This document shows positions 1-45,937 of a stretch of 45,937 nucleotides of DNA, in pieces (the first letter of the stretch is position 1; each line of letters begins with the position of its first letter). The stretch covers positions 1,732,518 through 1,778,454 of the forward strand of contig NZ_KE387023.1 of the NCBI RefSeq assembly GCF_000430045.1. Reading direction: 5' to 3'. The notes beneath the pieces are model-generated. The model saw only the letters and a program-made list of their open reading frames with translations. It made no database searches and was not told the origin of the DNA. The stretch is from Calidithermus chliarophilus DSM 9957 (GTDB taxonomy: Bacteria; Deinococcota; Deinococci; Deinococcales; Thermaceae). The translations under genes and the position numbers were made by a program.

Positions 1-2
1 CC

Positions 3-926
3 GGCCCGGTCCGGGCGGCGACGGACGGCCACGAGGAGCGCTACGAGGGCAAGCTCGACGCCGGGACCCAGGCCCGGGTGAACGCGGTGCTGGCGCGGCT
101 GGGCTTCGCCGGCCTGGGCGACTGGGTGCGGGCCATGAACCTCGACCTGCGCGCCCGCCTGGGCGAGGCCACCGCCCACGTCAAGACCGGCAACTTCGAG
201 GAGGTGCGCGAGTACCTCGAGCTCTCCCACGACGCCTACAAGGAGCGCTACTACCCCGTGGTGCAGGTCCTCGACCCGGCCTTCGCCGACCGCTTCGACC
301 GGCTGCTGGGGCGCATGCAGGACGCGGTAGGCCTGCGCGCCACCGACCTGGCCGTGGCCCTGGCCGAGGTGCAGGAGATCGAGGAGCGGCTGGAGGGGCG
401 CAGCCTGGGCTTCAACCACACCCTGCAGGTGCAGCTCGAGCTGTTGCTGCTGGGCATCCCCCGGGCCTTCTTGTTCATCCTGGCGGCGCTTTTGGCGGTG
501 TTCCCGCTCTACCTCGTCAACCTTACCTTCGGCGGGCGCAACGCCTACTGGCGCCTGTTGGGCCTGGCCTTCTTCTTCCTCTTCCTGCCCGCCATGATCG
601 AGGGGCTGGCCTACGTCAGCGCCATCCTGGCCGACCCCCGCTTCGGCAACCTGACCTTCCTGGCGCCCCTCTCGACCTTCTCGATCCAGGGCAGCCTGAT
701 CGCCCAGCTCCTGTGGGGCCTCACGCTCTTCCTGGTGATCGGCCTCTCGGCGGCCGGCTTGCGGGGGATCGCCGTGCAGTTCGGGCTCATCCAGGACCGC
801 CGCGCCCGCAACACCACCACCGTGGTCCAGACCAACCCGGGCCTCGCCGCCACCGCGCCCATGCGCGCCGCGCCCGACCCCAAGCTCACCAGCGAGACCA
901 TCGTGGAGTGGGACGAGGAGTTTTAA
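3..926 (+). CDS. Membrane protein, 5'-truncated by window edge, function unknown
   Basis: The frame is open from the left edge, so the true start lies outside the window; GTG at 78 is only the first internal start-like codon. The visible part has a soluble, charged helical region of about 145 residues, then about three hydrophobic segments (counting from GTG 78, roughly residues 122-150, 156-185 and 205-235), then a polar tail ending in the acidic residues EWDEEF. The soluble helices before the membrane part suggest an extracytoplasmic helical bundle, but I do not recognise the family. The next gene on the same strand begins 84 bases downstream, so the two may be co-transcribed. That it is a real gene is fairly sure from codon usage and membrane topology; its function is open. 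Confidence 0.75.
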   Translation, partial: GPVRAATDGHEERYEGKLDAGTQARVNAVLARLGFAGLGDWVRAMNLDLRARLGEATAHVKTGNFEEVREYLELSHDAYKERYYPVVQVLDPAFADRFDRLLGRMQDAVGLRATDLAVALAEVQEIEERLEGRSLGFNHTLQVQLELLLLGIPRAFLFILAALLAVFPLYLVNLTFGGRNAYWRLLGLAFFFLFLPAMIEGLAYVSAILADPRFGNLTFLAPLSTFSIQGSLIAQLLWGLTLFLVIGLSAAGLRGIAVQFGLIQDRRARNTTTVVQTNPGLAATAPMRAAPDPKLTSETIVEWDEEF

Positions 927-1010
927 TCGTCCCTGAAGGAACCTGGCCCTCGGCGGCGGAACCCGAGAGTGCAGCGGGCTTGAGGTAACTTAGAGCTGGA
1001 GGCGTCGCAA

Positions 1011-3680
1011 GTGTCTTTGTACCAGAACCTGTATCAGTCGCTCGAGCCCCTGCTCGGCGCCAAGACCCAGTCCATCCTGGAGGAGGGCGTGCGGCGGCTG
1101 GGGGTCGACCCCGACCGCCTGGACGTCGGACAGGCCGAGAGCATCCTCAAACGCCTGGTCTACCGCGAGCTGCAGGCCAACCGCACCCCCGCCGAGGCCC
1201 GCAGCCTCGTCGACGGCCTGCTCAAGGAGCTGCGCGAACAGGCCGGGGCCGAGGTCGGGGGCGGGCTGGCGGCGCTGGAGTCGGGCTTCAAGCGCTTCAG
1301 CCTCTACCTCGACTGGCCCGAGGTCGCCCGCCTGCGCGGCATCCTCAGCGTGCTGCGCAAGGAGCCCGAGGGCGCCGAGGCCACCCGCATGCTGCGCGAG
1401 GGCCAGGAGCTGCTGCAGCAGCTCGAGGAGCGCCTGCAGAGCGCCCTGCTGCGCCAGACCCGCGACATCGCCGACCTTCAGGCGGTGTTCGAGCGGGTCA
1501 AGATGATCGGCGGGCCCAAGATCCGGCGCTTGGAGTCGCTGATCCGCCAGATCCAGGAGGCCCACTCCGGCGAGACCTTGGCCCAGGCCGAGGTCGAGCG
1601 GGCGCGCACCCTGGCCGCCGAGCTGCGCAAGCTGGTGGAGTCGAGCGCCATCAGCGCCCCGCGCAACGCCACCGAGCCCGCGCTCTTCGTCGAGGACGAG
1701 GACGAGCCGGTGGTGGCGGCCGAGCCGCTGGTGGAGACCGACGCCCCCGAGGCCGCCACGGCCACCGGCGAGGCCTGGGACATCGTTATCGACCTCGACA
1801 GCCTCAGCCAGGAGCAGCAGACCCGCATCCGCGAGATCGACCTCGCCGAGGACCGCCGCCGCCTCGAGACCCTCAAGGAGCGCTACGCGGCGGTGCTCGC
1901 CCGCGCCGGCGTGGCCGAGGAGCTGGCCCGCCTCGAGGGGGAGCTGGCCCAGGGCAACCTGCTGGGCGAGGCGCTGGGCGCCTTCGAGGAGCGGCTCAAG
2001 GCCGCGCAGGCCGAGGCCCTCTCCGAGGCCCGCGCCCGCTACGAGTGGCTCAGCGACCGCATGCGCCAGCTCTCCGCCCCCGAGCACCGCGACGACGTGG
2101 ACACCGCCAAGCTCGCCGCGCTGGCGGCCCGGCTGACGGTGGCCTGGGAGACGCTGCAGGGCGGGGCGGTGCCGCAGGACCTGCTCGAGCTCGCCGAGGA
2201 CCTGCAGGCGCTGGAGGCCGAAACCCGCAGCCGCCGCGAGAGCCGCGAGCGGCTGGCCCGGCTGGCCCAGGCCCTCGAGGCCCTGCGCGCCGAGGCCGAG
2301 TCGGCGCTGGCGACCTACCGCGACCACCCCCAGGTACAGGCCTACCTGGCCCGCCTGGCCGAGGGGCAGCCCGAGGAGGCCGGCCTGCAGACCCTGCGCC
2401 AGGACTTCTCGGCGCTGATGGTGGCCCTCACCAAGGAGCAGAAGGAGCGCGACGAGAGCCTCAAGCGCTCCAGCCTCAAGGCCGCCGCCCAGGCCCTGCC
2501 GGTGGTGGCGGGCCTGGAGGTTCACCACGCCCAGCTCCTCCAGCAGATCGAGACCCCCGGCAACGACCTCGTGGCGCTGGAGAACTACCTGCACCAGCTC
2601 ACCCAGCGCACCCGCGACCTCGTGGCCCAGCGGCTGGAGGCCCTGGCCCAGAAGGCCCAGGAGGCGGGCGTCGAGCTCGCGGGCCTGGCCGACGCCCGCG
2701 CCGCGCTGGCCGAGGGGCGCATCCCCGACCCGGCCGCGCTGGAGCGGCAGCTCGAGGAGCGCCTGAACGAGCAGGCCAACCAGCGCCGCCGCCAGCTCGC
2801 CGGGGAGCTCAGCCGCTACGAGGCCGCCGCCCAGGGCCTGCGCGGCCTGGGCGAGGACAAGCTGATGAGCCTGGTGGCCGACGCCCGCAACCGCCTGGCG
2901 CTGGGCGAGATCCCCGACACCGCCCCCATCAAGGCCGAGCTGGCCCGGCTGGTGCAGGTGCAGGACAACCTCCGCGCCGAGGTGGCGGTGAGCCTGGCCC
3001 AACTGCTCGAGCGCTTCAACGCCCACCGCGCGATGGGTGGCGAGACGGTGATCCGCCTCAAGCCGATGATCGAGTTCCTCACCTCGGCGGTCGAGCGCTT
3101 GGGCCGCGTGGGGCCCTCGGGCATCCTCGAGGTGCGCCAGGCCATCGCCGAGGCGATGCCGCTGGTGGACCAGCTCGAGCAGGAGCACAAGGCCGCCATG
3201 GCCCTCATGCAAGACCTCAAGGGCGGCGAGCTCGACGCGCTGCTGGGCATCTTCGACGCCCAGCCCCAGGCCGCCCCCAGCGCCCCCGCGAGCACCCCGG
3301 CCCCCGCCCCGGTCCCCGCCACGGCCACGCTCGAGGCCGAGCCCGCCGAGGAGGCCCCCGCTGGCGAGTCCGACGACGCCCTGGCCCCCTTCCGCCTGCG
3401 CGGGGTCGAGGCCGTGGCGCTGGTGGGGGAGAGCGGCGTGCTGATGGGCAAACTGCCCGCCGCCGCCCAGAGCGTGCGCAACGCCTTCAGCGACCTGAGC
3501 CTCTTGGCAGGGGAACTGGCGGGGGCCACCACCCGTCTGGCGGTGATCTCCCTGCCCCATAACGTCATGATCATGGTCCCGCTGGGCGAGAAGGGCCTGT
3601 TCATCCTGGCCGAGAAGCCCTTGCTCTCACGCCTGCTGACGCAGGTCGAGCGGCACCGGGCCGAGCTGGCGCAGTTGTAG
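1011..3680 (+). CDS. Long coiled-coil protein with C-terminal roadblock/LC7-like domain
   Basis: An 889-residue protein. The start GTG at 1011 has a GGAGG-like ribosome site about 9 bases upstream. Residues ~90-790 are almost continuous Glu/Arg/Leu/Ala/Gln-rich helix with heptad character. A Pro/Ala linker with repeated PAPAP-type sequence (~765-790) leads to a ~100-residue C-terminal alpha/beta domain containing GVEAVALVGESGVLMG and VMIMVPLGEKGLFILAEKP, which resembles roadblock/LC7 (MglB-like) modules. Such modules dimerise and regulate small Ras-like GTPases in bacterial polarity systems; no MglA-type GTPase is encoded in this window. A cytoskeletal or polarity scaffold is an inference. 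The long open frame on the opposite strand is a codon-bias shadow. The roadblock call rests on pattern only. Confidence 0.8.
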   Translation: MSLYQNLYQSLEPLLGAKTQSILEEGVRRLGVDPDRLDVGQAESILKRLVYRELQANRTPAEARSLVDGLLKELREQAGAEVGGGLAALESGFKRFSLYLDWPEVARLRGILSVLRKEPEGAEATRMLREGQELLQQLEERLQSALLRQTRDIADLQAVFERVKMIGGPKIRRLESLIRQIQEAHSGETLAQAEVERARTLAAELRKLVESSAISAPRNATEPALFVEDEDEPVVAAEPLVETDAPEAATATGEAWDIVIDLDSLSQEQQTRIREIDLAEDRRRLETLKERYAAVLARAGVAEELARLEGELAQGNLLGEALGAFEERLKAAQAEALSEARARYEWLSDRMRQLSAPEHRDDVDTAKLAALAARLTVAWETLQGGAVPQDLLELAEDLQALEAETRSRRESRERLARLAQALEALRAEAESALATYRDHPQVQAYLARLAEGQPEEAGLQTLRQDFSALMVALTKEQKERDESLKRSSLKAAAQALPVVAGLEVHHAQLLQQIETPGNDLVALENYLHQLTQRTRDLVAQRLEALAQKAQEAGVELAGLADARAALAEGRIPDPAALERQLEERLNEQANQRRRQLAGELSRYEAAAQGLRGLGEDKLMSLVADARNRLALGEIPDTAPIKAELARLVQVQDNLRAEVAVSLAQLLERFNAHRAMGGETVIRLKPMIEFLTSAVERLGRVGPSGILEVRQAIAEAMPLVDQLEQEHKAAMALMQDLKGGELDALLGIFDAQPQAAPSAPASTPAPAPVPATATLEAEPAEEAPAGESDDALAPFRLRGVEAVALVGESGVLMGKLPAAAQSVRNAFSDLSLLAGELAGATTRLAVISLPHNVMIMVPLGEKGLFILAEKPLLSRLLTQVERHRAELAQL

Positions 3681-3850
3681 CTGGGCTGATGGCCGGACGC
3701 CGATAGCTGATAGCCAAACGCCAAACGCCCTTTCTTTGCCCCCCTTAGCAAGGGGGGCTGGGGGGGATACCCCCTCCCCGCGGGCGGGGAGGGTGAACCA
3801 CGAGCCACTAGCTGACGGCTGACCGCTGATAGCTGACCGCTTCCCGCTCA
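3681..3850. repeat. Heptamer repeat island 1 (reverse orientation)
   Basis: Between the coiled-coil gene and rel. Reads, left to right, GATAGCT/GATAGCC heptamers, AAACGCC heptamers, the palindrome CCCCCCTTAGCAAGGGGGG (from 3739), a second palindrome CCCTCCCCGCGGGCGGGG, ACGAGCC units, and GCTGACG/GCTGACC heptamers. This is the reverse complement of the order in islands 2, 3, 5, 9 and 11. Confidence 0.9.
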
Positions 3851-3890
3851 CGGTTGTCACGCCCTGAACCATCTCGCGGGAGGCCAATGC

Positions 3891-3896
3891 TACACT
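3891..3896 (+). promoter_or_regulatory. -10 box TACACT of a leaderless rel promoter
   Basis: TACACT ends 7 bases before the GTG start of rel and no ribosome binding site fits between them, so the mRNA probably starts at or next to the start codon. No convincing -35 hexamer is seen. Confidence 0.65.
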
Positions 3897-3903
3897 AGGG
3901 GAA

Positions 3904-6132
3904 GTGTCGCAGGCGGTCGAAGTCAGTCCAGCTCAACTTTGGGGCCAGCTCGAGCCCAAAATCAGCCACCTCAACCCGGCCTCCCGGAGCAAGGTGCGGG
4001 AGGCGCTGGATTTTGCCTTCGAGGCCCACCAGGGCCAGCGGCGCAAGAGCGGCGAGCCCTTCATCACCCACCCGGTGGCGGTGGCCGAGATCCTGGCCGA
4101 GCTCAAGCTCGACGCCGACACCCTGATGGCCGGGTTGCTCCACGACACCGTCGAGGACACCGAGGCCCGGCCCGAGGCCATCGAGGCCCGCTTCGGCGCG
4201 GCGGTGCGCAAGATCGTGGAGGGGGAGACCAAGGTCTCCAAGCTCTACAAGCTCGCCCACGTCGCCAGCGAGGGCGAGGTCAAGCACGCCGAGGAGAAGC
4301 ACGCCGAGGACCTGCGCCAGATGTTCATCGCCATGGCCGAGGACGTGCGCATCATCATCGTCAAGCTGGCCGACCGGCTGCACAACATGCGCACCCTCGA
4401 GTTCATGCCCCCCCACAAGCAGGCCCGCATCGCGCGCGAGACCCTCGAGATCTACGCGCCGCTGGCCCACCGGCTGGGGATCGGGCAGCTCAAGTGGGAG
4501 CTGGAGGACCTCTCCTTCCGCTACCTCAACCCCGAGGGCTACGCCCAGCTCACCGAGCGGCTCAAGAGCCACCGCGACGAGCGCGAGGCGGCGGTGGACA
4601 AGGCGCGGGAGAGCCTCGAGGCCGTGCTGCAGCGCGACTCGATCCTGCGCAGCCTGGTGCGCGGCTTCGAGGTCACGGGGCGCACCAAGCACCTCTACAG
4701 CATCTGGAAGAAGATGGAGCGCGAGGGCAAGGAGCTGGCCCAGATCTACGACCTGCTGGCCCTGCGGGTCATCCTCGAGCCGCGCCTCACCGACGACGCC
4801 GAGGAGAAGGCCATGCGCGAGAAGCAGGTGTGCTACCACGTGCTGGGCCTGGTCCACGCGCTGTGGCAGCCCATCCCGGGCCGGGTCAAGGACTACATCG
4901 CCGTGCCCAAGCCCAACGGCTACCAGTCGCTGCACACCACGGTGATCGCGGTCAACGGCCTGCCGCTGGAGGTGCAGATCCGCACCCGCGAGATGCACCG
5001 CGTCGCCGAGTTCGGCATCGCCGCCCACTGGCTGTACAAGGAGGGCCTCACCGACCCCGAGGAGGTCCGGCGCCGGGTGAGCTGGCTGCACTCGATCCAG
5101 GAGTGGCAGCAGGAGTTCTCGAGCTCGCGCGAGTTCGTGGAGGTGGTCACCCGCGACCTGCTGGGCGGGCGGGTCTTCGTGTTCACGCCCAAGGGCAAGG
5201 TCATCAACCTGCCCTCCGGCTCGGGGCCCGTCGACTTCGCCTACCACATCCACACCGAGGTGGGCCACCACATGGTGGGGGCCAAGGTCAACGGGCGCAT
5301 CGTGCCGCTGAGCCACGAGCTACAGAACGGCGACATCGTCGAGATCCTCACCGCCAAGACCGCCCACCCCTCCAAGGACTGGATCGAGTACGCCAAGACC
5401 CGCAGCGCCAAGAGCAAGCTGCGGGCTTACTTCCGCGGCACCGAGCGCCAGGACTCGCTGGAGAAGGGCGCGCGCATGCTCGAGAAGTACTTCAAGCGCC
5501 GGGGCATCCCCAAGCCGCTGGAGAGCCAGCTCGAGGAGGCCGCCCGCAAGCTCGTGCGCTCCTCCTCCCCCGACGACCTCTACCTCGCCCTCGCCGGCAA
5601 CCGCATCACCGCGCCGCAGGTGGCCCGCTTGCTCGTGCCCAAGCCGCCGGTGGTCGAGGCCGCCAAGCCCAAGCCCACGCCCAACCAGCTCGGCATCCGC
5701 CTGGAGAACGGGCTCATCGCCCCGCTCAAGCTGGCGAGCTGCTGCATGCCCAACAAGGGCGACCCCATCCTGGGCTACGTGACCCGCGGCCGCGGCGTGA
5801 GCATCCACAAGGCCGACTGCCCCAACCTGCGCCGCCTGATGGAGGGCGACGCCGGCCGCATCGTCCCCGCCTACTGGGAGGGCCTGGGCCGGGTGATGCA
5901 GCTCGAGGTGCTCGCCGACGACCGCGCCGGCCTGCTGCGCGACATCATGGACGCCATCGCCTCGATGGGCAAGAGCGCCATGGGCGTCAACTCCAACCCG
6001 GTGAGCCCTTTGAGCAAGGTCTTCAGCATCAAGACCCGCATCGAGGTCAACGCCGGCGAACAAGCCACCCTCGACGAGCGCCTGCGCCGGGTGAGCAACG
6101 TGCGCGAGGTGAACTGGTCGCCGGTGCGCTAG
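3904..6132 (+). CDS. rel: Bifunctional (p)ppGpp synthetase/hydrolase, Rel/SpoT family
   Basis: A 742-residue long-form Rel, the usual length. It makes and degrades the stringent-response alarmone (p)ppGpp in the cytoplasm. Domain order: HD hydrolase with the HDTVED motif (His80-Asp81), synthetase domain (GRTKHLYSIWKKM and the IYDLLALRVIL strand, ~260-390), TGS domain (VFVFTPKGKVINLPSGSGPV, from ~425), a conserved Cys pair in LASCCMPNKGD (~620), and a C-terminal ACT domain (~660-742). Both catalytic domains keep recognisable motifs, so the enzyme is probably bifunctional. The start is set by the leaderless -10 box 7 bases upstream. A single rel of this type is typical outside proteobacteria. 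It stands alone between two repeat islands. Confidence 0.97.
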   Translation: MSQAVEVSPAQLWGQLEPKISHLNPASRSKVREALDFAFEAHQGQRRKSGEPFITHPVAVAEILAELKLDADTLMAGLLHDTVEDTEARPEAIEARFGAAVRKIVEGETKVSKLYKLAHVASEGEVKHAEEKHAEDLRQMFIAMAEDVRIIIVKLADRLHNMRTLEFMPPHKQARIARETLEIYAPLAHRLGIGQLKWELEDLSFRYLNPEGYAQLTERLKSHRDEREAAVDKARESLEAVLQRDSILRSLVRGFEVTGRTKHLYSIWKKMEREGKELAQIYDLLALRVILEPRLTDDAEEKAMREKQVCYHVLGLVHALWQPIPGRVKDYIAVPKPNGYQSLHTTVIAVNGLPLEVQIRTREMHRVAEFGIAAHWLYKEGLTDPEEVRRRVSWLHSIQEWQQEFSSSREFVEVVTRDLLGGRVFVFTPKGKVINLPSGSGPVDFAYHIHTEVGHHMVGAKVNGRIVPLSHELQNGDIVEILTAKTAHPSKDWIEYAKTRSAKSKLRAYFRGTERQDSLEKGARMLEKYFKRRGIPKPLESQLEEAARKLVRSSSPDDLYLALAGNRITAPQVARLLVPKPPVVEAAKPKPTPNQLGIRLENGLIAPLKLASCCMPNKGDPILGYVTRGRGVSIHKADCPNLRRLMEGDAGRIVPAYWEGLGRVMQLEVLADDRAGLLRDIMDAIASMGKSAMGVNSNPVSPLSKVFSIKTRIEVNAGEQATLDERLRRVSNVREVNWSPVR

Positions 6133-6322
6133 TACCGAGCAGCTTTCAGCCGTCAGCGGTCAGCTTTTGGCTCGTGGTTTGCCCCTCCCTGTCCCTCCCC
6201 GCCCGCGGGGAGGGTTCATCCCCCCTACCCCCCCTTGCTAAGGGGGGAACAAGGCGTCTTGCGCTTAGCGTTTGGCGTTCGGCTATCGGCTATCAGCTAT
6301 CGGCCATCGGCTACCCCATTGC
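6133..6322. repeat. Heptamer repeat island 2 (forward orientation)
   Basis: Begins directly after the rel stop codon: TCAGCCG/TCAGCGG heptamers, GGCTCGT units, palindrome CCCTCCCCGCCCGCGGGGAGGG, palindrome CCCCCCTTGCTAAGGGGGG (around 6230-6247), GCGTCTT/GCGTTTG heptamers, then GGCTATC/AGCTATC heptamers. It ends a few bases before the -10 box of the next gene. Confidence 0.9.
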
Positions 6323-6324
6323 TG

Positions 6325-6330
6325 TACCCT
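6325..6330 (+). promoter_or_regulatory. -10 box TACCCT, leaderless
   Basis: Six bases separate TACCCT from ATG 6337. This decides the start of the DUF92 gene against the longer frame, whose extra 34 N-terminal codons are translated repeat sequence. Confidence 0.65.
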
Positions 6331-6336
6331 AGGGCA

Positions 6337-6981
6337 ATGTCCGTCGCCCTCTCCCTCCTGGTCGCCTTCGGCATCGGTTATCTCGCGGAGTTGGCCGGGT
6401 GGCTCAGGCCCAGGGCGGCATGGGCGGCGGCGCTGGTGGGGGGGATTCCGCTGGCGGTGGGCGGGCTGCCGGCTGCGCTGGTGGTCATCTTCTTCGTGGC
6501 GGCGGGGACGGCGGCCTCGAGGCTCAACCCGCGCAGCCGGGACCGGGCCGGGCGCACGGCCTTTCAGGTGCTCGCCAACGGGTTGCCGGCGGCCGTCGGG
6601 CTGGCGCTGGGCTCCCCGGCGTTCTTCCTGGGGGCCTACGCCGCGGCGCTGGCCGACACCCTGGCGACCGAGGTGGGCAGCCGCTCGAGCTGGGCCTGGC
6701 ACCCGCTACGGGGGCGGGTGGAGAGCGGGACCAACGCGGCGGTGAGCGGGATCGGGACCCTGGCGCTGGTGCTGGGGGCGTTCTGGATGGCCCCCTGGGC
6801 CTTCGTGCTGGGAATCCCGGCAGGGCCGGTGGTGCTGGGCGGGGTCGCCGGGGCGGTGTGGGACAGCCTGCTGGGGCTCCTCGAGGACCGCTACCGCTGG
6901 TGGGGCAACGACCTCACCAACCTGCTGGCGACCGGCCTGGGCGGCTTCGTGGCCTGGGCGGTCTCGAGGCTCACCGGCTGA
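6337..6981 (+). CDS. DUF92 family integral membrane protein
   Basis: A 214-residue, strongly hydrophobic protein with about six membrane segments. DUF92 signatures seen: an N-terminal MSVALSLLVAFGIGYLAELA helix, GRTAFQVLANGLPAAVG, ADTLATEVGSRSS and a C-terminal WWGNDLTNLLATGLGG. The family is widespread and mostly uncharacterised; some plant members act in phytol/prenol metabolism as phytyl-phosphate kinases, so a CTP-dependent lipid-alcohol kinase role is possible but is inference. The ATG start follows a leaderless -10 box. The stop codon is immediately followed by the stop of the convergent gene, with no base between them. Confidence 0.85.
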   Translation: MSVALSLLVAFGIGYLAELAGWLRPRAAWAAALVGGIPLAVGGLPAALVVIFFVAAGTAASRLNPRSRDRAGRTAFQVLANGLPAAVGLALGSPAFFLGAYAAALADTLATEVGSRSSWAWHPLRGRVESGTNAAVSGIGTLALVLGAFWMAPWAFVLGIPAGPVVLGGVAGAVWDSLLGLLEDRYRWWGNDLTNLLATGLGGFVAWAVSRLTG

Positions 6982-7458
6982 TCAGGCCAGCCCGCTTGCC
7001 CGGTCGGGCTGCTCCTCCCGCACCCTCGCGCGGCGCACCCGCCAGGCCGCGAGCAGGTAGGCCAGGAAGTACAGGCCGTGCACCTGGACGAAGAGGCCGA
7101 CGCCCAGGAGCAGAGCCGTGCCGAAGTAGGCCAGGGCATAGCGGGCGGCCCAGTGATCGTCCTGACGCTTCAGGATGGGGCCACGCGCCAGGAGCCAGAC
7201 CAACGGGCCCAGCACCAGCAGGTCCAGCGCGACGTCGAAGGCGCTATCCGGCAGGTCATCCCCCTGGAACACCCCGCTGTCCTCCAGCCAGCGGACGCCC
7301 AGCGGCAGGGAGAGGGCGTAGCTCGCCAGGAACACGGCGGTAGTGCCTATGAGGTAGAACAGCCCCAGCCTCGAGCGCCCCGGCCGGACGCGGCGCTCGA
7401 TGAGCCAGAGCACCCCGAACATCAGTTGAGTGATAAAGGTCGCGGCGAGCATCGACAC
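6982..7458 (-). CDS. Small four-helix membrane protein, unknown function
   Basis: 158 residues with four hydrophobic stretches (roughly residues 2-20, 30-50, 80-92 and 108-135) joined by short Arg-rich loops, and a basic, charged C-terminus. I recognise no domain. The start is GTG 7458; an in-frame ATG at 7452 is an alternative. A TAATAG box lies 9 bases upstream of the GTG, consistent with little or no leader. It converges with the DUF92 gene (abutting stop codons) and lies downstream of xth on the same strand with a 36-base gap, so it could be read from the xth promoter. Confidence 0.65.
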   Translation of the reverse strand: MSMLAATFITQLMFGVLWLIERRVRPGRSRLGLFYLIGTTAVFLASYALSLPLGVRWLEDSGVFQGDDLPDSAFDVALDLLVLGPLVWLLARGPILKRQDDHWAARYALAYFGTALLLGVGLFVQVHGLYFLAYLLAAWRVRRARVREEQPDRASGLA

Positions 7459-7494
7459 CCCGATCAGCTATTAGGAATTAATAGCAAATTCGGG

Positions 7495-8250
7495 TCAAAG
7501 GGAGTAGTCGATGATCACAGGGGCGTGGTCGGAGAGCAGGGGCTCGGGGTGGATGCGCGGGCTGTGGGCCACCCCGGCGAGGCCCGGGGTGCTGAAGTGG
7601 TAGTCCAGCCGCCAGCCCACGTTCTTGGCCCGCGCCTGGCCCCGCTGCGACCACCAGGAGTAGTGCACGGCCTCAGGGCCCACCAGTTCGCGGAAGACGT
7701 CGCGGTAGCCTGCGGCCAGCAGCGCGTCGATCCAGGCGCGTTCCTCGGGCAGGAAGCCCGAGTTCTGCTGGTTGGCCTTCCAGTTCTTGAGGTCGACGGG
7801 CTTGTGGGCGATGTTGAAGTCGCCGCAGAGGACGTTCTCGCCCCCCAGCCCCCCCAAGAAGGGCAGGAACTCGCCCAGGAAGCGCATCTTCTCGGCCTGG
7901 CGCACCGGCCCCGACGAGCCGGAGGGCACGTAGACCGAGGCCACGCTGAAGCCGTCGAAGATGGCCCGCAGGAAGCGCCCCTCGCGGTCGAAGTCGGAGC
8001 CCATGCCCACCTGCACGTCCTCGGGCTTTTCCCGGCACAGCAGGCCCACCCCGCTGTAGCCCGGCTTCTCGGCGGGGTGCCAGTAGGCGTGGTAGCCCTC
8101 GAGCTTGCCCAGTTCGCGCGGCAACTGCTCGGGCAGGCAGCGCACCTCCTGCAGGCAGATGACGTCGGGCTCCTGGTCCTTGAGCCACTCCGCCAGGCCC
8201 TTGGCCGCCGCCGCCCGAATGCCGTTGACGTTGAGGCTGATCACCCGCAT
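7495..8250 (-). CDS. xth: Exodeoxyribonuclease III / AP endonuclease
   Basis: 251 residues, the usual size of ExoIII. It cleaves DNA at abasic sites and removes damaged 3' ends in base-excision repair. Visible motifs: MRVISLNVNGIRAA with the metal-site Asn, DVICLQEVR with the metal-binding Glu, GVGLLCREKPED, the active-site region GGENVLCGDFNIAH, WRLDYHFST and the C-terminal LSDHAPVIIDY with the catalytic Asp-His pair. A much longer open frame in the same reading runs upstream through the neighbouring gene, but the TAATTT box at 8258-8263 places the start at ATG 8250. The acyltransferase gene lies 35 bases upstream on the same strand. Confidence 0.95.
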   Translation of the reverse strand: MRVISLNVNGIRAAAAKGLAEWLKDQEPDVICLQEVRCLPEQLPRELGKLEGYHAYWHPAEKPGYSGVGLLCREKPEDVQVGMGSDFDREGRFLRAIFDGFSVASVYVPSGSSGPVRQAEKMRFLGEFLPFLGGLGGENVLCGDFNIAHKPVDLKNWKANQQNSGFLPEERAWIDALLAAGYRDVFRELVGPEAVHYSWWSQRGQARAKNVGWRLDYHFSTPGLAGVAHSPRIHPEPLLSDHAPVIIDYSL

Positions 8251-8257
8251 GGCCCAC

Positions 8258-8263
8258 AAATTA
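8258..8263 (-). promoter_or_regulatory. -10 box TAATTT of xth, leaderless
   Basis: On the minus strand TAATTT is followed by 7 bases and then the xth ATG. It lies in the 35-base gap after the upstream acyltransferase gene, so xth has its own promoter. Confidence 0.6.
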
Positions 8264-8285
8264 CCGCGCCTGCACCCCGGGCGCT

Positions 8286-8900
8286 TCAGGGTTTGGCCTC
8301 GAGCTCCGGCACTTCCTCCCTGAGCCGGACGGGCCCGGCGTTCTCGGGCTTCTTGCCCACCTTGTCGGCGTAGAAGGCCCGCAGCTTGTCGAAGTCGGCG
8401 CGGATGTCGCCGCTGGGCCAGAGGTAGGCCCCGATGCCCACCTCCCGGCGCGCGTAGTCGAGGTAGCCCAGGGCGATGGGGACCTGCGCGCCCAGGGCCA
8501 TGTAGTAGAAGCCGCTGCGCCAGTACTCGGCGCGGCTGCGGGTCCCCTCGGCGGCCACCACCAGCACGATGGCCTCGCGGCTGCGGATAAGCTCGGCCAC
8601 CTGGCTCACGAACTCGCTGCCCTTCTTCCTGCGGTCGAGGGGGATGCCGCCCAGGGCTTTCATCAGCGGGGCCAGCAGCGGCGGGAAGAGCTCCTTCTTG
8701 CCCACCCAGTTCATGGGCTGACCCGTGGCGAACTTCCACAAGATGGCGTAGAGGAAGTCCCAGTTGGAGGTGTGGGGGTAGCCCACCGCCACGAACTTGG
8801 GGCCGGGCGGGGGCTCGAGGACGGCCTTCCACCCCAGCATCCCCAGCGCGCGCGTGGCGAGGCGCTGCCCGAAGGTCTTGGGTACGTGTACTTGTGGCAT
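8286..8900 (-). CDS. PlsC-like 1-acyl-sn-glycerol-3-phosphate acyltransferase
   Basis: 204 residues. The acyltransferase HX4D motif is HTSNWD (His43, Asp48). Block II is around NWVGKKELFP and GGIPLDRR, and block III is EGTRSRAEYW with the phosphate-binding EGT. These are PlsC-family blocks; the variant HTSNWD with a GIPLDR block is typical of a soluble or peripheral subgroup, so the acceptor lipid is uncertain. No clear membrane helix is seen. The start is ATG 8900 and not the longer frame from 8936, because TATACT sits 7 bases upstream of it. It is divergent from the copper chaperone gene, with 60 bases between the two start codons. Confidence 0.88.
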   Translation of the reverse strand: MPQVHVPKTFGQRLATRALGMLGWKAVLEPPPGPKFVAVGYPHTSNWDFLYAILWKFATGQPMNWVGKKELFPPLLAPLMKALGGIPLDRRKKGSEFVSQVAELIRSREAIVLVVAAEGTRSRAEYWRSGFYYMALGAQVPIALGYLDYARREVGIGAYLWPSGDIRADFDKLRAFYADKVGKKPENAGPVRLREEVPELEAKP

Positions 8901-8907
8901 TGTGAGC

Positions 8908-8913
8908 AGTATA
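8908..8913 (-). promoter_or_regulatory. -10 box TATACT of the acyltransferase, leaderless
   Basis: Near-consensus TATACT, 7 bases before the ATG. TGAGAC lies 16 bases upstream as a possible -35. The divergent TAGCGT box of the chaperone gene is only 33 bases away, so the two polymerase sites overlap. Confidence 0.7.
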
Positions 8914-8946
8914 GCCGGGCGGGATATTTGTCTCATCCTGCCGTGC

Positions 8947-8952
8947 TAGCGT
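8947..8952 (+). promoter_or_regulatory. -10 box TAGCGT of the PCu(A)C gene, leaderless
   Basis: TAGCGT lies 8 bases before ATG 8961. The same hexamer with the same 8-base spacing precedes the GGCT-like gene at 26801. Confidence 0.55.
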
Positions 8953-8960
8953 GAGTCGCT

Positions 8961-9404
8961 ATGAAGGTGCTGCGCCTGCTGCCCCACACCCTCTTCCTGC
9001 TCGGCCTGCTCGTGCTCGCCCAGAACAGCCTCACCGCCCAGAACGCCTGGGTTCGCCTGCTGCCCACCCCCAACCTGGCCGCCTACCTCACCTTCTCCAA
9101 CCCCACCGACAAGCCCGTCCGCCTGCTCGGCGTGAGCACCCCCGTCGCGCTCAAGGCCGAGTTCCACGAGACCAAGACCCTGCCCGCCTCCGACCACAAC
9201 GCCCATGGTCAGACGACCACCATGGTCCCGCTCAAGGACGTGGTCGTGCCCGCCAAGGGCAAGCTCGAGTTCAAGCCCGGCGGCAAGCACATCATGCTCC
9301 TGGGCGTCAAGCGCACCCTGAAGGAAGGGGAAAAGGTGCCCCTGGTGTTCCGCCTCGAGGGCGGCAAGTCCATCACCGTGCAGGCGGTAGTCAAGGCGCA
9401 GTGA
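8961..9404 (+). CDS. PCu(A)C-type periplasmic copper(I) chaperone
   Basis: 147 residues. Residues 1-25 form a signal peptide (MKVLRLLPHTLFLLGLLVLA), so the protein is exported. The Cu(I) site is recognisable as Met88, then 21 residues, then His110-x-Met112, which is the family Mx21HxM spacing. The first ligand His69 is 19 residues before Met88 rather than the usual ~12, because of a short His-containing insertion (SDHNAHGQ). The family delivers copper to the CuA site of cytochrome c oxidase. No oxidase or Sco gene is present in the window. Confidence 0.9.
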   Translation: MKVLRLLPHTLFLLGLLVLAQNSLTAQNAWVRLLPTPNLAAYLTFSNPTDKPVRLLGVSTPVALKAEFHETKTLPASDHNAHGQTTTMVPLKDVVVPAKGKLEFKPGGKHIMLLGVKRTLKEGEKVPLVFRLEGGKSITVQAVVKAQ

Positions 9405-9430
9405 GGGGGTAGTACAGCCGTCAGCTCTCA

Positions 9431-9587
9431 TACCGGATTCAAAAAGATAATCATCCGATCCAAAGAGCCCGGAGGCTATCTTTTTGAATCCTAGAGCACA
9501 CCCCTCCCTGACGGTCGGCGAAGCAAGCGTATCCCTTCGGTCGGGTTGGTCCGTCACCGAACGGTGACGGACCAACCGAATCTGGTA
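9431..9587 (-). mobile_element. MITE-like inverted-repeat element, copy 1 (157 bp)
   Basis: Ends are TACCGGATTC and GAATCTGGTA, imperfect terminal inverted repeats, flanked on both sides by TCA (9428-9430 and 9588-9590). Inside are a perfect 15-bp inverted repeat (9435-9449 with 9477-9491) and a perfect 16-bp hairpin with a 2-base loop (9544-9559 with 9562-9577). Read on the minus strand it matches the element at 32701-32833, including AAAAGATAGCCTC, CTTTGG and the CCGGTATGA end. It encodes no protein. Confidence 0.75.
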
Positions 9588-9822
9588 TCAGCCGTCAGCG
9601 GTCAGCTATCATCCGTCAACTCGTGGCTCGTGGTGAAGGGAACCCTCCCCGCCGGCGGGGAGGGTTTATCCCCCCTAACCCTCCTTGCTAAGGGGGGGAC
9701 AAGGCGTCTGGCGTTTGGCGTTTTGCGTACGACGTAGGACGTACGACGTAGGACGTACGACCGACCTTCTGCGTTTAGCGTCTTGCGTTTGGCTATCAGC
9801 TATCGGCGTTCGGCCACCGGCA
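9588..9822. repeat. Heptamer repeat island 3 (forward orientation)
   Basis: Follows the MITE-like element directly. Order: TCAGCCG/TCAGCGG heptamers, GTGGCTC units, CCCTCCCCGCCGGCGGGGAGGG, CCCCTTGCTAAGGGGGG-type hairpin (about 9676-9698), GCGTTTG units, an array of GTACGAC/GTAGGAC heptamers (about 9725-9762), GCGTTTA units and GGCTATC units. It ends just before the TACAAT box of der. Confidence 0.9.
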
Positions 9823-9827
9823 CCCTG

Positions 9828-9833
9828 TACAAT
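9828..9833 (+). promoter_or_regulatory. -10 box TACAAT upstream of der
   Basis: TACAAT lies 42 bases before the der start, giving a short leader that carries a GGAG ribosome site at 9865-9868. Der is therefore one of the leadered genes here. Confidence 0.5.
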
Positions 9834-9875
9834 GACCCTTTGAACGCGCGGGCAAGCCGCGCCCTGGAGATTCTT

Positions 9876-11201
9876 ATGTATCGCGTACTGATCGTGGGCC
9901 GGCCCAACGTGGGCAAATCCAGCCTCTTCAACCGCCTGGTGGGCAAGCGCACCGCCGTGGTGGCCGACACCCCGGGCGTCACCCGCGACCTCAAGGAGCA
10001 CGTGGTCGAGACCGAGAAGGGCCGCTTCATGCTCATCGACAGCGGTGGGATGTGGTCGAGCGACGTGTGGGAGCACAAGATCAAGGAGAAGGTCGAGCAG
10101 GCGCTCAAGACCGCAGACCTGGTCCTCTTCGCCGTGGACGGGCGCTCCGACCTCGCGACCGCCGACCTCGAGGTCGCCGACTTCCTGCGCCGCCAGCACA
10201 AGAACGTGCTCGTCGTCGCCACCAAGGTGGACGACCCCAAGCACGAGAACTACCTGGGCGACCTCTACGCCCTGGGCTTCGGCGACCCCATCCCCACCAG
10301 CACCGCGCACGCCCGCGGCCTCGACGACCTCGTTGACGCCATCTGGGCGCGGCTGCCCGTGCGCCAGGCCGACGACGAGCCCGAGGTGGTGCCCATCCGC
10401 ATCGCCATCGTGGGCCGCCCCAACGCGGGCAAGAGCAGCCTGCTCAACGCCATCCTGGGCGAGGAGCGCGTCATCGTGAGCGAGCAGCCCGGCACCACCC
10501 GCGACGTCATCGACGTGGAGTTCGACTACGGCGGCAACCGCTTTTTGCTGGTGGATACCGCCGGCATCCGCAAGCGCCCCGAGACGCTGGTGGAGGAGAT
10601 CGCCATCAGCCGCGCCCACAACGCCATCCTCGACGCCGACGTGGTGCTCTTGGTCATCGACCCCTTCGAGGTCGGCGACCGCGAGCTCAAGCTCGCCAAC
10701 GAGGCCCTCGACGCCGGCAAGCCGGTGATCCTCACCATCACCAAGTGGGACCTCGTCGAGCAGGAAGAAGCCCGCAAGGTGCGCGCCGACCTCAACCTCA
10801 AGCTCGCGCACCTCGAGCACCTCCCCCGCGTCTACGTCTCGGCCGTGACCAAGGAGAACCTGCACAAGCTCTTCTCCGAGGCCGCGCGGCTGTACGCCGT
10901 GGCCCGCGAGCGCCGCGAGACCGCCGAGCTCAACCGCTTCCTCTCGCTGTGGACCGCCCACGTGGCGCTGCCCAACTTCAAGGGCAAGCCGCTGAAGATC
11001 TTCTTCCTCACCCAGCCCGAAGTCGCCCCGCCCACCTTCGTCTTCTTCGTCAACTACCCCGAGTTCGTGACCCGGGCCTTCGAGGGCTATTTGCGCAACA
11101 GGATCGGGGAGGACCTGGGCATCAAGGAGATCCCTTTCAAGATGGTCTTCCGGGGGCGGCGTGACCCGAAGGGCAAGGAGAAGGGGAAGGAAGAGGAGTA
11201 A
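9876..11201 (+). CDS. der: Ribosome-assembly GTPase Der (EngA)
   Basis: 441 residues, the normal length for Der. It acts in maturation of the 50S ribosomal subunit. Two tandem GTPase domains are seen, each with a P-loop (GRPNVGKSS near the N-terminus and GRPNAGKSS at ~185), a switch DTPG or DTAG sequence, and TKVD / TKWD G4 motifs. The C-terminal KH-like domain runs from ~345 and contains FLTQPEVAPPTFVFFVNYPE. The start ATG 9876 is chosen because it begins the first GTPase domain and has GGAG 7 bases upstream; the longer frame would translate repeat DNA. The Lys/Glu-rich tail is common in this family. Confidence 0.97.
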   Translation: MYRVLIVGRPNVGKSSLFNRLVGKRTAVVADTPGVTRDLKEHVVETEKGRFMLIDSGGMWSSDVWEHKIKEKVEQALKTADLVLFAVDGRSDLATADLEVADFLRRQHKNVLVVATKVDDPKHENYLGDLYALGFGDPIPTSTAHARGLDDLVDAIWARLPVRQADDEPEVVPIRIAIVGRPNAGKSSLLNAILGEERVIVSEQPGTTRDVIDVEFDYGGNRFLLVDTAGIRKRPETLVEEIAISRAHNAILDADVVLLVIDPFEVGDRELKLANEALDAGKPVILTITKWDLVEQEEARKVRADLNLKLAHLEHLPRVYVSAVTKENLHKLFSEAARLYAVARERRETAELNRFLSLWTAHVALPNFKGKPLKIFFLTQPEVAPPTFVFFVNYPEFVTRAFEGYLRNRIGEDLGIKEIPFKMVFRGRRDPKGKEKGKEEE

Positions 11202-11206
11202 GGTGG

Positions 11207-11465
11207 GTACGTCGAACGCCGAACGCCGAACGCCGAACGCCGATGGCCCATAGCCGATAGCTGATAGCCGATAGCCAAACGCAAAACGCCAAACGCAAGA
11301 CGCCAAACGCAAGACGCCAAACGCAAGACGCGGGGCGCCTTGTCCCCCCCTTAGCAAGGGGGGTTAGGGGGGATAAACCCTCCCCGCCGGCGGGGAGGGT
11401 TCCCTTCACCACGAGCCACACGCCACGAGCTTTTGGCTACCGGCTATCGACAATCAACCCCATCG
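11207..11465. repeat. Heptamer repeat island 4 (reverse orientation)
   Basis: A clear demonstration of the 7-base phase: CGAACGC x4, CGATGGC, CCATAGC, CGATAGC, TGATAGC, CGATAGC, CAAACGC, AAAACGC, CAAACGC, then AAGACGC/CAAACGC alternating, all in one register, up to the two palindromes (CCCCCCTTAGCAAGGGGGG from about 11346, CCCTCCCCGCCGGCGGGGAGGG from about 11379), then CACGAGC units. A short CTATCGA-type tail follows. Confidence 0.92.
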
Positions 11466-11470
11466 ACAGC

Positions 11471-11551
11471 TCACCGCTGCCTCGAGCCCCCTGTCCAGGA
11501 GGTCAGGGCGAATAGTGCCATCAGAAACAGACCCCAAATCCAGCCGTCCAT
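11471..11551 (-). CDS. Possible 26-residue hydrophobic small protein
   Basis: On the minus strand, downstream of cobB, an ATG at 11551 opens a 26-codon frame starting MDGWIWGLFLMALFALTSW, one amphipathic or membrane helix with a basic tail (GGSRQR). A GGGAGG ribosome site lies 8 bases upstream, and TTAACA followed 16 bases later by TAAGCG could be a promoter. The ribosome site and hydrophobic coding are the only support; it may be chance. Confidence 0.35.
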   Translation of the reverse strand: MDGWIWGLFLMALFALTSWTGGSRQR

Positions 11552-11623
11552 ACCCCCATCCTCCCGCTTAAGTGTGGCCGAGGGGGTGTTAAATGACCGT
11601 TATTAGCTGCTCGGGTTACAGGT

Positions 11624-12370
11624 TCAAGGCTCCTTTAACCGAAACGCCTGCATCAGCGCTTCCATCCCCTCCACCGCGCCCATGCGCAAGGAGCAGTCGG
11701 CGATGGGGGAGAGGGGGGTCGACTCGGGGTTGATCTCGATGAGGTAGGCCCCGCTGTGGTAGGCGACGCGGCCGAGGCTGGCGGCGGGCTCCACCTCCCC
11801 GCTCGTGCCGATGACCAGCGCCACCTCGCAGGCCGCGAAGGCCTCGAGCGCCCGGTCGAAGGCGCCTTCGGGCAGCAGCTCGCCGAACCACACCACGTCG
11901 GGGCGGCCTCGAGCGCCGCAGGCGGGGCAGTGGGGGGGCGGGGTGAAGTCCTGGGGGGCGGGCAGGGGGAAGCGCTCCCCGCAGCGCTCACAGCGGCCCT
12001 GGGTGATGTTGCCGTGCAGCTCGACCACGCGCCTCGAGCCGGCCCGGCGGTGCAGGCCGTCGACGTTCTGCGTCACCAGCACGAAGCCCTCGCCCAGGCT
12101 CTCCTCCAGCCGCACCAGCCCCTCGTGGGCAGGGTTGGGCCTGGCCTCGAGCACGTTCTTGTAGCGCCAGGCGTACCACTCCCACACCTTCTGCGGGTTT
12201 TTGGCGTAGGCGCCGGGGGTGGCGTACTCCTCGAGGTCGAAGTCCTTCCAAAGCCCCGCGGCGTCGCGGAAGGTGGGGATGCCCGAGGGTTTGGAGATGC
12301 CCGCACCGGTCAGCACGGCCACGCGGTGGGCGCTCTTGAGGCGTTGGCGGGCGGCGTCGAGGTCGTTCAC
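11624..12370 (-). CDS. cobB: Sirtuin, NAD+-dependent protein deacetylase
   Basis: 248 residues, a typical bacterial class sirtuin. It removes acyl groups from lysine using NAD+. Visible motifs: the NAD-binding GAGISKPSGIPTFRD, TQNVDGLHRRAG with the catalytic HGN region (VELHGNITQ), and two zinc Cys pairs, CERCG and CPACG. It then has GTSGEVEPAA and the C-terminal EINPESTPLSP nucleotide contacts. The GTG start at 12370 is set by TATGCT 6 bases upstream. It is divergent from the K+ channel gene, 65 bases apart. Acetyl-CoA synthetase is the classical target of CobB; none is in the window, but ackA-pta is nearby. Confidence 0.95.
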   Translation of the reverse strand: MNDLDAARQRLKSAHRVAVLTGAGISKPSGIPTFRDAAGLWKDFDLEEYATPGAYAKNPQKVWEWYAWRYKNVLEARPNPAHEGLVRLEESLGEGFVLVTQNVDGLHRRAGSRRVVELHGNITQGRCERCGERFPLPAPQDFTPPPHCPACGARGRPDVVWFGELLPEGAFDRALEAFAACEVALVIGTSGEVEPAASLGRVAYHSGAYLIEINPESTPLSPIADCSLRMGAVEGMEALMQAFRLKEP

Positions 12371-12376
12371 GACTCC

Positions 12377-12382
12377 AGCATA
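12377..12382 (-). promoter_or_regulatory. -10 box TATGCT of cobB, leaderless
   Basis: Six bases before the GTG start. It faces the divergent TACAAT box of the channel gene 41 bases away. Confidence 0.6.
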
Positions 12383-12423
12383 GGGCAGGGCACGGGTGCT
12401 GGCTCGTTCGCTGGGGGCCTGCC

Positions 12424-12429
12424 TACAAT
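12424..12429 (+). promoter_or_regulatory. -10 box TACAAT of the K+ channel gene, leaderless
   Basis: TACAAT is followed by six bases (GGGGTC) and the GTG start at 12436. Confidence 0.65.
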
Positions 12430-12435
12430 GGGGTC

Positions 12436-13425
12436 GTGCCCCCCGGCCTCGACCTGCGCACGCGGCTGTACCTGCCGCTGGGCACGGCGGGCTTCTGGTT
12501 GCTGTGGAGGCCCCACCAGGCCACCTGGCTCGACGCGCTGTTCATGACCGCCATCACCATCACCACCATCGGTTACGGCGAGGTGTACAAGCTGGACGCG
12601 GCGGGGCGGCTGTGGGCCATCCTGGTGGGCTTCGTGGGGATCGGCAGCCTGTTTTACAGCTTCGGCGTGGTGATGGACCATCTGGTGACCCGCCGTTTGA
12701 CCGACCCGGGAGGGAGGCGCAAGGTGCTCGAGCGGATCGACCACCTCAAGGAACACGTGATCGTGGCGGGGTTGGGCCGCGTGGGCAAGCAGGCCGCGCT
12801 CGAGCTCAAGGAGGCCGGGGTGCCCTTCGTGGTGGTCGACCCCAGCGAGGCGGGCCGCGAGTACGCGCAGGGCCACGGGATGCTGCTGTTCCCGGGCGAC
12901 GCCACCAAGGACGAGGTGCTCGAGCGGGCCGGGGTCCGGCGGGCCAGCGGCCTCATCGTCACCACCGGCGACGACGCCACCAACCTCTACGTCGTGCTCT
13001 CGGCCCGGGTGCTCAACCCCGGCCTCTTCATCGTCTCCCGCGCCGTCGACGAGGACAGCATCGGCAAGTTGTTGCGGGCCGGGGCCAACCGGGCCATCTC
13101 GCCCTACGCCATCGGGGGGCGCCGCCTGGCCCACCTCATCCTCTCGCCCAGCGTGGTGGACTTTTTCGAAACGGTGCTGCGCCGGGGCTCGGAGAGCCTC
13201 AACCTCGAGGACGTCACCGTGCCGCCGCACAGCCCCCTCATCGGCCGAACCCTGCGCGACGTGCTGCGCGAGTGCCCGCCGGGGGTGAGCGTGCTGGCAG
13301 TGTTCCGCGGCACCCAGGCCATGGCCAACCCTCACCCCGACCTCACCCTCGAGGGCCACGACCGCCTGCTGGCGATGGGGACGGTGGAGCAGCTCGACCG
13401 GCTCGAGGACCTCCTCCGGGCCTAA
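12436..13425 (+). CDS. Two-TM potassium channel with RCK (TrkA-N/TrkA-C) domain
   Basis: 329 residues. Residues ~12-85 form the pore module: an outer helix, a pore helix and the selectivity filter TITTIGYGE, then an inner helix (WAILVGFVGIGSLFYSFGVV). From ~110 a Rossmann RCK-N domain begins (HVIVAGLGRVGKQAALEL, with Asp at the end of the second strand in VVVDPS). The last ~80 residues match RCK-C (HSPLIGRTLRDVL). The architecture is that of MthK-type channels, gated by ligand binding to an octameric RCK ring. The outer helix is short, so the GTG start might leave the first helix minimal, but the -10 box 6 bases upstream supports this start. The ion is inferred from the GYG filter. Confidence 0.92.
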   Translation: MPPGLDLRTRLYLPLGTAGFWLLWRPHQATWLDALFMTAITITTIGYGEVYKLDAAGRLWAILVGFVGIGSLFYSFGVVMDHLVTRRLTDPGGRRKVLERIDHLKEHVIVAGLGRVGKQAALELKEAGVPFVVVDPSEAGREYAQGHGMLLFPGDATKDEVLERAGVRRASGLIVTTGDDATNLYVVLSARVLNPGLFIVSRAVDEDSIGKLLRAGANRAISPYAIGGRRLAHLILSPSVVDFFETVLRRGSESLNLEDVTVPPHSPLIGRTLRDVLRECPPGVSVLAVFRGTQAMANPHPDLTLEGHDRLLAMGTVEQLDRLEDLLRA

Positions 13426-13471
13426 AGGCCTCCCTCGCCTGCTCCTGGACGAAGGCCAGAAAAGGGCACGC

Positions 13472-13477
13472 TAGAAT
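13472..13477 (+). promoter_or_regulatory. -10 box TAGAAT of plsY
   Basis: Nine bases before the GTG start, the longest of the near-leaderless spacings in the window; AGGGAAA between box and start could also be a weak ribosome site. Confidence 0.55.
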
Positions 13478-13486
13478 AGGGAAACT

Positions 13487-14113
13487 GTGGAAACGCTGAT
13501 CATCATGCTGCTCGCCTACCTCTTCGGCAGCATCCCCGCCGGGGCCTGGGTGGCCCGCACCTACGGCGTGGACATCCAGAAAGTCGGCTCGGGCAACACC
13601 GGGGCCACCAACATCCTGCGCACGCTGGGCTGGGGCCCGGCCCTGGTCGTGGCCTTCTTCGACATCTTCAAAGGCGGCATCGCCCTGCTCATCGCCCGGC
13701 TGTTCGGCCTGGACGGGCTGCAGCTCGGCCTGGTCGCGGTGTCCGCGGTGCTCGGGCACAACTACTCGGTCTTCCTGCGCTTCCGGGGCGGCAAGGGCGT
13801 GGCGACGAGCATGGGCACCACCGTCGTGCTCGACCCCCTGGTGGGCCTGATGATCCTCCCCATCGGCATCTGCGTGATCTGGCTGACCCGTTACGTCTCG
13901 GCCGGAAGCATGGTGGGCGCCATGTCCGGGGTGATCGTCGCCATCGCGCTGGGCCGCCCCTTGTGGGAGATCCTGACGCTGGCCCTGCTGGCCCTGCTCA
14001 TCTTCTGGACCCACCGCGAGAACTACCGCCGCCTGCAAGCCGGAAACGAACGCCGCTTCGGCGAGCGGGTGAAACCCGAGGTCCCGGCGACGGAGACCTC
14101 GAGCACCGGGTAA
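13487..14113 (+). CDS. plsY: Acyl-phosphate:glycerol-3-phosphate acyltransferase PlsY
   Basis: 208 residues, integral membrane, the usual size. It transfers an acyl group from acyl-phosphate to glycerol-3-phosphate, the first step of phospholipid synthesis. The three cytoplasmic PlsY motifs are visible: GSIPAG at the N-terminus, [15 protein letters not shown], and [13 protein letters not shown]. The C-terminal [15 protein letters not shown] is the usual family ending. PlsX and PlsC partners are not adjacent, although a PlsC-like protein is encoded at 8286-8900. The gene has its own promoter 61 bases after the channel gene. Confidence 0.96.
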
Positions 14114-14114
14114 T

Positions 14115-14345
14115 TTTGGGCTGTCAGCCATCAGCTATCAGCCGTCAGCAAAGAGCGGAAGGCTCGTGGCTGGTGGCTAGCGGCCCGTGGTGAAAGGAAC
14201 CCCACCCCGGCCCTCCCCGCGCGCGGGGAGGGTTTATCCCCCCTAACCCCCCTTGCTAAGGGGGGTGACAAGGCGTCTTGCGTTTGGCGTCTCGCGTACG
14301 ACGTAGGACGTACGATCCGAGTTCGGCTATCGACTATCGACCATC
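14115..14345. repeat. Heptamer repeat island 5 (forward orientation)
   Basis: Between the convergent plsY and the 14350-14967 gene. Order TCAGCCA/TCAGCTA units, GGCTCGTGGCTGG units, CCCTCCCCGCGCGCGGGGAGGG, CCCCCCTTGCTAAGGGGGG, GCGTCTT/GCGTTTG units, GTACGAC/GTAGGAC units, CTATCGA/CCATCGA units. It ends 4 bases before the stop codon of the minus-strand gene. Confidence 0.9.
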
Positions 14346-14349
14346 GACC

Positions 14350-14967
14350 CTAACCCTCCCCCAGCACCAACTGCCTCCGCGCCGCCGCCACCGCGAGCTC
14401 GGTGCCGAGTTCCTGGCTGAGGTGCTGCAGCAGGCTCAGCCACTCGTCGTTGGGGAGGGCGGGCTCGAGGGCCAGGCGCAGCAGGGCGTTGTAGGGGTGT
14501 TTCCCGGCGGCGAGGGCGCGGGCGGTTTCGCCGGGCACTGGGGCGGTCTGGATGTCGCGCAGCAAGCTCAGGGCGTCGAATTGCAACCCGGACAGCGGGA
14601 GGAACTCCTCGGCGCTGGAGTAGGTCAGGGCGCTGATGTCGTCCAGCACATCCAGGGCCTGCTGGCGGATCTGGGCGAGCTCGAGCTGGTGCTTGTGGCC
14701 GTGCAGGGCCTCCATCACCTTGGGCAGAACCAACTCGTCGGGGCTCTTGCCGAGCAGCTCCTGGGCCTGTCCGTACCAGCCCTCCAGCAGCCGCGACACC
14801 TCCACGAGCTGGGAAGTCACCCCCGAGTGGGCCGGGGTGCCCTGCTCGAGCTGGAGCGCGGTCTGGCGCAGCACCTCGCCCAGCTCGCCCAACTGCTGCT
14901 GCAAGCGCTGCCCCTCGGAGATCAGCCGCTCCACCTCGGCGATTCCTGTGCCGACTGTAGCCTGCAT
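14350..14967 (-). CDS. Helical protein of unknown function
   Basis: 205 residues, almost all helix by composition, no Cys, no signal peptide and no membrane segment. The first ~60 residues (ERLISEGQRLQQQLGELGEV and following) have coiled-coil character. The remainder is acidic and Leu-rich without a motif I recognise. The start ATG 14967 has TAGGAT 7 bases upstream (14975-14980, minus strand). It converges with plsY across a repeat island and is divergent from bshB1. A cytoplasmic structural or adaptor protein is a guess only. Confidence 0.7.
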   Translation of the reverse strand: MQATVGTGIAEVERLISEGQRLQQQLGELGEVLRQTALQLEQGTPAHSGVTSQLVEVSRLLEGWYGQAQELLGKSPDELVLPKVMEALHGHKHQLELAQIRQQALDVLDDISALTYSSAEEFLPLSGLQFDALSLLRDIQTAPVPGETARALAAGKHPYNALLRLALEPALPNDEWLSLLQHLSQELGTELAVAAARRQLVLGEG

Positions 14968-14974
14968 ACCCTAC

Positions 14975-14980
14975 ATCCTA
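14975..14980 (-). promoter_or_regulatory. -10 box TAGGAT, leaderless
   Basis: TAGGAT then 7 bases then ATG 14967 on the minus strand. A second TAGGGT lies directly against the ATG and is less likely to serve. Confidence 0.55.
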
Positions 14981-15086
14981 GCGCTCGGTGAGAGCGCCCG
15001 CCCTGAGCAATCGTTCATCGAATTGTTCAAATGTCACAGCCTTCGGCCGCGGAGTCTGCTTGGCCTTTTCTGGTATAAACCATAGC

Positions 15087-15767
15087 GTGTCGCTCGACCT
15101 GCTGGTGATCGCCCCCCACCCCGACGACGCCGAGCTGGGCTGCGGGGGGCTGCTGGCCCGCGCCAAGGCCGAGGGCCTGAGCACGGGCATCCTCGAGCTC
15201 AGCCTCGGCGAGATGAGCACCAAGGGCACCCCCGAAGAGCGCCTGGAGGAGGCCGCGGAGGCCGCCCGCATCCTGGGCCTGGACTACCGCGGCAACCTGC
15301 GCTTCCCCGACGGCTCCTTGCGGGACACCCCCGAACAGGTCGCCCGCCTCGCCCACGCCCTGCGCGAGCTGCGCCCCGCGGTGCTGATCGTGCCGCACGA
15401 GTCCGACCGCCACCCCGACCACACGGGGGCCCACCACCTCTGCCGCAGCGCCGCGCACTTCGCTGCGCTGCCGCGGGCGCGGGTCGAGGGGGAGGCGCAC
15501 CGGGTCTCGAGGCTCTTCTTCTACCCCGGCAACTACCCCGTCACGCCTACCCTGCTCGTTGACGTTTCGGCCTACATCGACACCTGGGAGGCTGCGGTGC
15601 TGGCCCACCGCAGCCAGTTCTTCGGCGAGGCCGCCTCGGAGACGGTGAGCCTGGCCGGGGTGGAGGCCCGCAAGGCCCTGCGCCGCCAGTGGGGCAACTA
15701 CCTGGGGGTGGGGTACGCCGAGCCGCTGGTGAGCCCGCTCCCCCTGCTCACGGTCCCCTGGTACTAA
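15087..15767 (+). CDS. bshB1: Bacillithiol biosynthesis deacetylase BshB1 (LmbE/PIG-L family)
   Basis: 226 residues. It deacetylates GlcNAc-malate in the synthesis of the low-molecular-weight thiol bacillithiol. The zinc site is clear: APHPDDAELGCGG (His-Pro-Asp-Asp) and HESDRHPDHTGAH with the second His ligand. The LSLGEMSTKGTPEERLEEA and NLRFPDGSL segments are typical of BshB1 as opposed to mycothiol MshB. The start GTG 15087 is set by TATAAA at 15074-15079, 7 bases upstream; a longer frame from 14988 would run through that promoter. bshA and bshC are not in the window. Bacillithiol is known in Deinococcus and Thermus relatives. Confidence 0.92.
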   Translation: MSLDLLVIAPHPDDAELGCGGLLARAKAEGLSTGILELSLGEMSTKGTPEERLEEAAEAARILGLDYRGNLRFPDGSLRDTPEQVARLAHALRELRPAVLIVPHESDRHPDHTGAHHLCRSAAHFAALPRARVEGEAHRVSRLFFYPGNYPVTPTLLVDVSAYIDTWEAAVLAHRSQFFGEAASETVSLAGVEARKALRRQWGNYLGVGYAEPLVSPLPLLTVPWY

Positions 15768-15977
15768 AACGTGAGAACGGCCCCGAGGCAGGCTAGCCCG
15801 CCTGGAATTCTTTTGATAAGCTGGTAGATATCGCGTTACCGGGACATCTATCTCTAAGTGCCGGTCGAACTGGGGCGGTACGCTCTGTCGTGGAGCGGTC
15901 TAGCAGGTATCTGGCTCGAGCCGTGCCGTGACCCGGCGAGCCAGCGGCGAACAAATCCAGCGTCTCGAGGAGGACGA

Positions 15978-16496
15978 ATGCGGCAGGGTTGGTCCAGGCT
16001 ATCGCAGTGGCTCAGGCGCGGGGGCATCGTCGTGGTGGCCGCGGGGCTGGTGGGCGTCTTGGGCGGGGCCGGGCTGTACACCGCCCAGCACGCCGAAGCC
16101 CTCTCCTACCTCTCCAACGACCCCAAAGCCTGCGTCAACTGCCACATCATGCGCGAGGTCTACGACGGCTGGCAGAAGGCGAGCCACCACCACGTGGCGG
16201 TGTGCGTGGACTGCCACCTGCCCCACGACTTCATCGGCAAGTACCTCACCAAGGTCGAGCAAGGGTGGAACCACTCGAGGGCCTTCACCATGCAGGACTT
16301 CCACGAGCCCATCCAGATCGGGCGGCGCAGCGCGGCGGTGGTGGAGCACAACTGCGTGCAGTGCCACCAGGGGCTCATCGGCGGGGTCTTACAGGCCCAG
16401 ACCGCTTTTCAGGACGCCCACGCCGGCTTCCGGTCGGCGGGCGACGGCTCATTCGGCTGCGTGCACTGCCACCGGGGCGTGGGGCACGGCGAGTAA
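15978..16496 (+). CDS. nrfH: NrfH, tetraheme membrane quinol dehydrogenase for nitrite reductase
   Basis: 172 residues. One N-terminal membrane anchor (~16-37, GGIVVVAAGLVGVLGGAGLY) is followed by four CxxCH heme sites: CVNCH, CVDCH, CVQCH and CVHCH. The first reads CVNCHIM, matching the CxxCHxM pattern of NrfH, where Met ligates heme 1. The protein oxidises menaquinol and passes electrons to NrfA. The start ATG 15978 has GAGGAGG 4 bases upstream, so this gene is leadered. nrfA begins 12 bases after its stop. The 210 bases upstream contain TTTGATAAGCTGG and GATATC but no clear FNR or Nar site. Confidence 0.94.
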   Translation: MRQGWSRLSQWLRRGGIVVVAAGLVGVLGGAGLYTAQHAEALSYLSNDPKACVNCHIMREVYDGWQKASHHHVAVCVDCHLPHDFIGKYLTKVEQGWNHSRAFTMQDFHEPIQIGRRSAAVVEHNCVQCHQGLIGGVLQAQTAFQDAHAGFRSAGDGSFGCVHCHRGVGHGE

Positions 16497-16508
16497 CCGG
16501 GGGAAATT

Positions 16509-17939
16509 ATGGCGAGACGATGGATCTGGGTCAGCGCAGTGGTCGCGGTTTTTGCCCTGCTGGGCACGATCGGGATATTGGTGCTTCTGAACAACATCAA
16601 CACCCGCAAGGCTGAAGCCCGCGAGACGGTGTTCCGCGTGGCCGACATCACCGAGGACACCACCGACCCCGAGGTCTGGGGCAAGAACTTCCCCCTGCAG
16701 TACGACTCCTACAAGCGCACCGTGGACACCGTGCGCACGCGCTACGGCGGTTCGGAGGCCATCCAGCGGCTCGACCAGGACCCCCGGCTGCGGGTCCTGT
16801 GGAACGGCTACCCCTTCGCGGTGGACTTCCGCGAGGACCGGGGCCACGCCTACATGCTCGTCGACCAGCGCGAGACCGAGCGGGTCAAGCAGTTCAAGCA
16901 GCCCGGCGCCTGCCTCAACTGCCACGCCAGCGTGGTCACCGCCTTCCGCGAGGCGGGGGTGAAGGCGGGCATCCCCAAAGACGACGCGCACTTCATGGAG
17001 GCCATCTTCAAGGGCTTCGAGGAGATCAACAAGATGCCCTACGCCGAGGCCACCCAGCTCGTCGAGCACCCGGTGAGCTGCATCGACTGCCACGACCCCA
17101 AGACCATGTCCATCCGCGTGACCCGCCCGGCCTTCATCAACGGCATCCGGGCGCTGGCGAAGTCCGACGACCCCGTGCCCCACCTGCCCAGCCTCGAGCG
17201 CTGGCGCCAGGGCGACCGCAAGAAGGAGTACGACCCCAACACCGACGCCACGCGCCAGGAGATGCGCTCGATGGTCTGCGGGCAGTGCCACGTGGAGTAC
17301 CATTTCGCCCCGCCCGACAAGACCCTCACCTTCCCCTGGCACAACGGGCTCAAGGTCGAGCAGATCGAGCAGCACTACAAGGACGTGAACTGGAAGGACT
17401 GGACCCACAAGGACTCCGGCGCCGACGTGCTCAAGGCCCAGCACCCCGAGTTCGAGATGTGGTCGCAGGGCATCCACGCGCGCTCGGGCGTGGCCTGCGC
17501 CGACTGCCACATGCCCTACCAGCGGGTAGGCGCGGTCAAGGTCTCCAACCACCACGTGCGCAGCCCCATGCTGAACGTGGCCCAGGCCTGCCAGACCTGC
17601 CACAACTACCCCGAGGAAGAGATCAAGGCCCGCGTCGAGACCATCCAGGGCCGCACCAAGAAGCTCATGGACTCCGCGGAGGACGCGGTGGTGGACCTGA
17701 TCCGGGCCATCCAGGCCGCGCAGGCTGCCGGGGCCTCGGATGAAGCGCTGAAAAAGGCCCGCGAGCTCCAGCGCTCGGCCCAGTGGCGCACCGACTACGT
17801 CAACGCCGAGAACTCGCTGGGCTTCCACGCGCCGCAGGAGGCCGCCCGCATCCTGGGCGAGGCCATCGACTTCGCGCGGCAGGGGCAGCTCGAGGCCGTC
17901 AAAGCTCAGCAGGCCGCGAAACCTGCCACCCAGCGCTAA
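16509..17939 (+). CDS. nrfA: NrfA, cytochrome c552 ammonia-forming nitrite reductase, CxxCH type
   Basis: 476 residues with an N-terminal uncleaved or signal helix (WIWVSAVVAVFALLGTIGIL). It reduces nitrite to ammonia with six electrons outside the membrane. Five heme sites are seen: CLNCH, CIDCH, CGQCH, CADCH and CQTCH. The first, which carries the catalytic heme, is CLNCH rather than the CxxCK of the Escherichia and Wolinella enzymes. The active-site Tyr (CGQCHVEYHF), the calcium-site and catalytic His motif KAQHPEFEMW, and the NHHVRSPM sequence carrying the His ligand of heme 4 are present. CxxCH-type NrfA is known in other bacteria, so it should be active. The ribosome site GGGGA lies upstream. 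Confidence 0.94.
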   Translation: MARRWIWVSAVVAVFALLGTIGILVLLNNINTRKAEARETVFRVADITEDTTDPEVWGKNFPLQYDSYKRTVDTVRTRYGGSEAIQRLDQDPRLRVLWNGYPFAVDFREDRGHAYMLVDQRETERVKQFKQPGACLNCHASVVTAFREAGVKAGIPKDDAHFMEAIFKGFEEINKMPYAEATQLVEHPVSCIDCHDPKTMSIRVTRPAFINGIRALAKSDDPVPHLPSLERWRQGDRKKEYDPNTDATRQEMRSMVCGQCHVEYHFAPPDKTLTFPWHNGLKVEQIEQHYKDVNWKDWTHKDSGADVLKAQHPEFEMWSQGIHARSGVACADCHMPYQRVGAVKVSNHHVRSPMLNVAQACQTCHNYPEEEIKARVETIQGRTKKLMDSAEDAVVDLIRAIQAAQAAGASDEALKKARELQRSAQWRTDYVNAENSLGFHAPQEAARILGEAIDFARQGQLEAVKAQQAAKPATQR

Positions 17940-17952
17940 ATATCCCGCGCAG

Positions 17953-17978
17953 AAGGGGCGCACGGTGGTGCGCCCTTT
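17953..17978 (+). terminator. Rho-independent-like terminator after nrfA
   Basis: GGGCGCAC / GTGCGCCC 8-bp stem (17956-17963 with 17968-17975), extended to 11 pairs by AAG/TTT with one G-T pair, tetraloop GGTG, followed by TTTC. It lies 13 bases after the nrfA stop. Confidence 0.7.
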
Positions 17979-18005
17979 CGCGCTGGTGGGGATTATTGGG
18001 TGAAT

Positions 18006-18386
18006 GACGTTGGCGGGGACCGCTCCGCCGTCAGGGGCCGGAGGGGGAGGCCATTCCACATGGCGAGGGCATCGCGGTACGCGATCCGGCATACGCCGGA
18101 AACCTGCTCCCCCTGGCGGCCCCCAAGGGACTCCAGGTTACCGGCAGAGCCGGTATGGCCTACGGCCACCCCCTCGCGGACATGCCGCCGGGCCTCAGTG
18201 CCCGCGTGTGCGGGGGTGCGGGCCGCACCTTGACCCGGCGGCGTGCCCGTCTGCGCCACCCCGCCCACCCCCCGCGTGAGCCGCACACCCCGGCCGGGGA
18301 CGGGCCCGCAGGTCGAGCGGGTGTCCCCTGGGGAGTGGGGCTGTAGTCGGCCTGCGGGCGGGGCACAACCCAAGTGGATGATTTTT
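18006..18386. other. Highly structured gene-free segment, candidate structured RNA
   Basis: No credible protein is encoded. Compact perfect stems follow one another: 18071-76/80-85 (ATCGCG-GTA-CGCGAT), 18086-90/95-99 (CCGGC), 18101-06/134-139 (AACCTG/CAGGTT), 18140-45/149-154 (ACCGGC-AGA-GCCGGT) and 18156-60/164-168. Next, a 9-bp stem (18184-92/234-242) encloses CCCGC/GCGGG and GTGCG/CGCAC hairpins as a branched fold, and another 9-bp stem pairs 18304-12 with 18351-59. A T5 run follows at 18382. The strand is unknown. It matches no RNA family I can recall (not RNase P, tmRNA or SRP RNA). Confidence 0.4.
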
Positions 18387-18465
18387 AGCTATCGGCTATC
18401 GGCTATCAGCTATCAGCTATGGGCTATCGACCATCGACCATCGACCATCAGCGTTCTACGTCCAA
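18386..18465. repeat. Heptamer repeat island 6 (partial, forward)
   Basis: Only the last module: AGCTATC/GGCTATC repeats followed by GACCATC repeats in the same 7-base phase. Neither palindrome is present. It lies just upstream of the ackA promoter. Confidence 0.88.
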
Positions 18466-18499
18466 CTCCAGAAAGGGAATCTTGTCCTCCCCCTGCCGT

Positions 18500-18505
18500 T
18501 AGGAT
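18500..18505 (+). promoter_or_regulatory. -10 box TAGGAT of ackA
   Basis: TAGGAT lies 5 bases before GTG 18511 and 8 bases before ATG 18514. The spacing in neighbouring genes (6-8) favours the ATG. Confidence 0.55.
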
Positions 18506-18513
18506 GGTCGGTG

Positions 18514-19695
<1,182 letters not shown>

Positions 19696-19712
19696 GCCGC
19701 CGCTGGAAGCGC

Positions 19713-19718
19713 TACGAT
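19713..19718 (+). promoter_or_regulatory. -10 box TACGAT of pta, leaderless
   Basis: Located in the 29-base ackA-pta gap, six bases before the GTG start of pta. Confidence 0.6.
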
Positions 19719-19724
19719 AAGCCC

Positions 19725-21806
19725 GTGAAAGCCATCTTCGTCGCACCCACCCGCCCCAACGTGGGCCTGACCAGCACCGCGCTCGGCATTGTGCGGGCGC
19801 TCGAGCGCTCGGGGCTCAGGGTCGGCTTCTGCAAGCCGGTGGCGCAGGACTACTCGGCCACCGACCGCAGCGTGCACTTCGCCCGCGAGGTGGGGCGCAT
19901 CGCGGTGCCCGACCCCATCCCCCTGGGACGTGCCGAGAACCTGCTGAGCGAGGGCCAGGAGGACGACCTGATGGAGGAGGTGATGCGGGTTTACCAGCTC
20001 GCGGCCGAGGGCGCCGACGTGGTGGTGGTGGAAGGGCTGGCCCTGGGGGCTGCCAACGCCTACGCCGCGCGGCTCAACGCGGAGATGGCGCGCAACCTCG
20101 AGGCCCTCACCGTGCTCGTCACCACCCTCCAGGGCTCCACGCCCAAGGAGATCGCCGACCAGATGGAGCTGATGCTGCCCAGCTTCGGCGAGCGGGTGGT
20201 GGGCTACATCCTCAACTTCGCCCCGCCCGCCGAGGAGACCTACACCTCCAAGCTGCGCACCCGCAAGAAGATCCTCGCCGACGCCAAGCTGGCCCAGCTC
20301 GGGGTGATCCCCCTCAACCCCGACCTCACTGCCCCCCGGGTCTCGGACGTGGCCGACCACCTGGGCGCGACCGTGGTCAACGCGGGCGAGATGGCCACCC
20401 GGCGCGTCAGCAAGACCTTCGTGGCCGCCCGCAGCGTGCCCCAGATCGTCAGCCTCTTCACCCCGGGGGCGCTGGTCATCACCTCCGGCGACCGCGACGA
20501 CGTGGTGATGGCGGTGTCGCTGGCCCACCTCAGCGGGGTGCCGCTGGCGGGGCTGGTGCTCACCTGGAACCAGCCGCCCGACGAGTCGATCCAGCGCCTG
20601 TGCCGCACCGCGCTCACCTCCGAGCTGCCGGTGCTGATGGTGGGGAGCGACACCTACACCACCGCCACCCGGCTGGCCCAGATGGACAGCCAGATCCCCC
20701 TCGACGACCTGGGGCGCGTGGAGCGGGTCCTCGACTACGTGGCCGACAAGCTCGACACCGCCCCCCTCAAGGCGCGCCTCCAGACCCCCGAGGAGCGCCG
20801 CATGACCCCCCCCGCCTTCCGCTACGAGCTCATCAAGCGGGCGAGCGCCGCCCGCAAGCGCATCGTGCTGCCCGAAGGCGACGAGCCGCGCACCGTGAAG
20901 GCCGCCGCGATCTGCCACGAGAAGGGCATCGCCCGCTGCGTGCTGCTGGCCAAGCCCGACTCGGTGCGGGCGGTGGCCGAGGCCCAGGGCGTCACCCTGC
21001 CCAGCAGCGTCCAGATCATCGACCCCGACGAGGTGCGCGAGCGCTACGTGGGGCCCATGGTCGAGCTGCGCAAGCACAAGGGCCTCACCGAGCCGCAGGC
21101 CTTGCAGCAGCTCGAGGACAACGTGGTGCTCGGCACCATGATGCTGGCTCTGGACGAGGTGGACGGCCTGGTCTCGGGCGCGGTCCACACCACTGCCAAC
21201 ACCGTGCGCCCCGCGCTCCAGCTCATCAAGACCGCGCCGGGGGTCAAGCTCGTGAGCAGCGTGTTCTTCATGCTCATGCCCGAGCAGGTGCTCGTCTACG
21301 GCGACTGCGCCATCAACCCCGACCCCAACGCCGAGGAACTCGCCGACATCGCCATCCAGTCGGCCGACTCCGCCGCCGCCTTCGGCATCACCCCCCGCGT
21401 GGCGATGATCTCCTACTCCACCGGCACCTCCGGCGCGGGCGAGGACGTGGAGAAGGTCGCCCAGGCCACCGCGATCGCCAAGGCCCGCCGCCCCGACCTC
21501 GTCATCGACGGCCCCATGCAGTACGACGCCGCCAGCGTGGAGAGCGTAGGCCAGCAGAAAGCCCCCGGCTCCCCCGTGGCCGGGCGGGCCACCGTGTTCA
21601 TCTTCCCCGACCTCAACACCGGCAACACCACCTACAAGGCTGTCCAGCGCAGCGCCGGCGTGGTCAGCGTGGGCCCCATGCTCCAGGGCCTGCGCAAGCC
21701 CGTCAACGACCTCTCTCGAGGAGCCCTCGTCGACGACATCGTCTACACCATCGCCCTCACCGCCATCCAGGCCGACCGCGGGGCGGCAGGGAGCGGGGAG
21801 CGGTAA
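19725..21806 (+). CDS. pta: Phosphate acetyltransferase, long three-domain form
   Basis: 693 residues. It converts acetyl-CoA and phosphate to acetyl-phosphate, partner reaction to AckA. The N-terminal ~215 residues resemble dethiobiotin synthetase (KAIFVAPTRPNVGLTSTALG as a P-loop-like start, VVVVEGLALG). A DRTGG-type regulatory domain follows (ITSGDRDDVVMAVSLAHLSG, ~250). The catalytic PTA domain occupies ~370-690, with IVLPEGDEPRTVKAA, VSGAVHTTANTVRPALQ and MISYSTGTSGAGEDVEKV. This long form occurs in enteric bacteria and others and is often allosterically controlled. The start is fixed by the -10 box; the frame stays open far upstream only by base composition. Confidence 0.96.
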   Translation: MKAIFVAPTRPNVGLTSTALGIVRALERSGLRVGFCKPVAQDYSATDRSVHFAREVGRIAVPDPIPLGRAENLLSEGQEDDLMEEVMRVYQLAAEGADVVVVEGLALGAANAYAARLNAEMARNLEALTVLVTTLQGSTPKEIADQMELMLPSFGERVVGYILNFAPPAEETYTSKLRTRKKILADAKLAQLGVIPLNPDLTAPRVSDVADHLGATVVNAGEMATRRVSKTFVAARSVPQIVSLFTPGALVITSGDRDDVVMAVSLAHLSGVPLAGLVLTWNQPPDESIQRLCRTALTSELPVLMVGSDTYTTATRLAQMDSQIPLDDLGRVERVLDYVADKLDTAPLKARLQTPEERRMTPPAFRYELIKRASAARKRIVLPEGDEPRTVKAAAICHEKGIARCVLLAKPDSVRAVAEAQGVTLPSSVQIIDPDEVRERYVGPMVELRKHKGLTEPQALQQLEDNVVLGTMMLALDEVDGLVSGAVHTTANTVRPALQLIKTAPGVKLVSSVFFMLMPEQVLVYGDCAINPDPNAEELADIAIQSADSAAAFGITPRVAMISYSTGTSGAGEDVEKVAQATAIAKARRPDLVIDGPMQYDAASVESVGQQKAPGSPVAGRATVFIFPDLNTGNTTYKAVQRSAGVVSVGPMLQGLRKPVNDLSRGALVDDIVYTIALTAIQADRGAAGSGER

Positions 21807-22067
21807 GCCGTCAGCGGTCAGCCATCAGCAAAGGGCGGGAGGCTCGTGGCTCGTGGGAACCCCCCCGTCCCTCCCGGCCGGCGTCGAGGGCCGAGGGTCG
21901 AGGTGTCCCGCGTCTTGCGTATTGCGTACGACGTAGGACGTACGACCCGCATCAGACGTACGACCCGCGCTTAGCGTTCGGCGTTAGGCGTTCGGCTATC
22001 GGCTATCGACCATCGACTATCGACCATCGACTATCGACCATCGACTATCGACCATCGACTATCGACT
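21807..22067. repeat. Heptamer repeat island 7 (forward, CTTGCTAAG palindrome missing)
   Basis: TCAGCGG/TCAGCCA units, GGCTCGT units, a degenerate C/G stretch in place of the two palindromes, GCGTCTT/GCGTATT units, GTACGAC/GTAGGAC units, GCGTTCG/GCGTTAG units, GGCTATC units, then CCATCGA/CTATCGA alternating about 9 times. It runs directly into the -10 box of glyA. Confidence 0.9.
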
Positions 22068-22073
22068 TATACT
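22068..22073 (+). promoter_or_regulatory. -10 box TATACT of glyA, leaderless
   Basis: Near-consensus TATACT six bases before the GTG start. The region where a -35 would lie is entirely repeat heptamers, so the repeat island forms the upstream part of the promoter. Confidence 0.7.
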
Positions 22074-22079
22074 GTTGGC

Positions 22080-23312
22080 GTGATTAAGTCGCCCGAAAAC
22101 CCCGCCCGTGACGACTTGCTCTTCGACCTCATCGCCAAGGAGGAGGCCCGCCAGCGCGAGGGCCTCGAGCTCATCGCCAGCGAGAACTTCACCTCCCGTG
22201 CCGTGCGCGAGGCCACCGGGAGCGTGCTGACCAATAAGTACGCCGAAGGCTACCCCGGCAAGCGCTACTACGGCGGCTGTGAGGTCATCGACCAGATCGA
22301 GCAGCTCGCCATCGACCGCGCGAAGGAGCTCTTCGGGGCGCAGTGGGCCAACGTGCAGCCGCACTCGGGCTCCAGCGCCAACCTCGCCGTGTACTACGCG
22401 CTGCTCGAGAAGGGCGACACCGTGCTGGGCATGGCCCTCGACCAGGGCGGCCACCTCACCCACGGCTCGCCGGTCAACTTCTCGGGGCTCAACTACCGCG
22501 TCATCGGCTACCCGGTGGACCCCCAGACCGAGTACCTCGACTACGACGCGGTGCGCAAGCTGGCCCTCGAGCACAAGCCCAAGCTGATCATCGCCGGGGC
22601 CAGCGCCTACAGCCGCGTCATCGACTTCGAGAAGTTCCGCGCCATCGCCGACGAGGTGGGCGCTTACCTGATGGCCGACATCGCCCACATCGCCGGGCTG
22701 GTGGTCGCCGGGCTGCACCCCTCGCCCATGCCCTACGCCCACGTGGTGACCTCCACCACCCACAAGACCCTGCGCGGGCCGCGCTCGGGCCTCATCCTCT
22801 CCAACGACCTCGAGATCGGCGCCAAGATCGACAAGATGATCTTCCCCGGCACGCAGGGGGGGCCGCTCGAGCACGTCATCGCGGCCAAGGCGGTGGCCTT
22901 CTGGGAGGCGCTGCAGCCCTCGTTCAAGGACTACGCCCGCCGGATCATCGAAAACGCCCAGGCCCTCGCCAAGAGCTTCGTCGAGCGCGGCTACCGGGTG
23001 GTCTCAGGCGGCACCGACAACCACCTCTTCGTCCTCGACCTGCGCCCGCAGGGCATCAAGGGCAACAAGGCCTCCAACACCCTCGACAAGGTCAACATCA
23101 CCGTCTCCAAGAGCACCGTGCCCTACGACCCCGAGAAGCCCTGGGTGACCTCGGGCATCCGCATCGGCACCCCGGCCATCACCACCCGCGACTTCACCGC
23201 CGAGGAGATGCCCCTCATCGCCGCCTTCATCGACGAGGCCCTCACCCAGGGCCCCAGCGAGGACCTGCGCGAACGGGTGCGGGCCCTGGCCCTGGCCCAC
23301 CCGATGCCCTGA
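22080..23312 (+). CDS. glyA: Serine hydroxymethyltransferase
   Basis: 410 residues, the normal bacterial length. It interconverts serine and glycine with tetrahydrofolate, feeding one-carbon metabolism. Visible motifs: [36 protein letters not shown] split around residues 30-65, [41 protein letters not shown], and the PLP-binding [13 protein letters not shown] with Lys229, the same position as in E. coli. C-terminal NTVPYD-type sequence ([20 protein letters not shown]) is intact. The start GTG 22080 follows a leaderless promoter. Confidence 0.97.
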
Positions 23313-23328
23313 GAGCCGGCCCCACGAA

Positions 23329-23357
23329 CACCCCTCACCGCCCGGCGGTGAGGGGTG
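23329..23357. terminator. Bidirectional terminator between glyA and the minus-strand genes
   Basis: A 13-bp perfect stem, CACCCCTCACCGC (23329-23341) with GCGGTGAGGGGTG (23345-23357), loop of 3. It lies between convergent genes, 16 bases after the glyA stop and 15 bases before the stop of the minus-strand gene. Confidence 0.75.
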
Positions 23358-23372
23358 AAACCTTCGCCGGCG

Positions 23373-23609
23373 TCAGGACCCGGGCTGCTTGCGACGGCCC
23401 AGCAGCAGAAAAACGATCCCCACGACCACCGACATCCCGCCGAAGACCTCGAGGAAGGGCACGCGGTAGGTGGCGTCGTTGCTGGGCGGGCTCACCCTGA
23501 GCCCGGGGGCCGGGCTGGGGTCGAAGAGCTGGACCCCCAGCACCAGCAGCAGCCCGGCGACGATCAGCACCCACCCGATGCCGCGGTAAAACCATCCCGG
23601 TGCCTGCAT
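23373..23609 (-). CDS. Small two-helix membrane protein, paralogue of its upstream neighbour
   Basis: 78 residues from ATG 23609 (a GTG at 23615 is possible; GGGGGG lies ahead of both). Helix 1 (YRGIGWVLIVAGLLLVLGVQ) and helix 2 (LEVFGGMSVVVGIVFLLLG) flank a polar loop with VSPPSNDATYRVP, and the C-terminus is basic (RRKQPGS). The neighbour has the same plan: helix, loop of ~25 residues, proline, LxVxGG helix, Arg-rich end. The two start codons lie on one probable transcript with 12 bases between genes. I know no function for the family. Confidence 0.65.
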   Translation of the reverse strand: MQAPGWFYRGIGWVLIVAGLLLVLGVQLFDPSPAPGLRVSPPSNDATYRVPFLEVFGGMSVVVGIVFLLLGRRKQPGS

Positions 23610-23621
23610 GTTCACCCCCCG

Positions 23622-23843
23622 CTACGCCGCGCGGCGGCCCCGGTCACCGAACAGGGCCAGCAGAACCCCGGCCGCCACCGCCACCCCGCCCAGCACGTCG
23701 GGAAGCGGGATGCTGCGGGTGCGCTCGGTCTGGACCTCGAGCGGCCCGAAGTCCACGATCTTCTCGCGCTCGGTGAAGGTGATGCGGGGCACGGCCAGGA
23801 CCGCCAGCCCCACCACGATGAGCACCACTCCGAAGATTCGCAT
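23622..23843 (-). CDS. Small two-helix membrane protein, first of a tandem paralogous pair
   Basis: 73 residues from ATG 23843, which has an AGGAGG ribosome site 6 bases upstream; the TTG at 23849 is rejected for that reason. Helix 1 is MRIFGVVLIVVGLAVLAVP and helix 2 is LPDVLGGVAVAAGVLLALFG. The loop TFTEREKIVDFGPLEVQTERTRSIP between them would face outside and reads like a short beta hairpin. The tail GDRGRRAA is basic and so cytoplasmic. It resembles the next gene in layout. The family is unknown to me. Confidence 0.65.
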   Translation of the reverse strand: MRIFGVVLIVVGLAVLAVPRITFTEREKIVDFGPLEVQTERTRSIPLPDVLGGVAVAAGVLLALFGDRGRRAA

Positions 23844-23959
23844 GACCAACCTCCTGTGCTCCTGAGCCTACGCCGGGCCCCTGAACGGGGTCTGGGCCGG
23901 GCCTGAAATCTTTCTGAGCCGGGGACACTCCGGCCGCGGGGATCGGGCATCATGGAGGC

Positions 23960-25207
23960 GTGACGCCCGCGCTCCTCGCCCTGCTGGCTTTGATCGTCGT
24001 GCTCGTGCTGGGGGCCGTGCGCCCCGACCTCAACGTGGGGGTGCTGGCGACGGCCGTCGCCTTCGGGCTGGGGATGGGGCTGCTGGGGTTGGGCGTGGCC
24101 GAGGTGAGCGCCTTCCTGCCCGCCCAGCTCCTGCTCACGGTGGTGGGCATCGCGCTGCTGTTCGAGCTCGCCCGCTCCAACGGCACCCTCGACCAGATCA
24201 CGCGGGCCGTGCTGCGGCTGGCCCGGGGCAACAGCCGGGTGCTCCCCCTCGTCTTCTTCCTCCTCACCTTCGCGCTTTCCGCCCTGGGGCCGGGCAACAT
24301 CGCGGCCACGGCCCTGCTGGCCCCGGTGGCGATGGGCATCGCGGCGCGGGCCGGGATCAACCCCACGCTGATGGCGATCCTGGTCTGCACGGGGGCCAAC
24401 GCGGGGACCTTCTCCCCGGCGGCCGTCACCGGCGGCATCAACGCCGCGCTGCTGCAGCGGATCGGCCTCGAGGAGCCCGGGCTACCGGTGCGCATCTTCC
24501 TGGCGGTGGCCGCCATCCAGTCGGTGACGGCGCTGCTGGCCTATGCCCTCTTCGGGGGCTACCGCGTGGGCCGCCCCGTCGAGGGCGTGAGCGTGGGCCG
24601 GGTGGCCCTGAACCCCGCCCAGCGCCTGACGCTGGGGGCCATCGGGCTCTTCGTGCTGGGCGTGATGGTCCTCAACGTCCCGCCCGTGGCCGGGGCCTTC
24701 GTGCTGGCGGCGCTGCTGACCCTGCTCAAGCTGGGCGACCTCGAGCAGTCCATGCGCCAACTCCCCTGGAGCGTGGTGATGCTGATCGGGGGGATCAGCA
24801 TCCTGATGGGGCTGCTCGAGCGGCTGGGCAGCCTCGAGCTGCTCACCTCCCTGCTGGCGCGCTACAGCTCCCCCGACACCGTGAACGCCCTCCTGGCCCT
24901 GCTGAGCGGCCTGGCCTCGGTGGGCAGCAGCTCCTCGGGCGTGGTGATGCCGCTGATGGTCCCCCTGGCCCCCGAATTGCTGGAGAAGCTCGGCGGGGGC
25001 GACCTGGTGCGCGCGGTCGTCGCCATCGACTTCGGATCGCACATGGTGGACGTGAGCCCGCTCTCGACCCTGGGCGCTTTGTGCATGGCCGGGCTCCCGG
25101 AGGGCGCCGACCGCTCGAGGCTCTTCCGCCAGATGTTGCTGTGGGGTTTCAGCATGGCCTTCGTGGGGGCCCTGCTGGCCTTCGTCTTCCTCGACCTCCC
25201 GCAATGA
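23960..25207 (+). CDS. MatC-like dicarboxylate/ion carrier, SLC13-type permease
   Basis: 415 residues with 10-12 hydrophobic helices. The N-terminus (LNVGVLATAVAFGLGMGL, LLTVVGIALLFELARSNGTL) resembles the MatC N-terminal domain of dicarboxylate carriers, and the second half contains GLASVGSSSSGVVMPLMVP and DFGSHMVDVSPLSTLGALCM, a family-typical substrate/ion-site loop. Malonate or another C3-C4 dicarboxylate is a guess from the family name; no metabolic partner genes are adjacent. The start GTG 23960 has CATCAT six bases upstream in the position of the -10 boxes seen at other genes. Confidence 0.75.
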   Translation: MTPALLALLALIVVLVLGAVRPDLNVGVLATAVAFGLGMGLLGLGVAEVSAFLPAQLLLTVVGIALLFELARSNGTLDQITRAVLRLARGNSRVLPLVFFLLTFALSALGPGNIAATALLAPVAMGIAARAGINPTLMAILVCTGANAGTFSPAAVTGGINAALLQRIGLEEPGLPVRIFLAVAAIQSVTALLAYALFGGYRVGRPVEGVSVGRVALNPAQRLTLGAIGLFVLGVMVLNVPPVAGAFVLAALLTLLKLGDLEQSMRQLPWSVVMLIGGISILMGLLERLGSLELLTSLLARYSSPDTVNALLALLSGLASVGSSSSGVVMPLMVPLAPELLEKLGGGDLVRAVVAIDFGSHMVDVSPLSTLGALCMAGLPEGADRSRLFRQMLLWGFSMAFVGALLAFVFLDLPQ

Positions 25208-25211
25208 AATC

Positions 25212-25231
25212 AGCCCGGCTCGAGCCGGGCT
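25212..25231. terminator. Bidirectional hairpin between convergent genes
   Basis: Perfect 20-base palindrome AGCCCGGCTCGAGCCGGGCT, preceded by GAAATC and followed by TC, between the stops of the MatC-like and DUF1328 genes. Confidence 0.65.
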
Positions 25232-25247
25232 TCAGGTGGGCATGGCT

Positions 25248-25409
25248 TCAGACGGTGCGGCGCCCCGTGAACAGGCCGACGATGAAGAGGATCAGGAAGA
25301 TGAAGAACAGCACTTTGGCGATGGTGGCGGCGGTGCCCGCAATTACGCCGAAGCCCAACACACCGGCGATGATGGCGATGACCAGGAATAACAACGCATT
25401 GCTCAGCAT
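25248..25409 (-). CDS. DUF1328 (YtjA/UPF0391) small membrane protein
   Basis: 53 residues from ATG 25409, with AGGAGG 8 bases upstream; the longer start at 25430 is rejected. The sequence [20 protein letters not shown] followed by [20 protein letters not shown] gives two membrane helices and a GRRTV tail, which is the DUF1328 pattern. The family is widespread in bacteria and has no established molecular role; some members respond to stress. It stands alone, convergent with the MatC-like gene. Confidence 0.9.
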
Positions 25410-25585
25410 GAATTTCCTCCTTTCGTACAACTGCTAACAGGGTAAAGAGGGGATTTGAGGGGGGACTGTCGCACGGCTGAGCCGGTGCTGAAAGGGCGAA
25501 GCGCCCCGCCCGCGGTCTCGAGCCTGTATGCTGCTGGATGAAGGCACTGGATTCTCACGGCATTGCTGCTCGAGGATGATGTCCG

Positions 25586-26479
25586 ATGGCATGGAGGAAC
25601 CTGATATTCGTGTTGCTGGGGGCAATTGCCCTCCTGGCCTTCCTGCTGACCCGCCCCAGCCCGCAGACCCCGCTCCCGCCCGCGCTGCTCGAGCCCCCCG
25701 CCGGGGCCTCGCTCGAGTCGCCCCAGGTCAGGCTCGTCGGCAACGCCCAGCCCAACAGCCTCGTCGAGGTCTGGATCGACGGGCTCAGGGCCGCCTTAGT
25801 CGCCAGCGACGACGCCGGGCGCTGGAGCACCGAGGTCAACCTCAGCGGCCCCGGCGACCACCGCGTCCAGCTCAAGGCCGTCGACGCCGACCGCAACCCC
25901 CTCGCCGAGAGCGAGGAGTTCAGCCTCAGCGTCGAGGGGCAGCCGCTCTCGAGCACCGGCACCACCATCACCGCCCCCGCCGACGGCAGCACCCTGGGCA
26001 GCAGCATCGGGGTGTTCAGCGGCACCGGTCCGGCCGGGAGGGTCGTCGCGGTGCTGGTGGGGGAGAAGGTGGTGGGCCGGGTCGTGGTGCGCCAGGACGG
26101 CACCTGGACCTTCGCCTACGACTTCCGCATCCCCGGGGAGTACAACGTGCGGGCCAGGGCCCTCGACCCCCAGCAGAACATCCTCAGCGAGGGCAACATC
26201 GTCCGCATCAGCGTCCCCGAGGCCAGTAGCCAGCACAAGAGCTGCCCCTGCACCCTGCGCCTGTCCACCAACGCCGCCGGCGCCACCCTCACCCTGCGCC
26301 GCGAGAACGGGGAGGTGGTCTCGAGCCAGGCCGCTTCCTACGCCGCCTTCACCAACCTCCCCGAAGCCACCTACCGCTACACCGTCGAGGCCCCCGGCTT
26401 CCAGAGCTACGAGGGCACCGCCAAGACGCCGGACAACCGTGCGATCTCGGTGTGGCTCGAGGCGTCGCCGCGGCCGTAG
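25586..26479 (+). CDS. Membrane-anchored extracytoplasmic protein with Ig-like and PEGA-like domains
   Basis: 297 residues. Residues ~5-21 form a single N-terminal anchor (LIFVLLGAIALLAFLL), followed by a Pro-rich linker. Two Ig-like beta modules follow (about 32-115 and 127-212), each opening with a PPAGASLESP / APADGSTLGS phrase and containing VEVWIDGL or AVLVGEKV strands, in the style of bacterial Ig-like domains. After a CPC motif, residues ~219-297 are PEGA-like (YRYTVEAPGFQSYEG). A peptidoglycan or surface-binding role is inferred from domain type. TATGCT at 25526 is a possible -10, giving a leader of about 55 bases. Confidence 0.75.
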   Translation: MAWRNLIFVLLGAIALLAFLLTRPSPQTPLPPALLEPPAGASLESPQVRLVGNAQPNSLVEVWIDGLRAALVASDDAGRWSTEVNLSGPGDHRVQLKAVDADRNPLAESEEFSLSVEGQPLSSTGTTITAPADGSTLGSSIGVFSGTGPAGRVVAVLVGEKVVGRVVVRQDGTWTFAYDFRIPGEYNVRARALDPQQNILSEGNIVRISVPEASSQHKSCPCTLRLSTNAAGATLTLRRENGEVVSSQAASYAAFTNLPEATYRYTVEAPGFQSYEGTAKTPDNRAISVWLEASPRP

Positions 26480-26760
26480 GGATGCCGATAGCCGAATGCC
26501 CATAGCCGATAGCCAAACGCGAAACGCCAAACGCGAAACGCCAAACGCAAAACGCAAAACGCAAGACGCAAGACGCAAGACGCAAGACGCAAGACGCAAA
26601 ACGCAAGACGCAAGACGCAAGACGCAAGACGCCATATTCCCCCCTTAGCAAGGGGGGCCGGGGGGGGATAAACCCTCCCCGCCGGCGGGGAGGGACGGGG
26701 TGGGGTCACCACAAGCTACGGGCCTCCCGCTGACGGCTGAGGGCTTATCGCTCTCCCTTC
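26480..26760. repeat. Heptamer repeat island 8 (reverse), with the longest CGCAAGA array
   Basis: CGATAGC-type units, then about 18 heptamers of AAACGCG/AAACGCC/AAGACGC, then CCCCCCTTAGCAAGGGGGG (about 26639-26657), CCCTCCCCGCCGGCGGGGAGGG, ACCACAAGC units and GCTGACG units. It fills the 321-base gap between the surface protein and the GGCT-like gene together with ~40 plain bases. Confidence 0.92.
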
Positions 26761-26786
26761 CCCTTGTCCCTTTTCGCCCTATCCAC

Positions 26787-26792
26787 TAGCGT
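26787..26792 (+). promoter_or_regulatory. -10 box TAGCGT, leaderless
   Basis: Eight bases before ATG 26801; same hexamer and spacing as at 8947. Confidence 0.55.
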
Positions 26793-26800
26793 GTAGGGCG

Positions 26801-27220
26801 ATGTCGCAGCCGTCTTCTCCCGTCGCGGTTTTCGTCTACGGCACCCTCAAGCAGGGGCAGCGCAACTTCGAGGTTTCCCGGCGGGCCGGGTGGGTGCGCT
26901 CGGAGCGGGCCTGGCTCGAGGGTTTCCAGCTTTACCACCTGCCCAGGGCTTCGGAGCGGCCTTACAGCTACCCGGCCATCGTGGCGGGGGAGGGGCGGGT
27001 GTGGGGGGAGGTGCAGTACTTCGCCGACCTCGAGGCCGCCCTGGTGCCGCTCGACGCGCTCGAGGACGCCGGGCGGGAGTACGAGCGCGTCGAGGTGGAG
27101 GCCCGGCGGCCGGACGGCGGCGCGGTGCGGGTGTGGACCTACGTGTACCCGAGCCTCGAGGCGGTCCGGCGGGTGAACGGGGTGCTGTGGCCCGAGGGGG
27201 ATTGGTCGGACCCTGCCTAG
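26801..27220 (+). CDS. Gamma-glutamylcyclotransferase-like (AIG2/GGCT) protein
   Basis: 139 residues, the size of the family. The substrate loop FVYGTLKQGQRNFEV near the N-terminus is the YGTL motif, and the likely catalytic Glu is in LDALEDAGREYERVEV (around residue 89-96). GWGEVQ-like strands (GRVWGEVQYF) complete the fold. Family members cyclise gamma-glutamyl groups to 5-oxoproline; the substrate here cannot be assigned. It lies 62 bases upstream of glgA with separate promoters for both. Confidence 0.85.
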   Translation: MSQPSSPVAVFVYGTLKQGQRNFEVSRRAGWVRSERAWLEGFQLYHLPRASERPYSYPAIVAGEGRVWGEVQYFADLEAALVPLDALEDAGREYERVEVEARRPDGGAVRVWTYVYPSLEAVRRVNGVLWPEGDWSDPA

Positions 27221-27270
27221 CCGCCGGCCCCGCGAGGGGGCAGCAGTAGCCGCTGCGGACCCCGGCGGTG

Positions 27271-27276
27271 TAAAAC
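27271..27276 (+). promoter_or_regulatory. -10 box TAAAAC of glgA, leaderless
   Basis: Six bases before ATG 27283; weaker match (last base C) but in the same position as other -10 boxes here. Confidence 0.45.
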
Positions 27277-27282
27277 TGTCCC

Positions 27283-28623
27283 ATGCGCGTAGCCTTCGTA
27301 GCATCCGAGGCGTTCCCCTTCGCCAAGGTGGGCGGCCTGGCCGACGTGGTGGGAAGCTTGCCCCAGGCGCTCAAGCGGCAGGACCAGGGCATTGAGCCCA
27401 CCATCTTCCTGCCGTGGTACTGGGGCATCGAGGGCTACTACGTGGGGGAGACCTGGTTCAACTTCGCGGGCGGGCGCGATAAGGCGGGCATCGGGCACGC
27501 CGAGCACGAAGGGGTGCGCTACGTGCTGGTGGGCCTGCCCGACTTCGCCCGCGACAAGCCCTACGGCTACGACGACGACTTCCGCCGCTTCCTCCGGTTC
27601 CAGATGGCGGTGGCCGAGCTGCTGCAAGGCTTCGACGTCGTGCACGCCCACGACTGGCAGGCCGCGCTGCTGCCGCTGCTGCGCAACCTGGGCTGGTTCG
27701 GCGGGCGCACCGTGTACACCATCCACAACCTGGCCTACCAGGGGGTGTGGGGCTCGCAGGACTTCTACGCCTGGAGCGGGCTGCCCGGCGAGACCTACTA
27801 CGGGGCGGGCCTCGAGCACAACAACGCCGTCAACCTGATGAAGTGCGGCATCGTCAACGCCGACCGGGTGACGACGGTCTCGCCGAGCTACTCCTGGGAG
27901 ATCCGCACCCCCACGTTCGGGGAGGGGCTCGACGGGGTGCTGCGGGCGCAGGAGTGGAAGCTCCGGGGCATCCTCAACGGCCTCGACACCGCCTACTGGA
28001 ACCCCCGCGACGACCGCTACCTCGCGCACCCCTACGACAGCACCGACCTGAGCGGCAAAGCGGCGAACCGGGCCGAGCTGCTGGCGGAGTACGGCCTCGA
28101 GGACCGCCCCACCCTGGGCGTGGTGTCGCGCTTCGCCCACCAGAAGGGCATCGACACGATCCTCGACGCGCTGCCCGGTCTGATGGGCATGGGGGTCAAC
28201 CTCATGGTGCTGGGCAGCGGCGACCCCTACCTCGAGCGCACCTTCGCCTGGGCCTCCCGGCACCACAAAGGCCGCGTGGCCTACGTCCAGGGCTTCAACG
28301 AGCCGCTGGCCCACCGCGTCTACGCCGGCTGCGACGGCTTCCTCATGCCCTCGCGCTTCGAGCCCTGCGGCCTGGCCCAGATGATCGCCATGCGCTACGG
28401 CACCCCCCCCGTCGTGCGGGCGGTGGGCGGCCTCAAGGACACCGTGCAGCACTGGGAAACCGGCTTTCTCTTCGAACACGCCGACGCCGGGGGCGTGCTG
28501 CACGGGGTGAGCGAGTTCCTCAAGCACCCCGACCGCCAAACAGTGGCCCGCAACGGGATGCTGCACGACTTCTCCTGGGACCGCCCGGCGCAGGAGTACG
28601 CCGAGCTGTACCGCTCGATGTAG
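27283..28623 (+). CDS. glgA: Glycogen synthase, GT5 family
   Basis: 446 residues. It elongates alpha-1,4-glucan from ADP-glucose or UDP-glucose. The N-terminal Rossmann domain starts MRVAFVASEAFPFAKVGGLA with the KxGGL nucleotide-sugar motif. VHAHDWQAALLP, TIHNLAYQG and ADRVTTVSPSYSWEI are GT5 signatures, and the C-terminal domain has RFAHQKGIDTI and the MPSRFEPCGLAQMIAMRYG donor-binding segment. Slightly shorter than the E. coli enzyme (477). No other glycogen genes are adjacent. Confidence 0.95.
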   Translation: MRVAFVASEAFPFAKVGGLADVVGSLPQALKRQDQGIEPTIFLPWYWGIEGYYVGETWFNFAGGRDKAGIGHAEHEGVRYVLVGLPDFARDKPYGYDDDFRRFLRFQMAVAELLQGFDVVHAHDWQAALLPLLRNLGWFGGRTVYTIHNLAYQGVWGSQDFYAWSGLPGETYYGAGLEHNNAVNLMKCGIVNADRVTTVSPSYSWEIRTPTFGEGLDGVLRAQEWKLRGILNGLDTAYWNPRDDRYLAHPYDSTDLSGKAANRAELLAEYGLEDRPTLGVVSRFAHQKGIDTILDALPGLMGMGVNLMVLGSGDPYLERTFAWASRHHKGRVAYVQGFNEPLAHRVYAGCDGFLMPSRFEPCGLAQMIAMRYGTPPVVRAVGGLKDTVQHWETGFLFEHADAGGVLHGVSEFLKHPDRQTVARNGMLHDFSWDRPAQEYAELYRSM

Positions 28624-28644
28624 GCGCGGGTCGGCGGCGAGCGG

Positions 28645-28885
28645 GTTTAGTGGCTCGTGGTGGACGGCGGTGAGCCGTCAGCCCTCAGCCGTCAGCGAAA
28701 GGCTCGCGGGAACCCCTCCCCGGCCCTCCCCGCGTGCGGGGAGGGTTTATCCCCCCCAGCCCCCCTTGCTAAGGGGGGTGAAGAATGGGCGTCTGGCGTC
28801 TTGCGTTTTGCGTCTTGCGTACGTCGTAGGACGTACGACGCACGTCCTACGCCCGGCTATCAGCTATCGACCATCAACTCCCATA
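28645..28885. repeat. Heptamer repeat island 9 (forward orientation)
   Basis: GTGGCTC, TCAGCCG/TCAGCCC units, CCCTCCCCGCGTGCGGGGAGGG, CCCCCCTTGCTAAGGGGGG (about 28763-28780), GCGTCTT/GCGTTTT units, GTACGTC/GTAGGAC units, AGCTATC/GACCATC units. Lies between glgA and lysN. Confidence 0.9.
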
Positions 28886-28934
28886 ACCCAACCCTCATGT
28901 AACGCAATTCCCTCACCCCGCCCCAAAAACGCAG

Positions 28935-28940
28935 TAGACT
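28935..28940 (+). promoter_or_regulatory. -10 box TAGACT of lysN, leaderless
   Basis: Six bases before ATG 28947. Confidence 0.65.
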
Positions 28941-28946
28941 TGGGTC

Positions 28947-30155
28947 ATGGGTTCTTCAATCTCATGGGATAGCCGCTTCGCGCGGCGCGCCACGCGCATC
29001 ACCAGCTCGACCATCCGCGAACTCCTCAAAATGGCCCAGCAGCCGGGGATGATCACCTTCTCCGGAGGGCTCCCAGCGCCCGAGCTCTTCCCCGCCGAGG
29101 CCATGGCCGAGGCCAGCGCCCGGATCTTGCGGGAGAAGGCCAACCAGGCGCTGCAGTACAGCACCACGGAGGGCTACCCGGCCCTGCGCGAGTGGGTGGC
29201 GGCCCAGCTCCCGAACACCCAGCCCGACCAGGTGCTCCTGGTGTCGGGGTCGCAGCAGGGGCTCGACCTGCTGGGCAAGATCTTCATCGACGCCGGCTCG
29301 GCGGTCGCGGTGGAGTCGCCGACCTACATGGGCGCGCTCTCGGCCTTCAACCCCTACGAGCCGGAGTACCTCACGGTCGCGATGGACGAGGAGGGGATGG
29401 TGCCGGAGGCCCTCGAGGCCGTGCTGAAGCAGGGACCGCGCTTCGTCTACGCGCTGCCCACCTTCCAGAACCCCTCGGGCCGCCTGATGAGCCTCGAGCG
29501 GCGCCAGAAGCTCGTCGAGCTCGCCGACAAGTACGGCGTGCCCATCGTCGAGGACGACGCCTACGCCGAGCTGTACTACGGCGGGCAAAAGCTGCCCACC
29601 CTCTACAGCCTCGACCAGCAGATGCGCGGCGGGGGGGAGGGCAACGTGATCTACCTCAGCACCTTCTCCAAGACCCTGGCCCCGGGCCTACGCGTCGCCT
29701 ACGCCGCTGGGCCGCGCCCGGTGATCCACAAGCTGGTGCAGGCTAAGCAGGGCGCCGACCTGCACACCGGCTCGCTCAACCAGATGCTGGTGTACGAGAT
29801 GGTCAAGTACGGCCTGCAAGAGCAGCTTTCCAAGATCCGCGAGACCTACGCCGCCCGTCGTGACGTGATGCTCGAGGCCATGGCCCAGCACCTGCCCAAG
29901 GGCGTCACCTGGAACCAGCCCAAGGGCGGCATGTTCATCTGGATGCAACTGCCCCAGGGCGCCGACGCGGTGAGCCTGTTCAAGAAGGCCCTCGAGCAGA
30001 AGGTGGCCTTCGTGCCCGGCCAGCCCTTCCACGCCGACGGCAGCGGCCAGAACACCCTGCGCCTGTCCTTCTCCAACGCCGACCCCGAGCTCATCCGCGA
30101 GGGCATCCGGCGGCTGGGCCGTGCGGCCGAGGAGGAGCTGGAGCTGGTCAAGTAG
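28947..30155 (+). CDS. lysN: LysN-type 2-aminoadipate transaminase, PLP-dependent
   Basis: 402 residues. The sequence closely follows Thermus LysN as I know it: STIRELLKMAQQPGMITFSG, GGLPAPELFP, ALQYSTTEGYPALREW, SGSQQGLDLLGKIF, FQNPSGRLMSLERR, the PLP lysine segment STFSKTLAPGLRVAYA, VQAKQGADLHT and PKGGMFIWMQLP. LysN transaminates 2-oxoadipate to 2-aminoadipate in the alpha-aminoadipate route to lysine, and the Thermus enzyme also accepts aromatic and branched amino acids. A general class-I aminotransferase of the same family is the alternative. No other lys gene is adjacent. Confidence 0.88.
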   Translation: MGSSISWDSRFARRATRITSSTIRELLKMAQQPGMITFSGGLPAPELFPAEAMAEASARILREKANQALQYSTTEGYPALREWVAAQLPNTQPDQVLLVSGSQQGLDLLGKIFIDAGSAVAVESPTYMGALSAFNPYEPEYLTVAMDEEGMVPEALEAVLKQGPRFVYALPTFQNPSGRLMSLERRQKLVELADKYGVPIVEDDAYAELYYGGQKLPTLYSLDQQMRGGGEGNVIYLSTFSKTLAPGLRVAYAAGPRPVIHKLVQAKQGADLHTGSLNQMLVYEMVKYGLQEQLSKIRETYAARRDVMLEAMAQHLPKGVTWNQPKGGMFIWMQLPQGADAVSLFKKALEQKVAFVPGQPFHADGSGQNTLRLSFSNADPELIREGIRRLGRAAEEELELVK

Positions 30156-30159
30156 GCGA

Positions 30160-30425
30160 GTGCCAGGTGCCGGGTGCGGGTCGTACGACCCGCACCCGGC
30201 GTCGTACGTCGTACGTCGTACGTTGTACGTCGTACGCCGAACGCCAAACGCCGAACGCCGAACGCCGAATGCCGAACGCCAAACGCCAAATGCCGAACGC
30301 CAAACGCCCTTTCTTTGCCCCCCTTAGCAAGGGGGGCTGGGGGGATACCCCCTCCCCGCCGGCGGGAGGGACGGGGAGGGGTTCCCACGGGCCTTTCGCT
30401 GACGGCTGATGGCTGACAGCTAACC
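30160..30425. repeat. Heptamer repeat island 10 (reverse orientation)
   Basis: GTCGTAC x5 in register with GCCGAAC/GCCAAAC x11, then CCCCCCTTAGCAAGGGGGG (about 30318-30336), a CCCTCCCCGCCGGCGGG palindrome, and GCTGACG/GCTGATG units. The register is continuous across the change of unit. Confidence 0.92.
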
Positions 30426-30458
30426 GCCCACCTAAACGCTTAAGCCAGCACAGTGAAC

Positions 30459-30483
30459 GAGGCCCGGAGCAATTCCGGGCCTC
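30459..30483. terminator. Hairpin terminator between lysN and the PEGA gene
   Basis: 10-bp stem GAGGCCCGGA (30459-30468) with TCCGGGCCTC (30474-30483), loop of 5. It sits between convergent genes, 21 bases before the stop of the PEGA gene; no long T tract on either side. Confidence 0.6.
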
Positions 30484-30503
30484 GGCCGGTCTCGAGCCTC
30501 TGC

Positions 30504-31934
30504 TCAGCGCGTCTCGATGCGGACGGTGGTGGTCCGGTTGGGCCGCACCTGCACGGCCTGGCGGTAGACGATCCGGCCGCCTGAGCGCACCTCGAGGGTG
30601 TAGCGGCCGGGCCGTAGCTGCAGGTTGATGGGGGTGCGGCCCGCCAGCCGCCCGTCGATGTACACGTCGGCCCCGGGGACGTCGGTCACGACGCTGAGCA
30701 CCCCGGTGGCCCCGGTGGGCGGCGCGGGGAGGGTGAGGGTGGCGCTGACGGTGGTGGTGCGGCCCGCCTGGACCGTGACGGTGGTGCGGTAGTCCTGGTA
30801 GCCCGGGCGCCGGACCTCCACGGTGTAGGTGCCGCTGTTGAGGCGGGCGCTGTAGGGCGTGCGGCCTACCAGCCGGCCGTTGATGTAGACGTCGGCGTTG
30901 GAGGGGTTGGAGGTGACGGTGAGCACGCCCTGGCTGACGACCGGGCTCAGGTTGACGTTGATGCGGCTGTTGGCGCCGGGGGCGATGGCGACGGTGGTGC
31001 GGTAGGTCTGGTAGCCCTGGCGGCGCAGCTCGAGGGTGTAGCTGCCCGGGTTGAGGCTGAGGTTGACCGGGGTGTTGCCCACCAACTGGCCGTTGACGAA
31101 GACCTGCGCCCCGGGCGGGTTGGAAGTGACGGCGAGGGTGCCGCTGAGGTTGATGCGCCGCAGGTTGGCGCTGATGCGGGTCGAGGTCCCGCCCTCCACC
31201 GAGATGGTGGTGCGGTAGGGCTCGTAGCCGGGGTAGGTGAGCTGCACGCTGTACTGGCCGCTGTCGAGGGTGAGGGTGGCGGGGGTGGTGCCCGCGCGCT
31301 GGCCGTTGATGTAGACGGTGGCCCCGGCGGGGTTGGAGTCGATCACCAGGGTGCCGGTGGGAGGGGGCGGCGGGGTGTACTGGCCGACGTAGTAGAAGGC
31401 CACGTCGCTGACCCAGTCCTGGTCGGGCAGCGGCTCGACCACGATGGCCATGGCCTGGCCGAGCTCCTGGCGCCCGTTGACCAGGGCGCGGTTGTTGGCG
31501 ATGTCGTAGACGCGGGAAAGGTCGAGCGGGGTGCGGCTGGCGACGGCCAGGACCACGCTCTCCCCGAAGGGCGGGGTGACGTCGAAGGTGTAGCGGGCCC
31601 CCACGGGCGGGAAGGTGGCGACCTCGTTGGCCCGGATGAAGTTGTCCTGGTCGTAGGGGTTGGGCAGGATGAGGTCGATGTCGCCGCTGGGCAACACCCC
31701 GAAGAGGTAGACGTAGGCGTCCTGGTTGGTCTGCACCGAGACGCGGATGTTCTCGCCCACCTGGTAGACCGGCGCACCGCTCTTGCTGGGGTCCTTGTCC
31801 ACCCACACCCGCACCTGGAGGTCGGTGGGGACGGGGTTGACGATGATGCGCTGCGGGTCGATGCGCTGGCCCAGGGCCAGGCTGCCGAGGGCAATGAGGA
31901 GAAGGCAATGGAGCCAATGGATGCTTCGTATCAT
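30504..31934 (-). CDS. Secreted DUF4384 protein with four PEGA repeats
   Basis: 476 residues from ATG 31934, with GAGGGG ahead of it; the longer frame from 32039 is rejected because it runs through TATACT (31951-31956) and into the neighbour. A signal peptide occupies ~1-22. DUF4384 spans ~35-170 (LQVRVWVDKDPS, YQVGENIRVSVQTNQDAYVY, DLILPN). A PPPPP linker leads to four consecutive PEGA domains at about 195-262, 265-332, 336-403 and 411-476, each with the SNPxGAxVYINGxxxGxTP and PGYxxYRTT pattern. PEGA domains are beta sandwiches found in surface proteins. It is probably periplasmic or S-layer associated. Divergent from the UDG-like gene. Confidence 0.88.
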   Translation of the reverse strand: MIRSIHWLHCLLLIALGSLALGQRIDPQRIIVNPVPTDLQVRVWVDKDPSKSGAPVYQVGENIRVSVQTNQDAYVYLFGVLPSGDIDLILPNPYDQDNFIRANEVATFPPVGARYTFDVTPPFGESVVLAVASRTPLDLSRVYDIANNRALVNGRQELGQAMAIVVEPLPDQDWVSDVAFYYVGQYTPPPPPTGTLVIDSNPAGATVYINGQRAGTTPATLTLDSGQYSVQLTYPGYEPYRTTISVEGGTSTRISANLRRINLSGTLAVTSNPPGAQVFVNGQLVGNTPVNLSLNPGSYTLELRRQGYQTYRTTVAIAPGANSRINVNLSPVVSQGVLTVTSNPSNADVYINGRLVGRTPYSARLNSGTYTVEVRRPGYQDYRTTVTVQAGRTTTVSATLTLPAPPTGATGVLSVVTDVPGADVYIDGRLAGRTPINLQLRPGRYTLEVRSGGRIVYRQAVQVRPNRTTTVRIETR

Positions 31935-31950
31935 AGGGAACCCCTCGAGC

Positions 31951-31956
31951 AGTATA
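31951..31956 (-). promoter_or_regulatory. -10 box TATACT of the PEGA gene (leadered)
   Basis: On the minus strand TATACT precedes a 16-base leader with GAGGGG, then ATG. This is one of the genes with a normal ribosome binding site. Confidence 0.6.
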
Positions 31957-32010
31957 GGCTCAGCAGGTAAACAGGACTTTAGAGCACAATCCACAAGAGA
32001 AAGGGGGTTC

Positions 32011-32700
32011 ATGGCTATGGACTCACTCGAGCAACTCAACCAGCGCCTGCGGGAGGGCGTGCGGTGCGACGGCGACTACCCGCCCGTGCCGGGGGAGGGC
32101 AACCCGAACAGCCCGGTGGTGCTCATCGGGCACAGCCCCTCCGGCACCGACGCCCAGACCGGCCGGCCCTACAGCGGCCCCGCCGGGGAACTGCTCGACG
32201 AACTGCTGGCCGAGGCCGGGGTCAAGCGCGAGGAGCTCTACATCACCAACCTGGTCAAGTGCTGGACCTGGCGGGAGGAGAACGGCCTGCGGGTCAACCG
32301 CACCCCCAGCGCCAAGGAGATCAAGGAGTGGGTACCGGCCTGGCTCAAGCCCGAGCTCGAGCTCATCAGGCCCAAGGCCATCGTCTGCATGGGGGGCCCC
32401 ACCGCCCAGCACTTCCTGGGCAAGGACTTCAAGATCACGCTGCAGGGGGGGCAGTGGCTCGAGCTGCCCGAGGACTCCCCCTACCTCAAGCTCACCGGCC
32501 ACCGCCTCGACCCCAAGCCCTTCGTGATGGGGGTGGTGCAGCCGAACTACCTCACCCACCTGCAGGAGCACGCCCCCGAGACCTACCCGGCCGCCCGCGC
32601 CAACCTCGTCGCCGACCTGCTCAAGATCAAGCGGGTGCTCGAGGGCAAGCTGCCCAAGCCCAAAGCCCCCAAGCAGGAAGAGCTGGACATCCCCTTCTGA
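32011..32700 (+). CDS. Divergent uracil-DNA glycosylase superfamily protein lacking the Fe-S cysteine set
   Basis: 229 residues from ATG 32011 (AAGGGGG ahead; ATG 32017 also in frame). The core follows family-4 UDG: TGRPYSGPAGELLDELLAEAG, REELYITNLVKCW, PKAIVCMGGPTAQHFLG. The usual motif 1 (GEGPG) is IGHSPSG at 39-45, and the HPA/HPS motif 2 is VQPNYL at 176-181, so the catalytic-loop His is missing. Only Cys19, Cys84 and Cys126 exist; a family-4 enzyme has a CxxC at the N-terminus plus two later Cys. A 4Fe-4S cluster is therefore unlikely. It may act on another lesion or have lost glycosylase activity. Its TGA stop forms the left flank of the MITE-like element. Confidence 0.78.
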   Translation: MAMDSLEQLNQRLREGVRCDGDYPPVPGEGNPNSPVVLIGHSPSGTDAQTGRPYSGPAGELLDELLAEAGVKREELYITNLVKCWTWREENGLRVNRTPSAKEIKEWVPAWLKPELELIRPKAIVCMGGPTAQHFLGKDFKITLQGGQWLELPEDSPYLKLTGHRLDPKPFVMGVVQPNYLTHLQEHAPETYPAARANLVADLLKIKRVLEGKLPKPKAPKQEELDIPF

Positions 32701-32833
32701 TACCCGGTTCGGTCGGTCCGGCGCCGGACGGCGGCGGGCTGCCAGGGCCGGAGTTATCCGCGTGGCGGAGGGAGCGCTCTGCGGTCCGAAAAGATAGCCT
32801 CTGGGGGTCTTTGGTTCGGTTTTGAACCCGGTA
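32701..32833 (+). mobile_element. MITE-like inverted-repeat element, copy 2 (133 bp)
   Basis: Ends TACCCGGTTCGG and GAACCCGGTA, flanked by TGA at 32698-32700 and 32834-32836. It shares GGTTCGGT-GGTCCG near the left end and AAAAGATAGCCTCTGGGG, TCTTTGGTTCGG and CCCGGTATGA near the right with the minus strand of copy 1. The long hairpin of copy 1 is replaced by a 14-base perfect palindrome GTCCGGCGCCGGAC (32716-32729) at the same position. Confidence 0.75.
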
Positions 32834-32873
32834 TGAAGGGGCCGGGGTACGGCGACGGGCCGGCCGCTGGCGG

Positions 32874-32879
32874 TATTTT
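32874..32879 (+). promoter_or_regulatory. -10 box TATTTT, leaderless
   Basis: Seven bases before GTG 32887. It moves the start of the kinase gene out of the MITE-like element, where the longer frame begins. Confidence 0.6.
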
Positions 32880-32886
32880 ATTGCTC

Positions 32887-33687
32887 GTGCGTCCTGACCC
32901 TCTCCAAATCCTGCGCCGGGCCGGGCTGAGTGCTCAGGGCCTCGAGCGCCTCGCCGGGGGCGACGTGAGCGAGGTGTGGCGGGCCGGGCCCTACGTGCTC
33001 AAACTGCGCCGCGACCCGCCGCCCGGCATGTTCGAGGCCGAGGCCCGCGGCCTCTACGCCTTGATGCAGGCCGGGGCGCGGGTGCCCGGGATCGTGTGGG
33101 CGGGGGAGGAGGGGCTGGTGCTGGAGTACCTGCCCCCCACCGCGCCCGACTGGGAGACCTTCGCCCGCACCCTCGCCGCGCTGCACAGGCTGCGCCCGCC
33201 GGCCTACGGCTGGGACACCCCGGTGTTTTTGGGCAGCTTCCGGCTGCCGGAGGGCACCCTCGAGGACTGGAGCCTGTTCTGGACCGAGTACCGCGTGCGG
33301 CCGCTGCTCGAGGCCGCCTGGGGCCGGCTGGGGGAGCTCGGGCCCAAGGTCGAGCGCTCGTTGCAAGACCCCCTGCCCGCCGAAGGCCCCGCCCTGCTGC
33401 ACGGGGACCTGTGGCACGGCAACGTGCACTTCTCGAGCGGCCCCGTGCTGCTCGACCCCTCGGCGTGGTGGGGCGAGCGGGCGGTGGACCTGGCGATGAT
33501 GCGGCTGTTCGGCGGCTTCCCGCCCGAATTCTGGCGCTACTACCGCGCCCTCTACCCCGTCCCCGCCGAGGTCGAGGCGGCCATCCCCCGTTACCAGCTT
33601 TACTACCTGCTCGCGCACGTGCATTTCTTCGGCCAGGCCTACCTCCCGGCGCTCGAGCGCACCCTCCTTGAGCTTGGCTTTAGGTAA
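32887..33687 (+). CDS. Fructosamine kinase / aminoglycoside phosphotransferase family protein
   Basis: 266 residues. The fold is protein-kinase-like: GGDVSEVWRAGPYVLKLRR carries the ATP-binding Lys, EAEARGLYALMQAGA the helix-C Glu, LLHGDLWHGNV the catalytic loop (HGDLWxGN) and LLDPSAWWGERAVDLAMM the metal-binding Asp and family signature. HGDLWxGN with DPSxWWGxRExDL is diagnostic of fructosamine/ketosamine kinases, which phosphorylate glycated lysines so that the sugar falls off. This repairs glycation damage, plausible at high growth temperature. The start GTG 32887 is set by the -10 box. Confidence 0.88.
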   Translation: MRPDPLQILRRAGLSAQGLERLAGGDVSEVWRAGPYVLKLRRDPPPGMFEAEARGLYALMQAGARVPGIVWAGEEGLVLEYLPPTAPDWETFARTLAALHRLRPPAYGWDTPVFLGSFRLPEGTLEDWSLFWTEYRVRPLLEAAWGRLGELGPKVERSLQDPLPAEGPALLHGDLWHGNVHFSSGPVLLDPSAWWGERAVDLAMMRLFGGFPPEFWRYYRALYPVPAEVEAAIPRYQLYYLLAHVHFFGQAYLPALERTLLELGFR

Positions 33688-33751
33688 CTGGCGTAACCGT
33701 TCGGATTCCAGGCCTTCCCCGCCCGGCCTGGGCTACCCTAAAGCCTCGGGT

Positions 33752-34510
33752 ATGGACGGAGACTTCAGCCTCTTAGGGCCCATCGACTTGCTGCAAATGC
33801 TCGCCCAGGCCCGGCAGACCGGGGTCTTCCAGGTGCCGGGGGGCAAGGTCTTCATCGACGAGGGCAACCCCATCCATGCCGAGTACCGCGGGCGCAGCGG
33901 CCCCGACGGGCTCTACCAGATCCTCGCGCTCAAGGAAGGGCAATTCCGCTTCTTCAAGGGGGAGGTCGCCACCAAGGAGACCCTGGCGGGCACCCTCGAC
34001 AACTACCTCCTGCAGGCCCTGCGCTACCTCGACAGCCGCGTCGAGATCGGCCCCTTCGACCAACTGGTCGTCGCCGACAGCCAGCGCACCCACAGCCTCA
34101 CGCTCTCGCCCGACGAGCACGGGCTGATCATGCTGCTGGGAAAGCCCGTCTCGGTCATCGACCTCATGGGCCAGACCGGCATGACCTTCGAGGCCATCGT
34201 CTCGCTGGTGGGCCACCTCGCCCGGCTGGGCCTGGTGCGGGTGATCCACCGCACCCCCCACACCGTGCGGATGCGGGTGGAGATGCTGCTACAAGAAGGC
34301 ATCAGCCGCATCGACGCCATGCTCCACAAGGCCTGGAAGCGCCAGTTCGGCGCCTTCGACGCGGTCGAGGTCAGCGTCGAAGGCCGCACCCTCCGCGTCC
34401 CCGTCGAGCCCGCCAGCGGCCTGGGCGCCCAACTCCTGGTCTCCCCCGAGGGCCTGATGTTCTACAACCTGCGCGTGGGGATGGAGGTGCTGGTGTGGCC
34501 GGCAATTTGA
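33752..34510 (+). CDS. DUF4388 (PATAN-like) domain protein
   Basis: 252 residues from ATG 33752. The N-terminal ~100 residues are DUF4388: FSLLGPIDLLQMLAQARQTG, VFIDEGNPIHAEY, GLYQILALKEGQFRFF. This domain is common in Deinococcota, cyanobacteria and myxobacteria in proteins tied to polarity, motility and two-component signalling. Residues ~140-200 look like a winged-helix (GMTFEAIVSLVGHLARLGLV), and the C-terminal ~60 residues are a small beta-rich part. A longer frame from 33668 overlaps the kinase gene and crosses the TACCCT box at 33734-33739, so it is rejected. Transcription would give a ~6-base leader. Confidence 0.8.
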   Translation: MDGDFSLLGPIDLLQMLAQARQTGVFQVPGGKVFIDEGNPIHAEYRGRSGPDGLYQILALKEGQFRFFKGEVATKETLAGTLDNYLLQALRYLDSRVEIGPFDQLVVADSQRTHSLTLSPDEHGLIMLLGKPVSVIDLMGQTGMTFEAIVSLVGHLARLGLVRVIHRTPHTVRMRVEMLLQEGISRIDAMLHKAWKRQFGAFDAVEVSVEGRTLRVPVEPASGLGAQLLVSPEGLMFYNLRVGMEVLVWPAI

Positions 34511-34514
34511 GGGG

Positions 34515-34752
34515 TGGGAAGCGGTCAGCCGTCAGCCCTCAGCCGTCAGCGGGAGGCTAGCGGCCCGTGGCTAGCAGCTCGTGGCGTGTGGGAGTATCCC
34601 CCCCAGCCCCCCTTGCTAAGGGGGGTGACAAGGCGTCTGGCGTCTCGCGTTTCGCGTATTTCGTATCGCGTACGACGTACGACCCGCGCTCAGCGTCCGG
34701 CGTTTAGCGTTTTGCGTTTGGCTATCGGCTATCGGCTATCGACCATCGACTA
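34515..34752. repeat. Heptamer repeat island 11 (forward, second palindrome missing)
   Basis: TCAGCCG/TCAGCCC units, GGCTAGC and GCTCGTG units, CCCCCCTTGCTAAGGGGGG (about 34606-34624) without the CCCTCCCC palindrome, GCGTCTG/GCGTATT units, GTACGAC units, GCGTTTA/GCGTTTG units, GGCTATC x3 and a CCATCGACTA end that forms the stop region of the TPR gene. Confidence 0.9.
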
Positions 34753-35457
34753 ATTCCTCAACAACAAATACACCACCGCCACCACCACGACCAACACCAG
34801 CCACCGGCTGTCGAGGTTGCCCGGCAGGGTGCGGCTGGGGCGCGGGAGGCCCGCGTCGCCGAGGCGGCGGGCGGGGCTGCGGTAGAGCAGGCGCTGTTCG
34901 CGCTTGAGGTGGTGCACCGACTTGCCGATCTGGCCCAGTTTGCGGTAGGCGGCGGCCAGGTTGTGGTGGGCGTGGGGGTAGTCGGGGTTCGACTGCAGCG
35001 CCTTCTCGTACATCAGCACGGCCTCGGCGGTGCGGCCGGCCTCGAGCTCGAGGTTGCCCAGGTTGGTGATCGAGCGGTAGTGGCCGGGGTCGAGCCGCAA
35101 GGAGCGGTCGAAGGCCAGGCGGGCGGCCTCGCGGTCGCCCTCGCGCACCCGGATCACGCCCAGCACGCAGTTGGCCTCGGCGCCCAGGTGGGGGTCGTCG
35201 AGGAAGGGCGCGAGGGCGGCCGGGTCCTCGGCCTCGAAGGCCTTGATCGCCTCGCGGGCGGCGCCCAGGTTGAGGTAGGGGGTGAGGAACTTGGCGTCTT
35301 TCTCGAGGCTGGCGCGGGCCATCTCGTAGCGCTTGTCCCGCAGCCAGGCCCGCAGCTCCAGCAGCGCGGCCAGCCCGGCCTGGTCCCCCCCGGGCGCCAG
35401 GAGGCTCTGCTGCTTGGCTTCGTCGTAGCGGCCCTGCCGCAACAGCTCTTCCATCAT
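34750..35457 (-). CDS. Tail-anchored TPR-repeat protein
   Basis: 235 residues from ATG 35457, preceded by TAGGCT at 35465-35470 (7-base spacing). About four TPR-like helix pairs: EEAKQQS-type first helices, GAEANCVLGVIRVREGDREA, YRSITNLGNLELEAGRTAEA and PHAHHNLAAAYRKLGQIGKS. A basic segment and a single C-terminal membrane helix (WLVLVVVVAVVYLLL) follow, so the TPR part probably faces the cytoplasm as an adaptor. The last codons overlap the edge of repeat island 11. The partner is unknown. The dNTPase gene is upstream on the same strand. Confidence 0.82.
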   Translation of the reverse strand: MMEELLRQGRYDEAKQQSLLAPGGDQAGLAALLELRAWLRDKRYEMARASLEKDAKFLTPYLNLGAAREAIKAFEAEDPAALAPFLDDPHLGAEANCVLGVIRVREGDREAARLAFDRSLRLDPGHYRSITNLGNLELEAGRTAEAVLMYEKALQSNPDYPHAHHNLAAAYRKLGQIGKSVHHLKREQRLLYRSPARRLGDAGLPRPSRTLPGNLDSRWLVLVVVVAVVYLLLRN

Positions 35458-35516
35458 CGCGCCCAGCCTATCAGGTCGGCGGGGCCGGGGCATCCGCCGA
35501 GGTGCCAATTGCCCCC

Positions 35517-36662
35517 TCAGCGGCCGTAGGGGTCGAAGAGCTTGGCGTACTCGTCGAGGGCGTAGCGGTCGGTCATGCCGGCGAGGTAGTCGCACACCGC
35601 GCGGTAGAGGCCCTGGCTCTCGATGGCCCGCTGGACCCCGGGCGGCAGCATGTCGGGCTGGCGGGTGTAGGTCTCGAAGAGCCGCTCGAGCACCAGCTTC
35701 GACTTGCTCACCTGCCGCACCACGTAGTAGTGGCGGTAGAGGTTGGCGAAGAGGAAGCGGCGCAGCTCGACGAGGCGGGGCTTGAGGTGGTCGGAGTAGC
35801 ACGCCAGCAGCGAGGGGTGGGCCCGGACGGCCTCGAGGCTGGCGACGCCGTGCTTCTCCAGCGCCTCGTGGGTAGCCTTCACGCAGTCGGTGATGATCAG
35901 GCCCAGCAGCTCGCGGATGAAGGTGCGGCGCTGGAACTCGCTCAAGGTGCCGAGTTCGAACCCCAGCTCGTCGGCCAGCTCGGCCAGCAGGCGGATCTCC
36001 CCGAGCTGCCCCGGGCGCAGCAGGCCCGAGCGCAGCCCGTCGTCGAGGTCGTGGGCGTTGTAGGCGATCTCGTCGGCCAGGTTGACGATCTGGGCCTCGA
36101 GGCTCGGCCGCCGCTCGACCTCGAGGCCGTCGTCGGGGGTGTCGTAGAGGGTCTCGTGCTTCATGATCCCCTCGCGGGTCTCCCAGGTGAGGTTGAGCCC
36201 GCGGAAGCCGGGGTAGCGCTCCTCGAGGTGGGTCACGATGCGCAGCGACTGCCGGTTGTGGTCGAAGCCGCCGTGGCCGTCCATGAGGTCGTTGAGCACC
36301 CGCTCGCCCGCGTGGCCGAAGGGCGGGTGCCCGAGGTCGTGGGCGAGGGCGATGGTCTCGGCGAGGTCCTCGTTGAGCCCCAGGGCCCGGGCGATGGAGC
36401 GCGCGACCTGGGCGACCTCGAGGGTGTGGGTGAGGCGGGTGCGGTAGTAGTCGCCCTCGTAGTTGACGAAGACCTGGGTCTTGTACTCCAGCCTGCGGAA
36501 GGCGGTGGTGTGGATCACCCGGTCGCGGTCCTTCTGGAAGGGGGTGCGGAAGGCCGACTCCCCCTCCGCGAACTCGCGCCCCCGGCTGTTCGCCGAGGTG
36601 CAGGCGTAGGGGGCGAGGGCGGCAGCCTCGAGCTGCTGGAGCTTCTCACGGCCGTAGAGCAT
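35517..36662 (-). CDS. dNTP triphosphohydrolase (dGTPase-like, HD superfamily)
   Basis: 381 residues, close in size to the Thermus thermophilus dNTPase. It hydrolyses dNTPs to nucleoside and triphosphate. HD-fold metal ligands are seen: RTRLTHTLEVAQVARSIARA (first His), LAHDLGHPPFGHAGE (His-Asp) and ADEIAYNAHDLDDGL (distal Asp). The N-terminal SRGREFAEGESAFRTPFQKD is conserved in the family. The start ATG 36662 follows TACACT (36669-36674, minus strand) with six bases between; longer frames to 37127 cross this promoter and the divergent kinase gene, and are rejected. Confidence 0.93.
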   Translation of the reverse strand: MLYGREKLQQLEAAALAPYACTSANSRGREFAEGESAFRTPFQKDRDRVIHTTAFRRLEYKTQVFVNYEGDYYRTRLTHTLEVAQVARSIARALGLNEDLAETIALAHDLGHPPFGHAGERVLNDLMDGHGGFDHNRQSLRIVTHLEERYPGFRGLNLTWETREGIMKHETLYDTPDDGLEVERRPSLEAQIVNLADEIAYNAHDLDDGLRSGLLRPGQLGEIRLLAELADELGFELGTLSEFQRRTFIRELLGLIITDCVKATHEALEKHGVASLEAVRAHPSLLACYSDHLKPRLVELRRFLFANLYRHYYVVRQVSKSKLVLERLFETYTRQPDMLPPGVQRAIESQGLYRAVCDYLAGMTDRYALDEYAKLFDPYGR

Positions 36663-36668
36663 GCCTGT

Positions 36669-36674
36669 AGTGTA
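36669..36674 (-). promoter_or_regulatory. -10 box TACACT of the dNTPase gene, leaderless
   Basis: Same hexamer as at rel; six bases to the ATG. Confidence 0.6.
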
Positions 36675-36789
36675 CGGGCCCGGGGCGCGGGCGCTGGGTA
36701 AATCCCCGTGGCGCACGTACGGGCCGGGCCCGGCCGCGGGCGCGATTTCCCCGTGACCAATGTGAACCGGCTGGGCCGGGAAGCGCTTG

Positions 36790-36795
36790 TATAGT
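36790..36795 (+). promoter_or_regulatory. -10 box TATAGT of the histidine kinase gene
   Basis: TATAGT is followed by 11 bases containing GGGGGAAGG, a ribosome site, before GTG 36807. A short-leader promoter. Confidence 0.55.
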
Positions 36796-36806
36796 GCGGG
36801 GGAAGG

Positions 36807-39800
36807 GTGGCGGTGAGTACGGCACGCGGGCGGCATCACTACGCAAATCACCTCTGGCTGAACTTGCCGCTGAGCGGGAAGGCCGCCCTGGTGGTCATCC
36901 TGCCGGTGACCATGCTGTGCCTGAGCGTGCTGGCCTCCTTCGCCACCCAGCAGGCCGAGGAGCGCACCCTGCGCCTGGTGAACCAGGCCTACGAGGTCAA
37001 CCGCGCCCTCGACGGCTTCCAGCTGGGCCTCGAGCAGACCGCGGCCATGCTGCGCGGCTACTGGCTGAGCGGCGACCGCGCTTTCCTCCAGCGCTACGCC
37101 GAGGCGTGGGAGCAGGCCCAGCAGCACCTGCGGCGCCTGGGCGAGCTCCAGGCCGAGGGGGTTGGGCGGGAGTACCTCGCCCGCCTGCGGGCGGCGGGCG
37201 AGCAGGTCTATGGGCTGGTCGCCCCCTACACCCGCGACCTACGACCCGACGCGCCGGGGGTGCGGCAGCAACTCGCGGCCCTCACCCGGCGGCAGCGGGA
37301 TTTGCTCGAGGCCCTGCGCGGCGAGATCGCCGCTTACCGCCAGCTCAAGGAGCGGGAGATCGCGCTCGGGCAGGCCCAGGCCGAGCGCCAGCACCAGACC
37401 AGCCGCATGGTGCTGGTGGCCTCGCTGCTGCTGGGGCTGCTCTCGGGGGTCTGGGCGGCGCAGCTTTTGGGCCGGGGCATCGTGCAGCGGGTGCGGGTGC
37501 TGCGGCAGAACGCCCTGCGCATCGCCCGCGACCAGGAACTGCTGCCCCACCAGCCCAGCCGCGACGAGCTGGGCCAGCTCGCCGAGGCCCTGCGCCAGGC
37601 CAAGGAGCTCATCCGCTCCGAGCAGGAGCGGCTCTCGGTGGCCCTGCGCGCCGGGAAGCTCTCGCTGTTCGAGGTCGAGGTCCCCGAGCAGCAGGACAAG
37701 CTCGAGGCCCACGCCGACCTGCTCTTCCGCCGGGGCACCATCGCCGACGAGCGCCCCTCGAGCCTCATGGACATCCTCGAGCGCGCCCACCCCGACGACC
37801 GCGACAAGGTGATGGCCGCCTGGAACCGCGCGCTCGCCACCAAGGAGCCCACCGACCTCGAGTACCGCGTGCTCGACTTCGCCGGGCAGCCGGGCTGGCG
37901 CTCGGTGCGGGCCCAGATCATCCGAAACCGGCTGGTGGGGGTGAGCATCGACATCGACGACCGCAAGAGGGCCGAGGAGGCGCTGCGGCGCGAGCGGGCC
38001 CTGCTGCAGGACATCCTCGAGTACGCCCCGGCCATGATCTTCATCAAGGACGCCCAGGGGCGCTACCTGATGGTCAACCGCGCCTACGAGCTCATCGACG
38101 GGCGCCCGCGCCACGAGATCGTGGGCAGGACCGACTTCGAGCTCTTCCCGCGCGAGATGGCCCGTGCCTTCCGGGCCCACGACCACGAGGTCATGCACCT
38201 CGGCCAGCCCGTCGAGTTCGAAGAGGCCGACCCCCACCGCATCTTCGCCTCCATCAAGTTTCCCTTGCGCACCGCCTCCGGCGAGATCTACGGGCTGTGC
38301 GGCATCTCCACCGACATCACCCACCGCAAGCACATCGAGGCCGCGCTGCGCGACAGCGAGACCCGCTTCCGCCTGCTGGCCGAGGCCAACGTGGCGGGGG
38401 TGGTGATGAGCGACGCCGAGGGCGGGCTGAGCTACGTCAACCAGGCCTACCTCGACATGCTCGGCTACACCCGCGAGGAGTTCGAGCAGGGCAGCATCCG
38501 CTGGACCGAGATCACCCCCCCCGAGTGGCTCCCCGCCGACGAGCGGGGCATCGCCGAGGCGCGCAGGGGCAAGCCCTCGGTCATCTACGAGAAGGAGTAC
38601 CTCCACAAGGACGGCCGCCGGGTGCCGGTGCTGCTGGCCCTCGCGCGCGCGGAGATCGCGGGGCAGGAGCGCTTCATCGTGACCGTGCTCGACCTCTCCG
38701 AGCGCAAGAAGGCCGAGCGCGCCCGCGAGGAGGCCATGGCCCTGCTGCGCACGACCCTGGAGTCGGTGGAGGAGGGCCTGATCGTCACCGACCTCGAGGG
38801 CCGCGCCAAGGTCTACAACCGGCGCTTCCTGGAGATGTGGGGCATCGGGGAGGAGATGCTGGAGGGCGACCTCCTCCGGCGCCACGCGTTCTTCAGCTCC
38901 CAGCTCACGCAACCGGCCGCCTTCCGCCTCGAGCCCACCGGCCTGCTGGCCGACCCCCGCGTCGAGGTGCGCGACACGTTGCGCCTGAAGGACGGGCGGG
39001 TGCTCGAGCTGCTCAGCCGCTCGCAGCAGGCGGGGGGCGAGGTGCTGGGGCGGCTGTGGGCGCTGCGCGACATCACCGCGCAGGTGCAGGCCGCCGCCAG
39101 CCTGCAGGCCGCCAAGGAGGAGGCCGAGCGGGCCAACCGGGCCAAGAGCGAGTTCCTCTCGCGCATGAGCCACGAGCTGCGCACCCCCATGAACGCCATC
39201 CTGGGCTTCGGCCAACTGCTGCGCATGGAGGAGCTCACGCGCGAGCAGTCCGAGAGCGTCGAGCAGATCCTGCGGGCCGGTCGCCACCTGCTCGACCTCA
39301 TCAACGAGGTGCTCGACATCGCCCGCATCGAGGCCGGGCGGATGTCGCTGTCCATCGAGAACGTGGCGATGGACGAGGTGGTGCGCGAGTGCCTCGACCT
39401 GCTGCGCCCCCTCGCCCACGCCCGCGGCCTCGCCCTCGACACCTCCGCCCTCGAGGCCGGGGCCGCCTCGCGCTGCGTCCTGGCCGACCGCCAGCGCCTC
39501 AAGCAGGTCCTGCTCAACCTCTTCTCCAACGCCATCAAGTACAACCGCGAGGGCGGGCGGGTGAGCCTGTCGTGCCAGCGGCGCCCCGCGGGGCGGCTGC
39601 GGCTGAGCGTGCGCGACACGGGGGCGGGCATCCCGCCGGAGAAGCTCGAGCGGCTCTTCCAGCCCTTCGACCGCCTCGACGCCGAGGGCAGCGGGATCGA
39701 GGGCACCGGGCTGGGGCTGGCCCTCTCGCAGCGCCTCGTGGAGGCCATGGACGGCAGGCTGGGGGTCGAGAGCGTGGTCGGGGTGGGCAGCACCTTCTGG

Positions 39801-40271
39801 CTCGAGCTTCCCCTCGCCCAGGCGGAGCCCACCGGGCAGGAGCCCCCGTCCGAGGCCACGCCCCCGCCCCCGGCCCCCCTCCCCGGCGAGGGCCGGACCC
39901 TGCTGTACATCGAGGACAACCTCTCCAACCTGCGCCTGCTCGAGCGCCTGCTGGCCTACCGCCCGGGGCTGCAACTGATCTCGGCGATGCAGGGGCGGCT
40001 GGGCCTCGAGCTCGCCCGCTCCCGCAAGCCCGACCTCATCCTCCTCGACCTCCACCTCCCCGACCTCGCCGGGCAGGAGGTGCTCGCCCGGCTCAAGGCC
40101 GACGCGCACACCTCGGAGATCCCCGTGGTGGTGCTCAGCGCCGACGCCTCCCCCCAGCAGATGCACAGCGCCCTGGCCCGGGGCGCGGTAGAATTCCTGC
40201 CGAAGCCCCTGGACCTCGAGCGATTCGACCTCGTATTGAGCCAAGTGTTGGGGGGTGTGCGTGAAGCCTGA
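36807..40271 (+). CDS. Hybrid sensor histidine kinase: CHASE3-like sensor, HAMP, four PAS, kinase, receiver
   Basis: 1154 residues. Membrane helices at ~23-46 and ~201-222 flank a helical sensor domain of CHASE3 type (ALDGFQLGLEQTAAMLRGYW). HAMP follows, then four PAS modules starting near residues 275, 405, 515 and 645 (for example LQDILEYAPAMIFIKDAQGR and RLLAEANVAGVVMSDAEGG). The kinase core has the phospho-acceptor His789 (SHELRTPMNAILGF), the N box Asn908 (NLFSNAIKYN), DTGAGIPPEKL and GTGLGLAL. A C-terminal receiver has Asp1081 in LILLDLHLP and the KP lysine. The start is GTG 36807; GTG 36813 is possible. It overlaps the HD-GYP gene, so the two are coupled. Confidence 0.94.
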   Translation: MAVSTARGRHHYANHLWLNLPLSGKAALVVILPVTMLCLSVLASFATQQAEERTLRLVNQAYEVNRALDGFQLGLEQTAAMLRGYWLSGDRAFLQRYAEAWEQAQQHLRRLGELQAEGVGREYLARLRAAGEQVYGLVAPYTRDLRPDAPGVRQQLAALTRRQRDLLEALRGEIAAYRQLKEREIALGQAQAERQHQTSRMVLVASLLLGLLSGVWAAQLLGRGIVQRVRVLRQNALRIARDQELLPHQPSRDELGQLAEALRQAKELIRSEQERLSVALRAGKLSLFEVEVPEQQDKLEAHADLLFRRGTIADERPSSLMDILERAHPDDRDKVMAAWNRALATKEPTDLEYRVLDFAGQPGWRSVRAQIIRNRLVGVSIDIDDRKRAEEALRRERALLQDILEYAPAMIFIKDAQGRYLMVNRAYELIDGRPRHEIVGRTDFELFPREMARAFRAHDHEVMHLGQPVEFEEADPHRIFASIKFPLRTASGEIYGLCGISTDITHRKHIEAALRDSETRFRLLAEANVAGVVMSDAEGGLSYVNQAYLDMLGYTREEFEQGSIRWTEITPPEWLPADERGIAEARRGKPSVIYEKEYLHKDGRRVPVLLALARAEIAGQERFIVTVLDLSERKKAERAREEAMALLRTTLESVEEGLIVTDLEGRAKVYNRRFLEMWGIGEEMLEGDLLRRHAFFSSQLTQPAAFRLEPTGLLADPRVEVRDTLRLKDGRVLELLSRSQQAGGEVLGRLWALRDITAQVQAAASLQAAKEEAERANRAKSEFLSRMSHELRTPMNAILGFGQLLRMEELTREQSESVEQILRAGRHLLDLINEVLDIARIEAGRMSLSIENVAMDEVVRECLDLLRPLAHARGLALDTSALEAGAASRCVLADRQRLKQVLLNLFSNAIKYNREGGRVSLSCQRRPAGRLRLSVRDTGAGIPPEKLERLFQPFDRLDAEGSGIEGTGLGLALSQRLVEAMDGRLGVESVVGVGSTFWLELPLAQAEPTGQEPPSEATPPPPAPLPGEGRTLLYIEDNLSNLRLLERLLAYRPGLQLISAMQGRLGLELARSRKPDLILLDLHLPDLAGQEVLARLKADAHTSEIPVVVLSADASPQQMHSALARGAVEFLPKPLDLERFDLVLSQVLGGVREA

Positions 40272-41292
40272 ACCCATGACCATTCTGCTCGTCGACGATG
40301 AACCGGCCAACGTCGTATTCCTCGAGCGCCTGCTGCGCAAGGACGAGGGCCTGCACCTCATCAGCACCCAGGACCCCCGCGAGGTGGCCGGGCTCTACCT
40401 CCGCCACCACCCCGACCTCGTCCTCCTCGACCTGCACATGCCCCACCTCGACGGCTTCGAGGTGCTCGAGCAACTCCAGCGCCTCGACCGCAACACCGAC
40501 CTCGTGCCCAAGGTAGTCCTCACCGCCGACGCCACCCCCGAGGCCCGCCACCGCGCCCTCTCGCTGGGGGCCAAGGACTTCCTCACCAAGCCCCTCGACG
40601 CGCTCGAGGTGCTGCTGCGGGTGAAGAACCACCTCGAGACCCGCCGCCTGCACCGGGCGCTGCAGGGCGAGAACTCCCTGCTCTCCGAGATCGTGCGCGA
40701 CCGCACCCAGGAGCTCGAGGCCGCCCGGCTCGAGGTGCTCGACCGCCTGGCCCGTGCCGCCGAGTACCGCGACGACGAGACCGGCGAGCACGTCAAGCGC
40801 GTCGCCGCCAACGCCGCCCGCCTGGCCGAGGCCTTAGGCCTCGACTTCAACACCGTCGACGTCATCCGCCACACCGCCCCGCTGCACGACGTGGGCAAGA
40901 TCGGCATCTCCGACCTGATCCTCAAGAAGCCGGGCAAGCTCACGCCCGAGGAGTTCGAGGTCATCAAGAGCCACACCGTCATCGGCTCAGGCCTGCTGGC
41001 CGGGGGCCGCACCGAGATGCTGCAAGTCGCCGAGCGCATCGCCCGCTCGCACCACGAGCGCTGGGACGGCACCGGCTACCCCGACGGCCTGGCCGGGGAG
41101 GCGATCCCGCTCGAGGCCCGCATCGTCTCAGTGGTCGACGTCTTCGACGCCCTCACCAGCAAGCGCCCCTACAAGCGGGCCTGGACCGTCGAGGAAGCCC
41201 TGGCCGAGCTCAGGGCCCAGGCCGGGCGGCAATTCGACCCCCGCATCGTCGAGGCGCTGCTGCGCATTCAAATGAACCTCCAGGTCGAGTGA
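40261..41292 (+). CDS. Response regulator with HD-GYP domain (cyclic-di-GMP phosphodiesterase)
   Basis: 343 residues from GTG 40261, which overlaps the kinase stop by 11 bases and has GGGGGG about 6 bases upstream; GTG 40255 and ATG 40276 are alternatives. Receiver domain: DDEPANVVFLERLL, phospho-acceptor Asp57 (LVLLDLHMP), TKPL Lys. After a coiled linker (~120-160) comes HD-GYP: HVKRVAANAARLAEAL, HDVGKIG with His209-Asp210, HHERWDGTGYPDGL with Gly272-Tyr273-Pro274, and VVDVFDALTSKRPYK. HD-GYP proteins linearise c-di-GMP to GMP. All the key residues are present, so activity is expected, controlled by the overlapping kinase. Confidence 0.95.
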   Translation: MKPEPMTILLVDDEPANVVFLERLLRKDEGLHLISTQDPREVAGLYLRHHPDLVLLDLHMPHLDGFEVLEQLQRLDRNTDLVPKVVLTADATPEARHRALSLGAKDFLTKPLDALEVLLRVKNHLETRRLHRALQGENSLLSEIVRDRTQELEAARLEVLDRLARAAEYRDDETGEHVKRVAANAARLAEALGLDFNTVDVIRHTAPLHDVGKIGISDLILKKPGKLTPEEFEVIKSHTVIGSGLLAGGRTEMLQVAERIARSHHERWDGTGYPDGLAGEAIPLEARIVSVVDVFDALTSKRPYKRAWTVEEALAELRAQAGRQFDPRIVEALLRIQMNLQVE

Positions 41293-41316
41293 GGCCTGCT
41301 ATAGTCTGAACTGCTT

Positions 41317-41628
41317 ATGAAGAGATTTCTATTGCTCCTGGGTCTGCTCAGCCTGTTGGTCGCCTGCGTGCCGAGGACGGGGGTGCTCGGGCGTTACTAC
41401 ACCCTGGTCGTTCAGAACAAGTGCTTCGGCAACTACTCGACCGTCTACGTCTACATGGACGGCGCCCAGTTGCTCGGGGCGGTGTCCAGCGGCGAAACCC
41501 GGACCTTCATCAGCATCCCCGAGGGCAGCCGCGAGTTCAAGGCCGTGCCCTCCACCGGCAAGGGCGACCCCTACTTCGTGGCGTACCGGATGGACGCGGA
41601 CAAGACGTGGGTGTTGTGCGGGAAGTAG
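41317..41628 (+). CDS. Small lipoprotein, unknown function
   Basis: 103 residues. The N-terminus is a lipoprotein signal (MKRFLLLLGLLSLLVAC) with the lipobox LVAC and Cys17 as the acylated residue. The remaining ~85 residues are beta-rich (YYTLVVQNKCFGNYSTVYVY, GETRTFISIPEGSREF) and include two further Cys, at residue ~36 and at CGK near the end, which could form a disulphide. TATAGT at 41300-41305 is 11 bases upstream of the ATG. It follows the HD-GYP gene by 24 bases and may belong to the same surface-signalling unit, but it has its own promoter. Confidence 0.8.
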   Translation: MKRFLLLLGLLSLLVACVPRTGVLGRYYTLVVQNKCFGNYSTVYVYMDGAQLLGAVSSGETRTFISIPEGSREFKAVPSTGKGDPYFVAYRMDADKTWVLCGK

Positions 41629-41637
41629 GGGTGAGGG

Positions 41638-41734
41638 GTCGATAGTCGATAGCCAAACGCAAAACGCCCTTTCTTCACCCCCCTTAGCACGGGGGGCCAG
41701 GGGGGATACCCCCTACCCGCGCGCGGGTAGGGGT
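41638..41734. repeat. Heptamer repeat island 12 (reverse, short)
   Basis: GTCGATA/GCCAAAC/GCAAAAC units, a mutated palindrome CCCCCCTTAGCACGGGGGG, and CCCTACCCGCGCGCGGGTAGGG. The first half of the usual module set is missing. Confidence 0.85.
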
Positions 41735-41758
41735 GCAGGGGCGGCCGGCCGCCCCTGC
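41735..41758. terminator. 24-base perfect palindrome, bidirectional terminator
   Basis: GCAGGGGCGGCCGGCCGCCCCTGC, followed by GTTGTCTT on the plus strand, between the convergent lipoprotein and BY-kinase genes. Confidence 0.6.
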
Positions 41759-41787
41759 GTTGTCTTGGTGCGCGGCCCGGCTGGCCC

Positions 41788-43383
41788 TCACGAAGAGCCG
41801 GGGCCGCTTGGCCTCAGTGAGGCTTTGCGTCCTTTTCCCCGGCCGGGATTGGACCCGTAGCCGTAGCCATAGCCGTAGGTGAACCGGCCGGAGAACGCCG
41901 GCCCGTGCCGCAGGTTGGTCATGACCAGGCCCACGACCCTCGCCCCCACCCGCGACAGCACCTCGAGGGTGGCCTCCAGGCGCTTGCGGTCGGTGCCGCC
42001 CTCGCTGACGGCCACCAGCACGCCCGAGGCGTGCGGCGCGAGGACCAGGGCGTCGCTCACGGCCAGGGCCGGGGGGGAGTCGACGACGATCACCTTGTAC
42101 CGGCCGGTGTGGACCAGGTTGTTGAGGAAGTCCCGCCAGTGCTCGGCCAGCAGCTCGGCCGGGTCCTCCGGGGCCGCGAGGCAGGGGAGCACCTCGAGGT
42201 TGGGCGCCACCGGGTGGGCGTGCGCGGAGTAGGTGAAGTCCTTGAGGCTCTCGACCAGGTCCCAGCCCCGCGCGATCCCGAACTCGCGGTGGATCACCGG
42301 CTTGCGCAGGTCGGCGTCGACGAGCAGCGTCGGGAGGTCGGCGCGGGCGTAGGCGCGGGCCAGGCTGATGGCCACGCTCGACTTCCCCTCGGCCTTCTCC
42401 GGGCTCGTCACCAGGACCACCTTGGGGTGCTTGTCGGCCAGGGCGTGGTGGACGCCGGTGCGCAGGAAGGCGGCGGCCTCGGCGGGCAGCTCGCGCCTGC
42501 CGTTGGGGGGCATCCGGGGGAACTCGCCCAGCACCGGCAGGCCGCTCACCCGGGCGGCCTCCTCCGAGTCCCGGACCACCCGGACCAGGGCTTCTTGGAG
42601 GAGGACGAGCCCGAAGAACAGGAAAGGGGTGATCGCCGCGGCCGCGGCCGCGCCGAGGAGGGGCCGGGGTGCGGAGGGCTCGAGGGGGACTTGCGCTTGT
42701 TCCAGCGAGGCGAGCAAGCCCACGGCGCTCTCCTCCAGGGCGCGGGCCAGGTCCCGGTCGTGCGCCAGGTTTCCCCGCAGCGCGTCCAGGCTGCGCAGGC
42801 GGTCGGGGTCCTTGAGCTGGCGGGCCTGGCGGATCTCGGTGAGGATGGCCTCGAGCTGGGCCTCCACCGAGCGCCGGTAGCGGGTGAAGTGCTCGCGGGC
42901 GCGCTGGTCCTCCCACGACCGCAGCGCAGCAGCCCAGGCGTTGGCCAGCCGTGCGGCCCGCGCGGGGCTGTGGTCCCTCACGCGCAGCGTGATCACGCTG
43001 GACTGGCGCCCTTCCGCGGTCCTGACCTTGGCGGCTTTACGCAACCTCGCCAGGGCCTGCGGGTCCCCCGGCTCCCCGGCCAACGCCAGCGCTTGGCGGA
43101 GAACTTGCGTGCTCAGGGCGGCTTCCTTGTAGGCCTGGGCGTCCAGGGGGGCCACGCTCACCAGCGGCGCGGTGAAGGAGCCGGTCGAGCCTGCCGGGCC
43201 GGGCTGAACGGCTACCAGGCTGCTGGCCGACTCGTACACGAGCGGTTGTTGCTTGAGCGCGAAGTAAGTGGCGGTAGCGCTCAGCAAAGCCGCGGGCAGG
43301 GCCCACCGGATGGCCCGCAGCAGCAGCGGGATTAAGCGCTCGAGGCTGATTTCTTGGGTGCCGTCAGAAGTGTAGGGCGTCAT
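41788..43383 (-). CDS. Polysaccharide co-polymerase / BY-type tyrosine autokinase (Wzz-Wzc-like)
   Basis: 531 residues from ATG 43383, with GGAG 5 bases upstream; ATG 43434 is an alternative. A Wzz-type domain lies between membrane helices at about 25-45 and 255-280, with a coiled-coil region (EAQLEAILTEIRQARQLKDP) between. The cytoplasmic kinase has Walker A VTSPEKAEGKSSVAISLARA, Walker A' LLVDADLRKP and Walker B-like VIVVDSPPAL. The C-terminus has a tyrosine cluster (FTYGYGYGYGS), the autophosphorylated tail of BY-kinases. These enzymes control chain length and export of capsule or exopolysaccharide. No glycosyltransferase, Wza or phosphatase genes are adjacent. Confidence 0.9.
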   Translation of the reverse strand: MTPYTSDGTQEISLERLIPLLLRAIRWALPAALLSATATYFALKQQPLVYESASSLVAVQPGPAGSTGSFTAPLVSVAPLDAQAYKEAALSTQVLRQALALAGEPGDPQALARLRKAAKVRTAEGRQSSVITLRVRDHSPARAARLANAWAAALRSWEDQRAREHFTRYRRSVEAQLEAILTEIRQARQLKDPDRLRSLDALRGNLAHDRDLARALEESAVGLLASLEQAQVPLEPSAPRPLLGAAAAAAITPFLFFGLVLLQEALVRVVRDSEEAARVSGLPVLGEFPRMPPNGRRELPAEAAAFLRTGVHHALADKHPKVVLVTSPEKAEGKSSVAISLARAYARADLPTLLVDADLRKPVIHREFGIARGWDLVESLKDFTYSAHAHPVAPNLEVLPCLAAPEDPAELLAEHWRDFLNNLVHTGRYKVIVVDSPPALAVSDALVLAPHASGVLVAVSEGGTDRKRLEATLEVLSRVGARVVGLVMTNLRHGPAFSGRFTYGYGYGYGSNPGRGKGRKASLRPSGPGSS

Positions 43384-43859
43384 AGCCACTCCATGGGATA
43401 GAGGGTGAGAACGGTTCGTAGCCTTGCCTTCCATACACTCGCTCGAGAACGACCGTACTGCTTAAGCCGAACAGCTACGCTCGTAGTTCATGCTTCCCCA
43501 GGGGTTATCCGGCCTCAGGGATACCGAGCGTGAGCCGAAACGAAACTATAGAAAGCAGCCGCCCAACCGTCACGAGTGTTACTTGAAACCGCGTCGCTCA
43601 TCGAAGTGGGTGTAAGGGACCTGGCCGTTTCGAAAAGGCTGAATACGGGCAGAACGGGGGAGATCCATCGGCCCTGCTAAAGACGAGATCGGAATTCCAC
43701 AGATCAGCGAGGGCAAAGAACATAAGGATGCAGCTCACCTCCTCGAGCAATGGCTTCCCCAAGATTGGAGCGAAAACCTCCGTCAGCCGGGATTCACCGG
43801 GGAAGTGAGCCAAAACTACTTCTCTACCGCAACAAAAACGCAACGGTTCGGTCAAACGG
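43384..43859. other. 476 bp of atypical, lower-GC intergenic DNA without a supported gene
   Basis: This stretch is visibly richer in A and T than the rest of the window. A minus-strand frame at 43598-43855 would encode 85 residues, and a plus-strand stretch near 43670-43850 reads as an open polar sequence, but neither has a ribosome site, a promoter or a recognised motif. ACTATAGAAAG near 43544 could hold a -10 box. It may be a decayed gene or transferred DNA. I see no terminal repeats. Confidence 0.4.
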
Positions 43860-43880
43860 CGACGTGGGGCGGCCCTGGGG

Positions 43881-44111
43881 GTGCATCCCCGCAGCTTGGG
43901 GCACCCTCCCCGAGGTCATCTGCCGCATCCCCGAAGCCTGGGGCGGCATCCCCCGGGTCTGGGGACGCATCCCCGAAGCGTGGGGCACCATCCCCAAAGC
44001 CCGGGGATGCTCCCCCAAGGCTGGGGGACGGGCCCCCAAGGCTTGTTGCTGCATCCCCAAAGCCTGGGGATGCATCCCCAAAGGCCGGGGCAGCACCCCC
44101 GGGCTCGAGGG
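43881..44111. repeat. Tandem array of eleven 21-bp units with palindromic core
   Basis: Eleven exact-length units in a row, consensus NNGCATCCCCRAAGCCTGGGG, for example units beginning at 43923, 43965, 43986 and 44070. A degenerate unit precedes it at 43860-43880. Each unit carries CCCC and GGGG arms separated by about 7 bases, so each can form a small hairpin. Units differ at several positions, as in an old array. It ends 66 bases before the radical SAM gene. Frames through it read as heptapeptide repeats, which is a result of the 21-base period. Confidence 0.9.
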
Positions 44112-44176
44112 GCCGATGAGCCGCCGGGAGGAGTGCCGGGGACATCTGTCTGGCAGGGCTTCCCGAACATGGGGGC

Positions 44177-45235
44177 GTGCGACCCGACTTCAACCGCTAC
44201 CCCTTCCTGGTGGCCTGGGAGATGACCCACGCCTGCCTGCTGGCCTGCAAGCACTGCCGCGCTTCCGCCGAGCCCGACCCGCTGCCGGGCGAGCTCAGCA
44301 CCGAGGAGGGCCTGCGCCTGCTGGAAGAGCTCGCCACCTACACCCCCAAGCCCATCCTGCTCCCCACCGGGGGCGACCCCCTGCGCCGCCCCGACCTCTT
44401 CGTGCTGCTGGAGAAGGCCCGGGAGCTGGGGCTTACCGTGGGGATCACCCCGGCGGTCACCCCGCTGCTGACCCGGGAGGTCGTCGGGCGCTTCAAGGAG
44501 CTGGGGGTCCACCAGATGGCCCTCTCGCTCGACGGGGCCAGCCCCGAGGCCCACGACGGCTTCAGGGGCGTGCCCGGGACCTTCCAGCGGGCCATGGAGG
44601 CGCTCGAGTGGGCCCGGGAGGTGGGCCTGCCCACCCAGATCAACACCACCGTCACCCGCCTCACCCGAGCCGAGCTCCCCGGGATCGCCCGGGTCATCGT
44701 GGAGAAGGGCGTCGCCACCTGGGAGGTGTTCTTCCTGGTCCCCGTCGGGCGCGGGGCCGTGCTCAGCCAGCTATCGCCCGAGGAGTACGAGCAGGTGATG
44801 CACTGGCTCTACGAAACCAGCCGCGACCAGGGGATCAAGATCCGCACCACCGAGGGGCCGCACTTCCGGCGGGTGGTGATGCAGCGGCGCAAGGCCGAGG
44901 GCGCGGAGGACCAGGCCCTGGTGGGGCACGGGCGCGGGGTCCACCTCTCCGACGGCAACGGCTTCGTGTTCGTCTCGGCCACCGGCGAGGTCTACCCCTC
45001 GGGTTTCCTGGCCGAGCCGGGCGGGAACATCCGTCAGCGCCCCCTGCGCGAGATCTACCAGAACAGCCCGCTGTTCACCGACCTGCGCGACAAGAGCCTG
45101 CTGCGCGGCAAGTGCGGGGTCTGCGAGTACAAGCAGCTTTGCGGGGGGAGCCGCGCGAGGGCCTGGGCCGAGACCGGCGACTACCTGGGCTCCGACCCGC
45201 GCTGCGCGTACCGGCCTCGAGGCTGGGAGGGTTGA
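44177..45235 (+). CDS. Radical SAM/SPASM protein, TIGR04053-like
   Basis: 352 residues. The radical SAM cluster is CLLACKHC (Cys20, Cys24, Cys27), preceded by WEMTHAC. Next come PTGGDPLRRPDLF and the VHQMALSLDGASPEAHDGFRG segment. The SPASM region near 295-345 has CGVCEYKQLCGGSRARAWA and a later Cys in DPRCAY, binding an auxiliary 4Fe-4S cluster. The pattern fits the TIGR04053 family, related to heme-d1/AhbD-type and peptide-modifying enzymes; its substrate is unknown. The convergent neighbour is a porphyrinogen oxidase, which hints at a link to heme. The start is GTG 44177 with GGGGG just ahead; a -10 box is not clear. Confidence 0.85.
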   Translation: MRPDFNRYPFLVAWEMTHACLLACKHCRASAEPDPLPGELSTEEGLRLLEELATYTPKPILLPTGGDPLRRPDLFVLLEKARELGLTVGITPAVTPLLTREVVGRFKELGVHQMALSLDGASPEAHDGFRGVPGTFQRAMEALEWAREVGLPTQINTTVTRLTRAELPGIARVIVEKGVATWEVFFLVPVGRGAVLSQLSPEEYEQVMHWLYETSRDQGIKIRTTEGPHFRRVVMQRRKAEGAEDQALVGHGRGVHLSDGNGFVFVSATGEVYPSGFLAEPGGNIRQRPLREIYQNSPLFTDLRDKSLLRGKCGVCEYKQLCGGSRARAWAETGDYLGSDPRCAYRPRGWEG

Positions 45236-45249
45236 TACGAAGGACTTCT

Positions 45250-45292
45250 TGCGGAAGTCGTCGATAGTCGATAGCTGATAGCCGATAGCCAC
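45250..45292. repeat. Heptamer repeat island 13 (partial, reverse)
   Basis: GTCGATA x2, GCTGATA, GCCGATA, GCC in one register, without palindromes. It lies between the convergent SPASM and porphyrinogen oxidase genes. Confidence 0.85.
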
Positions 45293-45325
45293 GTGGGGCC
45301 GGCTCGGGCGCGAGGCCTCGAGTCC

Positions 45326-45937
45326 CTACGGGCGCGAAGCTAGGAAGGCCAGCGCCTGGGCCGCTTTCTCCTGGCCCATCCGCACCACCTCCGGCAGGCC
45401 CACGCCGAAGTAGGCGGCCCCGGCGAGGAAGAGCCCGGGCAGGGCCTCGGCCTCCATCGCCGCCGCCACGCGCTGCTGGTGCCCCAGGGTGTAGTGCGGC
45501 AGGCCCTCCTGCCAGCGGAAGACCCAGGTGCGCCCGGGCGGGGGCACCCGGCCCCACAGCCGTTGCAGGTCGGCCAGGGCCAGCCGGACCAGCTCGGCCT
45601 CGTCGGCCCTCACCCCCGAGAAGTAGGCCCGCACCAGCCCGTAGCCCTCGGGGGCGCGGCCTTTCCACTTCTGGTCGGTCCAGGTGAAGCCCCGCACCGC
45701 GAAGCCCCGGCCCGCCGCCATCAGCATCCCGTGGCCCACCCGCGGGGGCAGGCTCTGGAGGGGGAAGGCCAGCGAGACCGTGGCCGAGTCGCCGTAGGGG
45801 ATCTGCCGCAGGGCCTCGGCGGCCGAGGGGTGGAGGGGCTCGAGCAGGCGGGCGCTCACGCCGGCCGGGGTCGCCAGGATCACGGCGTCGGCCTCGAGCC
45901 AGCCCTCCGGGGTGTGGACGCGCCAGCCCTCGCCCCG
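45326..45937 (-). CDS. hemY: Protoporphyrinogen/coproporphyrinogen oxidase HemY-type, C-terminal part
   Basis: The frame is open to the right window edge, so the N-terminal FAD-binding half lies outside. The visible 203 residues include VHTPEGWLEADAVILATPAG, a Rossmann-like strand of the FAD amine-oxidase fold, GFTWTDQKWKGRAP, and the C-terminal LPGLFLAGAAYFGVGLPEVVR motif, which binds FAD and is typical of HemY. The enzyme oxidises a porphyrinogen in late heme synthesis. In many non-proteobacterial lineages this family acts on coproporphyrinogen III (CgoX), so the exact substrate is open. It converges with the SPASM gene. Confidence 0.88.
   Translation of the reverse strand, partial: RGEGWRVHTPEGWLEADAVILATPAGVSARLLEPLHPSAAEALRQIPYGDSATVSLAFPLQSLPPRVGHGMLMAAGRGFAVRGFTWTDQKWKGRAPEGYGLVRAYFSGVRADEAELVRLALADLQRLWGRVPPPGRTWVFRWQEGLPHYTLGHQQRVAAAMEAEALPGLFLAGAAYFGVGLPEVVRMGQEKAAQALAFLASRP

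Follow-up and report, generated by a model that had tools for sequence, protein, structure and literature searches.

A Deinococcota clade of uracil-DNA glycosylase-like proteins with replaced motif residues and an SSB-like C-terminal tail

Is a protein that has the layout of a uracil-DNA glycosylase (UDG), and in which residues of motifs 1 and 2 are replaced, still a glycosylase, or has it become a DNA-binding relative or a decayed copy? This question is raised by a gene at positions 32011-32700 (+) of the window, that is, the whole stretch of 45,937 nucleotides of the Calidithermus chliarophilus DSM 9957 genome that we analysed. Its translation gave an open frame of 229 amino acids plus a stop, with a second ATG at 32017 as an alternative start, and it is with this second methionine that colinearity to the C. 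roseus copy begins. The protein matched the PF03167 profile with an E-value of 2.2e-27 (96.3 bits against a curated cut-off of 24.3), and its best solved relative in phmmer was 1ui0, the Thermus thermophilus (Tth) UDGa, at 2.9e-25, the UdgX structures coming after it at 3.6e-20 and weaker. Membership in the UDG superfamily, as the original prediction had it, is far beyond chance. Comparison with the HMMs of UDG families showed that the protein passed PF03167 and fell below the curated cut-offs of both TIGR03914 (UdgX; 115.3 against 189.95) and TIGR00758 (family 4; 99.4 against 125.3). All members of the clade described below scored between 95.5 and 119.3 bits on TIGR03914, below 189.95, and the C. 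chliarophilus protein did not match the family-4 signatures GE(A/G)PG, HPA and four cysteines. A search of PHROGs gave a single weak match (0.014).

The AlphaFold2 model, made with 23 aligned sequences, had a mean pLDDT of 92.2 and a pTM of 0.89, with residues 225-229 below 50, and the 229-aa protein is predicted to have the alpha/beta UDG fold. Foldseek of the model placed UdgX 6ajo first, at 6.0e-18, with 1ui0 at 1.1e-16. Alignment with VIA-align gave a tie, at Z 25.9 and 1.9 A, for UdgX 6ajo (191 residues) and Tth UDGa 1ui0 (185 residues), so that the structural comparison with the T. thermophilus enzyme, in which the original prediction had sought a check, came out equal for UdgX. The features of the gene are given in Table 1.

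Table 1. Features of the UDG-like gene, in coordinates of the window
Feature	Position	Strand	Evidence
UDG-superfamily gene	32011..32700	+	ORF, PF03167, phmmer, AlphaFold2 model
Cys19, kept second position of Fe-S CxxC; first Cys absent	32065..32067	+	alignment
Motif 1 GHSPSG; His41 replaces family-4 Glu41 / UdgX Glu52	32128..32145	+	alignments; invariant 7/7
Asp47, replaces Glu47, which excludes thymine in Tth UDGa	32149..32151	+	alignment; invariant 7/7; sections of PMC5387724
Tyr54, replaces stacking Phe54	32170..32172	+	alignment; invariant 7/7
Asn80, kept uracil-recognition residue	32248..32250	+	alignment; invariant 7/7; role per sections of PMC5387724
Cys84, kept third Fe-S position; fourth position is Trp107	32260..32262	+	alignment
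Extended motif-3 loop, of UdgX length	32263..32301	+	ungapped against UdgX; 7-residue gap against UDGa
Asn96, on the position of the UdgX cross-linking His (His109)	32296..32298	+	profile alignment; invariant 7/7
S156-M173 stretch ahead of motif 2, with 14-15-residue insertion	32476..32529	+	alignments
Motif 2 QPNYLTH..H	32539..32571	+	alignments
C-terminal tail EELDIPF, like the SSB C-terminal tip	32677..32697	+	alignment; pLDDT <50 for 225-229

The alignments placed GHSPSG at residues 40-45, as claimed for motif 1, and QPNY at residues 177-180, where the HP of motif 2 had been said to be replaced; in the profile alignments Gln177 falls on the catalytic His of both UdgX and UDGa. Motif 2 also has His183 for the DNA-binding Arg, and His187. 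The residues H41, D47, Y54, N80, N96, Q177, Y180, H183 and H187 were invariant in all seven members of the clade. Conservation of the two motifs among orthologues was thus complete for H41 and Q177 and incomplete for their prolines, P43 being an alanine in genome G100 and P178 an alanine in genome G019 (motif 2 QANY). The stretch between S156 and M173 contains 14-15 residues without counterpart in the aligned UdgX and in most UDGa rows. Seven pocket positions, named beforehand from the consulted sections of the work on Tth UDGa (PMC5387724), map to 41, 42, 47, 54, 80, 96 and 177; six of them did not vary, compared with 56 among the 197 gap-free positions (p 0.0023, with relatives treated as independent). 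Judged from the alignments, the half of the pocket that recognises the base appears to be kept (N80, the aromatic residue at 54, N96), while the leaving-group half appears to be replaced. Because family-4 enzymes have either H or N at position 109, according to an excerpt of PMC10359453, N96 alone is ordinary for family 4; the unusual feature is H41 together with Q177, D47 and H183.

The description of the protein as lacking the Fe-S cysteines was right for two of the four, the first and the fourth, and overstated for this copy, since C19 and C84 remain. The number of cluster cysteines varied with the member, from all four in G048 to two in the five Thermaceae copies and none in the whole protein of G100. 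In the Deinococcota family f3, for which a match was listed in 34 genomes, the 24 canonical UDGa copies examined (L180-L202 and L076) were all without cluster cysteines and kept GE[AG]PG and HPA[YF]L; in the G050 copy two cysteines occur at other places. Family-4 UDGs free of the Fe-S cluster therefore look like the norm in f3, and the four-cysteine feature is an unreliable marker of family 4, the f3 UDGa being without it. The cysteines are not diagnostic of the clade either, because one member has four and the canonical UDGa of f3 also lack them; loss of the cluster is better seen as a trend inside the clade, probably a tolerated structural change and not a defining feature. The idea that losing the Fe-S cluster brought about the motif changes was considered and rejected, one clade member having four cysteines and the f3 UDGa having lost theirs without changes in the motifs.

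A search of 111 Deinococcota genomes with an orthologue threshold of E 1e-30 found orthologues in seven, and in five of the 50 genomes of the source family. Identity to the C. chliarophilus copy was 84% for C. roseus, 73% for G019, 69% for G007, 68% for G004, 53% for G100 and 52% for G048. None of the seven copies has an internal stop. The dN/dS ratio (Nei-Gojobori) of the two closest pairs was 0.231 (C. chliarophilus and C. roseus) and 0.145 (G007 and G004), which indicates that close pairs are under purifying selection. Values of 0.204-0.394, at dS 0.84-1.24, were obtained for the other pairs tried, and the pair of C. chliarophilus and G100 was saturated. The gene is not one decayed copy, since it belongs to a clade of orthologues with common replaced residues: no orthologue with canonical motifs was found in the clade, and the alternative of decay that had accompanied the original prediction was discarded on the dN/dS values and the copies free of internal stops. 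The suggestion of a new subfamily held up, with orthologues that form one clade and carry identical residue replacements. The gene is intact and belongs to a conserved Deinococcota clade without a name, a variant near UdgX. Searches of the open PMC library, only some of them directed at the clade, brought up no title about a clade of this kind.

An origin from a phage or a plasmid was also considered and rejected. With tblastn, 17 of 50,697 phage records and 413 of 72,556 plasmid records matched, all at less than 60% identity, and the five that were inspected (L114-L118; one phage, four plasmid) all have GE in motif 1 and HP in motif 2. A GH motif 1 was absent among the IMG/VR relatives listed (28/29 and 3/3 from two scans, some sequences being incomplete). 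Scans of genome contigs with short peptide patterns found nothing in one case and three clade members (L036-L038) in the other; these patterns missed other clade members, and the scans give no measure of absence outside Deinococcota.

The place of the clade in the superfamily was studied on a tree of 36 sequences, comprising 7 clade members, 13 UDGa, 6 UdgX, 6 viral or phage and 4 UDGb-like sequences; two of the UdgX rows (L115 and L118) start further upstream than the others. The clade was monophyletic, with support of 100/99, and grouped with UdgX (99/98), with UDGa apart at 91/94. A tree made without rows L032 and L040 likewise put the clade with UdgX. Forcing the clade together with UDGa cost 8.65 log units (p-AU 0.193), and forcing UdgX together with UDGa cost 10.83 log units (p-AU 0.10); neither topology was rejected by the AU test. 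The link to UdgX is therefore the most likely one on these sequences, favoured and not proved, and it is not decisive because of the p-AU of 0.193 for the family-4 alternative and the tied structure match. Of the overall family-4 layout that had been proposed, the fold match to Tth UDGa stood, while the affinity in the tree went to UdgX over family 4. Two of the sequences above the UdgX cut-off, L032 and L120 (genomes G050 and G089), have GEIPG and GEVPG as motif 1, not GEQPG.

The original prediction made no mention of the C-terminal tail. In six of the seven members a linker that varies in length leads to an [IL]PF end (DIPF, DLPF or SLPF), the tail-less exception being G048, the first-branching member of the clade. 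Every one of the seven clade genomes has at least one SSB that ends in EEDLPF; G048 has a second SSB-like protein, L101 (G048:C21:63492-63800), without this tip. Endings of the type [ILVF]PF were found in none of the 318 gene calls made on the window and 20 further genome stretches (445,937 bases in all), a background in which the gene under study and the main SSB of the genome are not among the calls. No [IL]PF-type end was found in the 13 UDGa aligned, and no PF end in the four UdgX rows with visible ends (L032, L120, L118 and L115). The 13 UDGa, including L001 and L013, end in Q-x-x-L-[FL], which we take to resemble a beta-clamp-binding motif.

A RecJ match was present in all seven clade genomes, above the curated cut-off in two and split over two contigs in G019. 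The C. chliarophilus RecJ aligned to 2zxo over residues 14-643 of 651; against 5f54, presumably the Deinococcus radiodurans RecJ, the sequence match stopped at chain residue 573. The consulted parts of earlier studies report that the SSB tip acts through its terminal Phe and its acidic residues (PMC10164576), that D. radiodurans RecJ has been co-crystallised with EDDLPF, the SSB tip, and has its tip pocket at residues 553-629 (PMC4846377), and that this RecJ has a role in base excision repair (PMC7515722). Since the match to 5f54 ends at 573, before most of the pocket, RecJ as the partner of the clade tail is a guess. Any function of the tail is proposed from resemblance only. In a search of the literature on SSB-tip mimics, which was not thorough, the first 12 of 73 papers included no case of a glycosylase.

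Five UDG-superfamily places were found in the C. chliarophilus genome (4.69 Mb): L001, a canonical UDGa; L002, which is UDGb-like; L004, a UNG of family 1; L005, a fragment that resembles L002; and the gene at 32011-32700. We assume the family names of the first four, partly from their motifs. The fragment L005 (G000:C7:278697-278978) lies about 3 kb from L002 (G000:C7:282087-282593), its visible end is identical to the end of L002, and a masked stretch adjoins it. The gene under study is flanked by a divergent PEGA/DUF4384 gene on one side and a fructosamine kinase gene on the other, and a scan for the sigma-70 consensus found no promoter-like site in 31700-32900. Its neighbours differ between genera, bar one gene common to G019 and G007, so that the context gives no support for a function. 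The common neighbour, of about 201 aa, lies on the opposite strand in G019 (L070:6273-6878) and on the same strand in G007 (L071:6282-6887), and the two copies are 65% identical. Elsewhere in the window, a 548-aa frame at 41788-43434 (-) had no Pfam match at 1e-5 and was kept as a gene by the composition-based filter.

The reading that we prefer, at a probability of about 0.4, is that the protein is a specialised base-lesion glycosylase with its SSB-like tail as a dock. The flipped-out DNA base would be held by Asn80, through a bidentate contact to uracil N3/O4, and by stacking on Tyr54; Asn96 would position the attacking water, like N89 of family-4 UDGa, and His41 and Gln177 might stand in for the Glu/His pair that touches the leaving base at O2. 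Asp47, being smaller, may admit a 5-substituted pyrimidine. Catalysis on plain uracil would probably be weak and a narrower lesion served, plain uracil presumably being covered already by the three other UDGs of the genome (UNG-, UDGa- and UDGb-like). The [IL]-P-F tail could imitate the SSB tip and so dock on tip-binding proteins, RecJ being one candidate. In the sections of PMC5387724 consulted, F54Y largely keeps the activity of UDGa and water coordination is proposed for N89. The same sections report that H155S lowers k2 by more than three orders of magnitude and that E41Q lowers k2/Km by three orders; in the kinetics table of PMC10776899, as far as this source was consulted, the entry for UdgX H178A is N.A. 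The C. chliarophilus protein may therefore be inactive, mutants of the motif-2 His and of the motif-1 Glu being severely impaired.

This possibility leads to a serious and only slightly less probable alternative, a non-catalytic lesion binder, in which the retained pocket recognises uracil or an abasic site and the tail recruits repair proteins, while the glycosidic bond stays uncut. Both side chains at the O2 end of the uracil are changed, losses that are severe in known enzymes, and N80, the aromatic residue at 54 and N96 are all kept; the tail likewise suggests recruitment. Against a binder, the replacing residues are invariant in all seven copies, above the expectation for released positions (the p of 0.0023 comes from a test that ignores relatedness), and family 2 enzymes without the motif-2 His are still glycosylases according to the sections seen of PMC5387724. 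We put the glycosylase slightly above the binder because the replacements are fixed across copies that are about 50% identical, unlike what is expected for simple loss of function.

Covalent capture of DNA as in UdgX, with the nucleophile moved so that His41 attacks C1' and stays bound, is quite unlikely. The clade lies next to UdgX in the tree and its motif-3 loop is as long as in UdgX, in which Glu52 and His109 interact according to excerpts of PMC10776899 and PMC10359453, and the title of 6l6s describes UdgX H109E crystallised crosslinked to ssDNA. On the other side, the main chain of motif 1 contacts uracil O2 in the sections consulted of PMC5387724 and the reach of the side chain to C1' is unsupported, and the protein lacks Q53 and the KRRIH loop as well as the motif-2 His that serves in excision. 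We give an equally small chance to a bolder version, a second natural design of a DNA-capturing glycosylase, in which the catalytic His/Glu pair of UdgX would be inverted, with His placed in motif 1 and Asn in the loop, His41 would act on a modified pyrimidine as nucleophile or as base, and the SSB-mimicking tail would bring RecJ or another tip-binder to the captured site. A family-4 or UdgX paralogue in decay on its way to a pseudogene would fit the loss of motif residues and of most cysteines and the patchy distribution (7/111), but is highly improbable in view of the absence of internal stops, the low dN/dS of the two closest pairs and the identical replacements in distant copies.

In this natural clade the motif-1 Glu and the motif-2 His are both replaced, and so are the gate residue E47 and the Arg that binds DNA, which makes the clade a ready test of the evolution of UDG chemistry and of whether the UDG pocket can accept other bases. 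A relative of UdgX with another specificity could be useful, UdgX being in use for genome-wide methods according to an excerpt of PMC10359453. An SSB-like tip on a glycosylase, if true, would be a direct link from base recognition to downstream repair proteins.

The clade resembles UdgX (TIGR03914; PDB 6ajo and 6ail) in its fold (Z 25.9 to 6ajo), in an equally long motif-3 loop and in being nearest to it in the tree, but KRRIH is absent and Asn96 stands where UdgX has the crosslinking His109. Sections of PMC10359453 report that replacements of this His lead to ordinary UDG activity to varying degrees. The clade also differs from UdgX in motif 1 (GHSPS against GEQPG) and motif 2 (QPNYLTH against HPSxLLR), in the insertion ahead of motif 2, in its incomplete Fe-S cysteines and in its SSB-like tail. 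With family 4 UDGa (Tth UDGa, 1ui0; TIGR00758) it shares the fold at the same Z of 25.9, Asn80, Asn96 (equivalent to N89) and an aromatic residue at 54, whereas H stands for E41, D for E47, and Q and H for the H and R of motif 2, the loop of the C. chliarophilus protein is 7 residues longer, and its C-terminus is DIPF instead of the QxxL[FL] of the 13 aligned UDGa. The canonical UDGa of family f3 without Fe-S cysteines are comparable in that the cluster cysteines were lost within the family-4 branch, but they keep GE[AG]PG and HPA[YF]L, and L076, which was included in the tree, sits among UDGa. Finally, the tail of the clade is short, acidic and ends in [IL]PF like the C-terminal tip of SSB (SSB-Ct), with the difference that it sits on a UDG-fold protein.
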